64,000 nucleotides of DNA from Ottowia thiooxydans DSM 14619 (GTDB lineage: Bacteria; Pseudomonadota; Gammaproteobacteria; Burkholderiales; Burkholderiaceae_C), in assembly GCF_000422885.1 (NCBI RefSeq), contig NZ_KE383942.1:189353-253352 (forward strand), in the 5' to 3' direction. Made by a program: the position numbers and the translations under genes. The notes beneath the pieces were generated by a model, which searched no databases, was not told the origin of the DNA, and worked only from the letters and a program-made list of their open reading frames with translations. This document shows positions 1-64,000 of this stretch, piece after piece (the stretch's first letter is position 1; the number at the start of each line of letters is the position of its first letter).

Positions 1-978
1 GATGGCTTTGCGCGTGTCGTAGTAGAGCAGGTCTTCCCGCTCAGTCGTGAACCCTTGCGCCAACGCCTGCTCAGACATCAGCTTTCGGCCAATAGTGAGA
101 GCCTGGTTCCAATCGAGGCCTGGCTCGAGTTGGGCGCTGCCAGGTGCAGGCAGCGACTTCGCTGTTCCCTGGAATGGCAGGCCTGATTTTTTCATCGCGG
201 TCTGATAGATGGGCGAGAGATTGAAAGCCACGCTGCTCCACGCGAAGACCAAAAGCATGGGCCAGATCCAGAGACCGCCAGCACGGTGCAGGTCGAAGTT
301 TCGCTTATAGGCGCCGTCGTGCCATCGGATTAACCAGGATTTTTTCCATTTCACAAGCCATGGCCTTCTGGTTGATCCGCCCTGAGCTCGCCACATAGCA
401 GCGTCATGAGAAGGATTCAGGCCACTCTTGGCTTTTCGCCCGGCGACCGGTAAGGTCAGCCAGAAGCCGAAAAAGCAGTCCAGCGTCCACAGTATCGCTA
501 TCGCACCGAGCAAGACAGTCCCAATCGTGCCGAGCGCCAACGAATGGTGGAGACGGTATACGAAGGGCATGACATGCTTGGCGTCGAATCCGATGTCCCC
601 AAGTACCCTGTCGCCCAGCACTTGTCCTGTGTAGGGGTGAACGAGAACCTGCAGCACGGGCTCTTCGGGTGCGCCAGGCTGACCTGGCCGGGCCACCACA
701 TAGAACACGGCCGAGCGACCGATCGCCTGGCTGAGTGGTATGTGATTGACCAGCTTGTTGGGGTAGGATTTTTCAACTTGCGCGCGAAGTGCCAAAGGGG
801 CCAGCGCCTGCTCAGTACCCGGCGCTGGTTGAGCCTTCAGGAGCGCGGGGCTTAGCAATGCATCCAGTTCCTCATACCAGGCTAAGAGGGCGCCGCTCAA
901 CCCTGCAAGAAGCAGAAATCCGGCCATGCTAAGGCCGATCCAACGATGCAGGCTTGCGACCGCCGATCGCAGGCGCAC
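1..978 (-). CDS. PepSY-associated membrane protein, partial (C-terminus beyond window)
   Basis: The frame is open from a GTG at 978 to the window edge (326 codons). The N-terminus (VRLRSAVASLHRWIGLSM) runs into a first transmembrane helix, GFLLLAGLSGALLAWYEEL, followed by a periplasmic PepSY-like stretch (VLVHPYTGQVLGDRVLG), then a helix pair around GTIGTVLLGAIAILWTL and LWIWPMLLVFAWSSVAFNL. This is the PepSY-TM (PiuB-like) architecture. Such proteins are commonly encoded beside TonB-dependent siderophore receptors and are thought to help reduce or release iron at the inner membrane; that role is inference here. The GTG lies 2 bases after the receptor stop, so the gene is probably translationally coupled to it. 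No ATG is available in this frame near the junction, so the exact start is uncertain. Confidence 0.8.
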   Translation of the reverse strand, partial: MRLRSAVASLHRWIGLSMAGFLLLAGLSGALLAWYEELDALLSPALLKAQPAPGTEQALAPLALRAQVEKSYPNKLVNHIPLSQAIGRSAVFYVVARPGQPGAPEEPVLQVLVHPYTGQVLGDRVLGDIGFDAKHVMPFVYRLHHSLALGTIGTVLLGAIAILWTLDCFFGFWLTLPVAGRKAKSGLNPSHDAAMWRAQGGSTRRPWLVKWKKSWLIRWHDGAYKRNFDLHRAGGLWIWPMLLVFAWSSVAFNLSPIYQTAMKKSGLPFQGTAKSLPAPGSAQLEPGLDWNQALTIGRKLMSEQALAQGFTTEREDLLYYDTRKAI

Positions 979-980
979 CG

Positions 981-3506
981 TCAGAAATCCATGGTCGCGG
1001 AAATGCTGAATGTGCGTGGCGCAGACAACACAATGCCACCTGAGCCAGCGCTGCCTTCCCAATAACTGCGGTTAGCGAGGTTCAGGATGTTGGCTCGAAT
1101 GGTGAGCGGACGGCCAAATGAGCGGGTGAGATAACGTGCGCCCAGATCCCAGCGAGCCCACCCTGGCAGCTTGAGGGTGTTCTGTGCATTCACGTACTGC
1201 GAGCCTGTCAACAAGGTGCGTGCCGTCAGCGTCAGGCCGGGCAGGAATGGTGTATCCCATTCCACGCCAGCATTGCTGATCCAGCGCGGAGCAACGATGG
1301 CGCTTTTGCCGTCGTTGGCGCCACCTTGCGTACGCACCTGCTTGGCTTGCATGTAGGTCACTCCACCCAGAATCCGCACACCGCGCACCACCTGGCCGAA
1401 TGCACTGACTTCAATTCCCCGGTTGCGTTGCTCCCCGTCCATCACATAGCGGTATCGATTGGGCGCGCTGCCAGGTACTGTGATGGCATTGGGTTGCCGT
1501 AGCTCGAAAAGCGCGATGGTGCCAATAACCTGGCCAAAATCGACCTTGACGCCCAGCTCCGTTTGTTTGGTCTTGATGGGAGGAAAGGCCTGACCGGCGT
1601 TCTCAGCGTCCGCAGGTGCCGTGGCGCCCGCGCTGAGCCCCTGGATGTAGTTTGCGTAGATGGATGTGTTGTTCCACGGTTTCAACACCAGGCCCACCGC
1701 TGGTGAATTGACTGATTTCCCATAACCGGAAACCCAGTTGTTCACAGGTGCTGTGCCAGCGTAGTTGTCGACAGTGATTTTCTGGCGCCGCATGCCCAGC
1801 GTGAGCTGAACGGCGCCGTCCTGCCAGGACATGGTGTCGGAGATGCCCACTGAAGCAAGTTTGGTTTCAGAAGCCTGGCGTGTATCCAGAAAGCCAGCAA
1901 AAGGCGCGCCTGTCTGAAAAGGGTTTTCAACGAAGACCGGGCGATGAAGGTTTGATGCGAAACCCTGCCACTGAGCGAAGGCGTAGCCCGCTGCGATATC
2001 CATGGAGGACGCCGCTATGTTCAGCTCGTGCTGGGCATTCAATGCGCCAAACTTCAGCCGCATACCCATGAGATAGGACTTCGACTTGGAAGACTCCGGA
2101 TAGTTGACGGGCGAAGTGGTGGTGTCGCCAGCGGGATTGAGAATGCGGGATTCGGTACGGAAGTTCGTGTGGTGATGATTTCGAGCCCCTGCAGCCCCAA
2201 AGAATGACCAGACGGGTGACACGTCGTACTCTGCTTGAGCAACGTAATAGTCGTCCTTGTAACTTCTGCGCTCCCAGGATTGGGCGAATCTTTCACCGGC
2301 TCTTGGCGGCAAGGGAATCGCACTCAAGGTGGGGGCCAGGCGGTAACCCACTGCAGCCGCCTTGGCATCATCTGATTGATACCCCACGTCGAACGATGCG
2401 CGAAGTTTGTCGCCTCTGTAGTCAAGTCCGATGGCGCCCGCAGCCAGTGTGATGCTCTGGCCTGAAGTAGAAGTATGGCCGCTGCGGTAAACACCGTTGA
2501 CTCGCACTCCGAACTGGTTGTCTTCGCCCCAACGCCGGCCCACGTCTATATGCCCTCCCCATTGGGAGTTGGAGGCATAGCTGGCCGTGAGGCGCGTGAT
2601 GGGCCTATCGGCTGCGCGCTTGGGCACTACGTTGATAGCTCCTCCAACGCCTCCGCTGGGAGCCATGCCGGTTAACAATGCGCTGGGACCTTTGAGAACT
2701 TCCACGCGCTCCACCGTTTCCAGCGAGAGGCTGCCATAGGGCAGGACGCCGTAGAGGCCGTTAAACGAGATGTCCCGGTTGGCCAGGCCAAAGCCGCGCA
2801 GAAAGAAGTTATCGCCGCCACCTACGCTGGTGTTGCGTCCCCGGGAACTCATGCGAACGGCGGGATCATTGTCCAGAACATCGGCCAGTGTGGCGGCTTG
2901 CTGGTTCTGGATGAGTTCACTGGTGTAGTTGGCAATGCTGAAGGGCGTGTCCATCACGTCCTTATTGCCCAGCAACCCGAGCCGTCCTCCCCGAGCAAGC
3001 TGTCCGCCAGAGTAGGGTGGGGGATTACTGTCGGCGGACTCACTTCGCGCGGTGACCGTGACCGTCTGCAAGGTGGAGACCCCTGAGTCCCGTGGTGTGG
3101 CTTCTGATGATTTCGATGCCGCCACTGATCTGCGCAAGACATAACCTCCGCCCGCACCCTGAATCGCTTCCAGCCCTGAACCCTCCAGCAAAGCGGAAAA
3201 ACCGTCATGCACTCCGAAGCTGCCCGCAAGTCCGCGGCTCGTTTTGCCCGCTGTCAGTGATCCATCAACTGACAGCACGATGCCCGCTGTGGTGGCGAAG
3301 CGGTTGAGCGCTTGATCAAGCGAGCCAGCGGGAATGTCATACCGCACCTCAGAGACCGCACGCTGCGCTGGTTGGGCCAAGGCTATGGATGGCAGGGCCA
3401 GGCCACTGGCACTCAAGCAAAGGAGCAGCGCAGCGTGGGCCAGTGGGGATGGGGCAGCAGGTTTGGGCGAGAGATATTGCGAACGTATGAGGTGGCGCGG
3501 ATGCAT
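981..3506 (-). CDS. TonB-dependent siderophore receptor with STN signalling domain (FecA/FpvA type)
   Basis: An outer-membrane receptor of 841 residues. A signal peptide ends near ALPSIALAQ. An STN domain follows at about residues 50-125 (RYDIPAGSLDQALNRFA), which passes a signal to FecR. The plug domain lies at about 175-290 (VERVEVLKGPSALLTG, GGAINVVPKRA) and a 22-strand barrel runs to the terminal aromatic (SISATMDF). The ATG at 3506 has AAGGAAAG just upstream, so I prefer it to the TTG one codon earlier. Together with fecI and fecR upstream and the PepSY gene downstream it forms a cell-surface signalling iron-uptake unit. The substrate cannot be read from sequence; ferric siderophore is the family expectation. 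The 128-base gap to fecR may hold a separate promoter, since receptor genes in such modules are usually transcribed by the cognate ECF sigma factor. Confidence 0.93.
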   Translation of the reverse strand: MHPRHLIRSQYLSPKPAAPSPLAHAALLLCLSASGLALPSIALAQPAQRAVSEVRYDIPAGSLDQALNRFATTAGIVLSVDGSLTAGKTSRGLAGSFGVHDGFSALLEGSGLEAIQGAGGGYVLRRSVAASKSSEATPRDSGVSTLQTVTVTARSESADSNPPPYSGGQLARGGRLGLLGNKDVMDTPFSIANYTSELIQNQQAATLADVLDNDPAVRMSSRGRNTSVGGGDNFFLRGFGLANRDISFNGLYGVLPYGSLSLETVERVEVLKGPSALLTGMAPSGGVGGAINVVPKRAADRPITRLTASYASNSQWGGHIDVGRRWGEDNQFGVRVNGVYRSGHTSTSGQSITLAAGAIGLDYRGDKLRASFDVGYQSDDAKAAAVGYRLAPTLSAIPLPPRAGERFAQSWERRSYKDDYYVAQAEYDVSPVWSFFGAAGARNHHHTNFRTESRILNPAGDTTTSPVNYPESSKSKSYLMGMRLKFGALNAQHELNIAASSMDIAAGYAFAQWQGFASNLHRPVFVENPFQTGAPFAGFLDTRQASETKLASVGISDTMSWQDGAVQLTLGMRRQKITVDNYAGTAPVNNWVSGYGKSVNSPAVGLVLKPWNNTSIYANYIQGLSAGATAPADAENAGQAFPPIKTKQTELGVKVDFGQVIGTIALFELRQPNAITVPGSAPNRYRYVMDGEQRNRGIEVSAFGQVVRGVRILGGVTYMQAKQVRTQGGANDGKSAIVAPRWISNAGVEWDTPFLPGLTLTARTLLTGSQYVNAQNTLKLPGWARWDLGARYLTRSFGRPLTIRANILNLANRSYWEGSAGSGGIVLSAPRTFSISATMDF

Positions 3507-3634
3507 CAACTTTCCTTTTCGATGGTGGCAGTGGCCGCGTTCACGTTTGTGATGGGCCTTCCCTTGTTTCCCGAACGAAAAGAAAAAAGTGCTACCGTTG
3601 AAGAAGCTTTTTTTAGCGCTCTCTGCGTTATTTC

Positions 3635-4675
3635 TTAGTTATCCATCCGCGGACGCACGGTGACCCAGTAACGGGTCACCCGGTCGACCCTGACCGGCAA
3701 CGCTTGTGCGAGCGTAGAAAGCGCCAGCTCGGTGTCATCTAACGGGTAGACGCCAGAGACGATCAAATTGCGCACCGCCGGGTCACAACGCAGCACGCCG
3801 GCGCGGTAATGCCCCAGCTCGGCCAGGAAATCTTCCATGCGCATGCGATCAGCCACCAACAGACCGCGCGTCCAGGCTGTCTCCGTAGCTGCCGACGCGG
3901 TGGATATCTCCACGGTGCCGCTGGAGAAAAGAGCGCGTTGCCCGGCGTTCAGCCGGGTGGCATTGGAAGCCTCTGCCTGAGGACGGATCTCCACGGCACC
4001 GTCTTCGACCATGGCCTGTGATTTTTCTTGTAGTTGACGGACCGTGAAACGGGTCCCAATAGCACGCACAGCCCCCTGTGCCGTATGCACCGTGAACGGA
4101 CGCGAGGTCAACCCATTTAACGCCTGTGGATCGGGCGCTGTGGCTACGAAAATCTCACCTGCCCGCAAGAACACATTTCGGCCCTCTGGGCCAAACTGAA
4201 CGTCAATTGCGGTGGCGGTGTTGAGTATCAGCCGGCTTCCATCGGGCAGGTTGATCTCTCGCCGTTCCCCATGGCTGGTTCGGTAATCAGCCATGATGAG
4301 TTGCCACTGTGGGCCCTGCCGCAAGGCGTAGGCTCCGAAGCCAGCCCCCGCGACGACCACAATGACACGCAAAGCGCTTCGCCGTGAACTTGATACCGTC
4401 ACCGAGTTGGCCACGCGTATCGCCGTACCCGCTCCCGGGCTGGAAAGGGATTGCAGTTTCGCGTCGGTTCGCTGGATTTGCCCCCATGCCCGCGCGTGCT
4501 CCGAATCTTGCGCCACCCAGCGCTCGAAGTTCTCTCGCTCGGCGGCGGTGACTTCCCCGGACCAGAACGTGACCTGCCATTCCAATGCCTGTTGCATGAC
4601 TCTGCTGGCTAGCGGAGACTGACGTGGGCCGGACGAGCCAGAAGCGTTGAATGGGGTTGCCGTGGCTTTTCTCAT
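3635..4675 (-). CDS. fecR: FecR-family anti-sigma/sigma regulator
   Basis: An inner-membrane regulator of 346 residues linking the receptor STN domain to the ECF sigma factor. A cytoplasmic N-terminal DUF4880 segment (about 30-75: WQVTFWSGEVTAAERENFE, WVAQDSEHARAW) is followed by one membrane helix near residue 110 (VIVVVAGAGFGAYAL). A periplasmic FecR domain follows (GERREINLPDGSRLILNT, VRAIGTRFTV), then a DUF4974-like C-terminus (LVSGVYPLDDTELALSTLAQ-like region). The N-terminal start ATG at 4675 is 9 bases after the fecI stop, so the two are one transcript. FecR proteins both hold back and activate their sigma factor, depending on receptor occupancy. Confidence 0.92.
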   Translation of the reverse strand: MRKATATPFNASGSSGPRQSPLASRVMQQALEWQVTFWSGEVTAAERENFERWVAQDSEHARAWGQIQRTDAKLQSLSSPGAGTAIRVANSVTVSSSRRSALRVIVVVAGAGFGAYALRQGPQWQLIMADYRTSHGERREINLPDGSRLILNTATAIDVQFGPEGRNVFLRAGEIFVATAPDPQALNGLTSRPFTVHTAQGAVRAIGTRFTVRQLQEKSQAMVEDGAVEIRPQAEASNATRLNAGQRALFSSGTVEISTASAATETAWTRGLLVADRMRMEDFLAELGHYRAGVLRCDPAVRNLIVSGVYPLDDTELALSTLAQALPVRVDRVTRYWVTVRPRMDN

Positions 4676-4684
4676 GGCGGGGTG

Positions 4685-5209
4685 TCAAGTCCCGAGTATT
4701 GAATGAAGCGATTGGGCGGCACGCAACATGTATTTGCGAACAGCGCCAAACGAGACGCCCATGCGCTGGGCGATCTCCGTGTAGGTGAGTCCATCGAGTT
4801 GGGACAACAGGAACGCCTCCCTCACTTTGGGTGGCAAGGCACGGAGTGCAGCATCTACTTGCAACAGGTCTTCCAACACCAGAGCACGTTCTTCCTCCGA
4901 AGACGACAACGCTACAGGAAGATGAGTCAAAGCCTCCAGGTAGGCCGTTTCCAGTAATCGCCGTCTGTACAGATCCACCACCAAACCTTTGGCGATCTGT
5001 GTAAGGTGCGCGCGCGATTGTTCGGCTTCGGGCGTTCGCCCGGAAACAAGAATCCGCAGAAAAGTGTCCTGGGCAAGATCTGCGGCGTCGAATGTATTGC
5101 CCAATCTGCGATGCAGCCAACTCTGCAGCCATCGATGGTGGTTGCTGTACAACGCGTGGACGCGCAGAGTTGTATCGCTTGACAGCATGAAAGTGTCTGC
5201 CATTTGCAT
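4685..5209 (-). CDS. fecI: FecI-like ECF sigma factor
   Basis: A 174-residue ECF (iron-starvation group) RNA polymerase sigma factor. Region 2 is seen at DAADLAQDTFLRILV and region 4 at ALPPKVREAFLLSQLDGLTYTEIAQRMGVSFGAVRKYMLRA (split motif: LDGLTYTEIA, then the helix VSFGAVRKYM). It should direct transcription of the receptor operon just downstream. Two possible ATGs lie at 5209 and 5203, with no strong ribosome-binding site to decide between them. A palindromic Fur-box-like site sits 14 bases before the start, which fits iron repression of this module. Confidence 0.92.
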   Translation of the reverse strand: MQMADTFMLSSDTTLRVHALYSNHHRWLQSWLHRRLGNTFDAADLAQDTFLRILVSGRTPEAEQSRAHLTQIAKGLVVDLYRRRLLETAYLEALTHLPVALSSSEEERALVLEDLLQVDAALRALPPKVREAFLLSQLDGLTYTEIAQRMGVSFGAVRKYMLRAAQSLHSILGT

Positions 5210-5222
5210 GCGCAGGTTTACT

Positions 5223-5241
5223 AATGAGAATAGTTCGCATT
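5223..5241. promoter_or_regulatory. Fur-box-like palindrome upstream of fecI
   Basis: The 19-base sequence AATGAGAATAGTTCGCATT is a near-perfect inverted repeat (AATGnGAA / TTCnCATT) about a central base. It resembles the Fur consensus built from GATAAT-type hexamers and lies immediately before fecI, the expected position for iron-dependent repression. A longer AT-rich region follows upstream (5280-5340). The match is by eye; no score was computed. Confidence 0.65.
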
Positions 5242-5859
5242 CTATTCGTCCTGCAGTTTGCTATGCGAGGCAAGGTGTTGTTGAATTTTCTAGATAAAAA
5301 ATAAATACTAAAGTAATCAATAATTAAGTTGTCTTCGCTGATCTTTCTTTTCTCTAGTGTCCTCGTTTGACTGCGGTCAATGCTCCAGCGTTCTAGCTTA
5401 TGCACAAAAAGCATGTTGCGGCGCATCAAGATCTTGTGATCGTCCGGCTTTCAGTGTTGAAACTGCTGTGAACGTAAGTGCTTGATTTAATTGGATTTAA
5501 GAAGCTGCCATTTTTGCGGGCATTCCAGACAAAGCCTTGTTCTATAAGGCGCGGGAGCGTTTTCCGACCATCTATCAACAAAGTTATCCACAGAAACACT
5601 GGATGACTCGTAAAGCGCTTTGAAATCAAGCGTTTGAAGCGCTTTCCCAAAAAGGAAGTGAAGCTGCTCTCCCTGTTTCTCGGCCATCGGAGGAGGGCAT
5701 CTGGCCGCATTTCGGCTTGTCATTGCTCTCAGAAGGATTCACTCATGGCTTCTCGGCGGTAACGTCTGACACGCGAGGCTTGGCCGGGCCGCTACACTTG
5801 GGATAGAACGATGCGGCTGTGTGCTGCGTTGCATTAAATTCATTTGTAAGGAATCCGAC
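5242..5859. other. Intergenic region between fecI and the LapA-like gene
   Basis: About 620 bases. The part nearest fecI (5280-5330) is strongly AT-rich and probably contains its promoter. The rest has only short open frames without recognisable products. A single TTATCCACA (5584-5592) matches a DnaA box but stands alone. AAGGAA before 5860 is the ribosome-binding site of the next gene. I see no gene here. Confidence 0.5.
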
Positions 5860-6465
5860 ATGTCCTTGAGATCCCTGTTCCTGCTGCTCGTCGGGGCGGT
5901 CATTGTTATTTTTGTAGGCGTCAACTGGGCGCAGATGACTGCGCCTACCGAGCTTTCCCTGATTTATACGGATGTCCGCGCACCGCTGGGCTTGATCCTG
6001 CTGGGCTTGATGGCGTTGCTGGCAACGGTGTTCGTGGCCCTGATCGCTTACATGCAGACCACGGTACTTTTCGAGACACGTCGCCACGCCAAGGAGCTGG
6101 CGATCCAGCGTGATCTGGCAGATAAAGCCGAGGCTTCGCGCTTTACCGATCTACGGGCACACCTGGATCGCGAAGTTGCGCGGCTCTCCGAAGTTATCAA
6201 CAACCAAAGCAGAGAAACGCTTTCCCGGGTGGATCGCGCTGAAATGGGCCTTCGAGAGCGCCCGGTAGATGCTGAGATTTCACGGCTGGTACAAGCAGTG
6301 GAAAACCATAACCGTGATCTGCATTCCCGTGTGGACCGCCTGGAAATGGGTCTGCGCGAGGGCTTGGCCGGGTACATACCCGCGCCTTCTTCTGTCTCGC
6401 CTTCCACCACCGCCACTCTGGCGGCTCCAACTCAGGACGATATCGGCAAAGTGGTGCCTAGCTGA
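5860..6465 (+). CDS. LapA-like (DUF1049-type) two-helix membrane protein with coiled-coil tail
   Basis: A 201-residue protein. ATG at 5860 follows GTAAGGAA at good spacing; the longer open frame from 5821 lacks this support. Two membrane helices lie at about residues 4-25 (LRSLFLLLVGAVIVIFVGV) and 43-66 (LGLILLGLMALLATVFVALI), separated by a short loop with NWAQMTAPTELSLIY, as in LapA/DUF1049 proteins. A long charged coiled coil follows. Within it the phrase SRVDRxEMGLRE occurs twice, about 35 residues apart, each preceded by a Gln/Asn-rich segment, so the tail has an internal repeat. The C-terminus is Pro/Ser/Thr-rich. The function is unknown; LapA-domain proteins are linked to envelope lipid assembly in other bacteria, which I cannot confirm for this one. 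Confidence 0.72.
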   Translation: MSLRSLFLLLVGAVIVIFVGVNWAQMTAPTELSLIYTDVRAPLGLILLGLMALLATVFVALIAYMQTTVLFETRRHAKELAIQRDLADKAEASRFTDLRAHLDREVARLSEVINNQSRETLSRVDRAEMGLRERPVDAEISRLVQAVENHNRDLHSRVDRLEMGLREGLAGYIPAPSSVSPSTTATLAAPTQDDIGKVVPS

Positions 6466-6572
6466 CGCTTGCGCTGGGTTGGGCTTCGAAGGCGTTTCAA
6501 GAATGAGGGTTTGTTGTTTACCCGGCACCCACTAGATGCGATGGTTTTTGATAGTCCTCGTGTCTTTATGCG

Positions 6573-7550
6573 TCATTCCACCAGCCTCAACGCCTCTATG
6601 AGGCCCGCTACGTTGCTCACGCAGAGCTTGTCATAGACCGCGCTAATCTGGGTTCGTACTGTGGCGGGTGCGCGGTGCAGTAGATCGGCGATCTCTTTGT
6701 GCGTATTACCCCGGGCCACCAACTGCGCCACAGTGAACTCCCGGGGCGTCAACTCGTCCACCGCGCAGCGCGGGCGGCTTTGCAGGAAAAGCAATTGGTG
6801 TTCCACCCGCAGCCTCACCACGTGGCTGTGCCCCTTGAAACGCACGGCCCCTTGCAGAAATGCCTTAATGACCGCCGGAGGCAATACATCGCCGCGGCAG
6901 CCATCCCACTCGGCGCGCAAGGCCTGCTCGAACGCTGCGTCCGCGTGGTAAATCACCCCGCGCAGGTCGGCAATGGCGGCCCCTCGCGCGACCTGGCCCC
7001 CCGTCACCGCGGATTGGGCCAAGTGCGTGAGCCGGTTCAGCTCCAGTGCTTGCTGTATGTGCGGCATTAGGCCCGCAAGCAGCACGCGCTCCGTCTCGGT
7101 GCAATAGGCTCGGTCGTCGGCGCGAAACAGCGTCAGCCATCGGGTGAAGCGGGTCTTGGGGTTGACCGCGCCGCCAATGAAGAAATGGGTCTGCCGAAAG
7201 CGCTTGCCATATGCGAGCAACGGCTTCTTGTCCGGACCGGCAAACCATGAGTCGGCGTGGAACGCCAGCGTCGCGTTGGGCTCCTGCGCGGCCAGCGCAC
7301 CGGCTGTGTCCAGGTGCTTGATCTCCTCGTAGGCCTGCAGCATCTCCGGTGGCTGGCAGTGCAAATGGATGTTGTGCACGTCGATGCCTACGGGCGTCAG
7401 CGTGGCCGAACCCCACATCGACGAATCGAACGGCAACACGGGCTTGACCAACTCCAGCGCCGCGTCCTGGAATTGATCCAGAGGCAATTCGTGCGATAGG
7501 CGGTACAGATGCAGCAGCAGTGCGTTGTAGCTGTCTAGGGTGGAGGGCAT
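6573..7550 (-). CDS. LuxR-family transcriptional regulator
   Basis: About 325 residues from the ATG at 7550 (a TTG at 7565 would add five). The C-terminus is a LuxR/GerE helix-turn-helix: DELTPREFTVAQLVARGNT, then KEIADLLHRAPATVRTQISAV, with the usual LTxRExxVxxLxxxGxxxKEIA pattern. The N-terminal 200 residues look like a PAS/GAF-like sensor region without a motif I can name; there is no receiver Asp and no autoinducer-domain signature. It is divergent from the lipoprotein gene at 7666, with about 115 bases between them, so that gene is a possible target. The effector is unknown. Confidence 0.85.
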   Translation of the reverse strand: MPSTLDSYNALLLHLYRLSHELPLDQFQDAALELVKPVLPFDSSMWGSATLTPVGIDVHNIHLHCQPPEMLQAYEEIKHLDTAGALAAQEPNATLAFHADSWFAGPDKKPLLAYGKRFRQTHFFIGGAVNPKTRFTRWLTLFRADDRAYCTETERVLLAGLMPHIQQALELNRLTHLAQSAVTGGQVARGAAIADLRGVIYHADAAFEQALRAEWDGCRGDVLPPAVIKAFLQGAVRFKGHSHVVRLRVEHQLLFLQSRPRCAVDELTPREFTVAQLVARGNTHKEIADLLHRAPATVRTQISAVYDKLCVSNVAGLIEALRLVE

Positions 7551-7665
7551 AGCGAGAGGGAGCAATCAAGGGCAAATCTACATCAAAAATACTGCATTTG
7601 CATGATTTTGTTTCTTCTGTATCAAAGCTAAGGTGTGCACGCGCAATCATTACAGGAAAAATCCC

Positions 7666-9480
7666 ATGCCACGTTCGCCTTCACCCCTTGCTTGCCCTCC
7701 GCTCCACATACCTGCTGTATCTCGCCGTGTGCATCGGCTGGTCCTGCTCGCCGGGCTGGTAGCGTCCCTGTATGCCTGCGGTGGCGGTGGTGAAAGCGAC
7801 TCCGCCGCGGTTCCATCGCCCGCACCCATACCTGCACCTGCACCTACAGTGCAGCAGTATTCAGCGGTCTATTTCACCGACAAAAACTCAACGGTCGCCT
7901 TTGTAGAGAGCAATCCGGACGGAACGGGCTTCGTGGCCTACCGCAATGCTGCTGGCGGGGTGTCGCATGTGGACTATTTGGCCAAGGACAAAACCATCTA
8001 TCACTTTTCGTGGCCTCGTGAGAACGATATGCTCATGCAGTTCGATGGTATAGCGATCAACATGAATATCGGTGGGCCACTAAGGTATTTCTCTATCACC
8101 GGTAGCGATGGGAGCGCTATCACTGGCTCCTTGCCCGCGGGGAAGTCTCTTCAGCAGAAGGCATCCCTCGTTGAGACTTGCTTGGAAAATCACCCTGTGG
8201 AAGAGTCTGAGAGATCGATTTGGGGAGAGGCGGTTGCTTACAAGTGCGCGGTCGCTGACCTCATGGCGAAAGCCACTCTAGCAGCGGATTTTTTTGGATA
8301 CTTTGTAGAGGAAGGTGTCACGTTTGTTCAAAGAATTGGGGCAGATGGCTCTGCATTGGTTAAGAAAGGAAAGGCTTTCCTAGCGTCGAATGAATTACAG
8401 AGCGCCGCAAATCGCGTCGTGTCTATGCCACGCGGGGAAATAGGGACCTCCGGCCAGATTGTTAAAACGCCAAGCTCGGCGAATGGCGGAAATTCTGCAG
8501 ATTTGCCGCATGACCAGATAACCGGGACGATCGCCGGTATGAATAAAGGGCCGTCTGCCAACAACATGGTGGATTGGACACAGGTCAAGCCTGTGGCTAC
8601 AGGTACTGCACCCACGCCAACACCCACGCCAACACCAACACCAACACCAACACCAACACCAACACCAACACCAACACCAACACCAACACCAACGCCCGCT
8701 TTCCCCCACGCAGGCACCTACAATGTTTCCGGCGGCGGCGTGACTGTGAGCTTCCCGGTGAATGGCAATGGCAACATCGGCAATTGCACAGCAGGCACGC
8801 TGATCTCCTGCTCCGGCAATGTGGCCATGAATGGTGATTTTTCCCTCAAAGGCAGTGATGGGGATGGCACCAATGCCACGCTGAACGGCAAGATTGATGC
8901 AAAAGGCGGTGTGACAGGTAGCTATACCGGTACTTCGGATGGCAAGGCTATCAGTGGCAGCTTCACGGGCAGCCGGACCTCAGCTTCGACACCCACGCCT
9001 ACACCGGCGCCTACAGCCGGTGCGTGCACGCCCGGCCGTTCGTTCGGAATACTCCAGATCGTGACCAACGGCGTGGTTGCTCCTCAAAAGGTGACAACCC
9101 GGACGCTGCCGAGCGATACGAAATTCTCTTCGCTATGCGGACAAACTCTGTCGCACGCAAGTGGTGCCAGCATGGTGTTCAGTTGCCCGGCGGGCGACAT
9201 AGGACGCGGTAAATACAAGGATGGGGCATGGGAGGGCGACTTCGAGTGGGGCTACAGGGTGAAGGATGATGGTTGCCTCAACGTGAAGTCTTACGCTGCC
9301 TGGGAAGACATTAACTATGGCAATCCGGATTTCCCCCCCTCGTCCCACAAAGACGTCCAGGCTGCGAATCTTCTCTACCGGTTTACCACTGGCGAGAGGG
9401 CTGGCCAAAACTTCCAATCTATTGCGGGGGAAAGCCTTAAAGGCGGCGTCTACCTAGCGCCCAACTACGTCACACGATAA
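7666..9480 (+). CDS. Lipoprotein with Thr-Pro tandem repeat linker
   Basis: About 604 residues from the ATG at 7666, which is preceded by an AGGAAAAA ribosome-binding site. The signal peptide ends in a lipobox, SLYAC followed by GGGGE, so it should be a lipid-anchored envelope protein. A first globular region (about 45-310) has no family I recognise. It is joined by a (Thr-Pro)n linker of about 30 residues to a second region (about 345-445) rich in Gly/Ser/Asn beta-strand patterns (GTYNVSGGGVTVSF, GSYTGTSDGKAISGSFTG). A shorter PTPTPAPT linker then leads to a C-terminal domain with several Cys residues (SLCGQTLSH, VFSCPAGDIGRG). The gene converges on the universal stress gene across a shared terminator. 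No catalytic motif was seen. Confidence 0.8.
   Translation: MPRSPSPLACPPLHIPAVSRRVHRLVLLAGLVASLYACGGGGESDSAAVPSPAPIPAPAPTVQQYSAVYFTDKNSTVAFVESNPDGTGFVAYRNAAGGVSHVDYLAKDKTIYHFSWPRENDMLMQFDGIAINMNIGGPLRYFSITGSDGSAITGSLPAGKSLQQKASLVETCLENHPVEESERSIWGEAVAYKCAVADLMAKATLAADFFGYFVEEGVTFVQRIGADGSALVKKGKAFLASNELQSAANRVVSMPRGEIGTSGQIVKTPSSANGGNSADLPHDQITGTIAGMNKGPSANNMVDWTQVKPVATGTAPTPTPTPTPTPTPTPTPTPTPTPTPTPTPAFPHAGTYNVSGGGVTVSFPVNGNGNIGNCTAGTLISCSGNVAMNGDFSLKGSDGDGTNATLNGKIDAKGGVTGSYTGTSDGKAISGSFTGSRTSASTPTPTPAPTAGACTPGRSFGILQIVTNGVVAPQKVTTRTLPSDTKFSSLCGQTLSHASGASMVFSCPAGDIGRGKYKDGAWEGDFEWGYRVKDDGCLNVKSYAAWEDINYGNPDFPPSSHKDVQAANLLYRFTTGERAGQNFQSIAGESLKGGVYLAPNYVTR
8611..8697 (+). repeat. In-frame hexanucleotide tandem repeat (CCAACA)n encoding Thr-Pro
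   Basis: From 8611 the sequence is a run of CCCACG/CCAACA-type hexamers, becoming perfect CCAACA units from about 8628 to 8690 (roughly eleven). Each unit encodes Thr-Pro, so changes in unit number would alter the linker length without shifting the frame. Confidence 0.9.
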
Positions 9481-9611
9481 CAATAAGTGAGACCCGTTTG
9501 CAGGGTGTCATGAGGTACAAGCTTGGTCGGGATTCGGAAAGGATCCGCTTGAAATGAAACGCGCCTGAGTCCGCCTGATCCAGCGGAATCTGATGCTGGA
9601 ATCATGGTGAT

Positions 9612-9648
9612 AAAAAACTACCTCAGGCGTGCCCTGCGGTAGTTTTTT
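9612..9648. terminator. Bidirectional rho-independent terminator
   Basis: AAAAAACTACC (9612-9622) and GGTAGTTTTTT (9638-9648) form an 11-base perfect stem around a 15-base loop, with T-runs on both strands. It lies between the convergent lipoprotein and universal-stress genes and can serve both. Confidence 0.88.
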
Positions 9649-9658
9649 TCACCTGGGC

Positions 9659-10102
9659 TTACCGCAATACCAGCACAGGAATTTCCGAGTGTGTGAGTAC
9701 TTGCTGGGTTTCGCTGCCCAGCAGCAGCCGCTTGACGCCCTTGCGGCCATGTGATGCCATGACGATCAAATCAGCCTTGTGCTTCTTGGCGGCAGCGATC
9801 AGGGCGTCGGACACCACGTCTGATTTCACCAGCACGGCTTTGACCTTTAAGCCCTTGGATTCGCCAGATTTCTTGATGGCGTCGACAATTTTCTGGCTTT
9901 CTTCCGTCCATTTAGCTTCGACGCGTTTGGCATCTTCGGCCGATAGGGCGATAGAGCCTTCGAAATAGCTCTGCGGGTAACGCGGCACCACTTTCAGGGC
10001 GATCAGCTCGGCGCCGCAGAGGGTGGCGAGGGAAATCGCGCTGTTGACGGCTTTCTTGGATAGCGCCGAACCATCGGTGGCTACGAGAATACGTTCGTAC
10101 AT
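9659..10102 (-). CDS. Universal stress protein, UspA family
   Basis: 147 residues from the ATG at 10102, chosen because AAGGAGT precedes it and the protein then begins MYERILVATDGS as in the family. The nucleotide-binding loop SHGRKGVKRLLLGSETQ and the terminal strand IPVLVLR are present, so this is an ATP-binding-type Usp. It is divergent from the cbb3 oxidase operon and shares its upstream region with an ANR/FNR-like box. Usp genes next to FNR-controlled oxidase genes are often induced by low oxygen; this is inference from context. Confidence 0.93.
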   Translation of the reverse strand: MYERILVATDGSALSKKAVNSAISLATLCGAELIALKVVPRYPQSYFEGSIALSAEDAKRVEAKWTEESQKIVDAIKKSGESKGLKVKAVLVKSDVVSDALIAAAKKHKADLIVMASHGRKGVKRLLLGSETQQVLTHSEIPVLVLR

Positions 10103-10254
10103 GACTGACTCCTTGGTAGTTAAGGGTTGCTCAAACACGTTCTAGAGCGCAGGCACGTCTCTAAAATGGTTCACACTAAATTCATACAGAGCCAGACGCT
10201 CTCAAGAGTTTAGTAAGCACATTAGCTACCTTAAAGTAAACGCCGGAGCTTGTC

Positions 10255-10268
10255 TTGATGTATGTCAA
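10255..10268. promoter_or_regulatory. FNR/ANR-type box upstream of ccoI
   Basis: TTGATGTATGTCAA matches the FNR/ANR consensus TTGAT-N4-ATCAA at 9 of 10 fixed positions (one A to G). Its centre is about 41 bases before the preferred ccoI ATG at 10303. It also overlaps the beginning of the longest possible open frame, which argues against translation starting at 10255. It could also act on the divergent universal-stress gene. Confidence 0.75.
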
Positions 10269-10302
10269 GGCCGCGTCTGGTATTGGGTTTACAGTGCACC
10301 TC

Positions 10303-12732
10303 ATGGAAAGCGCCGCCGTCCTATCTTCCCCACGAGACGAGCCAGTGCGAATTGAGTTGCAACCACGCGCTGCCCAGCGCTGGGAGTTGCTTGACGAGCC
10401 CGACGAGTGGATGGAATTCAGCCGCCGCGTGCAAACGCAGGGCGAGGATACGAGCGTCTGCTGGGAGTCTACGGTCGTTTTTGAGGGCATGCATTGCGCA
10501 GCCTGCGCGGTCACCATTGAAGACGCGCTGCGTAAAACACCTGGTGTGCGTTCGGTCGAGGTTGGTGCGGCGAGCCATCGCGGCAGGGTGGTGTGGGAGG
10601 AGGGCGCCACGCTTCCTTCCACCTGGATGCAGGCTGCTCTGAGGGTCGGTTATCCGCCATTACCGGCGCACGATGCCTTTGCCGCCGAGCGTCGTCTTGC
10701 AGAAACCCGCACGATGATGTGGCGTCTGGGGGTGGCCTGCCTTTGCATGATGCAAGTCATGATGTATGCCACACCAACATACTTCACTGCGCCAGGCGAG
10801 ATCGAGCCAGATATCGTGCACCTGCTTCGGTGGGCAGCGTGGGTGCTGTCGATCCCCGTGATGCTTTTTTGCTGCCAGCCTTTTTTCCGCAATGCGCTGC
10901 TTGATCTCAAGCTGCGTCGCGTCAGCATGGATCTGCCGGTCTCCATAGGCATGCTGATCACCTTCGTCGTCAGCACCCTGGGCACGTTTGAGCCTGCCGG
11001 CGTGTTCGGCGGCGAGGTGTACTTTGATTCGCTGACCATGTTCGTGTTCTTCCTGCTCACGGGCCGCTGGTTGGAGTTGCGGCTGCGTGATCGCACCGCT
11101 GGCGCCCTGGAAAAGCTGATGCACCGCTTGCCAGAGAGCGTGGAGCGGCAACGCGCAGATGGCGCTTGGGAGCGTGTAGCGGCGCGCCGGATTCGCGTGG
11201 GCGATGTGCTGAGAGTGCTTCCGGGCGAGGTTTTCCCCGCGGATGGCATCGTGCTGCGCGGCGAAACCACGGCTGACGAAGCCTTGTTGACCGGCGAGTC
11301 AACGCCATTGGCACGGGGCCAGGGCTCCCAGGTGATCGCCGGCAGCCACAACCTTACGGCGGTAGTGGAGGTTCGGGTGCAACACGTGGGGCGTGAGACA
11401 CGCTACGCACAGATTGTGGCGTTGATGGAATCGGCCTCTACCAGCAAGCCCCGCATTGCCCAATTGGCTGACCGCCTCGCCAAGCCTTTCCTGATATTCG
11501 TGCTGTTGGCGGCAGGACTGGCTTGTGCCTGGTGGTGGCCCACAGATCCGGGGCATGCGCTCATGATTGCCGTGGCTATTCTGGTGGTCACCTGCCCTTG
11601 TGCGCTCTCATTGGCTACTCCTGCTGCCATGTTGGCCAGTGCAGGAAGTTTGGCGAAGCGGGGCGTATTGGTGCGCCGCTTGCAGGCGCTCGAAGTCTTG
11701 GCTGCCGTGGACACGGTGGTGTTTGACAAGACGGGCACGCTGACCCGTGATGCGTTCGTGCTGGAGCGTATTCAGTTACGCCCGGGGGTAACAAGCGAGG
11801 AGGCGCTGTCAATCGGTGCCGCGCTGGCTCAGAAAAGCCTGCATCCGGTGTCCCGCGCCTTGGTGTCCGAAGCCGCACGGGCGGGCCTCACGCCCGATGC
11901 CTGGCATGTCCGTGAATCGCAGGAGATCTCCGGCCAGGGGGTGATGGCTGAGTTGGCTGATCAGGGGATGGCTTGGCGACGAGTGCGCCTGGGCTCTGAA
12001 GCTTTTTGCCTGCCGCGTGCGGTAGCGGCCCAGGGCAAGGGATTCGAGGGTAGCACCCACGGGGCGACGGCGGGAGACGGCCTCACCTCTCACCTGAGTG
12101 ATGAGCAAGGGTGGCTGGCAAGCTTCGAATGGCGTGAGGATTTGCGCGACGATGCCGTGCAAGCGGTAGCTGCCTTGCAGGCACAGGGTATCCGGGTGCA
12201 TTTGTTTTCCGGCGACCGGCCTGGAGCGGCGGCACGCGTGGGGCAATTGGCTGGAATCAGTGATGCGCGTGGCGGCTACTCTCCCGCAGACAAACTTAGT
12301 GCTATGCAGCAGGCTCAACGAGCCGGCGCCACGGTTGCCATGGTGGGTGATGGCTTGAACGATGGTCCCGTGCTTGCCGGCGCCGACGTCTCGTTCGCAT
12401 TTGGGCGCTCAGTGCCCTTGGCGCAAGCGCAGTCTGATTTCGTGGTTCTTGGCGAGCGGCTGCTTTCCATCCCGGCTGCAGTGCTGCGGGCACGCCGCAC
12501 CATGCGCATCGTGAAGCAAAACCTGGGGTGGGCAGCTGTGTACAACGCTGTAGGTATTCCGCTCGCAGTGATCGGTTGGATGCCGGCTTGGCTGGCTGGG
12601 CTGGGTATGGCTGCCAGCTCGCTTTTGGTGGTGCTCAACGCCTTGCGCTTGTCTGGGGCAGCGCCACTGGAGCTAGGCCTTGAAATGCCGCTCGAACAAG
12701 GGCAAGCTTTAGGAGCGCTGAATGGTCATTGA
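10303..12732 (+). CDS. ccoI: CcoI, copper-transporting P-type ATPase for cbb3 oxidase assembly
   Basis: About 809 residues. An N-terminal heavy-metal domain carries GMHCAACAV. Membrane helices then lead to the P1B signature TCPCALSLATPAAM, the TGES actuator loop (LLTGEST), the phosphorylation motif DKTGTLT and the hinge GDGLNDGPVL. This set defines a Cu(I)-exporting ATPase. Its place directly before ccoS and ccoNOQP identifies it as CcoI/FixI, which supplies copper for the CuB centre of CcoN. The ATG at 10303 is preferred because the box at 10255-10268 occupies the region upstream, but no clear ribosome-binding site is visible and the transcript leader may be very short. Confidence 0.93.
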   Translation: MESAAVLSSPRDEPVRIELQPRAAQRWELLDEPDEWMEFSRRVQTQGEDTSVCWESTVVFEGMHCAACAVTIEDALRKTPGVRSVEVGAASHRGRVVWEEGATLPSTWMQAALRVGYPPLPAHDAFAAERRLAETRTMMWRLGVACLCMMQVMMYATPTYFTAPGEIEPDIVHLLRWAAWVLSIPVMLFCCQPFFRNALLDLKLRRVSMDLPVSIGMLITFVVSTLGTFEPAGVFGGEVYFDSLTMFVFFLLTGRWLELRLRDRTAGALEKLMHRLPESVERQRADGAWERVAARRIRVGDVLRVLPGEVFPADGIVLRGETTADEALLTGESTPLARGQGSQVIAGSHNLTAVVEVRVQHVGRETRYAQIVALMESASTSKPRIAQLADRLAKPFLIFVLLAAGLACAWWWPTDPGHALMIAVAILVVTCPCALSLATPAAMLASAGSLAKRGVLVRRLQALEVLAAVDTVVFDKTGTLTRDAFVLERIQLRPGVTSEEALSIGAALAQKSLHPVSRALVSEAARAGLTPDAWHVRESQEISGQGVMAELADQGMAWRRVRLGSEAFCLPRAVAAQGKGFEGSTHGATAGDGLTSHLSDEQGWLASFEWREDLRDDAVQAVAALQAQGIRVHLFSGDRPGAAARVGQLAGISDARGGYSPADKLSAMQQAQRAGATVAMVGDGLNDGPVLAGADVSFAFGRSVPLAQAQSDFVVLGERLLSIPAAVLRARRTMRIVKQNLGWAAVYNAVGIPLAVIGWMPAWLAGLGMAASSLLVVLNALRLSGAAPLELGLEMPLEQGQALGALNGH

Positions 12733-12791
12733 GGTTCAAAGTTCCTGTTTGCCCGTGCAGCGCTGTTTCTCCTCACTGCGCTTTTAGGCCC

Positions 12792-12929
12792 ATGGACATT
12801 CTGTATTTACTGATCCCGCTCTCCGTGGTGCTGATTTTTTTCATCCTCGGCGCCCTGTGGTGGGCTATCTACCGCGGGCAATTCGATGAAATCGACCGCG
12901 AAGGGGAGCGCATTTTTGAGCATGATTGA
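12792..12929 (+). CDS. ccoS: CcoS, cbb3 oxidase maturation protein
   Basis: 45 residues, MDILYLLIPLSVVLIFFILG then ALWWAIYRGQFDEIDREG. A single membrane helix is followed by the conserved FDEIDREGERIF-like tail of CcoS. CcoS is needed for insertion of heme and copper into the oxidase. The longer frame from GTG 12729 would add 21 unrelated residues and is not supported. Its stop codon lies inside the ANR/FNR box of ccoN. Confidence 0.92.
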   Translation: MDILYLLIPLSVVLIFFILGALWWAIYRGQFDEIDREGERIFEHD

Positions 12930-12939
12930 TTCATATCAA
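12926..12939. promoter_or_regulatory. Perfect FNR/ANR box upstream of ccoN
   Basis: TTGATTCATATCAA fits TTGAT-N4-ATCAA exactly. It overlaps the ccoS stop and has its centre about 64 bases before the ccoN ATG. A -41.5 class II position would put transcription start near 12974. It indicates low-oxygen induction of the structural oxidase genes separately from ccoIS. Confidence 0.88.
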
Positions 12940-12995
12940 GGGAAACCATGCTGGGTTCGAGGACACTATTCAAGGTTCATTAGGAAGGGGTGGAA

Positions 12996-14432
12996 ATGAC
13001 GTTCGCCAATATGCGAGCCACTGTCTACAACGACAAGGTGGTTAGGCAATTTGCCATCATGACGGTGGTCTGGGGTGTGGTCGGGATGCTTGTGGGGGTG
13101 ATCATCGCCGCCCAGCTGACCTGGCCAGAGTTAAATCTGGGCATTTCATGGCTCAGCTACGGCCGATTGCGGCCGCTTCACACCAATGCGGTGATCTTCG
13201 CCTTCGGTGGTTGTGGTCTCATGGCTACGTCCTACTATGTGGTGCAGCGAACCTGTCAGGTGCGACTGTTTTCGGACAAGCTTGCTGCCTTCACGTTCTG
13301 GGGCTGGCAGTTGGTCATCGTGGCTGCTGCGGTCAGCCTGCCGCTGGGCTACACCAGCGGCAAGGAATATGCCGAACTCGAATGGCCCATCGACATCCTG
13401 ATCACCCTCGTGTGGGTGGCCTATGCGGTGGTCTTCTTCGGCACCGTGGGTACCCGTAAGGTCAAGCATATCTACGTGGCCAACTGGTTCTATGGCGGTT
13501 TCATACTGGCCGTAGCGCTCTTGCATTTGGTCAATAGCGCGGCGCTTCCCGTGGGTGCCATGAAGTCCTATTCCGCCTATGCCGGGGTGCAAGATGCCAT
13601 GGTGCAGTGGTGGTACGGGCATAACGCCGTGGGCTTTTTCCTCACGGCAGGCTTCCTGGGCATGATGTATTACTTCATTCCCAAGCAGGCTGGCCGTCCG
13701 GTGTATAGCTACCGGCTCTCCATCGTGCACTTCTGGGCGCTGATCTTCACTTACATGTGGGCTGGCCCACATCACCTTCACTACACCGCTCTCCCTGATT
13801 GGGCGCAAAGCGTAGGCATGGTGTTCTCCCTGATCCTTCTGGCGCCAAGCTGGGGCGGCATGATCAACGGTGTCATGACGCTCTCCGGTGCCTGGCACAA
13901 GCTGCGTGATGATCCCATCTTGCGATTCCTGATCGTGGCGCTGTCGTTCTACGGCATGTCCACCTTCGAGGGTCCGATGATGTCGATCAAAACCGTCAAC
14001 GCCCTCAGCCACTACACCGACTGGACGGTGGGCCATGTGCACTCCGGCGCGCTTGGATGGGTGGGCCTGATCACCATGGGCTCCATGTACTACATGATCC
14101 CGCGCCTGTTTGGCCGTACTCAGATGTACAGCACCAAAGCCATCGAGGCACACTTCTGGATCGCCACCATCGGCATCGTGGTCTATATCGCCGCGATGTG
14201 GATTGCAGGCGTGATGCAGGGCCTGATGTGGCGCGCTGTCAATCCGGATGGCACGCTCACCTACACCTTCGTCGAATCCGTAAAGGCTACCTTCCCCTTC
14301 TACGTGTTGCGTCTGCTTGGTGGAGTGCTTTATCTCGGCGGCATGTTCATCATGTTGTGGAACACAGTGAAGACGGCAACAGCCGGCCGCGCGGTTCCTG
14401 TGCAGATTCCTGCCGCAGTTGCACACGCCTGA
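12996..14432 (+). CDS. ccoN: CcoN, cbb3-type cytochrome c oxidase subunit I
   Basis: 478 residues, about 12 membrane helices. Heme and copper ligand segments are visible: [41 protein letters not shown] and [13 protein letters not shown]. This is the catalytic subunit that reduces oxygen at the heme b3-CuB site. The ATG at 12996 follows AGGAAGGGG; the GTG at 12990 overlaps that site and is less likely. ccoO follows after a 19-base gap. Confidence 0.97.
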
Positions 14433-14451
14433 AGTTGAAGGAGTAACCAAC

Positions 14452-15069
14452 ATGGCTCAAGAAAAAATCACCGGCCACGCCAAGATCGAGACCAACAACT
14501 TTCTGATGATTGTGTTGATCTTGCTCGTGGTCTCCATCGGTGGCCTGGTCGAAATCGTTCCACTGTTTTTCCAAAAATCCACTACCCAACCGATAGAGGG
14601 CCTGAAGCCCTATACCTCGCTGCAAGTGGTGGGGCGCGATATCTATGTGCGTGAGGGCTGCTACAACTGCCACTCGCAGATGATCCGGCCCTTCCGCGCT
14701 GAGGCGCTGCGTTACGGTCCTTACTCGGTTGCAGGCGAGTTCGTTTATGACCGTCCCCACCAATGGGGCAGCAAACGCACGGGTCCTGATTTGGCGCGAG
14801 TAGGCGGCCGCTACAGCGACGACTGGCACCGTGTGCATTTGATCAACCCTCGTGACGTGGTGCCGGAGTCGAACATGCCGGCTTACCCATGGCTCGAAAA
14901 GACCCCAGCCGACGCCAAGTCCATCCAGACCCACATGAAGGGACTGCGTACCTTGGGCGCGCCATATACAGACGAAGAAATCGCTAAAGCACCAGAAGAC
15001 TTGAAGGGCAAGACCGAGCTTGATGCAGTGATCTCTTACCTGCAAGTTCTCGGCATTCATCGCAAATAA
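14452..15069 (+). CDS. ccoO: CcoO, membrane-bound monoheme cytochrome c subunit
   Basis: 205 residues from an ATG preceded by AGGAG. One N-terminal helix ([20 protein letters not shown]) anchors a periplasmic domain with one heme c site, [12 protein letters not shown], and a probable Met ligand in [10 protein letters not shown]. It passes electrons from CcoP to CcoN. Confidence 0.97.
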
Positions 15070-15089
15070 GCTTCAGGAGGACTCAACTC

Positions 15090-15227
15090 ATGGACATCAA
15101 TAGCTTGCGCAGCATCGTCACCGTCACGGCACTGGTTGTCTTTCTCGGCATCGTGTTCTGGGCGTGGTCGAACAAAAACAAGGCGCGCTTCGACGAGGCG
15201 GCGAACCTGCCTTTCGAGCAGGATTGA
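15090..15227 (+). CDS. ccoQ: CcoQ, small cbb3 oxidase subunit
   Basis: 45 residues beginning MDINSLRSIVTVTALVVFLG, with one membrane helix and a charged tail (NKNKARFDEAANLPFEQD). AGGAGG stands before the ATG. Length, position between ccoO and ccoP and the DEAANLPF tail fit CcoQ/FixQ, which stabilises the complex. Confidence 0.92.
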   Translation: MDINSLRSIVTVTALVVFLGIVFWAWSNKNKARFDEAANLPFEQD

Positions 15228-15260
15228 GAGGCGCCGAAGCGGTCCCACAAGGAACAAAAA

Positions 15261-16553
15261 ATGAGTGACTTTACAAGCAACTTTTGGTCGATCTTCATTT
15301 CGGTGATCACCATCGGGGGGATCCTGGCATGCTTGGCGCTGCTGTGGATCAGTGGCAAGACCAAGGCCATGACTCTCAGCGACAATACCACCGGGCACGT
15401 TTGGGATGGGGATTTGCGGGAAATGAACAACCCCCTGCCGCGCTGGTGGGTGGGCCTGTTCATCATCACCGTGGTGTTCGCATTCGCGTATCTGTATCTC
15501 TACCCAGGGCTTGGTACCTATGAAGGCTCGCTCAAGTGGTCGCAAACCGGCCAGTTCGATCGCGAGGTGTCCCGGGGCAACGAGCAGGCCGCGCCTATTT
15601 ACGCCGCTTTCGCGGGAATGAGCACGGAGCAGTTGGCCAAGGATGCCAAGGCCATGGCCATTGGTGACCGCCTGTTCATGAACAACTGCGCGCAATGCCA
15701 TGGCTCCGACGCTCGCGGCGGCAAGGGATTCCCGAACCTGGCCGATGGCGATTGGATGTGGGGTGGCTCGCCCGACAAAATTCATGAAACCATCGCCAAC
15801 GGCCGAACAGGGGTGATGCCACCCATAGCCGCTGCAGTCGGTACGCCCGAAGATGTGCGCAATGTCGCACACTACGTGCTCAGCCTTTCAGGCTCACCCA
15901 ATGACTCCGTACGCTCGAATCTGGGCAAGCCGAAGTTTGCGGTCTGCGCAGCCTGTCACGGTGCTGATGGCAAGGGCAATCAGGCCCTGGGCGCACCTAA
16001 CCTGACCGACAACATCTGGGTTGACGGTGCTGGTGTCGAATCGCATATCGTCAACATGATCACCAACGGCAAGACCAATGTCATGCCCGCCTGGTCGAGC
16101 AAATTCACGCCAGAGCAGATGAATGTGTTGACAGCCTATGTATGGGGCCTTGGCGGGGGCGTGCCGGGTGTGCAGCCTGCGGCAGCGGTTGCCACTCCTG
16201 CAACTCCTGCAGCGTCTCCTGCGGCTGATGCGGCATCAGTGGCGGTCGAAAATGGCGTGGTCAAGTTCTTCTTTTCCACGGGCAAAGCTGAATTGGCTGC
16301 CGGTTCAGATAAGGCTCTCGCCGATGTCGTGGCCGGAGTACAGGCTGGCAAAAAGGTGGTGATCAGCGGATACGTTGACACCACTGGCAATGCGGCTCAG
16401 AACGAGGAACTGGCCAAGCAGCGCGCATTTGCGGTTCGTGACCAGCTCAAGACTTTGGGCGTTGCCGAGGATAAGATAGAGTTCAAAAAGCCCGAGAACA
16501 TTGAAGCCGGTGCCGGTAAAGAGGCGCGCCGCGTGGAAGTGGCTTTGGGTTAG
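15261..16553 (+). CDS. ccoP: CcoP diheme subunit with C-terminal OmpA-like domain
   Basis: 430 residues, well over the usual 290-320 for CcoP. The N-terminal part is normal: two helices (residues about 9-31 and 60-83), heme sites CAQCH (about 143) and CAACH (about 229), and Met ligands in MPPIAA and MPAWSSK. After an Ala/Pro linker (about 300-322) comes a domain of about 105 residues with OmpA features: VKFFFSTGKAEL, ISGYVDTTGNAAQNEELAKQ, RAFAVRDQL and a terminal ARRVEVALG. The Asp and Arg that bind diaminopimelate in OmpA domains appear to be kept (VDTTG and QRAFAV). Because the CcoP C-terminus is periplasmic, the extra domain could attach the oxidase to peptidoglycan; this is inference. Confidence 0.94.
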   Translation: MSDFTSNFWSIFISVITIGGILACLALLWISGKTKAMTLSDNTTGHVWDGDLREMNNPLPRWWVGLFIITVVFAFAYLYLYPGLGTYEGSLKWSQTGQFDREVSRGNEQAAPIYAAFAGMSTEQLAKDAKAMAIGDRLFMNNCAQCHGSDARGGKGFPNLADGDWMWGGSPDKIHETIANGRTGVMPPIAAAVGTPEDVRNVAHYVLSLSGSPNDSVRSNLGKPKFAVCAACHGADGKGNQALGAPNLTDNIWVDGAGVESHIVNMITNGKTNVMPAWSSKFTPEQMNVLTAYVWGLGGGVPGVQPAAAVATPATPAASPAADAASVAVENGVVKFFFSTGKAELAAGSDKALADVVAGVQAGKKVVISGYVDTTGNAAQNEELAKQRAFAVRDQLKTLGVAEDKIEFKKPENIEAGAGKEARRVEVALG

Positions 16554-16702
16554 GAATTTCTCACGCAGAGCGTAGTGTTTGAATTAGGTCCGTTTTCCAC
16601 TGTATGAGTACCGATCAACTTGCATGCGGGGCGGGTCGATCGGCAGCAGAATTCAAGCCCCGCGCGCGAAGCGCCGTTTGGCGCTCGACAAATTGAGCTG
16701 AC

Positions 16703-18145
16703 TTGAGTACAAAATCCCACTCTGAAAAAACCACCGCTGCGGCGGTGGCAGCTGGTGCTGTGCCCGCTGATGAAGTCATGGTGTCGCTCTACCAGGCGCA
16801 AAAGAAGATCTACCCGCGCAGCGTCACTGGCCTGTTCTCCAAGTGGCGCTGGTTCTTCGTTTACGCCACGCAGATTTTTTTCTATGGCCTGCCCTGGCTG
16901 CAATGGGGTGAGAGGCAGGCTGTCCTGTTCGATCTGGACACGCGGCGTTTCTACATTTTCGGGTTGGTGCTGTATCCGCAGGATGTCATCTACCTCTCGG
17001 GCCTCCTCATCATCTCGGCCATGCTGTTGTTTCTGTTCACCGCAGTTGCGGGGCGGCAATGGTGTGGCTATGCCTGCCCGCAGACGGTGTACACCGAAAT
17101 TTATCTGTGGATTGAAAAGAAGATCGAAGGTGACCGTTCCGCCCGCATGCGGCTGGACGCAGCGCCTATGTCTGCGGCCAAGTTTACGCGCAAGGCGCTT
17201 AAACAGCTTGCCTGGATAGCGGTAGGCTTATGGACAGGCTTCACCTTTGTCGGCTATTTCACGCCCATACAGGAACTGGCGCTTCACTTCTTCCAATGGA
17301 CCTTGGGACCATGGGAGCTTTTCTGGATTTTCTTCTACGGCTTTGCCACCTACGGTAATGCCGGCTACATGCGCGAGCAGGTTTGCAAGTACATGTGCCC
17401 CTATGCGCGCTTTCAGAGCGCCATGTTTGACAAGGACACACTGGTCGTCACTTACGACGCGGCTCGTGGTGAGCCTCGCGGCGCGCGTTCGCGCAAGACG
17501 GATCACCGTGCCGCCGGTCTGGGCGATTGTGTGGATTGCACCCTGTGCGTTCAAGTCTGTCCAACGGGCATCGACATTCGCGAGGGTCTGCAATACGAGT
17601 GCATCAGCTGTGCTGCCTGCATCGACGTGTGCAATAGCGTCATGGATAAGGTCGGCTACCCACGAGGGCTGATTCGCTATTCCACGGAGAACGCGCTCGA
17701 AAAAGGTTGGAGCGGCTCGCAGATCCTGCGCCACGTGCTGCGCCCACGCGTATTGATTTATAGCGGCATCCTGGCGGTACTGACCATTGCGCTATTCGGC
17801 AGCCTTTTCCTGCGGACACCGTTCAAGGTCGATATCGTGCGTGACCGTGCTACGTTGGCACGGATCGTTGATGGCAACAAGATCGAGAACGTCTACCGCG
17901 TGCAGATCATGAATGCCACCGAGAAACCACAGACTTACGATATCTCGGTTTCTGGCCTGCAAGGGCTGAAATTGGTGACGGATGCTCGCGTCACGGTAGA
18001 TGCTGCTGAAGGCCTCTGGGTGCCAGTCAGGCTGCAGCTACCTTACGACGGAGCGAAACCTGGCTCTCATGAGATCCACATCGATGTGAAATCAGAGCAG
18101 GCAGGTCAGGTGAACGAGAAATCCGTTTTCATAGTACCCAGGTAA
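16703..18145 (+). CDS. ccoG: CcoG/FixG, membrane ferredoxin-like copper reductase
   Basis: 480 residues beginning at a TTG (16703); the next in-frame ATG (16778) would cut into the conserved N-terminus. Several membrane helices surround GRQWCGYACPQTVYTEIY. Two 4Fe-4S clusters are bound by CVDCTLCVQVCP and CISCAACIDVCN. The C-terminus is an Ig-like FixG domain. CcoG is reported to reduce Cu(II) to Cu(I) for oxidase assembly. It is the first gene after ccoP with a 149-base gap that shows no promoter I trust. Confidence 0.94.
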   Translation: MSTKSHSEKTTAAAVAAGAVPADEVMVSLYQAQKKIYPRSVTGLFSKWRWFFVYATQIFFYGLPWLQWGERQAVLFDLDTRRFYIFGLVLYPQDVIYLSGLLIISAMLLFLFTAVAGRQWCGYACPQTVYTEIYLWIEKKIEGDRSARMRLDAAPMSAAKFTRKALKQLAWIAVGLWTGFTFVGYFTPIQELALHFFQWTLGPWELFWIFFYGFATYGNAGYMREQVCKYMCPYARFQSAMFDKDTLVVTYDAARGEPRGARSRKTDHRAAGLGDCVDCTLCVQVCPTGIDIREGLQYECISCAACIDVCNSVMDKVGYPRGLIRYSTENALEKGWSGSQILRHVLRPRVLIYSGILAVLTIALFGSLFLRTPFKVDIVRDRATLARIVDGNKIENVYRVQIMNATEKPQTYDISVSGLQGLKLVTDARVTVDAAEGLWVPVRLQLPYDGAKPGSHEIHIDVKSEQAGQVNEKSVFIVPR

Positions 18146-18161
18146 TCTCAAGGTAATCCAT

Positions 18162-18455
18162 ATGAGTTCAACACAGAATATTTCTTCAGGCCCGTGGTGG
18201 AAGTATGGCCATATGTGGCTTGTGGTGGGAGGGCCCTCTATCGTGGTGGTGGCCTCGTTCATCACGCTTTACCTGGCCGTGACCAGGCCGGATCCGGTCT
18301 ATGCGGATGCTCCTCGCAGCGCTCAACTGCAGCCAGCAGACGAGCATGACCCCGCACTCACGCCAGCCATGCAGGGGCGCAACCACGCGGCTTCCCCTTC
18401 TTCCGCCAAAGCGCTGGAGGGCACGGCCCCAACGCGCCAAGCCGGTCACCCTTAA
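18162..18455 (+). CDS. FixH-like small membrane protein
   Basis: 97 residues. One membrane helix (about 19-42: MWLVVGGPSIVVVASFITL) is followed by YLAVTRPDPVYAD and a Pro/Ala-rich tail. The position just after ccoG, 16 bases from its stop with AAGGT before the ATG, and the helix followed by TRPDPVY match the short FixH proteins annotated beside cbb3 operons. It lacks most of the longer FixH periplasmic domain. A role in oxidase assembly is inferred from context. Confidence 0.72.
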   Translation: MSSTQNISSGPWWKYGHMWLVVGGPSIVVVASFITLYLAVTRPDPVYADAPRSAQLQPADEHDPALTPAMQGRNHAASPSSAKALEGTAPTRQAGHP

Positions 18456-18479
18456 GCCACTGCGCGCTGGAAATTATCC

Positions 18480-18722
18480 ATGCTTCGTAAGCGACTCATG
18501 TGGATCGCCTGGCCGGCCTTTCTAGCGGCAGCGGTGCTTGAGATGATGGTGTTCGCCGTGCTTGATCCCGAGGCACTGAGCCTCTTCGGCGCACGCCTGA
18601 ACTGGTCCCGAGAGGCCGTCTATACCGTCACCTTTTTTATCTTCTGGGTGATGATGATGGTCTCGAGCGCATTGACCATGCTGCTGTCACTGGCGCCCAG
18701 CGAGGTGAACCGAGCCAACTAG
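18480..18722 (+). CDS. Small two-helix membrane protein at end of cco operon
   Basis: 80 residues with helices at about 7-28 (MWIAWPAFLAAAVLEMMVFAV, shown in part) and 47-70 (VTFFIFWVMMMVSSALTML). I recognise no named family. It sits 24 bases after the FixH-like gene in the same direction, so it probably belongs to the cco transcript. Confidence 0.75.
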   Translation: MLRKRLMWIAWPAFLAAAVLEMMVFAVLDPEALSLFGARLNWSREAVYTVTFFIFWVMMMVSSALTMLLSLAPSEVNRAN

Positions 18723-18769
18723 GCTCGTGTTCTGCCGCTTTGAACAGGCTCTATAGCCTCTCTACGCTC

Positions 18770-20218
18770 TCAGGCAGTCCGGCCCCGTGCGATCCAGGTG
18801 CGGCCTTGGTAGTTCAACAAGGTGGTTCTGAGAATTTCCGTCAAGGTGGCCATGGGGCGGCTCTGGGAGTCTAACGCAAGTGCCACCAGGAAGCTTGTGC
18901 CTTGGCCCTGGGCCGGTTGAACGAAGCTGCTGTTTTCACCGCCTTGCACCGCCAGGGTGCCGGCTTGGCTCCACAGGCGTGTGGTGGCATCGAAGAAGTT
19001 GATCCACAGAACCGGCAGGTCTTGTCCGGCCGTTTTGCGGCGCACTCCCACGGCCCATGTATTTCCCTGGCTGTTGGTGGCCAAAGCGAATGGCCAGGAG
19101 CCGTCACTTTGCAGGCCATCGGCAGGGGCGAAATCGATGTTTTGAGGACCGGTCCAGTTGGCGGCAGCGTTGTCGTAACGCGCGATGGTACTTGCGCCCA
19201 CGGCCCATATATTGCCCACTGCATCCACGCTCACGCGGTAGCCATTGCTTGGCAGGGTTGGCACCGGTAGCGTGGTCCAGCCCGCGCCTGCCTGGTCGTA
19301 ACGAGAAATCGAAAGCGGAGGCGTGATGACTTTGGGATCATGGGCCACGCAGTGGGCGGCTACGAGCCGATTTCTTGAATCAATGCTCAATTGGAAAATC
19401 GATGAGCGGGGCAGGGTGGCGGGAACCACTGGTGCCGTCAACCAATTGGCTGCGTTGGGAAGCAGGCTGTAGAGCGGGAGCGTCCATTCGCCGCTGACGG
19501 TCCCAGGGGTGGGCTGAATCAGCCAGGCGCGGCCATTGGAATCAAAAACAGCGTTCGCTGAAAGCAGTAAGGCTGGGTTGGCTGTTGGTTCGGGCAGTGG
19601 CACCACGCTCCAGAGTTGCGTTGCGGCGGTAAACCGCAGCAAGCCCCCAAGGGTGGGCAGGCCAGCGCCATCCAATGGGCCACTGGACCAGCGCACCAAG
19701 GCATTGCCATCGGCATCTTGTGCCATTACCGATGCTTGTAAGGACGGCGCAGGCGAAAGAGGCAATGCGCGCGCAGCACTGATTTGCCCATTAACGCCAC
19801 TACTGACAGCGTAAAACAGTTGCTGCGCCGCAGAGCTTCCTGCGTCTTGCCACAACCAGAGTGTGTTGCCGCGCATATCTGCAACGGGCGCCAGGGTAGC
19901 GACCGTGGTGGTGGTGCCACCGGGCCGCTGCATCGTGACGGAAGAGCCATCAAGCGTACTGACGCTGAAAACCAGTGATTCAGAAGTGGGCCCCACCGCG
20001 AGCAGCATTTTTCCGGCGCCGTTGGCTTGAAGCGCCAGCGCAGGTGTGCCTGATCCGAAGGTGCTCGCATTCTTCAGAACACCGGGAGCCCAGCTATCCG
20101 CAGGGGAAGGCGCTGGTGGAGGAGGCGTGGGCGTAAGGTTGTCGCCAGGACCGCAGGCTGCCAAAAGGCCAGGCACAGCGAGTAAACCAAACGACTGAAG
20201 GGCGTTACGACGCTTCAT
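18770..20218 (-). CDS. Lipoprotein with repeated propeller-like blades, function unknown
   Basis: 482 residues from the ATG at 20218. The start is set by the lipoprotein signal MKRRNALQSFGLLAVPG ending in LLAAC; the longer frame runs into the SRP RNA gene and cannot be coding there. After a Pro-rich stretch the protein shows repeated 50-60-residue units with patterns such as GNIWAVGASTIARYDNAAA and GNTWAVGVRRKTAG, each with a W-A-V-G strand and an R-Y/F-D turn. This resembles a beta-propeller of the NHL/Kelch kind. No catalytic residues were identified. Confidence 0.8.
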   Translation of the reverse strand: MKRRNALQSFGLLAVPGLLAACGPGDNLTPTPPPPAPSPADSWAPGVLKNASTFGSGTPALALQANGAGKMLLAVGPTSESLVFSVSTLDGSSVTMQRPGGTTTTVATLAPVADMRGNTLWLWQDAGSSAAQQLFYAVSSGVNGQISAARALPLSPAPSLQASVMAQDADGNALVRWSSGPLDGAGLPTLGGLLRFTAATQLWSVVPLPEPTANPALLLSANAVFDSNGRAWLIQPTPGTVSGEWTLPLYSLLPNAANWLTAPVVPATLPRSSIFQLSIDSRNRLVAAHCVAHDPKVITPPLSISRYDQAGAGWTTLPVPTLPSNGYRVSVDAVGNIWAVGASTIARYDNAAANWTGPQNIDFAPADGLQSDGSWPFALATNSQGNTWAVGVRRKTAGQDLPVLWINFFDATTRLWSQAGTLAVQGGENSSFVQPAQGQGTSFLVALALDSQSRPMATLTEILRTTLLNYQGRTWIARGRTA

Positions 20219-20289
20219 GCGGAATGTCTCGTATTTCTTTGCTCCAAGCGCGGAGACATACTCAAGGCAATCCTGGAAGCGAGTAATTA

Positions 20290-20393
20290 AAAAGGTGACG
20301 AGCCTTGACCCCGGCACTGACTTCACAGTTAGGGCTGCTTGGTTCCCCACCTGACCCGGTTGGCCGCTTCACCATGCGGGAAGGCCCGTCACT
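20290..20393 (-). ncRNA. ffs: Signal recognition particle RNA, small bacterial (4.5S) type
   Basis: Read on the minus strand, GTGACGGGCCTT (5') pairs with AAGGCTCGTCAC (3') to close one long hairpin of about 100 nt. Its tip holds the conserved SRP core GGGTCAGGTGGGGAACCAAG then CAGCCC, with the GGTCAGG and AGCAGCC internal loops and a GGAA tetraloop that bind Ffh. A T-run follows at 20293-20289, ending the transcript. SRP RNA works with Ffh to target membrane proteins. Confidence 0.93.
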
Positions 20394-20395
20394 TG

Positions 20396-20647
20396 CTATT
20401 GTAGGGGCAGGAGACGGCGTTGCGCTTCCGTGGGGCCGAAACTAAGTGCCAAAACATTAAAAACCTCGCTCCGCAACAGCTCGAGCTGGTCGGAATTGTC
20501 ACAGTCACCGAGCCGCGCTCTCAGGCGACCTACGCGAGGATGACAACAGCCATTGAGCGCCAACACCAGAGCCGCCGCTTCAGGACTGGCGGTGGCCAGC
20601 GCGGTGTCGGTATCAGAGCAATCAGGACTCTCTACAAGTTGAAGCAT
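20396..20647 (-). CDS. Small conserved-looking hypothetical protein
   Basis: 83 residues beginning MLQLVESPDCSDTDTALA, with CAGG just before the ATG. Composition is Ala/Leu-rich with amphipathic helices and three Cys (two in NGCCHPRVG). It is soluble and not recognised. The frame has codon use like its neighbours and ends 3 bases before ffs. A real gene is likely but not certain. Confidence 0.55.
   Translation of the reverse strand: MLQLVESPDCSDTDTALATASPEAAALVLALNGCCHPRVGRLRARLGDCDNSDQLELLRSEVFNVLALSFGPTEAQRRLLPLQ
20399..20404 (-). promoter_or_regulatory. -10 element of ffs
   Basis: TACAAT on the minus strand ends 6 bases before the predicted 5' end of the SRP RNA stem. I see no good -35 hexamer at 16-18 bases. 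It overlaps the last codons of the small gene at 20396-20647. Confidence 0.6.
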
Positions 20648-20810
20648 GCCTGTGAAACAAATTTAACGACTTTTCACCAATATCAAGTATTGGAGCGATC
20701 GCCGAATGGGAACTACGAATGTTTCTATTGCGCTGCAGCATAGCGCGATTCGCCTTGAGTGGGCGAGATCGTTGCCTGAATACATCAGTTTTAGAGTGCG
20801 TTTACAGTTT

Positions 20811-21004
20811 TTTCATCGTCGGGCCGTCCCAAGATGAAAAAACCCCCTTGGGGGCAGCGACTTCGCGTAGCGGGGGAGCGTGGGGGCAAACTTTCATCGT
20901 CGGGCCGTCCCAAGATGAAAAAGCCCCCTCGGGGGCCCGCGATTTCGCGCAGCGGGGGAGCTTGTGCAAAGTGCCTTCGCAAGGTCGCCCCAAGATGACA
21001 AAGG
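20811..21004. repeat. Two-and-a-part copies of a hairpin-forming intergenic repeat
   Basis: Copy 1 (20811-20880) and copy 2 (20892-20961) share TTTCATCGTCGGGCCGTCCC, AAGATGAAAA, a CCCCCTyGGGGGC hairpin, TTCGCGyAGC and GGGGGAGC, with about 90 percent identity by eye. A partial third copy (GGTCGCCCCAAGATGACAAA) lies at 20983-21002. TTTCATC and GATGAAA pair, so each copy can fold as two hairpins. A related unit occurs at 33695-33734. Confidence 0.85.
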
Positions 21005-21392
21005 AACCGATCAGATCGTAGCCGGCCCGTCTCCACCCTTGAAGTTCACCTGAGGTCCCCGGTGCGTCACCGCTCAATTAAGAGGAGCGCTGGTTCGCGA
21101 CAAGCGCGCAGCACTGCATTCGTCCCGGCACCCTCCGCTTCAAGCGTGAACTCGGGAAAGAAGTCCGGTGGAACCCGGACACCCACAGCGCCAAGCCGAA
21201 GCTCCTTGTTTGGTCAAAGTTATCACCACCAAAATTGAGAAATTTTTTTGCGAACTTCGAATTCACGGTACTAACGTCGGTGCGACCTTTGGTTGTATTC
21301 CTGGATCATCGCAGCGCATTTTCGGAAATCTTGTCGCAAGGATGGTTTTGTGTGGACTACTAAAAACTCAAGATCTGTTCGCTATTCATCAA
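21005..21392. other. Non-coding stretch before the monooxygenase gene
   Basis: The intergenic region 20648-21471 (824 bases) holds the hairpin repeats at its left and a promoter at its right. This middle part has only overlapping short frames without recognisable products and becomes AT-richer from about 21230, unlike the flanking genes. I see no gene. Confidence 0.5.
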
Positions 21393-21421
21393 TTGACTGC
21401 GACATTCCTCTCTCCTAACAT
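21393..21421 (+). promoter_or_regulatory. Sigma-70-type promoter of the monooxygenase gene
   Basis: TTGACT (21393-21398) and TAACAT (21416-21421) are separated by 17 bases. A start near 21428 would give a leader of about 45 bases that includes the GGAG before the ATG at 21472. Confidence 0.55.
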
Positions 21422-21471
21422 TTATTTAAATTCCTGCGTCGCAGGACTTTTTAAAACCTGTGGAGAAATTG

Positions 21472-22674
21472 ATGCAACAAAATACAAGGCCCGTGGTGAT
21501 CGCGGGTGCGGGTCCTGTCGGAATGATTGCAGCGGCCGATCTGGTAAGGCGCGGCATACCAGTTTTGGTATTGGAAAAAAACGAGAAACTCAGCTCCGAA
21601 TCTCGAGCATCGACATTTCACCCCCCCACACTCGACATGCTGGACGATTTGGGCTTTGCGAAAACTTTGATTTCACAGGGACTAAAGGCGCCCAAGGTTC
21701 AATACGCTTCAACCATCGATGGTGAGCTAGGGGTATTCGATTTTGCAGCAATTTCGGATCTCACAAGGCATCCGTATCGCCTGCAGGCTGAGCAATTCAA
21801 GCTGACTCGAATAATCCTTGATGCACTCGAAGACAATCCATTATTCGAGATTCGCTTCGGCTGCGAGGTCATCGGCGTTGATCAGGATGCGTCTGGCGTA
21901 AACGCTGTCTTGCAGGGTGGGTCTGAGGATCGACTCCGATGCGAATGGTTAATCGGTGCGGACGGTGCGAATAGCGCAGTGCGCCGGTGCCAGAACATCG
22001 CGTTCGACGGCTTCACATGGCCCGAGCGCTTTTTGGTAATTACCACCTCGGCGGACGTGGCGGCGGCCAAGCCTGGTGTGACATCGGTCAGCTATTGGGC
22101 CGACCCAGAGCGCTGGCATTTTTTCCTGCGAATCATCGACGCTTGGCGAATTATGGTGCCGGTCGCAGCAGAAGTGACGGATGATGATGCACGCACGATG
22201 GAGTACGCACGGGACGCTCTGCTAAGCACCCTCCCGAAGCAAATTGGAGCGGCTGCGCCGATCGAGCACACCACGTTGTACCGTGTGCACCAGCGTGTCG
22301 CTTCCAATTTTCGTGCTGGCAGAACATTCCTGGCTGGTGATGCTGCCCACATCAATAATCCTTTGGGAGGAATGGGCATGAACGGCGGGCTCCATGACGC
22401 CCTAAACCTCGCAGATCGGCTGGCTGCTGTCATTGAAGGTCGTGAAGAAGAGTCGTTCCTGGATGCCTATGATCGCCAGAGGCGTGCCGTCACTATGGAT
22501 GCGATTCAGGTTGGTACTATCCGGAACAAACGGAACTTAGAGGCCAAGACGCCCGAAGATCAAGAGTCGTTCCGCAGCGAGATTCGCGATGCCATGGCCG
22601 ATGTTGACAAGACGCGCGCGTTCCTTCGTCGCATCTCCATGATCGAAAGCTTGGAGAAGGCGGCGCAGCTTTAA
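21472..22674 (+). CDS. FAD-dependent aromatic-ring-type monooxygenase (PF01494 group)
   Basis: 400 residues, start ATG 21472 with GGAG at 7 bases. Three flavin motifs are present: GAGPVGM near the N-terminus (Rossmann GxGxxG), GADGANSAVR (DG motif, about residue 160) and LAGDAAHINNPLGGMGMNGG (GD motif, about residue 285). This places it in the class A flavoprotein hydroxylases (PobA/MhpA/UbiH relatives), which use NAD(P)H and O2 to hydroxylate a substrate. The true substrate cannot be read; the nearby amidase, cupin and TctC-type protein suggest degradation of an aromatic or heterocyclic amide or acid. It ends 2 bases from the convergent lysR gene. Confidence 0.9.
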   Translation: MQQNTRPVVIAGAGPVGMIAAADLVRRGIPVLVLEKNEKLSSESRASTFHPPTLDMLDDLGFAKTLISQGLKAPKVQYASTIDGELGVFDFAAISDLTRHPYRLQAEQFKLTRIILDALEDNPLFEIRFGCEVIGVDQDASGVNAVLQGGSEDRLRCEWLIGADGANSAVRRCQNIAFDGFTWPERFLVITTSADVAAAKPGVTSVSYWADPERWHFFLRIIDAWRIMVPVAAEVTDDDARTMEYARDALLSTLPKQIGAAAPIEHTTLYRVHQRVASNFRAGRTFLAGDAAHINNPLGGMGMNGGLHDALNLADRLAAVIEGREEESFLDAYDRQRRAVTMDAIQVGTIRNKRNLEAKTPEDQESFRSEIRDAMADVDKTRAFLRRISMIESLEKAAQL

Positions 22675-22676
22675 GC

Positions 22677-23585
22677 TTACGATGGGTGGCCAGATCGGAA
22701 TAGCTTGGACTGCTCCTGCAGCCAATGTCTGAAGGCAATCAGATGCGGCTCTGTGGCACTATCTTCTGGGTAACAGAAATAGTACGCCCCGGGGCTGCGC
22801 ACAGAGACATCCGAAAGCACCCTCAGCTCGCCCGATCTAAGTTGAGCCTCTATCAGAAATGGTGGGAGTAGCGCGATACCTTGTCCGGCGCATGCTGCGC
22901 TGATCAGCATGGACTGTGTTTCGAAGCGCAGTCCCTTCATCATGTTGCGATCCGTGGGGCCCGCTATTTCGGCCCAGGCTTGCCAGGCATCTGGTCGAGT
23001 CATGAGGTGAAGAAGTCTGTGTGCAGCCAGAGCGTCTGGCTCCGCCGGGACGTCTGGTGAAACAAGCCTAACGCTCGCTACCGGTACAAGATCTTCGTTG
23101 AACAGGAAGTCCGAGCGTGCTCCAGGCCAAGTCTCACTGCCAAAGCATAGCGCCCCATCGAAGGTTGTTTCACTGAATAAAAATCGGTGGCTGCGTGCGC
23201 TGAGATCCACATACAGAGTGGGATTTAGCGCATAAAAGTCGTTCAACCTCGGGATCAGCCACAGCGAGCCGACTGTCGGCAAGACAGCGATTTCCAGGGC
23301 GCCCTCTGCTCCCTCAAGCGCCATAACCTCTTGCGTATCGTGCTCCAACTGAGCCAAGACACGTCCGACGTCGCGAGCATATGCAGCCCCAGCACGTGTA
23401 AGCGTCAGACGTTTTTTGACGCGATGAAAGAGCGGTATTCCTAGCTGGTCTTCCAGAAGTGAAATTTGTCGAGAGACTGCGCTTTCGGTCAGAGCAAGCT
23501 GGTCGGCGGCCCGGGTGATGCTCAGATGCTGGGCGGTCGCCTCGAAAGCCAAAAGGGCACTCATGCTGGGAACACGGCGTCGCAT
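22677..23585 (-). CDS. LysR-family transcriptional regulator (GcvA-like)
   Basis: 302 residues. The winged helix-turn-helix is at 5-64 (MSALLAFEATAQHLSITRA, ADQLALTESAVSRQISLLED), followed by a LysR effector domain (LEIAVLPTVGSLWLIPRL) of the GcvA/AmpR subgroup, judged by SLWLIPRLNDF. It is divergent from the tctC gene with 141 bases between, the standard arrangement for control of the adjacent catabolic genes. The inducer is unknown. Confidence 0.92.
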   Translation of the reverse strand: MRRRVPSMSALLAFEATAQHLSITRAADQLALTESAVSRQISLLEDQLGIPLFHRVKKRLTLTRAGAAYARDVGRVLAQLEHDTQEVMALEGAEGALEIAVLPTVGSLWLIPRLNDFYALNPTLYVDLSARSHRFLFSETTFDGALCFGSETWPGARSDFLFNEDLVPVASVRLVSPDVPAEPDALAAHRLLHLMTRPDAWQAWAEIAGPTDRNMMKGLRFETQSMLISAACAGQGIALLPPFLIEAQLRSGELRVLSDVSVRSPGAYYFCYPEDSATEPHLIAFRHWLQEQSKLFRSGHPS

Positions 23586-23622
23586 TGAAAACTACTTTCA
23601 AAAAACTCAAGACATCTGAATT

Positions 23623-23658
23623 ATTAATTGTTTGCAGGAGATTGGCAACGCAATTAAT
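23623..23658. promoter_or_regulatory. Inverted repeat in the lysR/tctC divergent promoter region
   Basis: ATTAATTGTTTGC (from 23623) and GCAACGCAATTAAT (to 23658) form an imperfect inverted repeat with outer arms of 8 identical bases, ATTAATTG and CAATTAAT. It is centred between the two divergent genes and is the best candidate for the LysR operator. It is larger than the classic T-N11-A box. Confidence 0.5.
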
Positions 23659-23726
23659 ATAAGGCTGACAAATTTAATTTATCAATCATAAGCTAACTTG
23701 AATTCTAGCTACAAAGGTGAAACTAA

Positions 23727-24695
23727 ATGGGTATTGTTCTGAAAAAATTATTTGCCGGCTTGGTGTCGATTTTAGCGTTGAACACGTATGCAAATGGTTA
23801 TCCAGAAAAAACGATAACCATCGTCACACCTTTTCCGGCTGGCAGCACGAGCGATCTAATTCCGCGATTGGTCGCACCTCTGGTTTCCAAATCTTTAGGG
23901 GCACCTGTCATTGTGGAGAACAGGCCGGGCGCCAATGGCTCCCTGGGCGCAGTCAAGGTGGCTGCAGCAAAGCCTGATGGCTACACCATTCTCGTGGCCA
24001 CTACGGGTGTACTGGCAATTAATCAATGGATCTATGCCAAGCTTCAATATTCCCCAGAGCGGGATTTTGTGCCGATCATTAACGCTGCATCCACGCCCAA
24101 TATTTTGGTAGTCAATCCTTCGGTCAAAGCCACGAATTTGAAGGAATTGGTCAGTCTTGCAAAGGCGTCTCCGGGTTCGCTGACTTTCGCTTCCGCCGGT
24201 AACGGCAGTACCAGTCATCTTTGTGGTGCCACGCTAAAGGCGTTGAGCGGAATAGATATCGTTCATGTGCCTTATCAAGGTCCAGCCCCTGCAACGCAGG
24301 ATGTGCTGGGTGGCCAAGTCTCGATGATCTGCGACAACCTCTCCAATGTCATGCCGCACATTCAATCGGGACGGCTCAAAGCCATTGTTCTGACGGATCG
24401 TGTTCCCAGTCCTGTGATGCCGGGAGTTTCTACTGCAACGCAAGCAGGCTATCCCGACTTGCAAGCAGGCATTTGGTACGGCTTGATGGCACCTAGGGGC
24501 ACGCCGAAAGAGATTGTTGACAAACTTAACTCCGCCTTCGCTGCGGCTTTGAAGGATGACTCTGTGACGGCTCGTCTTCAGGAGATGGGTCTCACCGTCA
24601 TCGCGGACAAGCCCGAAGAATTCGGTGCATTCATTGCGCAGGAAGTCTCTCGGATGAAAAAAGTCGTGCAGACGTCCGGAGCCTCAGTCCAATAG
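23727..24695 (+). CDS. TctC/Bug-family periplasmic solute-binding protein
   Basis: 322 residues with a signal peptide ending near NTYANG. Family marks: ITIVTPFPAGSTSDLIPR, VENRPGANGSLGAVKVAAA, KPDGYTILVAT, HVPYQGPAPATQDVLGGQVS and YGLMAPRGTPKEIVDKLN. Bug proteins bind carboxylates, amides or related small acids in the periplasm; most have no dedicated permease and may sense or deliver substrates. The ATG at 23727 follows AAGGTG. It heads the plus-strand row of cupin, DUF2848, amidase and iscS-like genes. Confidence 0.94.
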   Translation: MGIVLKKLFAGLVSILALNTYANGYPEKTITIVTPFPAGSTSDLIPRLVAPLVSKSLGAPVIVENRPGANGSLGAVKVAAAKPDGYTILVATTGVLAINQWIYAKLQYSPERDFVPIINAASTPNILVVNPSVKATNLKELVSLAKASPGSLTFASAGNGSTSHLCGATLKALSGIDIVHVPYQGPAPATQDVLGGQVSMICDNLSNVMPHIQSGRLKAIVLTDRVPSPVMPGVSTATQAGYPDLQAGIWYGLMAPRGTPKEIVDKLNSAFAAALKDDSVTARLQEMGLTVIADKPEEFGAFIAQEVSRMKKVVQTSGASVQ

Positions 24696-24759
24696 CTCAT
24701 CACAGCAGGTCAAGTCGAAACGACAACGACCCACGGTCCTTCAAATTCGGCTTTTTTAA

Positions 24760-24885
24760 GTTTTAGTCCGCCAACGACACTGGCCTGAGCGTCAGCTCGG
24801 AATTCACCAAGCTGTGATTGTTGGTTGGATCGGACGGAGCCGCAATGCGATGGAAAAGCACATTGACGCCCAAGCCGATCGCTGA
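24760..24885 (+). pseudogene. Relic of a DUF2848 N-terminal region
   Basis: A stop-to-stop frame encodes AVIVGWIGRSRNAMEKHID near its end, then AQADR and a stop. This aligns with FVIAGWTGRDAAAIQHHID, residues about 29-47 of the intact DUF2848 gene 500 bases downstream. It has no start codon with a ribosome-binding site and ends right after the match, so it looks like a decayed duplicate or the remnant of a displaced copy. Part of the flank (24886-24908) is the ribosome-binding region of the cupin gene. Confidence 0.5.
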
Positions 24886-24908
24886 ATCTTTCCCACTAGG
24901 AGTACCCC

Positions 24909-25298
24909 ATGGCTATTAACAAGAAGCACCACGAGTTCCACAAGATTGACCTTAATGCACCGGGCTGGCAATTGCCCGAGGGCTATGCACCCGAATCGGG
25001 CGCCCTCGAAATCATAATTTCCGGTTCGCTTGACACCGCGAACAAGCGTGGCAGCCGCACCCGCATTCTGCGCTTCCCCCCGGGCTTTGCCACCTTCAAG
25101 CCCATCGTGCACGACTATTGGGAGGAGGTGTTCATGCTGGAAGGCGACATGACAGTCGGTGCCGACGAGAACGGCAACGGCGGCAGTCCGTTCCAGGGCT
25201 ACACCTACGCCGTGCGTCCGCCGGGTGCTTGGCACGGTCCGTTCCGCTCTATCAACGGCTGCTACCTGCTCGAATCGCACTACTACGATCCAGCGTGA
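24909..25298 (+). CDS. Cupin-fold protein
   Basis: 129 residues; AGGAG is 10 bases before the ATG. The two cupin motifs are seen as PIVHDYWEEVFMLEGDMTVG (metal-ligand His and Glu) and PPGAWHGPFRS (second His). The fold is used by dioxygenases, isomerases and anti-sigma-type sensors. Its place in the row TctC-cupin-DUF2848-amidase favours an enzyme step or a stability role in that pathway. The exact function is not identifiable. The next gene follows after 13 bases. Confidence 0.85.
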   Translation: MAINKKHHEFHKIDLNAPGWQLPEGYAPESGALEIIISGSLDTANKRGSRTRILRFPPGFATFKPIVHDYWEEVFMLEGDMTVGADENGNGGSPFQGYTYAVRPPGAWHGPFRSINGCYLLESHYYDPA

Positions 25299-25311
25299 GG
25301 AGCTAGAGGCC

Positions 25312-26037
25312 ATGACTTTCACGCTCCATTTTTCCAGCGAATCCGTCGATACCGATGGCGCAACGTCCACACGCCTGGTCTCGGTCGAGCCGCAACGCTT
25401 CGTGATTGCCGGCTGGACCGGCCGCGACGCGGCTGCGATCCAGCACCACATCGACGAGCTAGCCGAGATCGGGGTACCCCGCCCGTCGGCCGTACCGCTT
25501 TACTACCGCGCTAGCCGGGGTCTCCTGAGCCAGGAGGCATCGGTCGAGGTGCTTGGCGTGGAGAGCTCTGGCGAAGCCGAACCGGTGCTGTTTTTCAGCG
25601 AAGGCGAATGGTGGTTAACCGTAGGTTCCGATCACACCGACCGGAAGGTCGAGGGCTACTCGGTGGCTGTGTCCAAGCAAATGTGTCCGAAGCCCATCGC
25701 CACTGCGGCCTGGCGCTGGTCCGACGTTGCAGCGCGCCAGGACGAGATCGAGCTTGAATCGCGCATCCTTGAGGGCGGCAAATGGGTTACCTATCAGCGC
25801 GGCACGCTGGCCTCGATCCGGCCGCTCGCCTCGCTGCGCGATGGCCTGCTCGAGCAGTTAGGCGGTGTCGCGGCCACAGGCTACTTCCTTTTCTGCGGCA
25901 CGCTGGGTGCTATCCCCAACGCGGAAGGCAAAGGCATCCGCGCGGCCGCGGCAATGGAGCTGTCGTTGCGCGATCCCCAGAGCAACCGCGCCATCGTGCA
26001 CCGCTACACGGTCGATCTTTTGCCTGTTATTGCTTGA
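25312..26037 (+). CDS. DUF2848 family protein
   Basis: 241 residues from the ATG at 25312, preceded by GAGGAG and GAGG; the longer frame upstream overlaps the cupin gene and is not coding. Marks that place it in DUF2848: RFVIAGWTGRDAAAIQHHID, LAEIGVPRPSAVPLYYR, LTVGSDHTDRKVEGYSVAVS (shown as landmarks) and FCGTLGAI near the C-terminus. The last phrase and the overall beta-rich pattern recall fumarylacetoacetate-hydrolase-like folds, but no activity has been established that I can name. Such genes are often seen near Bug proteins and amidases. Confidence 0.8.
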   Translation: MTFTLHFSSESVDTDGATSTRLVSVEPQRFVIAGWTGRDAAAIQHHIDELAEIGVPRPSAVPLYYRASRGLLSQEASVEVLGVESSGEAEPVLFFSEGEWWLTVGSDHTDRKVEGYSVAVSKQMCPKPIATAAWRWSDVAARQDEIELESRILEGGKWVTYQRGTLASIRPLASLRDGLLEQLGGVAATGYFLFCGTLGAIPNAEGKGIRAAAAMELSLRDPQSNRAIVHRYTVDLLPVIA

Positions 26038-26062
26038 GCAAGGTCGACGCCCGCCAATCCCC

Positions 26063-27424
26063 ATGAGTCACACTATCAGCGCGCTGCGTGCGCGCATCCA
26101 GCAAGGCGACACGTGCCACGAGGCTTTAGTGAGTGAGGCCCTCGAGAAGGCGCAGCAGCCGGCGGCGCGTCATGTCTTCACCCGGCTGTATCCCAATGCG
26201 GCGCTGGCCGCAGCACGACAGGCCGACGCCGCGATGCGAACCGGGGTCCGGTTGCCTATGCTGGCTGGCCTGCCAGTTTCGATCAAGGACCTCTACGACG
26301 TTGCGGGAGAACCCACGCTGGCGGGGAGCAAGGTATGCCAAGACGACGCGCCGGCGACTGCAGATGCAATCGCCGTGATGCGCCTGCGCGGCCAGGGCGC
26401 TGCCCTCGTGGGCAAGACGAACATGACGGAGTTTGCCTTTTCCGGCGTAGGGATCAATCCGCACCATGGCACGCCGCGCAACCCGGCGGACGACGCGGTC
26501 GCGCGCATCCCAGGAGGGTCGTCTTCCGGCGCGGCGGTGTCGGTGGCCCTCGGTCTCGCTGTTGTGGGTCTGGGGTCGGACACTGGTGGCTCCATCCGGA
26601 TTCCTGCGGCGCTGTGTGGCCTTGTTGGCTTCAAGAGCACACAGTCGCGGGTTCCTCGTACCGGCGCCTTCGAACTCTCGCGCACGCTGGATACAGTTTG
26701 TTCCATGACGCGCAGCGTGGCGGATTGCTTGACTGTCGATGCCGCGCTGGCGGGTGAGGCGCTCGATACGCGTTGCCGCACGCTTAAAGGCGTGCGCCTG
26801 GCGCTACCGCAAACGCTTATGTTCGATGGCATCGAACCAGCCGTCGCAGCCGCTGTAGAGCGCGCGCTGCAGCGCCTCGCAGAGGCGGGCGCACATGTGG
26901 AGACCATCCCCTTCCACGAACTGGCCGAGATCCAGGCGCTCAACGCGCCGGGCGGATTCTCCGCGGTGGAGGCGTTCGCCAAGCACCGCGAGCGACTCCG
27001 CGACCGGGCGGGCGATTTCGACCCGCGCGTGGCGAAACGCATCGTGACCGGCCAGGTTGCGAGCGCTGCCGACTACCTCCGGATGCAGGACTTGCGCGCT
27101 GCCTGGATTGTGCGCGCCGAGACGATTCTGCGACCCTTTGATGCCTTGATCTGTCCGACCGTGCCGATTGTGGCGCCGACGATCGAGGCCCTGGTTGCTA
27201 ACGAGGGGGAATTCTTCCGCACAAACGGCCTGCTGCTACGTAATACGTTCGCCGTCAACTATCTCGACGGATGTGCCTTCAGCCTTCCCTGCCATGCCGA
27301 AGGGGAGCTTCCGGTCGGCCTGATGCTCAGCGGCCTGCGCGGTGACGACGCCCGGCTTGCGACGGTCGCGCTGGCGGTGGAAGCTGCACTCGGCACTGCA
27401 GCTGATCGCCTGGATGCCGCCTGA
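26063..27424 (+). CDS. Amidase-signature enzyme
   Basis: 453 residues from the ATG at 26063. The Ser-cisSer-Lys catalytic triad can be placed: Lys75 in VSIKDLYDVAG, Ser153 in IPGGSSSGAAVSVA and Ser177 in GSDTGGSIRIPAALCGLVG. Spacing between the two serines (24) matches fatty-acid amide hydrolase and relatives. The enzyme hydrolyses an amide to an acid and ammonia or an amine. The longer frame beginning at 25865 lies inside the DUF2848 gene. It follows that gene by 25 bases and is probably cotranscribed. Confidence 0.93.
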   Translation: MSHTISALRARIQQGDTCHEALVSEALEKAQQPAARHVFTRLYPNAALAAARQADAAMRTGVRLPMLAGLPVSIKDLYDVAGEPTLAGSKVCQDDAPATADAIAVMRLRGQGAALVGKTNMTEFAFSGVGINPHHGTPRNPADDAVARIPGGSSSGAAVSVALGLAVVGLGSDTGGSIRIPAALCGLVGFKSTQSRVPRTGAFELSRTLDTVCSMTRSVADCLTVDAALAGEALDTRCRTLKGVRLALPQTLMFDGIEPAVAAAVERALQRLAEAGAHVETIPFHELAEIQALNAPGGFSAVEAFAKHRERLRDRAGDFDPRVAKRIVTGQVASAADYLRMQDLRAAWIVRAETILRPFDALICPTVPIVAPTIEALVANEGEFFRTNGLLLRNTFAVNYLDGCAFSLPCHAEGELPVGLMLSGLRGDDARLATVALAVEAALGTAADRLDAA

Positions 27425-27468
27425 AACCAGATTCGAGTTGATTGCCCGACCATCTCACGGAACCTTTC

Positions 27469-28692
27469 ATGCAGAAATCCACCCTTGTTTTACCCGTTTA
27501 CATGGACTACAGCGCGACAACCCCTGTCGATCCGCGTGTGGTCTCGACGATGGTGCCGTACCTGTACGAGAAATTCGGCAATCCCGCTTCACGCAGTCAT
27601 ATCTACGGCTGGGAAGCGGAATCTGTGGTCGAAATCGCGCGAGGCCATGTGGCGGCACTCCTCAACGCGGACTCGCGTGAAATCGTCTGGACCTCTGGTG
27701 CCACCGAGGGCAACAACCTGGCTATCAAGGGAGCGGCCCAGTTCTACTCTGCCAAAGGCAAGCACCTGATCACACAGAAGACCGAGCACAAGGCGGTGCT
27801 CGACACCTTCCGTGAACTCGAACGCCAGGGTTATACCGCCACCTACCTCGATGTCGACGAGGACGGCCTAGTGAGTGTGGAGAGCGTGATCGAGGCCATC
27901 CGCCCCGACACCATCCTGTGCTCAGTCATGATGGTCAACAATGAAACCGGCGTGGTTCAGGATGTGGCAGCGATCGGTGCTGCGTGCCGGGAGCGCGGAG
28001 TGCTGTTCCACTGCGACGCGGTTCAAGCGGCTGGCAAAGTCGAAATCGATCTGCGCAAGCTCAAGATTGACTTGCTCACAGTCACAGCGCACAAAGTATA
28101 TGGGCCCAAAGGAATCGGCGCGCTGTACGTTCGGCGTAAGCCGCGGGTGCGGATCGTCGCCGGAATCCACGGTGGCGGCCACGAGCGTGGCATGCGCTCG
28201 GGTACCTTGCCTACCCATCAGATCGTCGGTATGGGTGAGGCCTTCCGCATCGCGAAGCTTGAGATGGATGAGGAAGGCGCGCGTGTTCGGGCGTTGAGGA
28301 ACCGGTTGCTGGCCGGGCTTTCGGAAATCCCGGAAATCTTCGTCAACGGTTCGCTCGAACAACGCGTCGCGCACAACCTCAATATCAGCTTCAACTACGT
28401 CGAAGGGGAGTCTCTGATGATGGCGATCAAGGATGTGGCCGTGTCCTCGGGTTCGGCCTGCACCTCGGCATCACTGGAGCCGTCCTACGTGTTGTTGGCC
28501 CTTGGACGCAGCGACGAGCTGGCCCATAGCTCGATCCGGTTCACGCTCGGGCGCTACACGACTGAGGAAGAGGTCGACTTCGTGGTCGAGCTGCTGAAGT
28601 CGAGAGTTGACCGGCTAAGGCAACTTAGTCCCCTGTGGGAAATGTTCCTCGATGGCGTGGACATCGCCAGCATCCAGTGGGCAGCGCACTAG
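27469..28692 (+). CDS. iscS: IscS-like cysteine desulfurase, separate from any isc operon
   Basis: 407 residues from the ATG at 27469. It tracks E. coli IscS (404 residues) throughout: [64 protein letters not shown]. The PLP lysine is Lys209 ([12 protein letters not shown]). The persulfide cysteine is Cys331 ([14 protein letters not shown]), and the IscU-contacting tail [18 protein letters not shown] is kept. It should remove sulfur from cysteine for Fe-S clusters or thio-modification. No iscR, iscU, hscA or fdx lies nearby; it ends the catabolic row 44 bases after the amidase. It is either a second copy serving this pathway or a relocated gene. Confidence 0.9.
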
Positions 28693-28959
28693 GTCCACTC
28701 TGAGCCTGAATGGTTGCCGCAACCCCCTTGAGCCCGGCGTTTCGTTGCGCGTGCCTATTGCAAGTCCGGTTCTACAAATTGGGCGCGACGCTTATCTATG
28801 GCTATCCGTGGACGGGCACGGGAAAGCGTCTCACCAATGGCTTAGCCGACCCAATCGAGATGGGCATCCCGGTCAGTTTTCCCGTGGCAACTAAGGATCT
28901 TTCACCGCTTCGGATAAATGGTAAACACGTTCCAAGAGGCCGCCCCTTAGAATCGGCGG
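28693..28959. other. Region between the iscS-like gene and dnaX
   Basis: An open frame without a good start reads YGYPWTGTGKRLTNGLAD then PIEMGIPVSFPVATKDLS (28793-28905). It looks like protein but matches nothing I know, and may be a gene remnant. TTAGAA close to 28946 is a possible -10 element for dnaX. Confidence 0.35.
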
Positions 28960-31062
28960 ATGTCTTATATGGTGCTGGCCCGGAAATACAGGCCCCGGAA
29001 TTTCTCAGAGATGGTTGGCCAGGAGCACGTGGTGCAGGCTTTGACCAATGCTTTGACGCAGCAACGCTTGCACCACGCCTACTTGTTCACGGGTACGAGG
29101 GGCGTGGGTAAAACCACGGTATCTCGCATTCTGGCCAAGTCGCTCAATTGTGTGGGGGCGGATGGGCAGGGCGGTATCACGGCGACTCCGTGCGGTGTGT
29201 GCGCAGCCTGCACGGATATCGATGCTGGCCGCTTCGTGGACTACACGGAGCTTGACGCCGCCAGTAACCGCGGCGTTGACGAAGTGCAGCAATTGCTGGA
29301 GCAGGCCGTCTACAAGCCTGTGCAAGGCCGTTTCAAGGTCTTCATGATCGATGAAGTGCACATGCTGACCAATACCGCCTTCAACGCCATGTTGAAGACG
29401 CTGGAGGAGCCGCCTGAATATCTCAAGTTCGTGATTGCCACCACTGACCCGCAGAAGGTTCCGGTTACGGTGCTCAGCCGTTGTTTGCAGTTCAATTTGC
29501 GACCAATGGCGCCAGAGGTGGTGCTGGAGCACCTGGAGCGCGTGTTGGGGCAGGAAAAGGTACCTGCTGAACTGCCAGCGTTAAAGCTTTTGGCGCGCGC
29601 GGCCCGTGGCTCCATGCGCGATGCCCTGAGTCTGACCGATCAGGCGATTGCGTTTGGGAGCGGGCAACTGCAAGAGTCCGGCGTGCGGCAGATGCTGGGC
29701 AGCGTAGATCGCGGCGTGGTCTTTCAGCTGATAGGGGCTTTGGCTGCGGGAGACGGCAAGGCTGTGGTGGAGTTGTCTGAGCAATTGCGAGTTAACGGCC
29801 TGTCTGCTGCCACCACCTTGGAAGACATGGCGATGGTTTTGCAGCGGATGGCCGTGCAGCAGGCTGTGCCTGACATGGTCATTGATGAAACCGATCCAGA
29901 TGCCAAGGAGACGGCTCGCCTGGCGCAATTGCTGCCTGCTGATGAAACCCAGCTTCTCTACAGCTTGTGCATTCATGGCCGAACCGAACTCGGCCTTGCG
30001 CCCGATGAGTATGCCGGGCTGACCATGGTGCTGCTGCGCTTGCTGCCGTTCAAAGCAGGGGCCACGCGAGGAGGGGCGCAGATCAAGCCGTCAGCAGCGA
30101 CACCCGCTGAGGCGGAAAAAAAAACTCTGAAAATAGTGGCGGCCGCCCCTGAGAAAGCCGTAGAACCACCGATTCCCCGTGAGGCTGCGCCCTCACCTCA
30201 GAGCGTAGCCTATGAAGCTGCGGCAGCGCCAGTAGCGCCAGTAGCGCCTGAGCCGATTGCGCCGCCCGAAGTCCCCTTGCCCCAAGTGGAAAGCGCGCAA
30301 GGCCAGCCCGAAGGAGAGCTGCCGCAAAGCGAGCCAACGCCCTACGAGCAGGGCTCGCCCTCGGGCCCTGGCGGCTTTGCTCCGCCAGACGCGATGGACG
30401 CGGACGCCCCTATGCCCGGAGACTGGGGTAACGATGCCCCTCCTTGGGAGGATGATCCTGCCTCCGTGCCATCAGTCGCGCCGAGGCGCCAGCCCCACCC
30501 ACCCACTCCCGCGGTGCCAGTGCGTGAGTGGCCTGCCGCCGCGAAAAGAGATGAACCGCCGCCCGCAGTGATCGATGCCCCCAAGGAGGCCGAGATCGTG
30601 GGCTACGCCGTCAGGGAGCGGTCCATGCGTGAAGACCGGGGTGAGTTACCGGCAGCGGTGCCTCGCCCTGTGCAAAATACGGTTGAGGGCGATTATTGGC
30701 ACACGCTGGTGCAGGATCTCGTGGCGCGCGAATTAGTGGTGGCGTTGGTGCGCGAGCTAGCGCTGCAATCACAACTGGTGGCGCGTGCGGAAGGCCAGTG
30801 GACGCTGAAGGTTGAAAGCGAATCCCTCACCTACGCGGCCACGCGCGATCGCCTGCAGGCTGCACTGGTTGAGGCCGGGCACAAGATTCGCTTGGTGGTG
30901 GAGGTGGGCGCTGTTTCAGACAGTCCTTCACGCCGTAACGCTATAGTCGCGGCCAGCCGCCAGAAGGCCGCGCAAGAACTATTGTTGGCCGACCCGTTCG
31001 TGCAAGAAATGATGCGCGAGTTTGGGGCGAAAATCGTCACTGGAAGCGTCAAGCCGCTTTAA
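28960..31062 (+). CDS. dnaX: DNA polymerase III subunits tau/gamma
   Basis: 700 residues. Clamp-loader AAA+ features: Walker A GTRGVGKTT, zinc-binding Cys residues (LNC and CGVCAAC), Walker B IDEVHML and the sensor SRC motif (VTVLSRCLQFNL). Domain III ends near residue 370; a Pro/Ala-rich linker and the tau C-terminal domain that binds polymerase alpha and DnaB follow. Nine consecutive A residues (30116-30124) fall at codons 386-389, where slippage in either direction reaches a stop within ten codons, so a gamma-like short product is likely. It heads dnaX-ybaB-recR. Confidence 0.97.
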   Translation: MSYMVLARKYRPRNFSEMVGQEHVVQALTNALTQQRLHHAYLFTGTRGVGKTTVSRILAKSLNCVGADGQGGITATPCGVCAACTDIDAGRFVDYTELDAASNRGVDEVQQLLEQAVYKPVQGRFKVFMIDEVHMLTNTAFNAMLKTLEEPPEYLKFVIATTDPQKVPVTVLSRCLQFNLRPMAPEVVLEHLERVLGQEKVPAELPALKLLARAARGSMRDALSLTDQAIAFGSGQLQESGVRQMLGSVDRGVVFQLIGALAAGDGKAVVELSEQLRVNGLSAATTLEDMAMVLQRMAVQQAVPDMVIDETDPDAKETARLAQLLPADETQLLYSLCIHGRTELGLAPDEYAGLTMVLLRLLPFKAGATRGGAQIKPSAATPAEAEKKTLKIVAAAPEKAVEPPIPREAAPSPQSVAYEAAAAPVAPVAPEPIAPPEVPLPQVESAQGQPEGELPQSEPTPYEQGSPSGPGGFAPPDAMDADAPMPGDWGNDAPPWEDDPASVPSVAPRRQPHPPTPAVPVREWPAAAKRDEPPPAVIDAPKEAEIVGYAVRERSMREDRGELPAAVPRPVQNTVEGDYWHTLVQDLVARELVVALVRELALQSQLVARAEGQWTLKVESESLTYAATRDRLQAALVEAGHKIRLVVEVGAVSDSPSRRNAIVAASRQKAAQELLLADPFVQEMMREFGAKIVTGSVKPL
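30116..30124 (+). other. A9 slippage site in dnaX
   Basis: Codons here are GAA AAA AAA ACT. A -1 shift (or an added A in the mRNA) gives AAC TCT GAA and meets TGA at 30150-30152, for a product of about 397 residues. Loss of one A gives CTC TGA, a stop two codons later. The position, just after domain III, is where gamma ends in other bacteria. Confidence 0.65.
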
Positions 31063-31092
31063 CCCTTCTACCCATTTATTTAGAGGAACCCC

Positions 31093-31425
31093 ATGTTCAA
31101 CAAAGGACAACTCGCTGGTCTCATGAAGCAGGCCCAGTCAATGCAGGACAACCTGAAAAAAGCGCAAGACGAACTGGCGCTGATGGAAGTCGAAGGCGAA
31201 TCAGGCGCGGGCCTTGTGAAGGTACTCATGACTGCCAAACATGATGTCAAGCGCGTCACCATCGACCCCAGCCTGCTGGCCGATGACAAAGACATGCTGG
31301 AGGATCTCGTCGCCGCCGCATTCAACGCTGCCGTGCGCAAGGCAGAGGAAGTTTCCTCGGAGAAGTTGGGCAAGCTGACCGCCGGTATGCCGGGCCTTCC
31401 TGGTGGAATGAAGTTTCCGTTCTGA
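31093..31425 (+). CDS. ybaB: YbaB/EbfC nucleoid-associated protein
   Basis: 110 residues. Family marks: [19 protein letters not shown] near the N-terminus, [20 protein letters not shown], and [18 protein letters not shown]. The Met-rich, Gly/Pro-containing end ([12 protein letters not shown]) is typical. It forms dimers that bind DNA. Between dnaX and recR, as in most bacteria; GAGG precedes the ATG by about 9 bases. Confidence 0.96.
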
Positions 31426-31483
31426 GAGCCCTGGGTCGCTCGGCATGCCTGCGAGCGCTCCATATTGAAATTGCTATAAAAAA

Positions 31484-32071
31484 ATGAGCGCCCATAGTTT
31501 TGATGCTCTGGTTCAGGCGTTGCGCCGCCTGCCGGGAGTGGGGGTGCGCTCTGCGCAGCGCATGGCATTCCACTTGTTGCAGCACGACCGGGAAGGTGCT
31601 GTGCTGCTGGCACGGTCGCTGGAAGCAGCCGTGTCACAAGTGCGCCATTGCGTGCGCTGCCACACTTTTACAGAAGACGAAATTTGTGTGACCTGCGCAG
31701 ATGCCAGGCGCGATGCAAGCAAGTTGTGCGTGGTCGAAACGCCAGCTGATCAGGCGGCCCTGGAGCGTACTGCAGCGTTCAAAGGGATGTACTTCGTGCT
31801 GATGGGGCGCCTTAGCCCCCTGGATGGTGTTGGCCCGCGCGATATCGGCTTGGCCAAGCTCATTGAACGTACCAGCGATGGTGTAGTGCAGGAGGTGATC
31901 CTCGCCACCAACTTCACGGCCGAGGGTGAGGCCACCGCTCATGTCATAGCCCAGGCTTTGAAGAGCCGCGGCCTTGCGGTCACTCGCCTGGCGCGGGGCG
32001 TACCAGCGGGAAGCGAGCTGGAATATGTGGATCTCGGCACGATCGCTCATGCGCTGGTAGACAGGCGCTGA
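31484..32071 (+). CDS. recR: Recombination protein RecR
   Basis: 195 residues. Helix-hairpin-helix region [20 protein letters not shown], a four-Cys zinc finger ([16 protein letters not shown]), then a Toprim domain ([36 protein letters not shown]). RecR works with RecO and RecF in gap repair and replication restart. The start ATG follows an A-rich leader without a strong ribosome-binding site. Confidence 0.96.
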
Positions 32072-32151
32072 GTTACCCGGCCGCAAGGGGGAGGGGTAGG
32101 AGCCGCCTACGCTCCTGGTCTTGATCACCAGAGATCGAGAGAGACCATCAA

Positions 32152-32176
32152 GGTAAACCCCATCGGGGGCTTTACC
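32152..32176 (+). terminator. Hairpin downstream of recR
   Basis: GGTAAACCCC and GGGGGCTTTACC pair around a 3-base loop. No T-run follows, so it may be a weak or rho-assisted terminator. The rest of the 335-base gap up to the next gene shows no other feature I can name. Confidence 0.5.
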
Positions 32177-32406
32177 AATGACGTTGGGGTGCATGTTCGG
32201 ATACCTTTGCGAGGTAGTCGTTTTGTTTACCCACCTTGTTTATCCAACTGCGTCGTGTCTAGTTACATAAGTCCTGCAGCATTCGAGCCACCCGGCATCC
32301 CCGGCTGTGGCGTTGCAACTCCTCTCCCTAGCCAAAGCTGCGGCTATGAATGCGGTTTGCGCTTTGCTGGCGGGGTGCCGGACGTCTTTCGGCACAACGC
32401 AGACTT

Positions 32407-33477
32407 ATGCAACTAGAGAATAGCTTCACGGCCGCTGACCAACGGCGGCGTCTCCTGCTCTCTGCGTCGGCCATTTCCCTCATTGGCGCCAGTCGCGCCT
32501 GGGCGCAAGCGTCTCCGCCACGTCCAGAGCGGTCTGAGGTGACCCTGGCTGTAGGAGGACGCACGGCCATCTATTACTTGCCTCTCACCATTGCAGATCA
32601 ATTGGGCTACTTCAAGGATGAAGGCCTGCAGGTGGAGTTGCAAGACCACACGGCAGGAAGCCTCGCCCTGCAGTCGATGTTAAGAGGGACTGCAAACGTC
32701 ACGGGAGGCAGCTACGAGCACGTGATTGACCTCCGTGGGCGTGGATTCAATTGCCTCGCATTCGTCTTCACGGGTAGGGCGCCGCAGCTGGTGTTTGGCG
32801 TTTCTACGCGCACCCTCGCGCAATTTAAAGAACCGGCGCAACTGAAGGGCCGGCGTGTAGGCATCACTGCCACCGATTCGGCGACGCACTGGTTTGCGAA
32901 GTTTTTGTTGGGGCGTGCCGGTTTGCAGCCTGGTGACGTGGAGTATGTCAACGTAGGTAACTCTACCTCTGCGGCAATGGCTATCAGGGAAGGCCGTATT
33001 GACGCCATCGCGAATATAGATCCCGTGATCAGCCTGCTGGAGTCTCGCGGTGAGATCCGTGTGTTATGGGATACCCGCTCGATGAGGGGCACCCATGATT
33101 TGTATGGAGGCCCGATGGGCGCCGGTTGCCTCTATACCTCCCAGGATTTCCTGGTGCGTTACCCGAATACCGTGCAAGCATTGACGAACGCGGTAGTGCG
33201 CGCTCTGAAGTGGCTCCAGACGGCAGGGCCGAGCGATATCGTGCGAGCTGTCCCTGAAGCCTTCATGTATGGCGATCGCGCGCTTTACCTCGCAGCCCTT
33301 GGGAAGGCGAGGGAAGCCATGTCACCCGATGGGCTGGTTTCGGAAGACTGCGTGGAAACCACGCATCGGGTGGTGGCAAAGTATGGCATCACTGCCTCGG
33401 CAGTCCGGCCTCCTTCGCCAGCGGCCACCTTCACCAACGACTTCGCCCGTCGAGCCAAACGCCGGTTTCAGGCCTGA
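32407..33477 (+). CDS. NMT1/SsuA-like periplasmic substrate-binding protein
   Basis: 356 residues from the ATG at 32407. The N-terminus has QRRRLLLSASAISLIGA and a probable cleavage near RAWAQA, so export could be by Tat or Sec. The family pattern is clear: AIYYLPLTIADQLGYFKDEG, LRGTANVTGGSYEHVIDL, LKGRRVGITATDSATHWFAK and GRIDAIANIDPVISLLE. Such proteins bind pyrimidine precursors, sulfonates, nitrate or similar compounds for ABC import. No permease or ATPase gene is adjacent, so the transporter partner, if any, is elsewhere. Confidence 0.88.
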   Translation: MQLENSFTAADQRRRLLLSASAISLIGASRAWAQASPPRPERSEVTLAVGGRTAIYYLPLTIADQLGYFKDEGLQVELQDHTAGSLALQSMLRGTANVTGGSYEHVIDLRGRGFNCLAFVFTGRAPQLVFGVSTRTLAQFKEPAQLKGRRVGITATDSATHWFAKFLLGRAGLQPGDVEYVNVGNSTSAAMAIREGRIDAIANIDPVISLLESRGEIRVLWDTRSMRGTHDLYGGPMGAGCLYTSQDFLVRYPNTVQALTNAVVRALKWLQTAGPSDIVRAVPEAFMYGDRALYLAALGKAREAMSPDGLVSEDCVETTHRVVAKYGITASAVRPPSPAATFTNDFARRAKRRFQA

Positions 33478-33540
33478 ATGCCGTAACGAGCCAGTGCCTC
33501 TTGGGAGCAACGAATCTCGCGCCAACCTTGATACGCTGTC

Positions 33541-33615
33541 TACCCTCACCCCGACCCTCTCCCGCGAGCGGGAGAGGGAGAGGGAGAGGGAGAGGGAGAG
33601 GGAGAGGGAGAGGGG
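33541..33615. repeat. GGGAGA hexamer tandem array with CTCTCCC inverted partner
   Basis: CCCTCTCCCGCGAGCGGGAGAGGG forms a hairpin and is followed by about eight GGGAGA/GAGAGG units up to 33615. It is non-coding. Similar CTCTCCC...GGGAGAGGG hairpins are frequent between genes in this group; another is at about 59452-59467. Confidence 0.85.
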
Positions 33616-33694
33616 GGAAATCCAAATCAGAAGGCTGCGGAGCAAGCCATCCCAGTGCCACCGCGGAGCTGGCTTTGCCAGGCCGCTAGTGGCG

Positions 33695-33734
33695 TCCCCC
33701 TCAGGGGGAAGGCGCGTAAGCGACGCAGGGGGAG
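33695..33734. repeat. Intergenic hairpin repeat, same family as 20811-20961
   Basis: TCCCCCTCAGGGGGAAGGCG, then CGTAAGCGACGCAGGGGGAG. It shares the CCCCCTnnGGGGG hairpin, the inner GCG/CGC pair and the GGGGGAGC end with the two repeats near 20.8 kb. It lies just downstream of mltD. Confidence 0.7.
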
Positions 33735-33751
33735 CTCATTTCCCCAGGGGC

Positions 33752-35356
33752 TTACTTCTTTTTTCGGGTAGAGCTACTTGCCTTGCTCGATCGCGGCGAA
33801 GTGCTTGCTTTGCTAGTGGACCGAGCGCGAGCAGAGGGCGCAGCCTTCGCCCGGCTTGTGCCACTGGTCTTGCGCACATGGCGCGCTGCATCTGCAGCGG
33901 CCGATGCACCAGCGCGAACAGGCAAGAAGACCGTGACTGTCTGACCTGCCTTGAGTCCGGCCCCTGCGTTGGTATTGTTCCAGCCGGCAACGGTAGCTGC
34001 AGGGAGATCGTAGCGCGAGGCCAGCTTGGCAATCGAATCTCCCTTGCGGGCGCGCACGGCGAAGCGCTTGAGCACCACCTCCGGTGCATACGCCACCTGG
34101 GCGTTGTTCAATACGTGGCTGGGGACCGCTTGCTGGGAGTCATTGGTGCGCGGCACCAATAGCGTGGAGCCAGCTTTGACCATCATGCCGGCAGGGATGG
34201 CGTTGACGGAACGAAAATCGCTTTCCTCCATGCCGACGCGGCGAGCAGCTTCGCGCGAAGCGATGTTGGCTGGCGCGACCCATGCCGTCCACGATGCTAG
34301 TTTGCCCGGATCGTAGCTTGCCAGATTCCGTTTGAACGTGGCCGCATTGTCCCAAGGCAGCAGCACTTGGGGCGTGCCAGTGGCGAAAATGATTGGTTTG
34401 CGCTGTGAGGGGTTGAGCGCTCTGAAGTCTTCCACTCGCACTTCAGCCAGGCGAGCAGCCACTTCGATGTCGATGTCTCGGGTGATATCCACCGTGTCAA
34501 AGAACGGGTGGTTTTCAATCAAGGGCAAGACAGTGCCCAAAGCTTGCGGCCTGGCCACAATGTTCTTCACGGCCTGTAGCTTGGGTACGTAGTAGCGTGT
34601 TTCATTGGGCATCTTCAGATCGAGATACCCTGTGCCCAGGCCTGCGGCTTTGTTACGTGCGATGGCTCGGCCTACGCTGCCTTCGCCCCAGTTGTAGGCG
34701 GCCAGAGCCAGATGCCAGTCGCCAAACATGTTGTAGAGCTTCTGGAGATAGTCGAGCGCGGCGCGGGTGGAGCCCAGCACATCGCGCCGGTCATCGCGGA
34801 AAATGTTCTGCTTGAGATCAAAATCCCGCCCGGTGGCCGGCATGAATTGCCACATGCCGGCGGCCTTGGCGCTGGAGACTGCTTGGGGATTGAACGCAGA
34901 TTCAATGTAGGGCAGGAGCGCGAGTTCGGTCGGCATGCCGCGCAGTTCCAACTCTTCCACAATATGGAAAAGGTACATGCGTGAGCGCTCGGTCATGCGC
35001 TGCAGGTAGTCGGGCCGCGTAATGTAGTACTGCTCACGGTCACGCACCAGATCTGTGTCGAGATCTGGCATAGCAAAACCTCGCCGAATGCGTTCCCAGA
35101 GGTCGACCGGGGTGTCCAGTTCAGCGACCGCCGAAGAGTGCAGTTCGCGAACAGGCACCGGGGGCATGTCTCCCGCAAGCGGTGCTTGTCGCCGCATGAC
35201 AACGGGCGGGCGTGTAGCGGAGGGCGTGGCGCTAGCGGTAGGATTGCTTGCGGTGGGAGTGCCGGCGGCGGAGTCCGGTTCCGGATTGCTGACTGGCGCC
35301 GCACAGCCGGCCAACCAGACGCTTGCGGCCAAGGCCGCCACATGAAACCATTTCAT
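33752..35356 (-). CDS. mltD: Membrane-bound lytic murein transglycosylase D
   Basis: 534 residues. The signal peptide ends in lipobox WLAGC, so it is an outer-membrane lipoprotein. The lytic transglycosylase domain holds the catalytic Glu in LPYIESAFNPQAVSSAKAAG and the following MWQFMPATGRDF. The AYNWGEGSVGRAIARNK segment and a LysM-like C-terminus (VRARKGDSIAKLASRYDLPA) follow. It ends in a long Ser/Lys/Arg-rich tail. It cleaves peptidoglycan with 1,6-anhydro product formation. Its start overlaps the gloB stop by 4 bases (ATGA), as in the mltD-gloB pair of many proteobacteria. Confidence 0.95.
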   Translation of the reverse strand: MKWFHVAALAASVWLAGCAAPVSNPEPDSAAGTPTASNPTASATPSATRPPVVMRRQAPLAGDMPPVPVRELHSSAVAELDTPVDLWERIRRGFAMPDLDTDLVRDREQYYITRPDYLQRMTERSRMYLFHIVEELELRGMPTELALLPYIESAFNPQAVSSAKAAGMWQFMPATGRDFDLKQNIFRDDRRDVLGSTRAALDYLQKLYNMFGDWHLALAAYNWGEGSVGRAIARNKAAGLGTGYLDLKMPNETRYYVPKLQAVKNIVARPQALGTVLPLIENHPFFDTVDITRDIDIEVAARLAEVRVEDFRALNPSQRKPIIFATGTPQVLLPWDNAATFKRNLASYDPGKLASWTAWVAPANIASREAARRVGMEESDFRSVNAIPAGMMVKAGSTLLVPRTNDSQQAVPSHVLNNAQVAYAPEVVLKRFAVRARKGDSIAKLASRYDLPAATVAGWNNTNAGAGLKAGQTVTVFLPVRAGASAAADAARHVRKTSGTSRAKAAPSARARSTSKASTSPRSSKASSSTRKKK

Positions 35357-36123
35357 CTGAAATTATTCTTCCATTCGCGAAGCGCGGCAAATACCGCTGC
35401 ATCGTCGGTTGTGGTGACCGCGTGAGCCCGCACGGCTTGCGTGACGGCTGCTTCGCGGCTGCGTAGAAATGGATTGATTGCGCGCTCCATGCCAATGGAG
35501 GACGGTAGGGTAGGTGTACCGGCGGCGCGCAACGCTTCGCAATTTTGATAATACTCGGCCAAGGCGGCATTGCCTGGCTCGACCACTCGCGCAAAGTGCA
35601 GGTTGGCCAGAGTGTATTCGTGGGCGCAGCAGACGCGCGTGTCTGCCGGTAATGCGGCGAGCGCATCGAGGGAGGCCAGCATCTGAGCAGGCGTGCCCTC
35701 GAACAAGCGTCCGCAACCGCCGGAAAACAGCGTGTCGCCACAAAAAAGCAGTGGCGCGCCGTTCACCTCATCGGCAAAGTAAGCAATGTGGCCAGCGGTG
35801 TGGCCAGGCACGTCAATCACACGAAACGAAATGCCAAGAGCCTTCACAGTCTCGCCGTCAGTGAGTGGCACGTAGGGCTGGGGAATGCGCTCGCGTGCCG
35901 GCCCGTACACCGTGGCACCCGTGGATTCACGCAAAGAGTCGACGCCCCCCACATGATCAGCGTGGTGGTGTGTGGTCAGGATGGCCGCGAGTTCCAGGCC
36001 GTGTTGCTTGAGCGCCGCCAATACGGGGGTGGCATCACCTGGATCCACCACGATGGCACGGGCGCCATCATGCAGCAGCCACAGGTAGTTATCGCTGAAA
36101 GCGGGCAGGGCGAGCAAATTCAT
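35353..36123 (-). CDS. gloB: Hydroxyacylglutathione hydrolase (glyoxalase II)
   Basis: 256 residues from the ATG at 36123, giving the family start MNLLALPAFSDNYLWLLHD. The metallo-beta-lactamase zinc motif is THHHADHVGG (about 50-59), with further ligands in VPGHTAGHIAYF and LFCGDTLFSGGCGR and the glutathione-site C-terminus. It hydrolyses S-lactoylglutathione in methylglyoxal detoxification. A TATAAT (complement at 36133-36138) lies only about 10 bases before the ATG, so the leader may be very short. Confidence 0.95.
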   Translation of the reverse strand: MNLLALPAFSDNYLWLLHDGARAIVVDPGDATPVLAALKQHGLELAAILTTHHHADHVGGVDSLRESTGATVYGPARERIPQPYVPLTDGETVKALGISFRVIDVPGHTAGHIAYFADEVNGAPLLFCGDTLFSGGCGRLFEGTPAQMLASLDALAALPADTRVCCAHEYTLANLHFARVVEPGNAALAEYYQNCEALRAAGTPTLPSSIGMERAINPFLRSREAAVTQAVRAHAVTTTDDAAVFAALREWKNNFR

Positions 36124-36577
36124 AAGCGACGAATTATAAAAACCCAAGGCGGCTTGCAAGGTGAACGATTTGTCGTATTCAGTTGAATTGATGTGGCTGG
36201 CGCCATTTCACATTCAAAAATAACCAGTCAAGCTGGTGGACAAACAAGAATGAGCAGGTGAGATGAGATGCGGTGCAGGCAGGTGTGTCTGGAAATTCGT
36301 TCCGCGCTCCAATTTTGATGGAAATTACGCAAGAGCGGGAATTCTGATCAAAAACGGTTTCAAGCGTTCACTGGAGTTTGTTTCACCTTGCGTCCAGTAC
36401 TTAAACCATCACGCTTCAGCCACGCCTACCTGGCTTCGATGCGTGTCTGGCGTAGATCGTGAAAACCCTCGAAACGATTCCAGGAGCGGCGCTGTCGTCT
36501 TAGCTCGCTGCCATGTCTTCCATATAGGGGGCTTCGTGGCCGGATGATTGGATGCCTGCGAGTTGCTGAACCGCACG
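36124..36577. other. Left edge of the island, non-coding
   Basis: 454 bases between gloB and the first sensor kinase gene. It contains the gloB promoter near 36133 and is otherwise AT-richer than its flanks. No gene, repeat or tRNA is visible, although this is where the gloB/yafS neighbourhood is interrupted. Confidence 0.5.
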
Positions 36578-38260
36578 TTAACGGCTAGGAACGCATGCGT
36601 CCATTGAGGTCTTCGAATGACGCCTTGCGAGCAAGGCCAATGCTTGCAGTCCGGGGAAGTCAAACCGGTCTAGCAGCTCACGCAGTTGGGCCGCGAACGG
36701 CGCATGATCACCGTGATTGGCGTGGTGCTCGATCCAGCGCTCTATATCGGTAAGGCGGCCATGAAGCGCCAGGGTGGCGAGCTCATCGAGGACCTCATCG
36801 TCCAGGGTAGTTACTGCCGGCGTAGTGGGTTCCGTGGATGGCCTCGCAGGCTCGATCTCTCGTTGAGCGGGACCGGACCAGTCAGATTCAGGTGCATCGA
36901 CGATCGGCACAACAAGCACAAAAGAAAACGTGGTGCCTTGTCCGGAGGCGCTGTCCACGCTCAGAGATCCGCCCATGGCTGAGACGATGCGCTGAGCGAT
37001 AAACAGGCCCAACCCAGTGCCGCCACTAGTTGCCTGAATATTTTGGAAAGCGCTAAAAATGTCGGTTTTCCGCTTCAGGTCGATCCCTATCCCTGTATCG
37101 CTCACCGAGAAATGCAATGTGCAAGCCCCCCCCGCAGGTTTGGCGGTGACAGTCAGTGCCACGACGCCATCTTGCGTAAATTTTGCGGCATTGGTCAGGA
37201 GATTCAGAAGCACCTGCTGCAAGCGCTTCCTGTCCAGATTCATCTGCCTGGGCATTCGTTCGGGTGCGCGGTAACGAAAGCGATTATTCCGCTGCGAGCA
37301 CAGGGCTACGGCGTATTCAGAAATTTCGTCCAGTAGAAGTGGTAAGTCGGTGGTGCCGGGCTGAACCGCCAGAGGCTGCAATTCTGCCTGGGCATATTCC
37401 AGCAATTCGTCGATCAGGTTGAGCTGGTATTTGACACCGCGCTGGATCGCATGCAGCTGCTTGCGCTGATCGTCGTTCGCTTCGCCAAGCAATAGCGCCG
37501 AATACCCACTGATCGTTGCTAGCGGCGCGCGCAAGTCGTGGCTGATGTATCCGAGAACTTCGACTTTCTGACGATCTTTGGTCTTGACGTCTGAGAGTGC
37601 TGCGTTCAGGTCTGCCTGCAAGGCAGATGCATGCATGTTGCCGAATGCGAGTGCGTAATTGATGTGAATCAGCATCACACCAAAGGAAAGCAAGGTCTGA
37701 AAATTTCCCGATGTCAAAAAATCTTGTGGTGCGGGAAAGTACGACGTGCCCAGGATGCGTGCGGTGTGAGTCGCCAGGAACAATGAGGTGACGATAACGA
37801 CTTCCGGATTGATACTTCCCCCTTGCTCGCGCTTCACAGCGAATAGCGTTCGAAGCGTAATTGCGGTAGCTAATGTCTGAGCTACGCTGTACACATAGAC
37901 ACGTGCTGAGGTGTCATATGTGATGTAGGTGTAGTAGGCAAGAAATGCCGCCTCAAGAGCCAGTATCAATGCCAACCACGGCAGCATCGATCGGCGTCGA
38001 TTGAAGAATAGACAGATGCCTATGTAGAATAGGACCGAGCTCAGTGTTGTAGAGAGATTTCCGGTCAGGATGGTTAAAAAGTCCGGGATTTTTCCGCGTA
38101 ATGAGATCAGCAAAGACCCGAAGCCAAAGGCAAGAAAACCTGAGCCCCAGTAAATCAAATACTTCTTTTTCTCCCTCGCCCAAAGGGCTAGCATGCCAAT
38201 GCCAAGAGCAAGCTCCACCAAGGCTGTGAAGAACGCGGCAGTTGCCAGATTCAGGTTCAT
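36578..38260 (-). CDS. Membrane sensor histidine kinase with novel C-terminal domain
   Basis: 560 residues. The N-terminal 205 residues hold about seven membrane helices (MNLNLATAAFFTALVELALG start) without a known sensor domain. The kinase core follows: H-box VLGYISHDLRAPLATISGYS, N-box VLLNLLTNAAKFTQDG, G1 SDTGIGIDL and G2 GGTGLGLFIAQRIVS. After the ATPase domain comes a linker and a helical segment of about 55 residues (LDELATLALHGRLTDIERWI to FPGLQALALLA) that recurs in two other places in the island. No response regulator gene is adjacent. The kinase half is very similar to the gene at 42170-44275, so the two arose by duplication with exchange of the sensor half. Confidence 0.9.
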   Translation of the reverse strand: MNLNLATAAFFTALVELALGIGMLALWAREKKKYLIYWGSGFLAFGFGSLLISLRGKIPDFLTILTGNLSTTLSSVLFYIGICLFFNRRRSMLPWLALILALEAAFLAYYTYITYDTSARVYVYSVAQTLATAITLRTLFAVKREQGGSINPEVVIVTSLFLATHTARILGTSYFPAPQDFLTSGNFQTLLSFGVMLIHINYALAFGNMHASALQADLNAALSDVKTKDRQKVEVLGYISHDLRAPLATISGYSALLLGEANDDQRKQLHAIQRGVKYQLNLIDELLEYAQAELQPLAVQPGTTDLPLLLDEISEYAVALCSQRNNRFRYRAPERMPRQMNLDRKRLQQVLLNLLTNAAKFTQDGVVALTVTAKPAGGACTLHFSVSDTGIGIDLKRKTDIFSAFQNIQATSGGTGLGLFIAQRIVSAMGGSLSVDSASGQGTTFSFVLVVPIVDAPESDWSGPAQREIEPARPSTEPTTPAVTTLDDEVLDELATLALHGRLTDIERWIEHHANHGDHAPFAAQLRELLDRFDFPGLQALALLARRHSKTSMDACVPSR

Positions 38261-38704
38261 TTCAGATCATTCTGTTCACAGGTAGTGGGTGATGCTGACG
38301 GAGGTGACGCTGGACTATTCATCGGCTCCAACGAGTGCCGCTCCGGCCTCATTGTTTCTATCGCCCCCGGGCCTTGAGCTCTTCGTGTGTGGATGGCAAC
38401 GCAAGCACCACAGAGTCGCAATATACAAGCTAGCGAGAGGGGTGCAGCTCTCTGCCGACGTTGCGACCACACCGGCGACGGCGGTGGTTTCGGCCGAAAC
38501 CTACCTGCTGGTTCTGGAGTACCTGCCAAGTCGGACGCCATTAATATGAGGAATGCGTGCTGACCTAAGCTGTTAATTAACGCTTGGTCAGTGACCGCAT
38601 TTTGTGCGGGCCGTGGGCAGTGGAGTCGCATTGCGTGTCGCACTTTCGGCCTGTGCTTGTGTTCCCGTAGATACCCGTGGATTACGATGCCAACACAGGT
38701 CTAT
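38261..38704. other. Non-coding stretch upstream of the first kinase gene
   Basis: 444 bases. Overlapping short frames occur on both strands but none has a recognisable product or a ribosome-binding site. Probably holds the promoter of the kinase gene and degenerate sequence from the adjacent broken genes. Confidence 0.45.
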
Positions 38705-38923
38705 TTATGCGCTCGAGGCACGTCGGCTATGCAACGCCAGAGCCTGTACGCCAGTGAAGTCAAACCGTTCCAGCAGGGCGCGCAACTGCCCGACGAACGG
38801 AGCATGCGCCGTATCATTGGCGTAGCGTTCGATCCAGCGCTCGATATCGGTTAGGCGGCCATGAAGCGCCAGGCTGGCGAGCTCGTCCAGGAGCTCATTC
38901 TCCAGAGTCGTATCGAAAGCGAC
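38705..38923 (-). pseudogene. Orphan C-terminal fragment of a third sensor kinase
   Basis: About 70 residues reading DELASLALHGRLTDIERWIE and GQLRALLERFDFTGVQALAL, over 75 percent identical by eye to the C-terminal domain of both intact kinases. No kinase core precedes it; instead the sequence changes to a broken acyltransferase near 38911-38925. It is the remnant of a third kinase gene. Confidence 0.8.
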
Positions 38924-39324
38924 CACATGTGCCGCAGCGTGCCCGGTCGGTCAACGAAAGTGATGCCGTAGTCCGCTAGATACAGAGCGGACCACACCAC
39001 GTCTGAATACACGTCATCAAGCTCTGGCCACAGCAAGGGGGCCGCTAGCGCGTAGACACCCAGGAAAAGCAGCAGCGCAGGCGTCAACCGATAGAGGCGG
39101 CGGCGATAAAAGCGCCAGAAGCTCAAATGACCTTGAGCTCGCCATTCCATGAGCAGGAGCGATGTGATCAGAAAGCAACTCAACACAAAGAACAGATCCA
39201 CCCCGAAGAAGGCACCTTCGAACATCGGGACATGGGCGTGTGAGAGGACCACAAGCAAGATCGCGATTCCCCGTAACCCATCCAGCGCCGGGTTGTGACG
39301 CAATTTGAATTCCCTGTTCTCCAA
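38911..39324 (-). pseudogene. Truncated acyltransferase-3 (OafA-like) gene
   Basis: The N-terminal 137 or so residues are intact: LRHNPALDGLRGIAILLVVL, then VDLFFVLSCFLITSLLL and the RFYRRRLYRLTPALLLFLG helix, typical of the acyltransferase-3 family. At LRHMWSLS, where the family continues with VEEQFYL, the sequence changes to the kinase tail in another frame. About 200 or more residues are missing, so it cannot work. The start codon may be TTG at 39324. Confidence 0.8.
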
Positions 39325-40783
39325 AACCTGAACGCCTGATTTCTAAATGGGGAGAAAGTGCGCATTGTTCTACGGGTACACCCTGCCAAGCAACAAAGAC
39401 GACTACCTGTCGCCAGTATCAGGAGTGATGCTCGGTGTCGCGTAACAGGAGGTTGAACCGAGTGAGTACACGCAAACCAAGGCTCCTACGGGAACAAATT
39501 AAGACAGATGACTGGTTTCGAAAGCGCTTGGCGAGGATCAGAAACACATTTCTAATGTTCTTGGACGAAGGACACCTGCAAAAATTGATCGAAAAATCGG
39601 GCTGTGTATCGGACGAACCTCGCTATGGAGGCAAGGCGAAAAAAATGGAAATAATAACTCTAGCTATGACCGTGAGAATTTTTATGACAAAGATTGTCAG
39701 GGTTTACGTTGGGGTGACGCTGATTTGCAAAGGGGATTGTGCGTGTCCGAGGATAGCCATCTGTTCATAGCATTGAGCTTTTAATTTTTGTCGTGGTCGA
39801 TGGTCGGATGAATTACGAGGTTGTCTGGATGATTCTTCAGTCATGGGTGCCGCGTATATTTTTTGGAAAGTTATTGTTTGAAACAATTTCAATATTGACT
39901 GTGCTTTGTGGGATTGATTTCTTCTGGATCTATAGTTGCTTTTATAAATTCATCAATATTTTGCAATTTTTTAAGAATTCGTTCTTAAAATTAATTATTG
40001 CAAAAGAAAATGAATAAAACCAAACATGCGGAACATGGAGTATGTGTATAAATTCTTTAGGAGTTCTCTTTGCTTGACGTCGACGGAGGCTGGGGAAGCT
40101 CTGCACCATTCATCGCTGCTTGCATCGGTGGATTCGAGTGGACTGCTGTGTCGAAAATTCTCGCTACACCGCGCAGTATCCCTGCGGATTTGCGCCTTGT
40201 ACCCCTTCTCGAGCCACCGCACAGGCTTTCCGATCGATTTCTGCAGCGCTTCCCTAGGACGAAATTGCAACCTGAGGTTTTAAATAAAAAATCTGCCCAG
40301 TGCGAGAGTGCGAAAAGCCTGTAAGACTTGTGTGGCTGTGAAGTCCTTTTCGCCGTAAGAGTCGTGGGGGCAGAAATTTTGGCTTTAATAGGGACGTTGG
40401 GTGTGAGCACTGCTGCCGCGTAGGTGTCCGACCACTTAGATCAGATCAGGTTGAACGAATTGAGCCAGCGGCTTGAGGTCAGGTGGCTCAGCGGATCCGC
40501 GCGATGCGTAGCAAGGCGGGGCTTTTGAGGTGCAGAGTTGCGGTGTTCCTACGGCGTTAATTCAGTCGACATGATTGCCGTGGCTGCAGGAAGTAGCTCG
40601 CCTCAAGTCACTCTGTTTTGTGCAATGTGCGGAGATAGTTGCGGTGGTGCTCCTCACAAGTTATTCGTGATGTCCGATTAAATATTTAACAGCAGCCCAG
40701 GTGGCTAAGGAACACCTCTGCGTGAGGGTGATAGAGCGTTTTAAATCCGTCTTCATCTAAATTTTTAGACTATTAAATACAAA
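39325..40783. other. Long AT-rich stretch without a recognisable gene
   Basis: About 1.46 kb. The longest plus-strand frame (39435-39770) encodes a basic 111-residue peptide that I do not recognise and that has no convincing ribosome-binding site. From 39790 to 40020 the DNA is strongly AT-rich and encodes only hydrophobic short frames. A MITE-like element occupies 40090-40257. From 40420 to 40780 I see only the likely promoter region of the next gene. The base composition unlike the rest suggests acquired, decaying DNA. Confidence 0.5.
40090..40257. mobile_element. MITE-like element A
   Basis: 168 bases bounded by CTGGGGAAGCTCTGCA and the complement of CTAGGGAAGCGCTGCA (14 of 16 identical). 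It contains the core CTCGCTACACCGCGCAGTAT, then CCCTGCGG, related to the palindromic cores of elements B and C. It has no coding capacity. Confidence 0.5.
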
Positions 40784-41698
40784 ATGAAATATTATCGTTT
40801 ACCCACAGTTTTGGCATTGTTGGTAGCATCAGGCTCCTCCACTTCTGCTTTGGCTCAACTCGCGGGCAGTTGTACCGTCGCCTTAAGCTACGTGCCCATA
40901 CCCATACCCATGCAGCCCCCCGCCGCGGTGCCTACGCTACATATGCTGGGGTTGAGCGTGCTGGCTGCGGCTATGGGAGTTGTCGGGTGGCGGCGTATAC
41001 GCCGTGGCAGTGGGAAGGCGCTGTCGATCTTGACCATGGCCAGCGCTGCAGCGCTTAGCTTTCATGGTGGCGAAGGTGTGATTCGCGAAGTGAGGGCCGT
41101 TGGTCCTTATGCTTTCGTCGAGGCACTGGGCGGAACCTTATCTCACACCTTCTCTTACACGCCTCCCGCTCCCTTGCAAACGGTCATGAATAGTACAGGT
41201 GTGTCAGTGCGTATCACAGGCAACGGTAACGAGGCCGATACGGGCTCATGCAGAGTTGGAACTGTACTCGCACCAGGTCAATCTTGCACTACGGCACCAG
41301 TTTGCACGCAACCTTTGCAACTGTTGACAGTCGAGGTACCACCTACCTGGACCTGTGGGGAGGAACTTGTTCATCAGTACATCTTCGCTGGAGACTTTGG
41401 TTCTTCTGTCCTCGAGGTGCGCAGGCCTGTTATTCAAGGCCCGTCATTTGGCCCCACTACAGTAACGCCAACTTGGTCAACTACGCCTAATCCGTTAACT
41501 CCTGATTCTGTCACCCCAGAAATTGATGGGAACACCGGCTCTCCGCTGAACGCTACCGCATTGGGGACTTTCAATGCCACGGTTGTCGCGACAGCTCCTC
41601 CCGGTTATGGCTTTGGCCCCAATGGGCAGCCGAGTTTCGCCTGGACCCTGCCGCCGCTTCAATGCAGTGAAAGCGACGGTGTTGGGGGCCCGCCGTGA
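40784..41698 (+). CDS. Secreted protein with IPTL-type sorting signal near the N-terminus (midcut-by-XrtH-like)
   Basis: 304 residues. A signal peptide ends near TSALAQ. Then, already at residues about 48-75, comes a complete sorting-signal pattern: AVPTLHMLGLSVLAAAMG, then VVGWRRIRRG (Pro-Thr-Leu motif, hydrophobic helix, Arg cluster). In ordinary IPTL-CTERM proteins this is at the extreme C-terminus; here about 225 residues follow, including Cys-containing beta-rich sequence (GSCRVGTVLAPGQSC, VPPTWTCGEELVHQY). The layout fits the group described as midcut-by-XrtH, in which an exosortase would cut inside the protein. No exosortase gene is in the window. Function of either half is unknown. 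Confidence 0.8.
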   Translation: MKYYRLPTVLALLVASGSSTSALAQLAGSCTVALSYVPIPIPMQPPAAVPTLHMLGLSVLAAAMGVVGWRRIRRGSGKALSILTMASAAALSFHGGEGVIREVRAVGPYAFVEALGGTLSHTFSYTPPAPLQTVMNSTGVSVRITGNGNEADTGSCRVGTVLAPGQSCTTAPVCTQPLQLLTVEVPPTWTCGEELVHQYIFAGDFGSSVLEVRRPVIQGPSFGPTTVTPTWSTTPNPLTPDSVTPEIDGNTGSPLNATALGTFNATVVATAPPGYGFGPNGQPSFAWTLPPLQCSESDGVGGPP

Positions 41699-41993
41699 AA
41701 GCGGCTTCTTTCAAGGTTGCCGACCTATGGGGCTGTCGAAGTTGGAGCGTTGATAGCGAAAATAGGCCCCAGCGAGGACAGTTTTTGCGGGATTCGAAGG
41801 CCCATGGCCTAGATATGGGTCAAAAAGACGGGGGTCGGCCAGCCGGTGAAAAATGGACGGCCGTGGCCGATTTGCAGCCGACGATTTCCAAGTCTGACAG
41901 GCTCTTAGCGGAGCCGGGTGGCAAGAGGTGCTGAAGCGAAACCTATTCCGCTCATCCTGATGCCAAGTCTCGATAGCCAGGACGGAGTATTCC
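41699..41993. other. Non-coding stretch after the midcut-type gene
   Basis: With the element at 41994-42155 this makes a 471-base gap. A frame overlapping the previous stop (41695-41934) has no family resemblance and is probably chance. I see nothing else. Confidence 0.4.
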
Positions 41994-42155
41994 AGTGCAG
42001 CGTTTCACGCTTTCTGGCACATAAAAAGGCGTCTTTTCGGCCATGGCCGCGTTGCAACTCCTCGCGATACCTCTGGGTATCGCTGCGGGTTCCGCCTCGC
42101 CAAGACCAAAAATCCATCCTTTTCATTTATGCCATCGAGCATGAAGCACTGCACT
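41994..42155. mobile_element. MITE-like element B
   Basis: 162 bases with imperfect terminal inverted repeats: AGTGCAGCGTTTCACGCT at the left matches the complement of the right end AGTGCAGTGCTTCATGCT (21 of the first 28 positions). The centre is CTCGCGATACCTCTGGGTAT, then CGCTGCGG, a palindrome (CGATACC/GGTATCG). It is adjacent to the kinase gene stop and non-coding. Confidence 0.55.
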
Positions 42156-42169
42156 AGTACATACGTCAT

Positions 42170-44275
42170 TTATTGGTTCGATTGATTTTTGTTGTGCAAC
42201 GCCAATGCTTGCACACCGGTGAAGTCGAACCGTTCAAGGCGGTCACGTAATTGGGTAACGAACGGAGCATGAGCAGCTTCATTGGCGTGGCGTTCTATCC
42301 AACGTTCGATATCGGTGAGGCGACCATGAAGCGCCAGGCTGGCGAGTTCATCCAGAACCTGATCGTCTAACTTGGAATATCGAGGCATAGTTGGCTCTGC
42401 GCATTGTGCTGCGGGTTCAACCTCCCGTAGCTCTGCGGCGGACCAGTTTGATTCCGATGAGCCAACAAATGGCACCCACAGTACGAAAGAAAACGTGGTT
42501 CCTTTTCCGGAGATGCTCTCCACACTAAGAGATCCGCCCATAGCCGAGACGATGCGTTGTGCGATAAACAATCCCAGCCCTGTGCTGCCGCTTGCGGCTT
42601 GTATGTTCTGGAAAGCACCAAAAATATCAGCCTTCTGATTTAGGTCGATCCCTATTCCTGTATCGCTGACAGAGAAGTGCAGAGCACAAGTATCACCCTC
42701 GGGTTTAGCTATGACAGAAAGACCCACGACGCCATCGTGTGTAAATTTGGCGGCATTCGAGAGGAGGTTTAGCAACACCTGCTGCAAGCGCTTTCCGTCT
42801 AGATTGAGTTCCCGAGGTATTCGCTCCGGTGCGTAGTAACGGAAGCGATTGTTCTGCTGTGAGCACAAGGCTATGGCGTATTCCGAAATTTCGTCCAGCA
42901 GAAGGGGTAAATCTGTGGTAAGGGGCTGGACCGCGAGAGGCTGCAGTTCGGCTTGGGCATATTCCAGCAACTCGTCGATCAGGTCGAGCTGATACTTGAC
43001 GCTACGCTGGATGGTTAGTAGTAGCTTATGTTGGATTTCGTTTGCATCGGTGAGCAGAAGTTTGGAGTATCCGCTTATTGTCGCAAGCGGTGCGCGCAGG
43101 TCGTGTCCTATATAGCCAAGGACTTCGATTTTCTGCCGGCCTTTGTTTTTTGCGTCTGTGAGTGCTGCATTCAGATCTACATTCAAAGCGGAGGCGTGCA
43201 TGGCAGCAACCCGTTCTTCCTGACGACGCATGATCATTTGTCCTGCCGCTTGGCTGGACAACAGTATCAGGGATATTCCGAGCGCAGCCACGAGGGCTGC
43301 CGTCAGAAAGTGCTGCATGCGCATCGGTGCCAAGTCGTCCAGCGAAGCGAGCGTGATTAACTGGTATTGAGTGTTGGATAAGGGCTGGCGCTTCAGTAGG
43401 TAGGCTCTGCCGTCGATGAGCCACTGATCTGCATGACCTTTATCTGCCATCGAACTTATGTCCATGGGCTCTCCTGGGTCTTCGTCATCGATCGAAGGTC
43501 CCACCATCCCTGGCGGAAGAAGCGCCGCTACATTGCGCAGGCTGAACGGTGCAGAAGACGTGGTGGTTACTCGCCCCTGGCGGTTCACGATCAGTGCAAT
43601 GTGCCGTCCTGCAAGAAAGAGTGCCATTTCTGGTGCGTCAAACTTTACGGTCACGGATCCCTGAGGCACGTCATACGAGTCGTCGATGCGGCTGCTTACG
43701 AAATACGACAGGCTCTTGTTCAATCGGGCGATGCCGAACGAATGGCCATTGCCGCTGCGCAATGCTTCCATCAGGTAGGGGCGGCCTGAATAGATCATCC
43801 CTACGATGCTGTCAGGTTCGTTCCAGTTGCTCGCTGTCACCGTGTCGTCAGACAGGTTGTTCATGTAGATGCGGGCATAGCGCAGATCGCTAGACAGCGC
43901 GTTCATGAAGTCGCCGACCTTGCGCACCAGCGGATCTCGAATGAACCGATCCGCTCGTTGCTCACGTGTCAACTCGGCAGCACCAGGCGGATCCGTGCGA
44001 TAGATACTTGCAAGCTCAATGACCTGAGCTTGGCGTGCCACCATATTAGCCACGCTGAACATTTCGGCAAACAGCCGGTCCATGACCAGCGCCGTAGTTT
44101 CGGTTTCGTACTCGGTGTTCGCCGCCAAACTCTCGATCCAATTATTTTCAATTCGCTGCGAAATCCACCAACTCAAGCCAGCTACAAGCGCTAACCAGAA
44201 AGCGATCAGATACAGCCTCACTCGACGCACGACGGGAGGCATCTGTCGACCGTTTCGATTTCCTTTTGCACTCAT
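42170..44275 (-). CDS. Membrane sensor histidine kinase with periplasmic Cache-like domain
   Basis: About 701 residues from the ATG at 44275 (a GTG at 44320 would add 15). Two membrane helices (near residues 22-42 and 315-335) flank a periplasmic region of about 270 residues, probably a double Cache ligand sensor (SLSYFVSSRIDDSYDVPQGS, VTVKFDAPEMALFLAG). The kinase half has H-box VLGYIGHDLRAPLATISGYS, N-box VLLNLLSNAAKFTHDG, SDTGIGIDL and GSTGLGLFIAQRIVS, and ends with the same extra domain (DELASLALHGRLTDIERWIE) as the kinase at 36578-38260. It lies 129 bases downstream of the REC-AraC regulator gene, in the same direction, and is its likely partner. Confidence 0.92.
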   Translation of the reverse strand: MSAKGNRNGRQMPPVVRRVRLYLIAFWLALVAGLSWWISQRIENNWIESLAANTEYETETTALVMDRLFAEMFSVANMVARQAQVIELASIYRTDPPGAAELTREQRADRFIRDPLVRKVGDFMNALSSDLRYARIYMNNLSDDTVTASNWNEPDSIVGMIYSGRPYLMEALRSGNGHSFGIARLNKSLSYFVSSRIDDSYDVPQGSVTVKFDAPEMALFLAGRHIALIVNRQGRVTTTSSAPFSLRNVAALLPPGMVGPSIDDEDPGEPMDISSMADKGHADQWLIDGRAYLLKRQPLSNTQYQLITLASLDDLAPMRMQHFLTAALVAALGISLILLSSQAAGQMIMRRQEERVAAMHASALNVDLNAALTDAKNKGRQKIEVLGYIGHDLRAPLATISGYSKLLLTDANEIQHKLLLTIQRSVKYQLDLIDELLEYAQAELQPLAVQPLTTDLPLLLDEISEYAIALCSQQNNRFRYYAPERIPRELNLDGKRLQQVLLNLLSNAAKFTHDGVVGLSVIAKPEGDTCALHFSVSDTGIGIDLNQKADIFGAFQNIQAASGSTGLGLFIAQRIVSAMGGSLSVESISGKGTTFSFVLWVPFVGSSESNWSAAELREVEPAAQCAEPTMPRYSKLDDQVLDELASLALHGRLTDIERWIERHANEAAHAPFVTQLRDRLERFDFTGVQALALHNKNQSNQ

Positions 44276-44404
44276 AGTTTTCTTATTAGTGAGCTTGCTG
44301 GCTATTAGCCAACAAGCCACGTCCCACGAAATCGCTTAGTGACGGGGTTCGCGATGAATTCACCAATCTAGGAAAAAGCAATGAGCTCAGGTCGCGTAGA
44401 TCGG

Positions 44405-45244
44405 CTAGCTAAATTTTGATGACATGAGCTGTTGCAGGGTGTTTGCGTCAGCTTGCGACTCATTTCGAAGCTGCGTTGGCGATATTCCCCAGAATTTCTT
44501 GAATTCAGTGGAAAAATTTGCTGGATTGGGATAGCCAACCTCGATTGCGACTTCTGCGATAGACAGTGTACTTTGTCCCAGCATCAAAGCCGCCCTGCGC
44601 ATGCGTTCCTGCCGTATGAATTCGAATGTGGATATGCCATCGCTGGCTTCAAAGACCGCATTCAAGCGCCGGACTGGTACCTGCAGGCTGGAAGCTACAT
44701 CTGAAATTTTTAATGCAGGCTCATTAATGTGATGCAGAATAAATTCAGTCGCGAGTTGTCTAAGATTTAAGCTGGCAGGAAAAATATTTAATGAATTTTT
44801 TTCGCTGAGTGAATGACTGGTTTCGATGTCTTCAGGAGTAAGATATTTTTCTCTTTTGGCGAGAGCTATATGAATACGTGCTCGCTCAAGAATTTCATCG
44901 ACATAAAAGGGCTTGCTAATGTAATCCACCGCACCTGCTCTTAAACCAGCCAGCCGCTCCTGCTCGCTAGTCAACGCGGAGATAAATAAAACTGGAATAT
45001 GCTGCGTCGCAGGATTTGTCTTTAGCAGACGGGCGATAGTAATGCCATTTCTTCCGGGCATACGTACGTCCAAAAAAATCAAATCTGGGAGTAATACCAT
45101 CGCGCGTGCATACCCCTGATCGCCATTGAGTGCGACACTGACGCGATACGATGCATTGCGTAAAGCGGTTACTAGAAGGCGAAGTTGATCTGGATCATCA
45201 TCCATTACCAATATATGCGGTGACTGAATTTCTCTATTACTCAT
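44405..45244 (-). CDS. Response regulator with receiver and AraC-type DNA-binding domains
   Basis: About 279 residues from the ATG at 45244. The receiver domain has the acidic pocket ILVMDDDPDQLR, the phospho-acceptor in LIFLDVRMPGRNG and the Lys of YISKPFYVDE. After a linker, the AraC/XylS double helix-turn-helix follows: LKISDVASSLQVPVRRLNAV, then LSIAEVAIEVGYPNPANFST and FKKFWGISPTQLR. Receiver-AraC fusions occur but are less common than OmpR or NarL types. It is divergent from the delta-60 surface protein gene across 557 bases, so that gene is a plausible target. Confidence 0.92.
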   Translation of the reverse strand: MSNREIQSPHILVMDDDPDQLRLLVTALRNASYRVSVALNGDQGYARAMVLLPDLIFLDVRMPGRNGITIARLLKTNPATQHIPVLFISALTSEQERLAGLRAGAVDYISKPFYVDEILERARIHIALAKREKYLTPEDIETSHSLSEKNSLNIFPASLNLRQLATEFILHHINEPALKISDVASSLQVPVRRLNAVFEASDGISTFEFIRQERMRRAALMLGQSTLSIAEVAIEVGYPNPANFSTEFKKFWGISPTQLRNESQADANTLQQLMSSKFS

Positions 45245-45801
45245 ATGGTCATCGCACTTGATCGCAGCTGGATAGTTGTGGATTGTCACATAACCGCGGT
45301 ATCGATCGTTTGTTTTTTTACCTTTTTGTTTGTTTTCTTATCTTCAATGTCAATTTGATGAGCTATTTGGATTGAAGGTTATCGCTTGTTTTAACCATGT
45401 CAATGAAGTGGTTATTTGCAGCGATCGGCATATGCTTAGTGCTGATTCTGTAATCGACTTTTGTGAAGGAACCAGGAAATCTGCGATGCCATGGACGTCT
45501 TGGTTGGTTGTTTCCTGAGTCAAAGAGTTTTTCTTTGCAAATTTACCTGCATCCGGTTGAAATTCAAAGGTAATTGAAAAAAAGCAAAGAAACTAAGTTG
45601 ATGCCTTCTGTATAAATCGGCCTGGAAAACTAGCAGCCTCGCATACGTGAGGAGAGCACTAGGCGGACGCACAACTGAAGAGTTGCAAGCGAAGATCTGT
45701 CTACGAGGAAAATTTGAAATCCACGGTCGCTTTACGTGTGCTCAATGTGAGGGGCCATGCCATGCGTTCATCGGTCGTTTCATCTGTAACTGAGGGGATT
45801 T
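45245..45801. other. Divergent regulatory region between the response regulator and a surface-protein gene
   Basis: 557 bases, AT-rich near 45310-45350 and 45530-45600. It must hold promoters in both directions. I could not pick a convincing -35/-10 pair or operator. GAGGGG at 45792-45797 is the ribosome-binding site of the next gene. Confidence 0.45.
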
Positions 45802-48033
45802 ATGAAGTCATTTGCTAGTGGTGTTGGTGGCTCCGGCGCTGCTCTGAAGGCTGTTCCGGTCGCAATTTTGGCCTGGGCTTGTGCGCTGAGTATGGCGAAT
45901 GCGGCCATCTACGTGCCCGACAATTTCGGCGAAAACGGAGGAACCAACCTTGAAACCATGGTGATGGTTAAGGATGGAAGTAATCGTGTTGTGGTTGGCG
46001 GCCTGTTCAACACTGTTGAAGGGGAGCCTGGTTATCAAGGCATAGCCCGTTTCAATACGGACGACTCGCTAGATCTAACATTCAAGGTCGCTACCGATGC
46101 TTTTGTAAAGGCCATTGCTATTCAGGGTGATGGAAAGATCCTTATCGGAGGTGAGTTCCATTCGGTTCGGCCGACTGGAAGTTCCGCAAATACCACCATT
46201 TGGGGAATTGCCCGTCTGAATGCAGATGGCACTCTGGACAATACGTTTCAGAATGCACCGGCAGGCAGTGTGAAATCCAACCATAACGTGCGTGGTATTG
46301 CAGTTCAAGCTGATGGAAAAATTGTCATTGGCGGTTATTTCACGCTGATCGACGGCGTGGCGCGCAATCGCATTGCCCGTTTGAATGCCAATGGCGCACT
46401 CGACACAAGCTTTAATGTAGGCACTGGCTCCAACGGCAACATCGAAGACGTCAAGCTGCAAAGTGACGGAAAAATCCTGATCTCTGGGTCATTCACCAAT
46501 GTGCAGGGCACAGACATCCGGGGCGTAGCCCGTTTGAACACTGACGGAACGTTGGACAGCACTTTCGTCCCGAATTCTGGCGACAGCGGAGTGGTGAATG
46601 GTTCTTGGGGCGGCTCGTTCCCGGTGTATCAAATTGCCGTGCAACCCACAGACGGCAAGATCCTTCTCAACGGGGGTCCTCTCAATTTCGCAAGCCAAGT
46701 TCACCGGGGGGTGGTGCGGCTGAACCCAGATGGATCACCAGATCCCGGTTTCAGGTCTTTCATTAATGACTGGGGCGCTTCCATCGCTTTGCAAACCGTT
46801 GGCGGTGAGCAGAAGATCGTCATAGGCGGAAGTTTCACTCGCGTGGGGGAGCGTGACGTTACTTCGGGCGCAGTGATTGGCACGGATGTGGTTCGTCAGG
46901 GCATTGCACGCCTTAACGCAGATGGAACGGTCGATAGTAGTTTCGACACTTCGTACGGCGCAAATGCCTGGGTATGGTCGGTGCTGCCAAACAGTGATGG
47001 CACGGTCTATATGGGCGGCAAGTTCAGGAGCGTGGCTGGGAAGGCCCGCATTGGCATTGCTCGCTTGGCGGAGCTGGATCCCACCACGCAGGTTATCAAC
47101 TTCGAGGCGCCAGACCCTGCGGTGTATTCGGCGATCAATGGCGCTTCCGTTACTTGGGCTCCTGCTGTACCGCCCACTACTAGCAGCGCGAATCTGCCCG
47201 TAACTTATACAAGTTTGACGCCTTCAGTGTGCACGGTGAATACCTCCACTGGTGCGGTGACCTTGGTTACTCCTGCAGTAACGGGGCTGTGCACTCTCGA
47301 AGCCAACGCCGCGCCGGGCCAGCAGACAATCGGCAGTACTACCTACGACGTTAGTGCTGCCACACCTGTTCGGCAAAGCATGCAAATCGATGCGCCGCCA
47401 GACCAGAGCATCATTTTCCCGGCTCAAGCCACTCCGAAGAACGTGGCTGATGGTGCTTTCAGCATCAGCCCTGCGGCAACGGCTAGCTCCGGCTTGCCCG
47501 TGAGCTACAGCAGTCTGACGCCCACGGTGTGCACGGTCTCCGGTATGACTGTAACGCCGCTGACCGGTGGCGCTTGCACCATTGCGGCTGATCAGGCTGG
47601 TGGCACCGTTGGCGCGGTTGCCTTCAACGCCGCAGCGCGGGTGACGCAAAGCGTGGTCGTGCAAAGCCCACAAACCATCAACTTCCCTGCGCAAACCGCC
47701 GGTGCGCAAACCGTGGTGACCGGAGGTACGTTCCAGATTGCGCCAGCAGCCACTGCCTCGTCTGGTTTGCCTGTCTCCTATAGAAGCCTCACGCCGACCG
47801 TATGTACGGTGACGGGCAGTTCGGTGCGCGTCCTGAGCACTGGCGCTTGCACGATCGCGGCAAACCAAGAGGGTGACGCGTATTTCACTTCGGCAACCCA
47901 GGTGAGTCAGTCTGTTCAGGTGACGGCCGTGCCAGTGACCGTGGCACCCGTGCCTACGCTCGGTACCTGGATGTTGGGCTTGTTAGCTACGTTGTTGGGT
48001 GTGATGGGATTCCGCCGTCGGAATACGCAATAA
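45802..48033 (+). CDS. Delta-60-repeat surface protein with IPTL-CTERM sorting signal
   Basis: 743 residues. A signal peptide ends near SMANAA. Six delta-60 repeats follow (about 70-430), each with the pattern GIARLNADGTLDxxF then IAVQxDGKIxIGGxF. Three Ig-like repeats come next (about 430-705), each carrying SGLPVSYxSLTPTVCTV and GACTIAA. The C-terminus is a classic exosortase signal: APVPTLGTWMLGLLATLLGV, then MGFRRRN. It should be exported, cut at the Pro-Thr-Leu motif by an exosortase (XrtH type) and released or attached outside. It may be an adhesin; that is inference. The responsible exosortase is not in the window. Confidence 0.92.
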   Translation: MKSFASGVGGSGAALKAVPVAILAWACALSMANAAIYVPDNFGENGGTNLETMVMVKDGSNRVVVGGLFNTVEGEPGYQGIARFNTDDSLDLTFKVATDAFVKAIAIQGDGKILIGGEFHSVRPTGSSANTTIWGIARLNADGTLDNTFQNAPAGSVKSNHNVRGIAVQADGKIVIGGYFTLIDGVARNRIARLNANGALDTSFNVGTGSNGNIEDVKLQSDGKILISGSFTNVQGTDIRGVARLNTDGTLDSTFVPNSGDSGVVNGSWGGSFPVYQIAVQPTDGKILLNGGPLNFASQVHRGVVRLNPDGSPDPGFRSFINDWGASIALQTVGGEQKIVIGGSFTRVGERDVTSGAVIGTDVVRQGIARLNADGTVDSSFDTSYGANAWVWSVLPNSDGTVYMGGKFRSVAGKARIGIARLAELDPTTQVINFEAPDPAVYSAINGASVTWAPAVPPTTSSANLPVTYTSLTPSVCTVNTSTGAVTLVTPAVTGLCTLEANAAPGQQTIGSTTYDVSAATPVRQSMQIDAPPDQSIIFPAQATPKNVADGAFSISPAATASSGLPVSYSSLTPTVCTVSGMTVTPLTGGACTIAADQAGGTVGAVAFNAAARVTQSVVVQSPQTINFPAQTAGAQTVVTGGTFQIAPAATASSGLPVSYRSLTPTVCTVTGSSVRVLSTGACTIAANQEGDAYFTSATQVSQSVQVTAVPVTVAPVPTLGTWMLGLLATLLGVMGFRRRNTQ

Positions 48034-48053
48034 GCCAGTGGATTGATCAACTG

Positions 48054-48087
48054 CATCTCACACAGACCTTTCCGGCTGTGTGAGATG
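48054..48087. terminator. Strong hairpin after the delta-60 protein gene
   Basis: CATCTCACACAG (48054-48065) and CTGTGTGAGATG (48076-48087) form a perfect 12-base stem with a 10-base loop, 20 bases after the stop. No T-run follows, so termination would need help, or the element may protect the mRNA end. Confidence 0.6.
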
Positions 48088-48159
48088 GCCGGCGAAGCAA
48101 TCGGTAGGTATTTTTTCGGTGGTCCGTTGTGGACCAAAGGCGAAGGTTGGCATCGTCGC

Positions 48160-48385
48160 GTTGTTGGATTTAGTCAATTCTCAAATTCAAATCGCGATTT
48201 TCAGGACAACGTGGACCCGTACTCGGATGACAGCACCGCGATCGATATCAATACAGGACCGCTCCCGCCTGCGCCTTTGGTGTCTACGCCGGTTCCTATG
48301 GATAAGCCCCTGGATGCTCTCGTTGGCTGAGCTCTTGGCGGGCCTGATGGCACGTCGTGCACTGCGTGGTATCTCGACGCAATAA
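48160..48385 (+). pseudogene. Frameshifted C-terminal remnant of an IPTL-type surface protein
   Basis: One frame reads QDNVDPYSDDSTAIDINTG, then LVSTPVPMDKP. The next frame continues WMLSLAELLAGLMARRALRG and stops. Joined, they give a Pro-Val-Pro motif, a hydrophobic helix and an Arg cluster, the pattern of an IPTL-type sorting tail. The reading frame is broken near 48305, and no upstream coding region is left. I take it as the decayed end of a lost gene. Confidence 0.55.
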
Positions 48386-48459
48386 ATCAGACGGCCGCGA
48401 TTGGCGGCCAGACGTATCAGTTGGTTTTTTCAATTTTTTCTTATATTTGGAGGTGTCTT

Positions 48460-50382
48460 TTGGAACTCGTTTCACGATTGATAGAAACTCGCGGTGGTTC
48501 GCGCGCGGTTCGGAAGGCGTCAGCGCTTTCCGTGGCGTTGCTGGGCATCTGCGCTATGGGCGGTGTGCAAGCGGCTCAACTCACGTGCGGCCCTGGCAGT
48601 ACCCCGCTGCGCATCGCCACCACCGACAAGGCGCAATGGACCACAGATGCGCGCACTTCCCCAGCAGATACGCAGGCCGCTACCGTTGATAATTTCATCT
48701 CAGCTACCTATGGATGGTTCAACCCGGCGACCATCGCGCAGCCGATCGCTGCCAAGTGGCTATCGTTTGGAACCGTCGCGGAGGGAGGGTACCCCCTCGT
48801 GACCACCAGAGGTGACCGAGCTAAAGGCGCTTGGGTGACCAACCACGCTACCTTTATTTATAGCGAGCCCATCAACATTGGCACCAATGTGAATCTGGCG
48901 AGCATCAAGATCACCGGCCGTGGCGGTGCGGACAACCTCGCAAGATTCTCGGTCAAACCGGCCACCTTGCCTGGAGGTATTGCCAACACCGCCGCTTTGC
49001 CTTGGGTGCGTGATACGGCCCTCCTTGGAGGGAGTTGGGGTGCGCCGGCCAACATTTCAGTGGACGGCAGCGTCAACGGCCTGGGTTTCTATTACGGTGA
49101 CAACGCCGTTGGCCTGTCTATCTACAGCGAAGACCTCAACACCGCCCAACCGGGAGGCGTGGTCGCCGATTTCGAGATCACGGCCGACTGTCTGACGCCC
49201 GTGGCTCCACAGCCCACTGCCCCCCTTAGCTGCCCGGTGGGTAGCCAGGCGGGCGAGATAGTAAGGATTGGCCCCTTCACAACGAATGCCCGCGACTGGA
49301 AGTGGCTCTGGCGTACCAACGCGGCAGGTACTGCGCTGGAGAACGTCGAGCAGCCCCTTTTTGACGACTATCTATTTCGCGGCTACGTCAAGCCGGCTGG
49401 TTTACCCGTTGGATCTGAAACCAGTGCCCGCTGGATCAGTCCGGGCACGACGGACCCTCACACCACTGACATTCCCGGTGTTCCCTATCCGGCTGCTATC
49501 GGCCAATCCAAGGGGGGTGTTGACGGTGCGGCATTCGTAATGAATCAAGCCATCACGGTGGGTAACAACGTGGATCTGGCCAGCATCAAGCTCGACGGCC
49601 GGTTCAGTTTTGACGACTATGGCAACTCCCTGTTTGTGCAACCTGCGGGGGCGTCCGGGCCGACTTCGATCCTTGGTGGCACGTATCTGCCCAACGGTTA
49701 TGGCGTCTTCGCGACCCAAGCTACTACACCCTCCATTTCAGGGTTCGCACTAGGTCAGAACACCATTGGTTTCAGGCTGGATGGTGGACAAGCCAGGAAT
49801 GACTGTGCCGGTGGTGCTTGCGCTCTGGGCGTGCTTGCGGACTTCTATGTGACGGCCGCTTGTACGGGAGCCCCTCCCGCAGCGGATCTCTCCATTACGA
49901 AAACCCACAGCTCGGCCAACCCTGCACCGGGCAGCACAATGACTTACACCGTGGTTGCAAGCAATGCTGGGCCGGTAGCAGCAACAGGTGCAACGGTGAC
50001 GGATACATTGCCAGCAGCACTCACGAATGCAAGCTGGACTTGCGCTGGATCGGGCAGTGGCACTTGCACGGCATCGGGTAGCGGCAACATCAACGACACC
50101 GTGAACCTACCCGCAGGGGCCAGCGTGACGTACACACTGACCGCTACGGTATCGCCCACAGCCACGGGCGCGATAGCCAACACGGCGACCATCACGCCGC
50201 CGGCAGGACTGAGTGACCCAACTCCCGGAAACAATAGCGCCACAGACACTGTGATGCTTCCCCAAGCACCTCTTAAGCCAACTCCGGTGCCCGCGTTAGA
50301 CGTTGTTGGTCTGGGTCTGCTGGGCCTGCTGAGCGCCGGCCTGGGCGGCCTGGCACTACGCCGCCGCCAACGCGGCAAGTGA
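48460..50382 (+). CDS. Secreted protein with duplicated N-terminal domain, DUF11 domain and IPTL-like sorting signal
   Basis: About 640 residues from the TTG at 48460, which has GGAGGTG 5 bases upstream; the signal peptide then ends near GGVQAAQ. Two related domains of about 200 residues follow, each starting with a CGPGS/CPVGS Cys motif and containing the shared phrase NVDLASIKLDGR or NVNLASIKITGR. A DUF11 domain comes next (ADLSITKTHSSANPAPGS, then YTVVASNAGPVAATGATVTD). The tail TPVPALDVVGLGLLGLLS then AGLGGLALRRRQRG fits an IPTL/PEP-type exosortase signal with Ala in place of Thr. It should be exported and sorted at the surface. A terminator follows at 50396. Confidence 0.88.
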   Translation: MELVSRLIETRGGSRAVRKASALSVALLGICAMGGVQAAQLTCGPGSTPLRIATTDKAQWTTDARTSPADTQAATVDNFISATYGWFNPATIAQPIAAKWLSFGTVAEGGYPLVTTRGDRAKGAWVTNHATFIYSEPINIGTNVNLASIKITGRGGADNLARFSVKPATLPGGIANTAALPWVRDTALLGGSWGAPANISVDGSVNGLGFYYGDNAVGLSIYSEDLNTAQPGGVVADFEITADCLTPVAPQPTAPLSCPVGSQAGEIVRIGPFTTNARDWKWLWRTNAAGTALENVEQPLFDDYLFRGYVKPAGLPVGSETSARWISPGTTDPHTTDIPGVPYPAAIGQSKGGVDGAAFVMNQAITVGNNVDLASIKLDGRFSFDDYGNSLFVQPAGASGPTSILGGTYLPNGYGVFATQATTPSISGFALGQNTIGFRLDGGQARNDCAGGACALGVLADFYVTAACTGAPPAADLSITKTHSSANPAPGSTMTYTVVASNAGPVAATGATVTDTLPAALTNASWTCAGSGSGTCTASGSGNINDTVNLPAGASVTYTLTATVSPTATGAIANTATITPPAGLSDPTPGNNSATDTVMLPQAPLKPTPVPALDVVGLGLLGLLSAGLGGLALRRRQRGK

Positions 50383-50395
50383 TGGGTATGAAACT

Positions 50396-50425
50396 GCCCC
50401 TCGGAAGCGCTCCGGGGGCGGTTTT
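50396..50425 (+). terminator. Rho-independent terminator
   Basis: GCCCCTCGGA and TCCGGGGGC pair around AGCGC, followed by GGTTTT. It stands 13 bases after the stop of the DUF11 protein gene. Confidence 0.8.
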
Positions 50426-50595
50426 ACTTCACCCTTCCCGACACGGTGCAGGAAGTAAATACGGCCACGGATAGCGACACGAATGGATCGGCCGTCACCT
50501 CGGTGCCAACGCTTGGTCAGTGGGCATTGATCTTGCTCTCCATTGTTCTGGCTGGGTTCACGGCGATGCGTTTGCACCGCGCTCGCAGGATCTGA
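50422..50595 (+). pseudogene. Orphan IPTL-CTERM tail
   Basis: An open stretch without a start reads SDTNGSAVTSVPTLGQWALI, then LLSIVLAGFTAMRLHRARRI and stop. This is a perfect IPTL-CTERM signal (VPTLGQWAL, hydrophobic helix, Arg/His cluster) preceded by the low-complexity linker usual for such proteins. Only the last 55 or so codons remain, beginning inside the terminator of the previous gene. Confidence 0.75.
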
Positions 50596-51213
50596 TTGGG
50601 GGAGGCACCAAACCTAGCAGGCGCTTATCACGCTGGCGGGGAGGTGCTAACGCGAGCAGCGCAGTTCAGGACCCGTAGTGCCCTATAAATAGGAAAGTTC
50701 AGGACACGCTCGGCTTCTCTCGCCACCGATCAGAACAATCCGTCACGCGGTGCACGGTTAAAGCCGGGCATCGGGGGATCTCATGATGTTTACGGCAGAG
50801 AGCCCCGAACCGCAGTAGTGCAAGCGCTCCTACGGCTGCGCATCAGGGAAGGACACCTGCCGGCATGTCCGGGGAGCTTATTCCCCAACGCTGACTGTCT
50901 AACTCGGGGAGTGCCATCGGACGAGACGGTAGTGGCTATGCTTGTCGTTGCAGACAAGCAGGGGGCCGCACCCAACTTCTGGTGATTGGGGTGGCAGAGC
51001 AGGAGCATTCCCGCCATACTCTCACGAGCGATTGGGCACACGCCCTAAAATGCAGGCGAGGCATACAGAGCCCCCTGCTCAGGAAAGCGGCTCTTCATGG
51101 CCGATCATCCTAGCCCTGTACACATCGGCAGACTGCGGCCCCACGTGGTTACAACGGAGAGCGATGAGTGCGAGCAATTCTTCATTAATTTCAATAGGTG
51201 GCTATAAAGCACG
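50596..51213. other. Right edge of the island, non-coding
   Basis: With the pseudogene this forms an 831-base gap. No gene is recognisable. The minus-strand frame at 50790-51041 has no family resemblance. The last 150 bases should contain the promoter of the methyltransferase-rnhA pair. Confidence 0.45.
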
Positions 51214-52014
51214 ATGACTGGCTTGCATGACTGGTTTCAAACACCCCCGGGCCAGTATCTTCTGGCTTGGGAGCAGGCTCGGTTTGATGAAGCCCTGACT
51301 GATGTTTTTGGCTATCACGCCCTGCAGTTGGGTCTTATTGATATTGATGCCCTGCATGCCAACCGTATGCCGCATCGATGGATGGCTGTGGAGACTCCGC
51401 TGGCCGCTGATGCGTTTAAGCACTTGGAAGAGGCCACTCGGGAACCCCGCTGGGCGATGGTGGCGGATGCCACAGCATTGCCATTCGCGGAAAACAGCCT
51501 GGACCTGGTGGTATTGCCGCACACACTGGAGTTGAGCAGTGACCCCCACGCGGCGCTACGGGAAGTTCAGCGTGTGTTGGTCCACGAAGGTAAAGTAGCC
51601 ATTACCGGGCTTAACCCCGCCAGTTTATGGGGCTTGCGCCAATACCGTGCCCGGTTCTACGGACGCTTTGGTTCGGAGCACCTTTTCCTGCCGGATGCTG
51701 GCCAGTTCATTGGCCATTGGCGCCTTAGTGATTGGCTGCGGCTGCTTGAGTTCGAACTGGAGTCGATCAGCTTTGGTTGTTACCTTCCCGCCGTACGGGG
51801 GGCTGGCACTTTGGCACGTTTTCGATGGATGGACAAACTGGGCCAGCGTTGGTGGCCAATCTTCGGTGCCGGGTATTTCATCATGGCAGTCAAGCGCACT
51901 CGTGGCGCCAAACTCATGGGCCAAAACTGGAAAAAATCTCCAAAAGTGGTGGGGGCGCCGGTCTCCATCGCCAATCGCACACCTACACCGACAATCACGG
52001 AAAAGAGACCTTGA
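51214..52014 (+). CDS. Class I SAM-dependent methyltransferase (YafS-like)
   Basis: 266 residues. The methyltransferase-11 core shows [20 protein letters not shown] and [20 protein letters not shown]; the usual glycine-rich motif I is degenerate, as in YafS. The substrate is unknown. It overlaps rnhA by 4 bases. In E. coli the order mltD-gloB-yafS-rnhA is contiguous; here the first two lie 15 kb away. Confidence 0.88.
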
Positions 52015-52448
52015 ACAAGATAGAAGTTTTCACAGACGGTGCCTGCAAGGGCAACCCTGGTCCCGGTGGCTGGGGCGCGCTGCTCCGCTCGGGCAATCAC
52101 GAAAAAGAGTTGTTTGGCGGTGAATCGCTTACCACCAACAACCGCATGGAATTGACGGCAGTGATCGAAGGCTTGAGTGCACTCAAGCGGCCCTGCCAGG
52201 TGGAGCTTTATCTTGATAGCCAGTACGTGCGCCAAGGCATCACCGAGTGGATCCACGGTTGGAAAGCCAAAGGATGGCGCACTTCGAACAAGCAGCCGGT
52301 AAAGAACGTCGATTTATGGCAAAAACTCGATGCTGTGGTGAGTACCAGCGGGCATCAGATTAATTGGCATTGGGTCAAGGGCCACGCCGGCCACGAGGGC
52401 AATGAACGAGCGGATGCGCTCGCGAATAGAGGCGTTCCCAAGAGATAA
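52011..52448 (+). CDS. rnhA: Ribonuclease HI
   Basis: 145 residues starting at TTG 52011 in a TTGA overlap with the methyltransferase stop, so translation is coupled. The four catalytic carboxylates are visible in [18 protein letters not shown] (Asp), [13 protein letters not shown] (Glu), [12 protein letters not shown] (Asp) and [10 protein letters not shown] (Asp). It cleaves the RNA strand of RNA-DNA hybrids. Confidence 0.96.
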
Positions 52449-52533
52449 CGGGCGATCATGAACACGTTCCCGGAGTAGCCGCGCTGAGAGCCTTTTCTGA
52501 GGCCTTGGTGATGATCTTCATAAGGAAGCACAA

Positions 52534-52547
52534 TTGATGCACATCAA
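52534..52547. promoter_or_regulatory. Perfect FNR/ANR box before the adenylate-forming enzyme gene
   Basis: TTGATGCACATCAA fits TTGAT-N4-ATCAA exactly. Its centre is 76 bases before the ATG at 52617; activation from -41.5 would start transcription near 52582. AAGATAG at about 52569 is a possible -10 region. Confidence 0.85.
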
Positions 52548-52616
52548 TGCGATGGTGTTGATTGGACGCAAGATAGCCGCAAGAGCTGCACAGGCCAACC
52601 TATTGGAGACAAAAAA

Positions 52617-54059
52617 ATGCACTATCACCGCGCCGTTGGGCAAGCCTTTTCAAAGCCTGTTTTTGATCCGCTGCGTCTGCAAGCCGCTACGCTTGATGTG
52701 ATCGCTGGCGGCCACGCGTCTGCCTCCGTGCTGGCGGGGCTTCAGCAGCAACGACTTTCCCGATTGATCGAGGTGGCCCACGCTGGCTCTGCTTTGTACA
52801 GGGAGCGGCTGGGCAAAAATCAGATTCGGCAGAGCGACTGGCTGAAGCTGCCACCCGTGACGCGCGATGAGTTGATGGGGCGTTTTTCTGAGTGGGTGAC
52901 TGATCCCGAGCTCGATCTCCAGGCGCTGCGGGCCTTCACCGCTGATCCCGAGCGCATGGGCGAGCCTTGGCTGGGTAAGTACATGGTATGGGAAAGCTCC
53001 GGCACCAGTGGCAAGCCGGGTATCTTTGTGCAAGACGCACAGGCACTGGCCGTTTATGACGCGCTGGAGGCGGTGCGCCATAAGCCGCCAGGGCGTAAGG
53101 CCAGTATGTTCGGTGCGTTCTCTCCACTGGATATGTTCGGGCTGGGAGATCGCTATGCCATGGTGACCGCTACTGGCGGGCATTTCGCCAGCATATGCTG
53201 CCTTGATCGCCTGCGCAAAATCAACCCGTGGCTTGAAGCCAAGTCCCGGGGCTTTAGCATTCAGCAGCCGACTGATGCGCTGGTTCAGCAGTTGAATGAC
53301 TATGCCCCCATGGTATTGGCGACTTACCCAAGTGCCGCTGCCATGCTGGCTGAAGAGGCCGAGCAGGGGAGGCTGCGCATTCGGCCCACCAGCATCATGA
53401 CGGGCGGAGAAATGCTGAGCGCCGCTACCCGCGCTCGCATTTCCAGCGCTTTCGGGGCGCCGGTGCGCAACAGCTATGGAGCATCAGAGTTCCTGCCCAT
53501 CGCTTGGGAATGTGCGCACGGGCATTTGCACGTGAATGAGGACTGGCTGCTTTTGGAGCCGGTCGATGAACAGTTCCGCCCCACGCCACCTGGGGAGTTC
53601 TCGCATACCGTGCTGCTTACCAATTTGGCGAATCATGTGCAGCCGCTCATCCGCTATAACCTTGGCGATCAGATCAGCATGCACAGAGGGCGGTGCACCT
53701 GCGGCTCATCGCTGCCGGTGATCCAGGTACAGGGCCGGGGCGACGATACCTTCCGAGTGCCGGGGCTCCGGCGCGGCCAGATGGTCAGTCTGTTGCCACT
53801 GGCTTTGTGCACGGTGTTGGAGGAGGAGTGCCGGGTCTTTGACTTCCAGCTGGAGCAGCGGGAGCCTAGCACCTTGGTGGTGCGTCTGCCTTTGCAAGGC
53901 CCGGAAGCGGCGGCGGCAATCGAGCGTTGCCGCATTGCCCTGGAGGCGTTTGCATTGGCGCAAGGAGCAAAGCCTATCCGCGTGATTGGGGAGCCAGGCT
54001 GTGAAGTGCCCCGCGGGCGAAGTGGAAAGGCTTGCAGGGTAGCGCTGAAGACGCCCTAG
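52617..54059 (+). CDS. Adenylate-forming enzyme, phenylacetate-CoA ligase / F390-synthetase-like
   Basis: 480 residues. The AMP-binding loop is MVWESSGTSGKPGIFVQ; other family marks are VLATYPSAAAMLAEEAEQG, IMTGGEMLSAATR, NSYGASEFLPIAWEC and LIRYNLGDQISM, with a Cys pair in GRCTCGSSLPVIQVQGRGDD. It probably activates an acid with ATP; the acid is unknown. An exact FNR/ANR box upstream suggests induction at low oxygen. The stop codon TAG is the fifth to third base pair set of a MITE end (element C), so the last residue or two may have been replaced by the insertion. Confidence 0.88.
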   Translation: MHYHRAVGQAFSKPVFDPLRLQAATLDVIAGGHASASVLAGLQQQRLSRLIEVAHAGSALYRERLGKNQIRQSDWLKLPPVTRDELMGRFSEWVTDPELDLQALRAFTADPERMGEPWLGKYMVWESSGTSGKPGIFVQDAQALAVYDALEAVRHKPPGRKASMFGAFSPLDMFGLGDRYAMVTATGGHFASICCLDRLRKINPWLEAKSRGFSIQQPTDALVQQLNDYAPMVLATYPSAAAMLAEEAEQGRLRIRPTSIMTGGEMLSAATRARISSAFGAPVRNSYGASEFLPIAWECAHGHLHVNEDWLLLEPVDEQFRPTPPGEFSHTVLLTNLANHVQPLIRYNLGDQISMHRGRCTCGSSLPVIQVQGRGDDTFRVPGLRRGQMVSLLPLALCTVLEEECRVFDFQLEQREPSTLVVRLPLQGPEAAAAIERCRIALEAFALAQGAKPIRVIGEPGCEVPRGRSGKACRVALKTP

Positions 54060-54236
54060 TGTCGTGAGTTGGAAGTTCGGTGAAAAAACAAATCTGTCGA
54101 AATCGGTGTCAGGCAAGGAGCAAACCGCAGTGATACCGAGTGGTATCGCGAGGAGTTGTGGGGCCGCCTAGGTGACGCCGCATGGCGCCGATTTTCGACG
54201 GATTTGTTCAGCGAATTTCCAATTCACGACACTAGG
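54055..54236. mobile_element. MITE-like element C with long terminal inverted repeats
   Basis: 182 bases. The left end CCTAGTGTCGTGAGTTGGAA and the complement of the right end CCTAGTGTCGTGAATTGGAA match at 27 of the first 30 positions, and similarity continues to about 50 bases with small gaps (CAAATCnGTCGAAAnTCGG). The centre, read on the minus strand, is CTCGCGATACCACTCGGTAT then CACTGCGG, like element B. There is no transposase frame. A clear target duplication was not seen. Confidence 0.8.
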
Positions 54237-54245
54237 TTCCCTGCT

Positions 54246-55559
54246 TCAAGCTTCGAATGCAGGTATGGGCGCGGGCAGAGGGGGGCAGTCAGGGGAGCGC
54301 AGAACCAGCTTCTTTCCTGCTCTGATCGCTTCGAGAACGAGCAATCCGTTTGCAGCCGCTTCCTGCAGGGACGACAGCAAGGTATGGCGAAGCACCGCAC
54401 GTTCAGTCCGGATCAAGAGTGTGACCATGCCGATGTCATCAAGCGTGTGGAATGCTCCGCGAGGGGCTGAGTCATCAGGGCGAATATTCTCCAGTCCAAG
54501 CTGACTCCATGTGTGAAAACGCAGGTGCCACCGGTCTGCTTCGGTCGATGTGTCGTCGGCAAGAGCAAGCGTCAGGCCATCGTGCTGCCACCAGAGCGCG
54601 TTGAACGCCAAAGTGTTGGACCAGCTGATGAATTGTCCGAACTGCCCTTCATCGCCATTCGTTAGCTCGGTAATCCGGTCGTAGAGTTGCTGCACACCAG
54701 GACTCACATCCTCCACTGGGGGGATGATTGACGAGGCCGTGCTATGTACCGCTCCTGGGCTGCGGTCAGCTATGACCAGGTCTTGGAAATCCAGGGGTGA
54801 GATGGAATCCCGGCCACTCCAGTGTCCTGTGAATACGGTGTGGTGCGCAAAACCAGCGCGGTCCAGGATGTCGAGTACCGCTTGGCGTGGATGAGCAATG
54901 GCGAGCTCAGGATTGGCCGGATTTTCAACCCGGCTTTCGCCGTAGCCAAACCCCATCGTGAAATGGCCCTTGCCTTCAGCAAGCAGGTCATCAACTTCGT
55001 CGTCCAGAAGGAAGATGGTCGTCACCAGGCGGCCAGTATCGGCCTTGAGTGTTCTTGCGGCTTCGCGCACATAGTTTTCTACGGTTGCAAGATCGACGTG
55101 GGTCAGGACCGAGATCATGAAAACCAGGTCCAGGCTGGCGTCTTCGAACGGAAAGCGGAATTCGCTACCGTTCACGGTACCTGTGGGGTTGTAGGGGAGG
55201 CTCTTGATATCCACTCGCCGAAACGAGAAGTTCGGATGTCGCGTGGCGATATGGCGCTGCGCCCAGGCAAGCCCTTCCACATTGGGGTCAAGCCCGACAT
55301 ACTGCGCCGCAGGTCCAATTCTGTTAGCCAGCGCCATGGCAATTCGCCCGAAGCCACAGCCCAAATCCAGGATTTTCGCGGCCTCTGGCAGCCTGCCAGA
55401 AGTGACGATTTTGGAGTAATGGTTCGCCACCGCGGGAGCCACTCCGCCGTTGAACTTCATTTCAAGAGCTGCCTCCGGCTGTGCAGGCATGGCTTGACGC
55501 CATGCGAGCTCATCTTCGATCCCGCAAGCGGATTCCCACAACCGCTGGTGAATATTCAT
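54246..55559 (-). CDS. Class I SAM-dependent methyltransferase with C-terminal extension
   Basis: About 437 residues from the ATG at 55559 (an upstream ATG-like start at 55583 is possible). The SAM-binding core is standard: motif I KILDLGCGFGRIAMALA, acidic motif YVGLDPNVEGLAWAQ, and the strand DASLDLVFMISVLTHVD. About 190 residues after the core (from about 250) form an extension without recognised features, ending Pro-rich. The substrate is unknown. Its end lies 10 bases from MITE C. Confidence 0.85.
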   Translation of the reverse strand: MNIHQRLWESACGIEDELAWRQAMPAQPEAALEMKFNGGVAPAVANHYSKIVTSGRLPEAAKILDLGCGFGRIAMALANRIGPAAQYVGLDPNVEGLAWAQRHIATRHPNFSFRRVDIKSLPYNPTGTVNGSEFRFPFEDASLDLVFMISVLTHVDLATVENYVREAARTLKADTGRLVTTIFLLDDEVDDLLAEGKGHFTMGFGYGESRVENPANPELAIAHPRQAVLDILDRAGFAHHTVFTGHWSGRDSISPLDFQDLVIADRSPGAVHSTASSIIPPVEDVSPGVQQLYDRITELTNGDEGQFGQFISWSNTLAFNALWWQHDGLTLALADDTSTEADRWHLRFHTWSQLGLENIRPDDSAPRGAFHTLDDIGMVTLLIRTERAVLRHTLLSSLQEAAANGLLVLEAIRAGKKLVLRSPDCPPLPAPIPAFEA

Positions 55560-55785
55560 CTCTATCCCTACTCCCATGAACACGTTCTTAGATCGTCAAT
55601 ACGTTCTGATATCTACTGCAGCACCTGCAGTTGGCTTTTCAGCGGACCTCAGAAACCCAAACTGTCTCTCTCGGATAGCCGTTGGTTGTGACCGCACGGC
55701 AGAGCGCCCTTCTGCCGGGGGCGCCCAGCCGCGCAGACTCCTAGGGGCTCAGGTGCAAAAAATGGAGAGAGCCGGGTGGATGAGT

Positions 55786-57009
55786 TCACCCACTGATCGC
55801 TGCCGGCTGGGCACCGATTTTTTTCTCGCGTATTGGCAGATTGAGTACGGCGGCCAGGAGAGCCAGCGCAATATCTGCGCGCCACATGAGCTCGTAGCTA
55901 CCCAGCTCCGTGATGGCCAAGCCGCCCAGCCATGCGCCCAGGAAACCGCCGGTCTGGTGGCTCAGGAGCGTAAGACCGAAAAGCGTCCCCAAATACCGCA
56001 CACCGAACAGCTTGCCCACCAAACCGGCCGTTGGCGGCACCGTGGCCAGCCAGGTCAAGCCCAGGCCTACTGCAAACACATAGAACACCCACGGCTCGCG
56101 CGGCATCATCAAATACCACACGATCAAAACCGCGCGCGAGCCATACATTACCGCCAGGATCATCTTGCTTCGGTATTGTCCGACCAGGTGCCCCACCACC
56201 AGACTGCCCACAATATTGGCCAAGCCGATCAGTGCCAATGACCAACTCGCGACCGACGGCGGAAGCCCGCACAGGTCAACCTCCGTGGGCAAGTGGGTGA
56301 CCAAAAACGCGATATGGAAGCCGCAAGTAAAAAACCCCGCATGCAACAGCAGGTAGCTGCGATCGGTTAGTGCCGTCTTCAGCGCTTGCTTCAGACCGGT
56401 GTCTTCGCTTGCATGCACGACGTGAGCAGCCCGGTTTCCCTTGGTTACTTTGCCAATGAGGGGCAGGGCAGCCAGTACGAACACCGCCAGAGACCACATG
56501 GCACCCATCCATCCCAGCATCTGGATCAGCTTCTGCATGACTGGCGCGAACACGAATTGTCCGAACGAGCCGCCGGCGTTGATGACGCCCGATGCCGCGC
56601 CGCGTGCCTCAGGTGTCAGACGCTGCGCGGCAGCGCCGATGAGAACCGAGAAGCTTGCGGCCCCAGCGCCCATGGCCATCAGCACACCCAGGGAGATGGT
56701 CAAACCCATGCCTGAATTCATGAATGGTGCGACTGAACAGCCCAGTGCAAGGATCAGAATGCCCGCCGTCAGTACGGGCTTGGGCCCCCAGCGGTCGGCG
56801 GCGGCGCCTGCGATTGGTTGTACTGCTCCCCATACGAACTGCCCGATCGCCAGTGCGAAGCTGATAGTGGCCAGCCCCAGACCGGTAGACGTGTTGAGGG
56901 GGCCCACAAACAAGCCCAGCGATTGCCGGGCGCCCATGGTGACCATCATGATGCCAGCGGCGGCCAGCGTAATGCCCAGCACATGCGGGCCTTGGAGTGT
57001 GCGGAACAT
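55786..57009 (-). CDS. Major facilitator superfamily transporter
   Basis: 407 residues with 12 predicted membrane helices. The MFS loop 2-3 motif is seen as GAAADRWGPKPVLTAG, and the sixth-helix region has GAAQRLTPEARGAASGVINA. The overall pattern is like oxalate/formate-type or monocarboxylate-type antiporters, but the substrate is not identifiable. The ATG at 57009 gives the N-terminus MFRTLQGPHVLGITLAAA. It is separate from the thioredoxin-like gene upstream by 70 bases. Confidence 0.9.
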   Translation of the reverse strand: MFRTLQGPHVLGITLAAAGIMMVTMGARQSLGLFVGPLNTSTGLGLATISFALAIGQFVWGAVQPIAGAAADRWGPKPVLTAGILILALGCSVAPFMNSGMGLTISLGVLMAMGAGAASFSVLIGAAAQRLTPEARGAASGVINAGGSFGQFVFAPVMQKLIQMLGWMGAMWSLAVFVLAALPLIGKVTKGNRAAHVVHASEDTGLKQALKTALTDRSYLLLHAGFFTCGFHIAFLVTHLPTEVDLCGLPPSVASWSLALIGLANIVGSLVVGHLVGQYRSKMILAVMYGSRAVLIVWYLMMPREPWVFYVFAVGLGLTWLATVPPTAGLVGKLFGVRYLGTLFGLTLLSHQTGGFLGAWLGGLAITELGSYELMWRADIALALLAAVLNLPIREKKIGAQPAAISG

Positions 57010-57079
57010 GTGACGGATGAACTGGAAGCCGGGGTGACGGGCGTAATTGGGCGAAGCGGATCAGCAGGGGAAGAGGACC

Positions 57080-57412
57080 TTAAGGCGCAATCAGTCTCAG
57101 GGCGTCGCTAAGGTCTTGTACTTGCGTGGGGCGCACCAACTGCGCCTGCACTTTTCCATCCAGCAGGAAAACGAGCGTAGGCCAGAGCTTGACCTTGAAA
57201 TGGCGCCCCAGTGCTCGCCCCGGTCCGTCTTCGATCTTGATGTGCTGTACGTTCGGGTAGTTCTGCAGCGCTTGCTCGATGATGGGTTGAGCACCTCGGC
57301 AAAAGCCGCACCAACCAGTGCCGAACTCCAGCACCAGCGGACCTTGTATCGCTTCGACCTCAGAAAGGGTCGGGGTCAGGATTTCGGGCACGGAGCTGGA
57401 GGTATAAGCCAT
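57080..57412 (-). CDS. Thioredoxin-family protein
   Basis: 110 residues from the ATG at 57412; the longer frame adds unrelated residues. The redox site is WCGFC (34-38) rather than WCGPC, and the cis-Pro is present in KLWPTLVFLLDG. It has no signal peptide, so it acts in the cytoplasm as a disulfide reductase. The middle Phe in place of Pro should alter redox potential. Confidence 0.9.
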   Translation of the reverse strand: MAYTSSSVPEILTPTLSEVEAIQGPLVLEFGTGWCGFCRGAQPIIEQALQNYPNVQHIKIEDGPGRALGRHFKVKLWPTLVFLLDGKVQAQLVRPTQVQDLSDALRLIAP

Positions 57413-57464
57413 GGCTTGTATTGTCCTTGTTGTTCTGTTTTTTTGCTGGAAGGGGGATACCGCC

Positions 57465-57490
57465 GCACTCCGAGCCAAAGGACGGAGTGC
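57465..57490. terminator. Hairpin between pyrD and the thioredoxin-like gene
   Basis: GCACTCCG and CGGAGTGC form a perfect 8-base stem with a 10-base loop, 17 bases beyond the pyrD stop. No T-run follows in the pyrD direction, so it may attenuate rather than end transcription. Confidence 0.45.
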
Positions 57491-57506
57491 GAAAGCGGAT
57501 GTGGGC

Positions 57507-58568
57507 TCAGCTGCGGGTCAATGCGCGCGCAATGTCCGAAACCAAGGCCGGCCCCTTGTAGATCAAGCCGGTGTAGATTTGCACGACATCTGCCCCGGCT
57601 TCTATCTTGGCGGCGGCATCAGCTCCGCTCAGAATGCCACCGACGCCGATGATCGGGAACCCTTTGCCCAGCGATGCCCTCAATGCACGCACAACACGGT
57701 TGCTGGCTTCGAGCACCGGGCTGCCAGATAGCCCACCCGCTTCCTCCGCGTGCCGCATGCCCTTGACCGCTTCGCGCGAAAGGGTGGTGTTGGTGGCTAT
57801 CACGCCATCCATGGCGTGGCGAAGCAAGGCATCGGCAATGGCTTGTACCTGCGTTTCTTCGAGATCGGGTGCGATCTTCAGAAAGAGAGGCACGCGCTTG
57901 CCATGCTGCTCGGCCAATTCACTTTGGCGTGACTTAAGGGCGGAAAGCAAGGCGTCGAGCGCGGCGTCGCTTTGCAAATCACGCAGATTCTTGGTGTTGG
58001 GGCTGGAGATGTTCACTGTGACGTAGTCGGCGTACGGGTAGACGCCGGCCAGGCATGCCAGGTAATCATCGTTGGCCCGCTCAATGGGCGTGGCAGCGTT
58101 CTTGCCAATATTCAGACCCAGGATCATTCGGCCAGGCGCCGGGTTTGCGTCTCGCTTGGCCTGGAAGCGCGAATTCCTGACGTTGCGAACGAAGGCTTCC
58201 AGGCCTGCGTTGTTGAAGCCCAGGCGGTTGATCAATGCATTGGCTTGCGGCAGCCGGAACATGCGAGGCTTGGGATTGCCGGGTTGCGCCAATGGGGTGA
58301 CCGTGCCCACTTCGACGAAACCGAAGCCCATGGAAGCAAAGGCATCTATGGCGCGCGCGTTCTTATCCAGCCCCGCGGCCAGCCCTATGCGGTTGGGGAA
58401 GTGCAGGCCGGCGAGTGTGACCGGGTCGTCCACACGGCCATTGCACCAAGCCCAGGCCAGCGGGGTGCCTTGGGTGCGGGCCAGCGCATCCAGGGTCAGT
58501 TCGTGTGCCGTTTCAGGGTCGAGATTGAAAAGAAATGGGCGGGCCAAGCCATAGGGGAGCAGCGGCAT
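57507..58568 (-). CDS. pyrD: Dihydroorotate dehydrogenase, class 2 (quinone)
   Basis: 353 residues from the ATG at 58568. Marks: [53 protein letters not shown] (catalytic Ser region), and [17 protein letters not shown]. The N-terminal extension ([20 protein letters not shown]) is the membrane-associating part of class 2 enzymes. It oxidises dihydroorotate with quinone in pyrimidine synthesis. It is divergent from rpiA with 42 bases between starts. Confidence 0.95.
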
Positions 58569-58610
58569 CGGATAATTCTTCTTTGCAAGTAATTTGGGGA
58601 ATTGTCGCAA

Positions 58611-59303
58611 ATGCCATCACCCTCCGCTCCTACCCAGGACGAACTCAAGGCCATGGTCGGGCAAGCAGCGCTGCAATATGTAGTGCCCGGACAGATCGTT
58701 GGCGTGGGTACGGGCTCTACCGTTAACAAATTTATCGACGCATTGGCGGCGATGAAAGACCAGATTCCAGGGGCTGTTTCCAGCTCTGAAGCCTCCACCG
58801 CAAGGCTGAAGGCCTTGGGCATTCCCGTGCTTGATTCCTCAGTGGTGGAGGAAATCGCGGTCTACATCGACGGCGCTGATGAGATTGACCATCGTGGATG
58901 TATGGTCAAAGGCGGTGGCGCGGCGCTCACACGCGAAAAGATCGTGGCAGCGCAATCGCGCCGCTTCGTGTGTATTGCTGATGAGTCGAAGCTGGTGGAT
59001 GTGCTGGGGGCTTTCCCATTACCCGTAGAAATTATTCCCATGGCTGCGCAGCGGGTCGTGAGGCAGTTTGCCGCACTCGGTGGGCAGGCCACCTTGCGGC
59101 TTAAGGACGGCGCTCCTCTGGTGACTGACAACGGGCAGCACATTCTCGATGTGACTGGTCTGCGCATTGGTGATCCAGTGGCGTTTGAATCTGATGTGAA
59201 TCAGTGGCCGGGGGTGGTGACGGTGGGGGTGTTTGCTCATCAGAGGGCTGCGGTCTGCTTGCTGGGAACGGCCAGTGGTGTGCGGACGTTGACTTTTGAG
59301 TAA
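58611..59303 (+). CDS. rpiA: Ribose-5-phosphate isomerase A
   Basis: 230 residues from the ATG at 58611. Marks: [40 protein letters not shown] and [19 protein letters not shown]. It interconverts ribose-5-phosphate and ribulose-5-phosphate. A TTG at 58602 is possible but too near the GGGGAA ribosome-binding site. Confidence 0.95.
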
Positions 59304-59980
59304 GGCCAGAGGGCAAGCACTTTTGGGTTTTGTTGCTGGCGTTTTGACTTTTCACCCTCTCTGAGGGGTGGGCCCCGCTGACGGCTACGGCTGCGGCTGC
59401 TGGCTGCTGGCTGCTGGCTGCTGGCTGCGGCGTGCGGGTTTTAACTCCCTCTCCCCCTGGGAGAGGGCGGGGGCGGCCGGCTGCGGCGTGAGGGCAGGCG
59501 GCCGTTGATTAAGCGGTTGCTAATTACCTTCTGCTCTTCTCTTGAGGTCGGAGGCCGGGATTGCGCCCGGCAGCGCAGTCCCTTTCTTTGCTCGCACAAA
59601 GCAAGGAACCAAAGAAATGCGACCCCAAGTCCGTGTCCCTACGCTGCGCTCCGGGCACCCTCCGGTGCTCGTTCAAGGGGCGGTGCGGCAGAACTCACTG
59701 CTTTCGCTTCGCTCACTACGTTCAAACAGCTGCCGCAAGCTAGTTCTTGAAGCAAGAGCATCTTTCAGTGCTCTTGCCCGCCCCTTGCCCTGCGCTCCTC
59801 GGCACGGCCTCAAGGGGTGGGATACCCACTCGGGCCATTGCTGCGCTCGGCCCCCAGATTTCAGTTCTCCTATCGGAGAAAAATCTGTCAAGACCTTGAA
59901 AGGTCTGCCTCCAAGAGCCGCTGTTCATATGTCATGAACTAGCTCCGAACGTCCTTCTCGACCCTCACGCCACGCGAGTG
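59304..59980. other. Repeat-rich intergenic region
   Basis: 677 bases. It contains a GGCTGCT tandem array (59395-59428) and a CTCTCCCCCTGGGAGAG hairpin (59452-59467). The block at about 59570-59900 gives, on the minus strand, the Ser/Glu/Arg phrase LFERSERSESSEF, which I know as a widely scattered repeat in this family rather than a protein. No gene is supported. Confidence 0.6.
59395..59428. repeat. GGCTGCT heptamer tandem repeat
   Basis: About five near-perfect GGCTGCT units in non-coding DNA after rpiA. The unit length is not a multiple of three, which agrees with the absence of a gene. Confidence 0.9.
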
Positions 59981-60655
59981 TCAGAACCTGATTCCCGCCG
60001 GGTTCGAGTCAGAGGGGGGAGGCGCCACTTCCGGATCAGTCTGCGCCTGCTCGGCACCAGAGTCAGCCGCTGGCTGCGTTCCAACTGGCCTCACTTGCAC
60101 CGGCACTAGAGGACTGGCAACAGGGCGCCGGTAGCTACTGGGTAGCTGGGCGGTCTTGGGATAGCCGGCGGCGTCCAGGTATTGGGCCCAGTCAGCATCA
60201 GAAAAGCCCTTGAGATGCTGGCCGCCAATGGTGAGCTGAGGAATACTGTTGTCCGTGCCCGTGAGGCGACGTAAGGCAGCGATATCGTCTTTGGTCGTGA
60301 CGGTTTTCTCGGTGAACGGCACGCCTCGGGTAATCAGAAAGCTGCGCCCACTGCTGCAAGGTGCGCAATCGCCAGTGGTGTAGAGCGTTACGGGGAAGCG
60401 CTGCACGGTTTGCCGAAACTGAAAAGGCAGGCCGGTATCACCGGATGCTGCGCTATCACCTGCAGGGGTAGCCCCAGTGGTGCCGCCAGCCGAACCACCC
60501 GGAGCGCGGTTGTTCGTGCTTACAGCGGGTGGTTTGTCTGAATAGGTGACGCGCCCATCAGACCCTACGGATCGATAGAGCTGTGCATGGGCGGCACTAC
60601 CCAGCAAGAGCGCGGCGAAGACGGCGACGAGAGAATTGGCGGGCAAGGAGCGCAT
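59981..60655 (-). CDS. Exported DUF4124 protein with glutaredoxin-like domain
   Basis: 224 residues from the ATG at 60655. The signal peptide ends AHAQ. A DUF4124 segment follows at once (LYRSVGSDGRVTYSDKPP), then a Gly/Ser/Thr linker. A glutaredoxin-like domain comes next at about 95-170: YTTGDCAPCSSGRSFLITRG (CAPC redox site), NSIPQLTIGGQHLKGF (cis-Pro). The tail is Pro-rich. It is likely a periplasmic thiol-disulfide protein. It lies after prlC in the same direction with 195 bases between, and so probably has its own promoter. Confidence 0.88.
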   Translation of the reverse strand: MRSLPANSLVAVFAALLLGSAAHAQLYRSVGSDGRVTYSDKPPAVSTNNRAPGGSAGGTTGATPAGDSAASGDTGLPFQFRQTVQRFPVTLYTTGDCAPCSSGRSFLITRGVPFTEKTVTTKDDIAALRRLTGTDNSIPQLTIGGQHLKGFSDADWAQYLDAAGYPKTAQLPSSYRRPVASPLVPVQVRPVGTQPAADSGAEQAQTDPEVAPPPSDSNPAGIRF

Positions 60656-60850
60656 GTAGAACGTTATCGATCCAAGTAAAAACCACGAACCCCCTTGTTT
60701 AGCCCGAGTGGACTGGCACCTACTCAAACAGAGGTACCCAAGGGAGACATGACAGAACCGGCGCTTCGCAGACGCGAAAGCCTATGTCCTGCAATGATGG
60801 CATTCATCTCTGCATTTTCCCAGCAATGCCTTACAGCTATCGTACTTTCT

Positions 60851-62881
60851 TCACGCCATGCCCTGGTGACGCAGCAGTGCCTCCAGGCTTGGCTCGCGGC
60901 CACGGAACGCCTTGAAGGACTCCATGGCTGGACGGCTGCCGCCGGCTTCCAGGATTTCGCGGCGGTATTTGCGCCCGGTCTCGACACTTGGCGTGCCATC
61001 GGGGGCTGCGGTTTCTTCGAACGCCGCATAAGCATCCGCGGACAGCACCTCAGCCCACTTATAGCTGTAGTAGCCGGCGGCGTACCCACCCGCGAAGATG
61101 TGGCTAAAAGTCTGTGCTGTACGCGCAAATGGCGGGGGAACGGTCACGGCGACCTCGTTTCGCACGGCATCCAGCACGGGCTGGAAATCCTGGGCTGGGT
61201 CGTGTTCGGTATGCAGGAGCATGTCGAACAGCGAAAACTCGATCTGGCGCACAGTTTGCATGCCTGCCTGGTAGTTCTTGGCAGCGATCATCTTGTCAAA
61301 AAGCGCACGGGGCAGGGGCTCGCCAGTGTCCGCATGAGCGGTCATGTGCTTGAGCACATCCCATTCCCAGCAGAAATTTTCCATGAATTGGCTGGGAAGC
61401 TCCACGGCATCCCATTCCACGCCGCTGATGCCTGAGACATCGTGCTCGCTGACCTGCGTCAGCATGTGGTGCAGGCCATGACCAAATTCGTGGAACAAGG
61501 TGGTGGCGTCGTCGTGGGTGAGTAGCGGCGGCTTGCCATCTACCCCTTCGGCGAAGTTGCACACCAGTTGCGCCACCGGGGTTTGCAGTTTGCCGTTGTC
61601 AGGCCTCAACCAGCGGGCGCGCACATCGTCCATCCAGGCGCCGCCGCGTTTGCCAGCGCGAGCGCCCGGATCCAGATAGAACTGGCCGAGGAGTTTGCCA
61701 TCGCGCTCTATGCGGTAGAACTCCACGGTAGGGTGCCAAACAGGGGCACTGTCTCGGCGAATGGCCACTTCGAACAGCGTTTCAACGATCTTGAACAATC
61801 CTTGCAGCACTTTCGGCGCCTGGAAGTATTGCTTGACCTCTTGCTCGCTGAAGGCGTAGCGCGCTTCCTTGAGTTTTTCGCCTATGTAAGGCCAATCCCA
61901 GCTTTGTGGATCTGTGAGCTGCAGATTGTCTTTGGCAAAGGCGCGCAGATCGGCCACGTCGCGTTCTGCATAAGGCTTGGCCTTGGCTGCCAGCTCGCGC
62001 AGAAAATCAACCACTTGCTTGGGCGAGTCAGCCATCTTGGCTGCGACTGAAACTTCACCAAAATTGGCATAGCCCAATAACTGAGCCTCTTCTCGCCGCA
62101 GGGCCAGAATCTCGCGGATCAGGGGGGCGTTGTCGAACTTGATGCTGTCGCCTTCTGCTTGGTCAGAAGCGCGGGTGGCATAGGCACGGTAGAGGCGCTC
62201 GCGCAAGGCACGGTTGTTGGCGAACTGCATCACTGGCAGGTAGCTCGGCAGCTTGAGTGTGAGCTTGTAGCCGCTTTTGCCATCGGCTTCAGCCGCTGTG
62301 CGGGCGGCGGTTTTGACATCCGCGGGCACGCCATCCAAATCAGGCTCCGTGGCGTAATAGGAGTAGGCATCAGTCGCGTCCAGGGCGTTCTCGCTGAACT
62401 TCTGGTTCAAAGCGGCCATGCGCTCTTGAATTTCAGCGTAGCGCTCTTTCGCTGTTCCCTGCAACTCGGCTCCACCCAGCACGAAGTTACGCAGTGCGTT
62501 TTTCAGCGCCTGGCGTTGTTCGTTGTTGAGTGCGGCGGGGTTGAGCGCCTTGTATTTGGCGTAGAGGCGCTCGTCAGAGCCCAGGCGCGTCCAGAACTCG
62601 GTGACCTTGGGGAGTTCAGCGTTGTAGGCCGCACGCAATTCTGGCGTGTCCGCCACGGCATTCAAATGACCGACCACGCCCCACGCGCGGCCAAGCCGCT
62701 CGGTAACCACGTCAAGCGTGCGAGCCAATGTGTCCCAGTCGGCCGGAAGCTCCGGCGCTACGGTCGCCTCAAGCGCAGCTTCGGATTCAGCCAGCAATTG
62801 ATCTACCGCGGGAGCAATGTGCTCCGGGCGGACCTGATCGAACAGGGGGAGGTCGGTGAAGTCAAGAAGTGGATTTGCCAT
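60851..62881 (-). CDS. prlC: Oligopeptidase A (M3 metallopeptidase)
   Basis: 676 residues from the ATG at 62881, giving the family start MANPLLDFTDLPLFDQVRPE. The zinc site is TLFHEFGHGLHHMLT (HEFGH, about residue 465), with a third ligand Glu in the following helix (MENFCWEW). It degrades short peptides, including cleaved signal peptides, in the cytoplasm. The longer frame would add 28 residues without support. Confidence 0.95.
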   Translation of the reverse strand: MANPLLDFTDLPLFDQVRPEHIAPAVDQLLAESEAALEATVAPELPADWDTLARTLDVVTERLGRAWGVVGHLNAVADTPELRAAYNAELPKVTEFWTRLGSDERLYAKYKALNPAALNNEQRQALKNALRNFVLGGAELQGTAKERYAEIQERMAALNQKFSENALDATDAYSYYATEPDLDGVPADVKTAARTAAEADGKSGYKLTLKLPSYLPVMQFANNRALRERLYRAYATRASDQAEGDSIKFDNAPLIREILALRREEAQLLGYANFGEVSVAAKMADSPKQVVDFLRELAAKAKPYAERDVADLRAFAKDNLQLTDPQSWDWPYIGEKLKEARYAFSEQEVKQYFQAPKVLQGLFKIVETLFEVAIRRDSAPVWHPTVEFYRIERDGKLLGQFYLDPGARAGKRGGAWMDDVRARWLRPDNGKLQTPVAQLVCNFAEGVDGKPPLLTHDDATTLFHEFGHGLHHMLTQVSEHDVSGISGVEWDAVELPSQFMENFCWEWDVLKHMTAHADTGEPLPRALFDKMIAAKNYQAGMQTVRQIEFSLFDMLLHTEHDPAQDFQPVLDAVRNEVAVTVPPPFARTAQTFSHIFAGGYAAGYYSYKWAEVLSADAYAAFEETAAPDGTPSVETGRKYRREILEAGGSRPAMESFKAFRGREPSLEALLRHQGMA

Positions 62882-63643
62882 GACGCAGTAGCTGGGGGCA
62901 GAAAGGGAAAAATAAACACAGAGATGCCGACATAGTAGCTGGCCGAACGCCCCGCTGAAATTCAACCCTGAATGGGGAGGGGTTCGTGTGCGTTTGCGTG
63001 TCTTGGTCTCGGCGTCTTGTCTTGAGTCTCAGTCTGGAAAGCTCCGCAAGGAGTCACTGGAGCATAGACCGAGACGTTGGGTGCGGCGCACTGCGCTTTA
63101 ACAGGCTGCTGAAATACTGTCGCGACGACTGGCACCCAACGAGAGTGACCTCGTAAACGGCGCAAAAGCGATTTTTTTTAGGTGTTGATCGATTAGGCAC
63201 CCCAAGCGCAACCAATTTCCGGACCTTCGGGGAGTATTTCAGCAACCTGCCAGGCATCTCGACACCTGCCCTGCGGTTCGCTTTTTTGGCTTCGCTTCTT
63301 TCTGCTCTACGCATTTCTGGGTGAACGATCTGGCGTAAATCTTGCATACATCAAAGGGCGTGAAGGATTTTTCAATCCTCCAGGAAAGAGAGCTATTCCA
63401 GCGATGCCTCCACTCCCAAAAACGCGTGGTGAGCGGTGCGGTGCGGTAGCGCAGCTGTGGAAGCCTTTTTGCGCAACGCTGCCCTTAAAAGTTGATTATT
63501 TTCTGTATATGTATATATTTTTAGCAAATAAGTCGGTAGATAGAATGAATTAGGGAGCCTCTGCAAAACCTATCGCGGATGCCGGGCGCTGGCATTCATG
63601 GATGGCGGCCCCACTGCACCTTTTTACTTTTTCGAGGCACACG
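62882..63643. other. Intergenic region upstream of the second tctC gene
   Basis: 762 bases. A MITE-like element occupies 63102-63249. From 63490 to 63540 the DNA is very AT-rich (TTGATTATTTTCTGTATATG), a possible promoter for the tctC gene. GGGAGCCTCTGCAAAACC at 63552-63569 resembles the end of element A but no partner was found. No gene is supported. Confidence 0.5.
63102..63249. mobile_element. MITE-like element D
   Basis: 148 bases bounded by CAGGCTGCTGAAATACT and the complement of CAGGTTGCTGAAATACT (16 of 17 identical). It is non-coding and differs from elements A-C in both ends and centre. A target duplication was not seen. Confidence 0.6.
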
Positions 63644-64000
63644 ATGATTAGATTCCTGTTACTTGTGGCTGCGTTGTTCGGCACCATGGGGGCCTCGGCT
63701 CAAGAATTTCCCAACCGCACTATTTCCGTGGTGGTACCGGTACCTCCCGGCGGTGTGGTCGACCTGGCTGGTAGATTGGCTGCTGAGGCACTGGCAGGAG
63801 AGCTGAAATCCACTGTGGTGGTAGACAACAAGGCGGGCGCCAGCGCTAATATTGGCGCCACGTATGTAGCGCAGGCCAAGCCAGATGGCTATACCTTGCT
63901 TGCCTCATATTCGCTGTACCACAACGTCAACCCACTGCTCTTCAGCAATCTGAAATGGAGTCCGGAATCGTTTGTGCCAATTGGTCGGGTGGTGGTCACG
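63644..64000 (+). CDS. TctC/Bug-family solute-binding protein, partial (C-terminus beyond window)
   Basis: The first 119 codons are present. The signal peptide ends GASAQ, then the family start EFPNRTISVVVPVPPGGVVD (beta-strand 1 and binding loop), VVDNKAGASANIGATYVAQA and KPDGYTLLAS. It is a paralogue of the protein at 23727-24695. GAGG lies about 8 bases before the ATG. Ligand and neighbours to the right are out of view. Confidence 0.93.
   Translation, partial: MIRFLLLVAALFGTMGASAQEFPNRTISVVVPVPPGGVVDLAGRLAAEALAGELKSTVVVDNKAGASANIGATYVAQAKPDGYTLLASYSLYHNVNPLLFSNLKWSPESFVPIGRVVVT

Follow-up and report, generated by a model that had tools for sequence, protein, structure and literature searches.

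The window, by which we mean the whole stretch of 64,000 nucleotides analysed here, encodes a CcoP subunit of a cbb3 oxidase, a respiratory enzyme for low-oxygen conditions. This CcoP is a diheme protein of the normal kind to whose periplasmic C-terminus an OmpA/Pal-type module has been transplanted. From sequence comparison and structure prediction we think it rather likely that this module anchors the oxidase to the cell wall, which would place the CcoP fusion among the inner-membrane complexes with an OmpA-type wall anchor.

The CcoP-OmpA fusion and its locus

The fusion gene (15261..16553, on the forward strand like all parts of the locus and protein given below) starts with ATG and encodes 430 amino acids with no internal stops. 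The CcoP equivalog profile TIGR00782 matched residues 42-300 with 269.1 bits (required >179.95 bits), the FixP_N domain (PF14715, 82.3 bits) covered residues 41-87 (15381..15521), and Pfam Cytochrome_CBB3 also matched. Two CXXCH haem motifs were read from the sequence, CAQCH at residues 143-147 (15687..15701) and CAACH at residues 229-233 (15945..15959). An Ala/Pro-rich linker (residues 298-326, 16152..16238) leads into the OmpA-like module (residues 327-430, 16239..16550; Pfam core 337-408), for which PF00691 gave 45.5 bits with the whole protein (E 1e-11) and 49.2 bits with the isolated 104 residues, against a gathering cut-off of 27.2. The sequence-only reading of this DNA had proposed a CcoP that continues through an Ala/Pro linker into a periplasmic OmpA-like domain, and this order is borne out by the TIGR00782 match, the significant PF00691 match and the open 430-residue frame. 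Its periplasmic placement of the domain also holds with the CcoP topology that we assume, the module end being presumably on the periplasmic side.

The fusion gene is part of a ccoNO(Q)P-G locus. It is preceded by ccoN (subunit I, 12990..14432; TIGR00780, 795.6 bits), ccoO (subunit II, 14452..15069, from the first ATG of an ORF listed from 14419; TIGR00781, 304.7 bits), in which the OmpA module is absent, and a small ORF of 45 aa (15090..15227) that is ccoQ-like by position and sequence and found no match in an NCBIfam search. It is followed by ccoG, encoding an oxidase accessory protein (16703..18145; TIGR02745, 517.6 bits). A heavy-metal P-type ATPase gene (10327..12732; TIGR01525, 509.5 bits) adjoins the cluster and, judged by position only, probably encodes CcoI. 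Upstream of ccoN we observed a perfect FNR-type palindrome, TTGATTCATATCAA (12926..12939).

Fold, contact residues and selection

AlphaFold gave the isolated module an OmpA-type fold (pLDDT 80.7, pTM 0.73), in line with the domain assignment of the sequence-only reading. The module is predicted to fold like Pal and OmpA: the best PDB match of the model was Pal (4g4w; Foldseek E 1.2e-7, TM 0.77/0.74), followed by TolB/Pal, TagL and, lower, an OmpA structure that contains a peptidoglycan pentapeptide (3td5, TMq 0.77), and the top 50 PDB rows were OmpA-like chains with TMq of 0.62-0.80. The full-length model (pLDDT 71.9, pTM 0.42) contained predicted N-terminal helices and a module folded from residue 326, with pLDDT <50 at linker residues 302-321. 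The linker also had the lowest mean pairwise identity (61%) of the three protein parts compared.

In TagL, the residues Asp486, Asn494, Leu497 and Arg501 are the diaminopimelate (DAP) contacts (PMC8253398). The positions aligned with them in the fusion protein are Asp373 (16377..16379), Asn381 (16401..16403), Leu384 (16410..16412) and Arg388 (16422..16424), the first and last of which are the Asp (VDTTG) and Arg (QRAFAV) that had been picked out as apparent peptidoglycan contacts. Across 159 modules the aspartate was present in 154 and the arginine in all 159, a conservation that is partly circular because every module used to build the search profile had both residues; the asparagine was found in 97.5% (about 155) and the leucine in 90.6% (about 144). 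Wall binding by TagL requires five residues, Asn494, Leu497, Ser498, Arg501 and Ala502 (PMC8253398), four of which are kept here, with Ala385 in the place of Ser498. The authors of that study consider Ser498 not to be a DAP contact in TagL (PMC8253398).

The canonical GxGE..P stretch of the beta3-alpha3 region is shortened in the module. The Pfam match ended at profile position 76-77 of 98, a shorter stretch was also seen there in the PDB alignments, and the earlier observation that the GxGE loop is replaced therefore stands. This short stretch is a subfamily trait and no bar to membership of the Pfam family; the beta3-alpha3 loop may modulate binding (PMC8253398). Among the fused CcoPs of the window's genus, purifying selection on the module resembled that on the haem domains, with median omega values of 0.201 (module) and 0.192 (haem domains) over the 80 usable pairs of 136.

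Related modules on other proteins

Treating the fusion as a matter of CcoP, as the sequence-only reading did, proved too narrow, as related modules were observed on CcoO, CoxB, HppA, AmtB, PufC and a membrane-anchored cytochrome c. A CcoP-only oddity was rejected once a search of the window's own genome located related modules on HppA and AmtB. In that genome the module profile matched five places at E 1e-12, the CcoP included: HppA carries a C-terminal module 55% identical to the window's, AmtB an N-terminal one behind a signal-peptide-like stretch (46%), a YidB-type protein with a hydrophobic helix a third (40%), and a stand-alone protein of 177 aa with one hydrophobic helix a fourth (58%). 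The CoxB of the same genome was searched and the module was absent from it.

In the family, order and class surveys the best 5-15 candidates were scored per genome, so that all module counts from them are lower bounds. The module was found in at least 164 of 349 genomes and at least 78 of 141 genera of the family (E 1e-24), and in at least 43 of 349 genomes and at least 24 of 148 genera of the order. Wide spread in the class was rejected: at E 1e-20 at least four of the 321 sampled genomes matched, of which three belong to the window's family. The only class-survey match outside the family, in a genome outside the order (G981), was a one-helix protein with four internal repeats that ends in the same module family.

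The order survey listed 58 loci outside the window's own genome, 34 of them on energy-conversion or ion-transport proteins: HppA (17, in 9 families), CoxB (10, in 4 families), CcoP (3), PufC (2), Amt (1) and a cytochrome that we take to be c5-like (1), for which no NCBIfam match was found. The remaining 24 listed loci comprised 16 stand-alone proteins, a label that denotes no match to any of 11 reference partner proteins, as well as 4 BON and 4 DUF937-type proteins. Host identity was confirmed by profiles for a single representative of each of four classes, with PF00691 above its cut-off in every case: CcoO (L121; TIGR00781, 296.8 bits), CoxB (L141; TIGR02866, 186.8 bits), CcoP of the family f45 (L217; TIGR00782, 385.5 bits) and PufC (L228; NF040706, 466.9 bits). 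The HppA and AmtB fusions of the window's own genome were likewise confirmed by profiles. The fusions of CcoO, which like CcoP is a c-type subunit of cbb3, have a C-terminal module and came from four genomes of one genus (g26) of the window's family (L119-L122; L121 has 363 aa), and in each of these four loci the CcoP was plain (301-315 aa).

Several individual architectures were also observed. The photosynthetic reaction-centre cytochrome PufC carries a C-terminal module at two loci (L227, L228), and in one membrane-anchored protein (L198) the module is flanked on both sides by a cytochrome c domain. AmtB with an N-terminal module behind a signal-peptide-like sequence was seen at six loci (L004, L146, L155-L157, L221). 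Two YidB-type proteins (L153, L154) bear two tandem modules, and in L153 a weak third match starts at the contig end.

The module occupies the C-terminus of CcoP, CcoO, CoxB, PufC and HppA and the N-terminus of AmtB, whose C-terminus is cytoplasmic. With the topologies that we assume, the fused end is presumably the periplasmic end in all six. A rule by which linker length would follow how far the partner's end rises above the membrane was considered and set aside, as the medians (Amt 22.5, CcoP 27, HppA 36.5, stand-alone 43, CcoO 52, CoxB 57; over the rows in which a regular expression located a landmark) gave no convincing rule.

These hosts bear on a first alternative to wall anchoring, in which the module would bind a periplasmic or outer-membrane protein, or dimerise, for example in assembling respiratory supercomplexes, and would not bind peptidoglycan. 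OmpA-fold domains also bind proteins, complexes of TolB/Pal and YfiB/YfiR were among the fold matches, the crevice loop region is shortened, the serine that TagL needs for wall binding is an alanine, and several hosts are redox proteins (cbb3, CoxB, the c5-like cytochrome). Set against this, the four DAP contacts are kept in widely differing hosts, among them HppA and AmtB, which have no redox partner in common with the oxidases, and we regard a protein partner as unlikely.

Distribution of the fused CcoP

A scan of public contigs yielded 369 relatives, of which the best 80 were kept. Nine of these 80 loci (L009-L016, L018) encode a fused CcoP of 418-454 aa, and the other 71 a plain CcoP of 300-319 aa; the nearest relative by sequence among the 80 (L017, 91%) is plain. 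No stop codon or frameshift of the kind that would have refuted the sequence-only reading separates linker and domain in the window, and the fusion was repeated uninterrupted in the nine public loci. In the window's genus we searched 29 genomes and found CcoP in 24, with the module on CcoP in 15 of the 24 and on none in the other 9; the 9 of 80 and the 15 of 24 are not to be summed because the organism sets overlap. The genus CcoPs without the module include one (G010) of 94% identity. The absence of the module in close relatives, G010 included, means that it is not essential and argues against a strict need for anchoring.

Within the family sample CcoP was found in 292 of 349 genomes, and the higher-scoring matches listed included five full fusions, all in the window's genus. 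On these listed matches we rejected the fusion as a general trait of the family's CcoPs. The plain CcoPs of G010 and L017 end in an Ala/Pro-rich tail that resembles the start of the linker. No module remnants were found in the loci of four plain CcoPs (L017, L160, L165, L168). Plasmid-borne spread was rejected, as the module alone had no match at 1e-10 among 72,556 plasmid records.

History of the module and the CcoP terminus

A module tree was built from 159 modules over 106 alignment columns as a quick tree with SH-aLRT support only. It leaves out identical modules, modules that scored <60 bits or had <90 residues, the G001 HppA module and the f45 CcoP modules found later. One branch (99 SH-aLRT) united CcoP modules of the genus (16) with HppA (14) and CcoO (4) modules of the family, and the HppA module of the window's own genome fell within it; 18 of the 32 HppA modules were placed outside, in a tree that has only 106 columns for its 159 rows. 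Two f45 CcoP modules grouped with three modules of f45 DUF937 proteins (100 SH-aLRT), and the third f45 CcoP module in the tree (L213) stood apart from these two with weak support. The starred branches forced at least three changes of the CcoP label. As CcoP modules lie on separate supported branches, we read at least two recruitments by CcoP, which thus probably acquired the module at least twice; gene conversion after a single acquisition could mimic such independent recruitment. In a tree of CcoP itself (about 300 residues, module excluded; likewise a quick tree with SH-aLRT as its only support), the plain CcoPs L017, G005 and G014 were nested among fused ones, and we read them as local losses.

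A different pattern was observed in f45 (CcoP rows L273-L337 and L213), which we infer to be Neisseriaceae from its tri-haem CcoP. Of its 83 genomes, 66 had CcoP. The C-terminus of this protein bore the module in 37 genomes and a third CXXCH haem domain in 18; the other 11 had neither, and some of them may be truncated or frameshifted (G735, G712, G764). The larger third-haem clade was nested within the module-bearing CcoPs, and a second clade of three rows branched elsewhere. The third-haem form of f45 resembles the published CcoP of Neisseria, so that the end of CcoP looks like a domain-exchange slot: the OmpA module and the third haem appear to share one slot behind an Ala/Ser/Pro linker and to replace each other there. 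In the 2010 description of the tri-haem CcoP of Neisseria, the extra C-terminal domain was attributed to recombination with cytochrome c5 (PMC2924362). A domain was there added at the same C-terminus behind an Ala/Ser/Pro-rich linker, as in our fusion, but the added domain binds haem and is connected with nitrite reduction, and the main text of that paper has no occurrence of "OmpA" (PMC2924362). The f45 pattern would recast this known tri-haem CcoP as one of two occupants, third haem and OmpA module, of a single slot.

Such exchange bears on a second alternative, in which the module would be nearly neutral, a passenger that recombination between Ala/Pro-rich linkers has spread. Its presence is patchy and rare among the family's CcoPs, the CcoPs of L017 and G010 stop right after the linker-like tail, and in f45 a third haem domain takes its place at the same linker. 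A passenger would agree poorly with a module omega close to that of the haem domains, with the retained DAP-contact residues and with a fused end that is presumably the periplasmic end in each named class of energy protein, and we consider it quite unlikely.

Proposed wall anchoring of the oxidase

In the wall-anchoring account, the module would reach out from CcoP on its flexible linker and bind the DAP stem peptide non-covalently, and the oxidase would thereby be fastened to the wall and perhaps also spaced along it, comparably to the anchoring of motors and secretion systems by MotB or TagL. The sequence-only reading had suggested that the fusion could tie the high-affinity oxidase to the cell wall, and we still consider this tie the most plausible account of the module. 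The predicted layout of the fusion protein is MotB/TagL-like, with a membrane anchor followed by a flexible linker and, presumably on the periplasmic side, an OmpA-type domain. A single module might suffice for a cbb3 complex, because CcoP is plain where CcoO carries the module, and the stand-alone protein with its one helix would act simply as a staple from inner membrane to wall. The shortened beta3-alpha3 stretch, the exchange of Ser498 for Ala385 and the lack of the module in close relatives and in the genome's own CoxB count against anchoring. In E. coli, removal of the peptidoglycan-binding domain did not increase the mobility of OmpA (PMC3637615), and binding therefore need not mean immobilisation.

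A third alternative keeps the wall but changes the purpose, the module sensing the wall or envelope tension and altering oxidase activity or assembly through the linker, as in a stator. MotB and MotY profiles and chains were among the weak sequence matches, and many hosts are ion-moving machines. A linker that is predicted to be disordered and is poorly conserved would, however, make a poor lever, and AmtB, PufC and cytochrome c have no obvious need of gating; we judge this sensing role very improbable. An annotation or assembly artefact was rejected as having a negligible chance, with the uninterrupted fusion present in several independent assemblies, including that of the isolate Ottowia sp. 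GY511.

Among known systems, MotB-type stators are ion-moving inner-membrane complexes with a periplasmic OmpA-type anchor on a linker. The fusion protein shares this arrangement, and weak MotB and MotY matches were obtained with the fusion protein or module, but the stator's anchor is needed for mechanical work and an oxidase has no such need. TagL of type VI secretion is similarly an inner-membrane protein with an OmpA-type wall-binding domain and the four DAP contacts; it differs in its canonical loop length, in Ser498 and in serving a trans-envelope machine rather than an electron-transfer complex (PMC8253398). In Dickeya, the inner-membrane protein OutB is attached to peptidoglycan by L,D-transpeptidases, a precedent for tethering inner membrane to wall, yet a covalent one (PMC12274547).

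An OmpA-like C-terminal domain on membrane pyrophosphatases of Burkholderiales was described in 2024 with its role to be elucidated (PMC11210485). Here too HppA carries an OmpA-like module; oxidases, AmtB, PufC and a shared module are not treated in the passages concerned (PMC11210485). A 2009 table lists ORF13 of B. pseudomallei as a "putative cytochrome c oxidase" with an OmpA match; in the section concerned it is set aside without analysis and the subunit is not named (PMC2716516). By analogy with the fusions above, ORF13 may perhaps be CoxB. A search of the open-access literature, mostly at title and abstract level, found no report of CcoP, CcoO, AmtB or PufC fusions or of the shared module, and "OmpA" and "pufC" do not occur in PMC2654016.

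As far as is known, non-covalent anchors from inner membrane to wall belong mainly to envelope-spanning or mechanical machines (compare PMC12274547). A wall anchor on electron-transfer complexes, apparently recruited repeatedly onto different subunits, would make the spatial fixation of respiratory complexes testable by removal of one domain. The usual picture of such complexes is one of diffusion in the inner membrane; the hosts observed here hint that in these bacteria energy machinery may be pinned to the wall. More tentatively, and with considerable doubt, we suggest that in Burkholderiales a single short-loop module, which also occurs alone with one helix, might have been copied onto energy complexes, which would then hold the membrane to the wall and would themselves be fixed in static respiratory zones. 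If so, the hosts of such a staple system would be cbb3- and aa3-type oxidases, the photosynthetic reaction-centre cytochrome, the membrane-anchored cytochrome c, the H+-pyrophosphatase and the ammonium channel.

Other features of the window and genome

With the FNR consensus that we assume for the palindrome search, the window contained 7 FNR-type sites with at most one mismatch against 1.4 expected, 2 of them perfect. The second perfect palindrome (52534-52547) lies upstream of a 480-aa ORF (52617-54059). Three copies of a direct repeat of about 38 nt occur at 20805-21003 with a spacing of 80-81 nt. The assembly of the window's genome measures 7.05 Mb, and those of the 28 other genus genomes searched range from 1.3 to 4.5 Mb.
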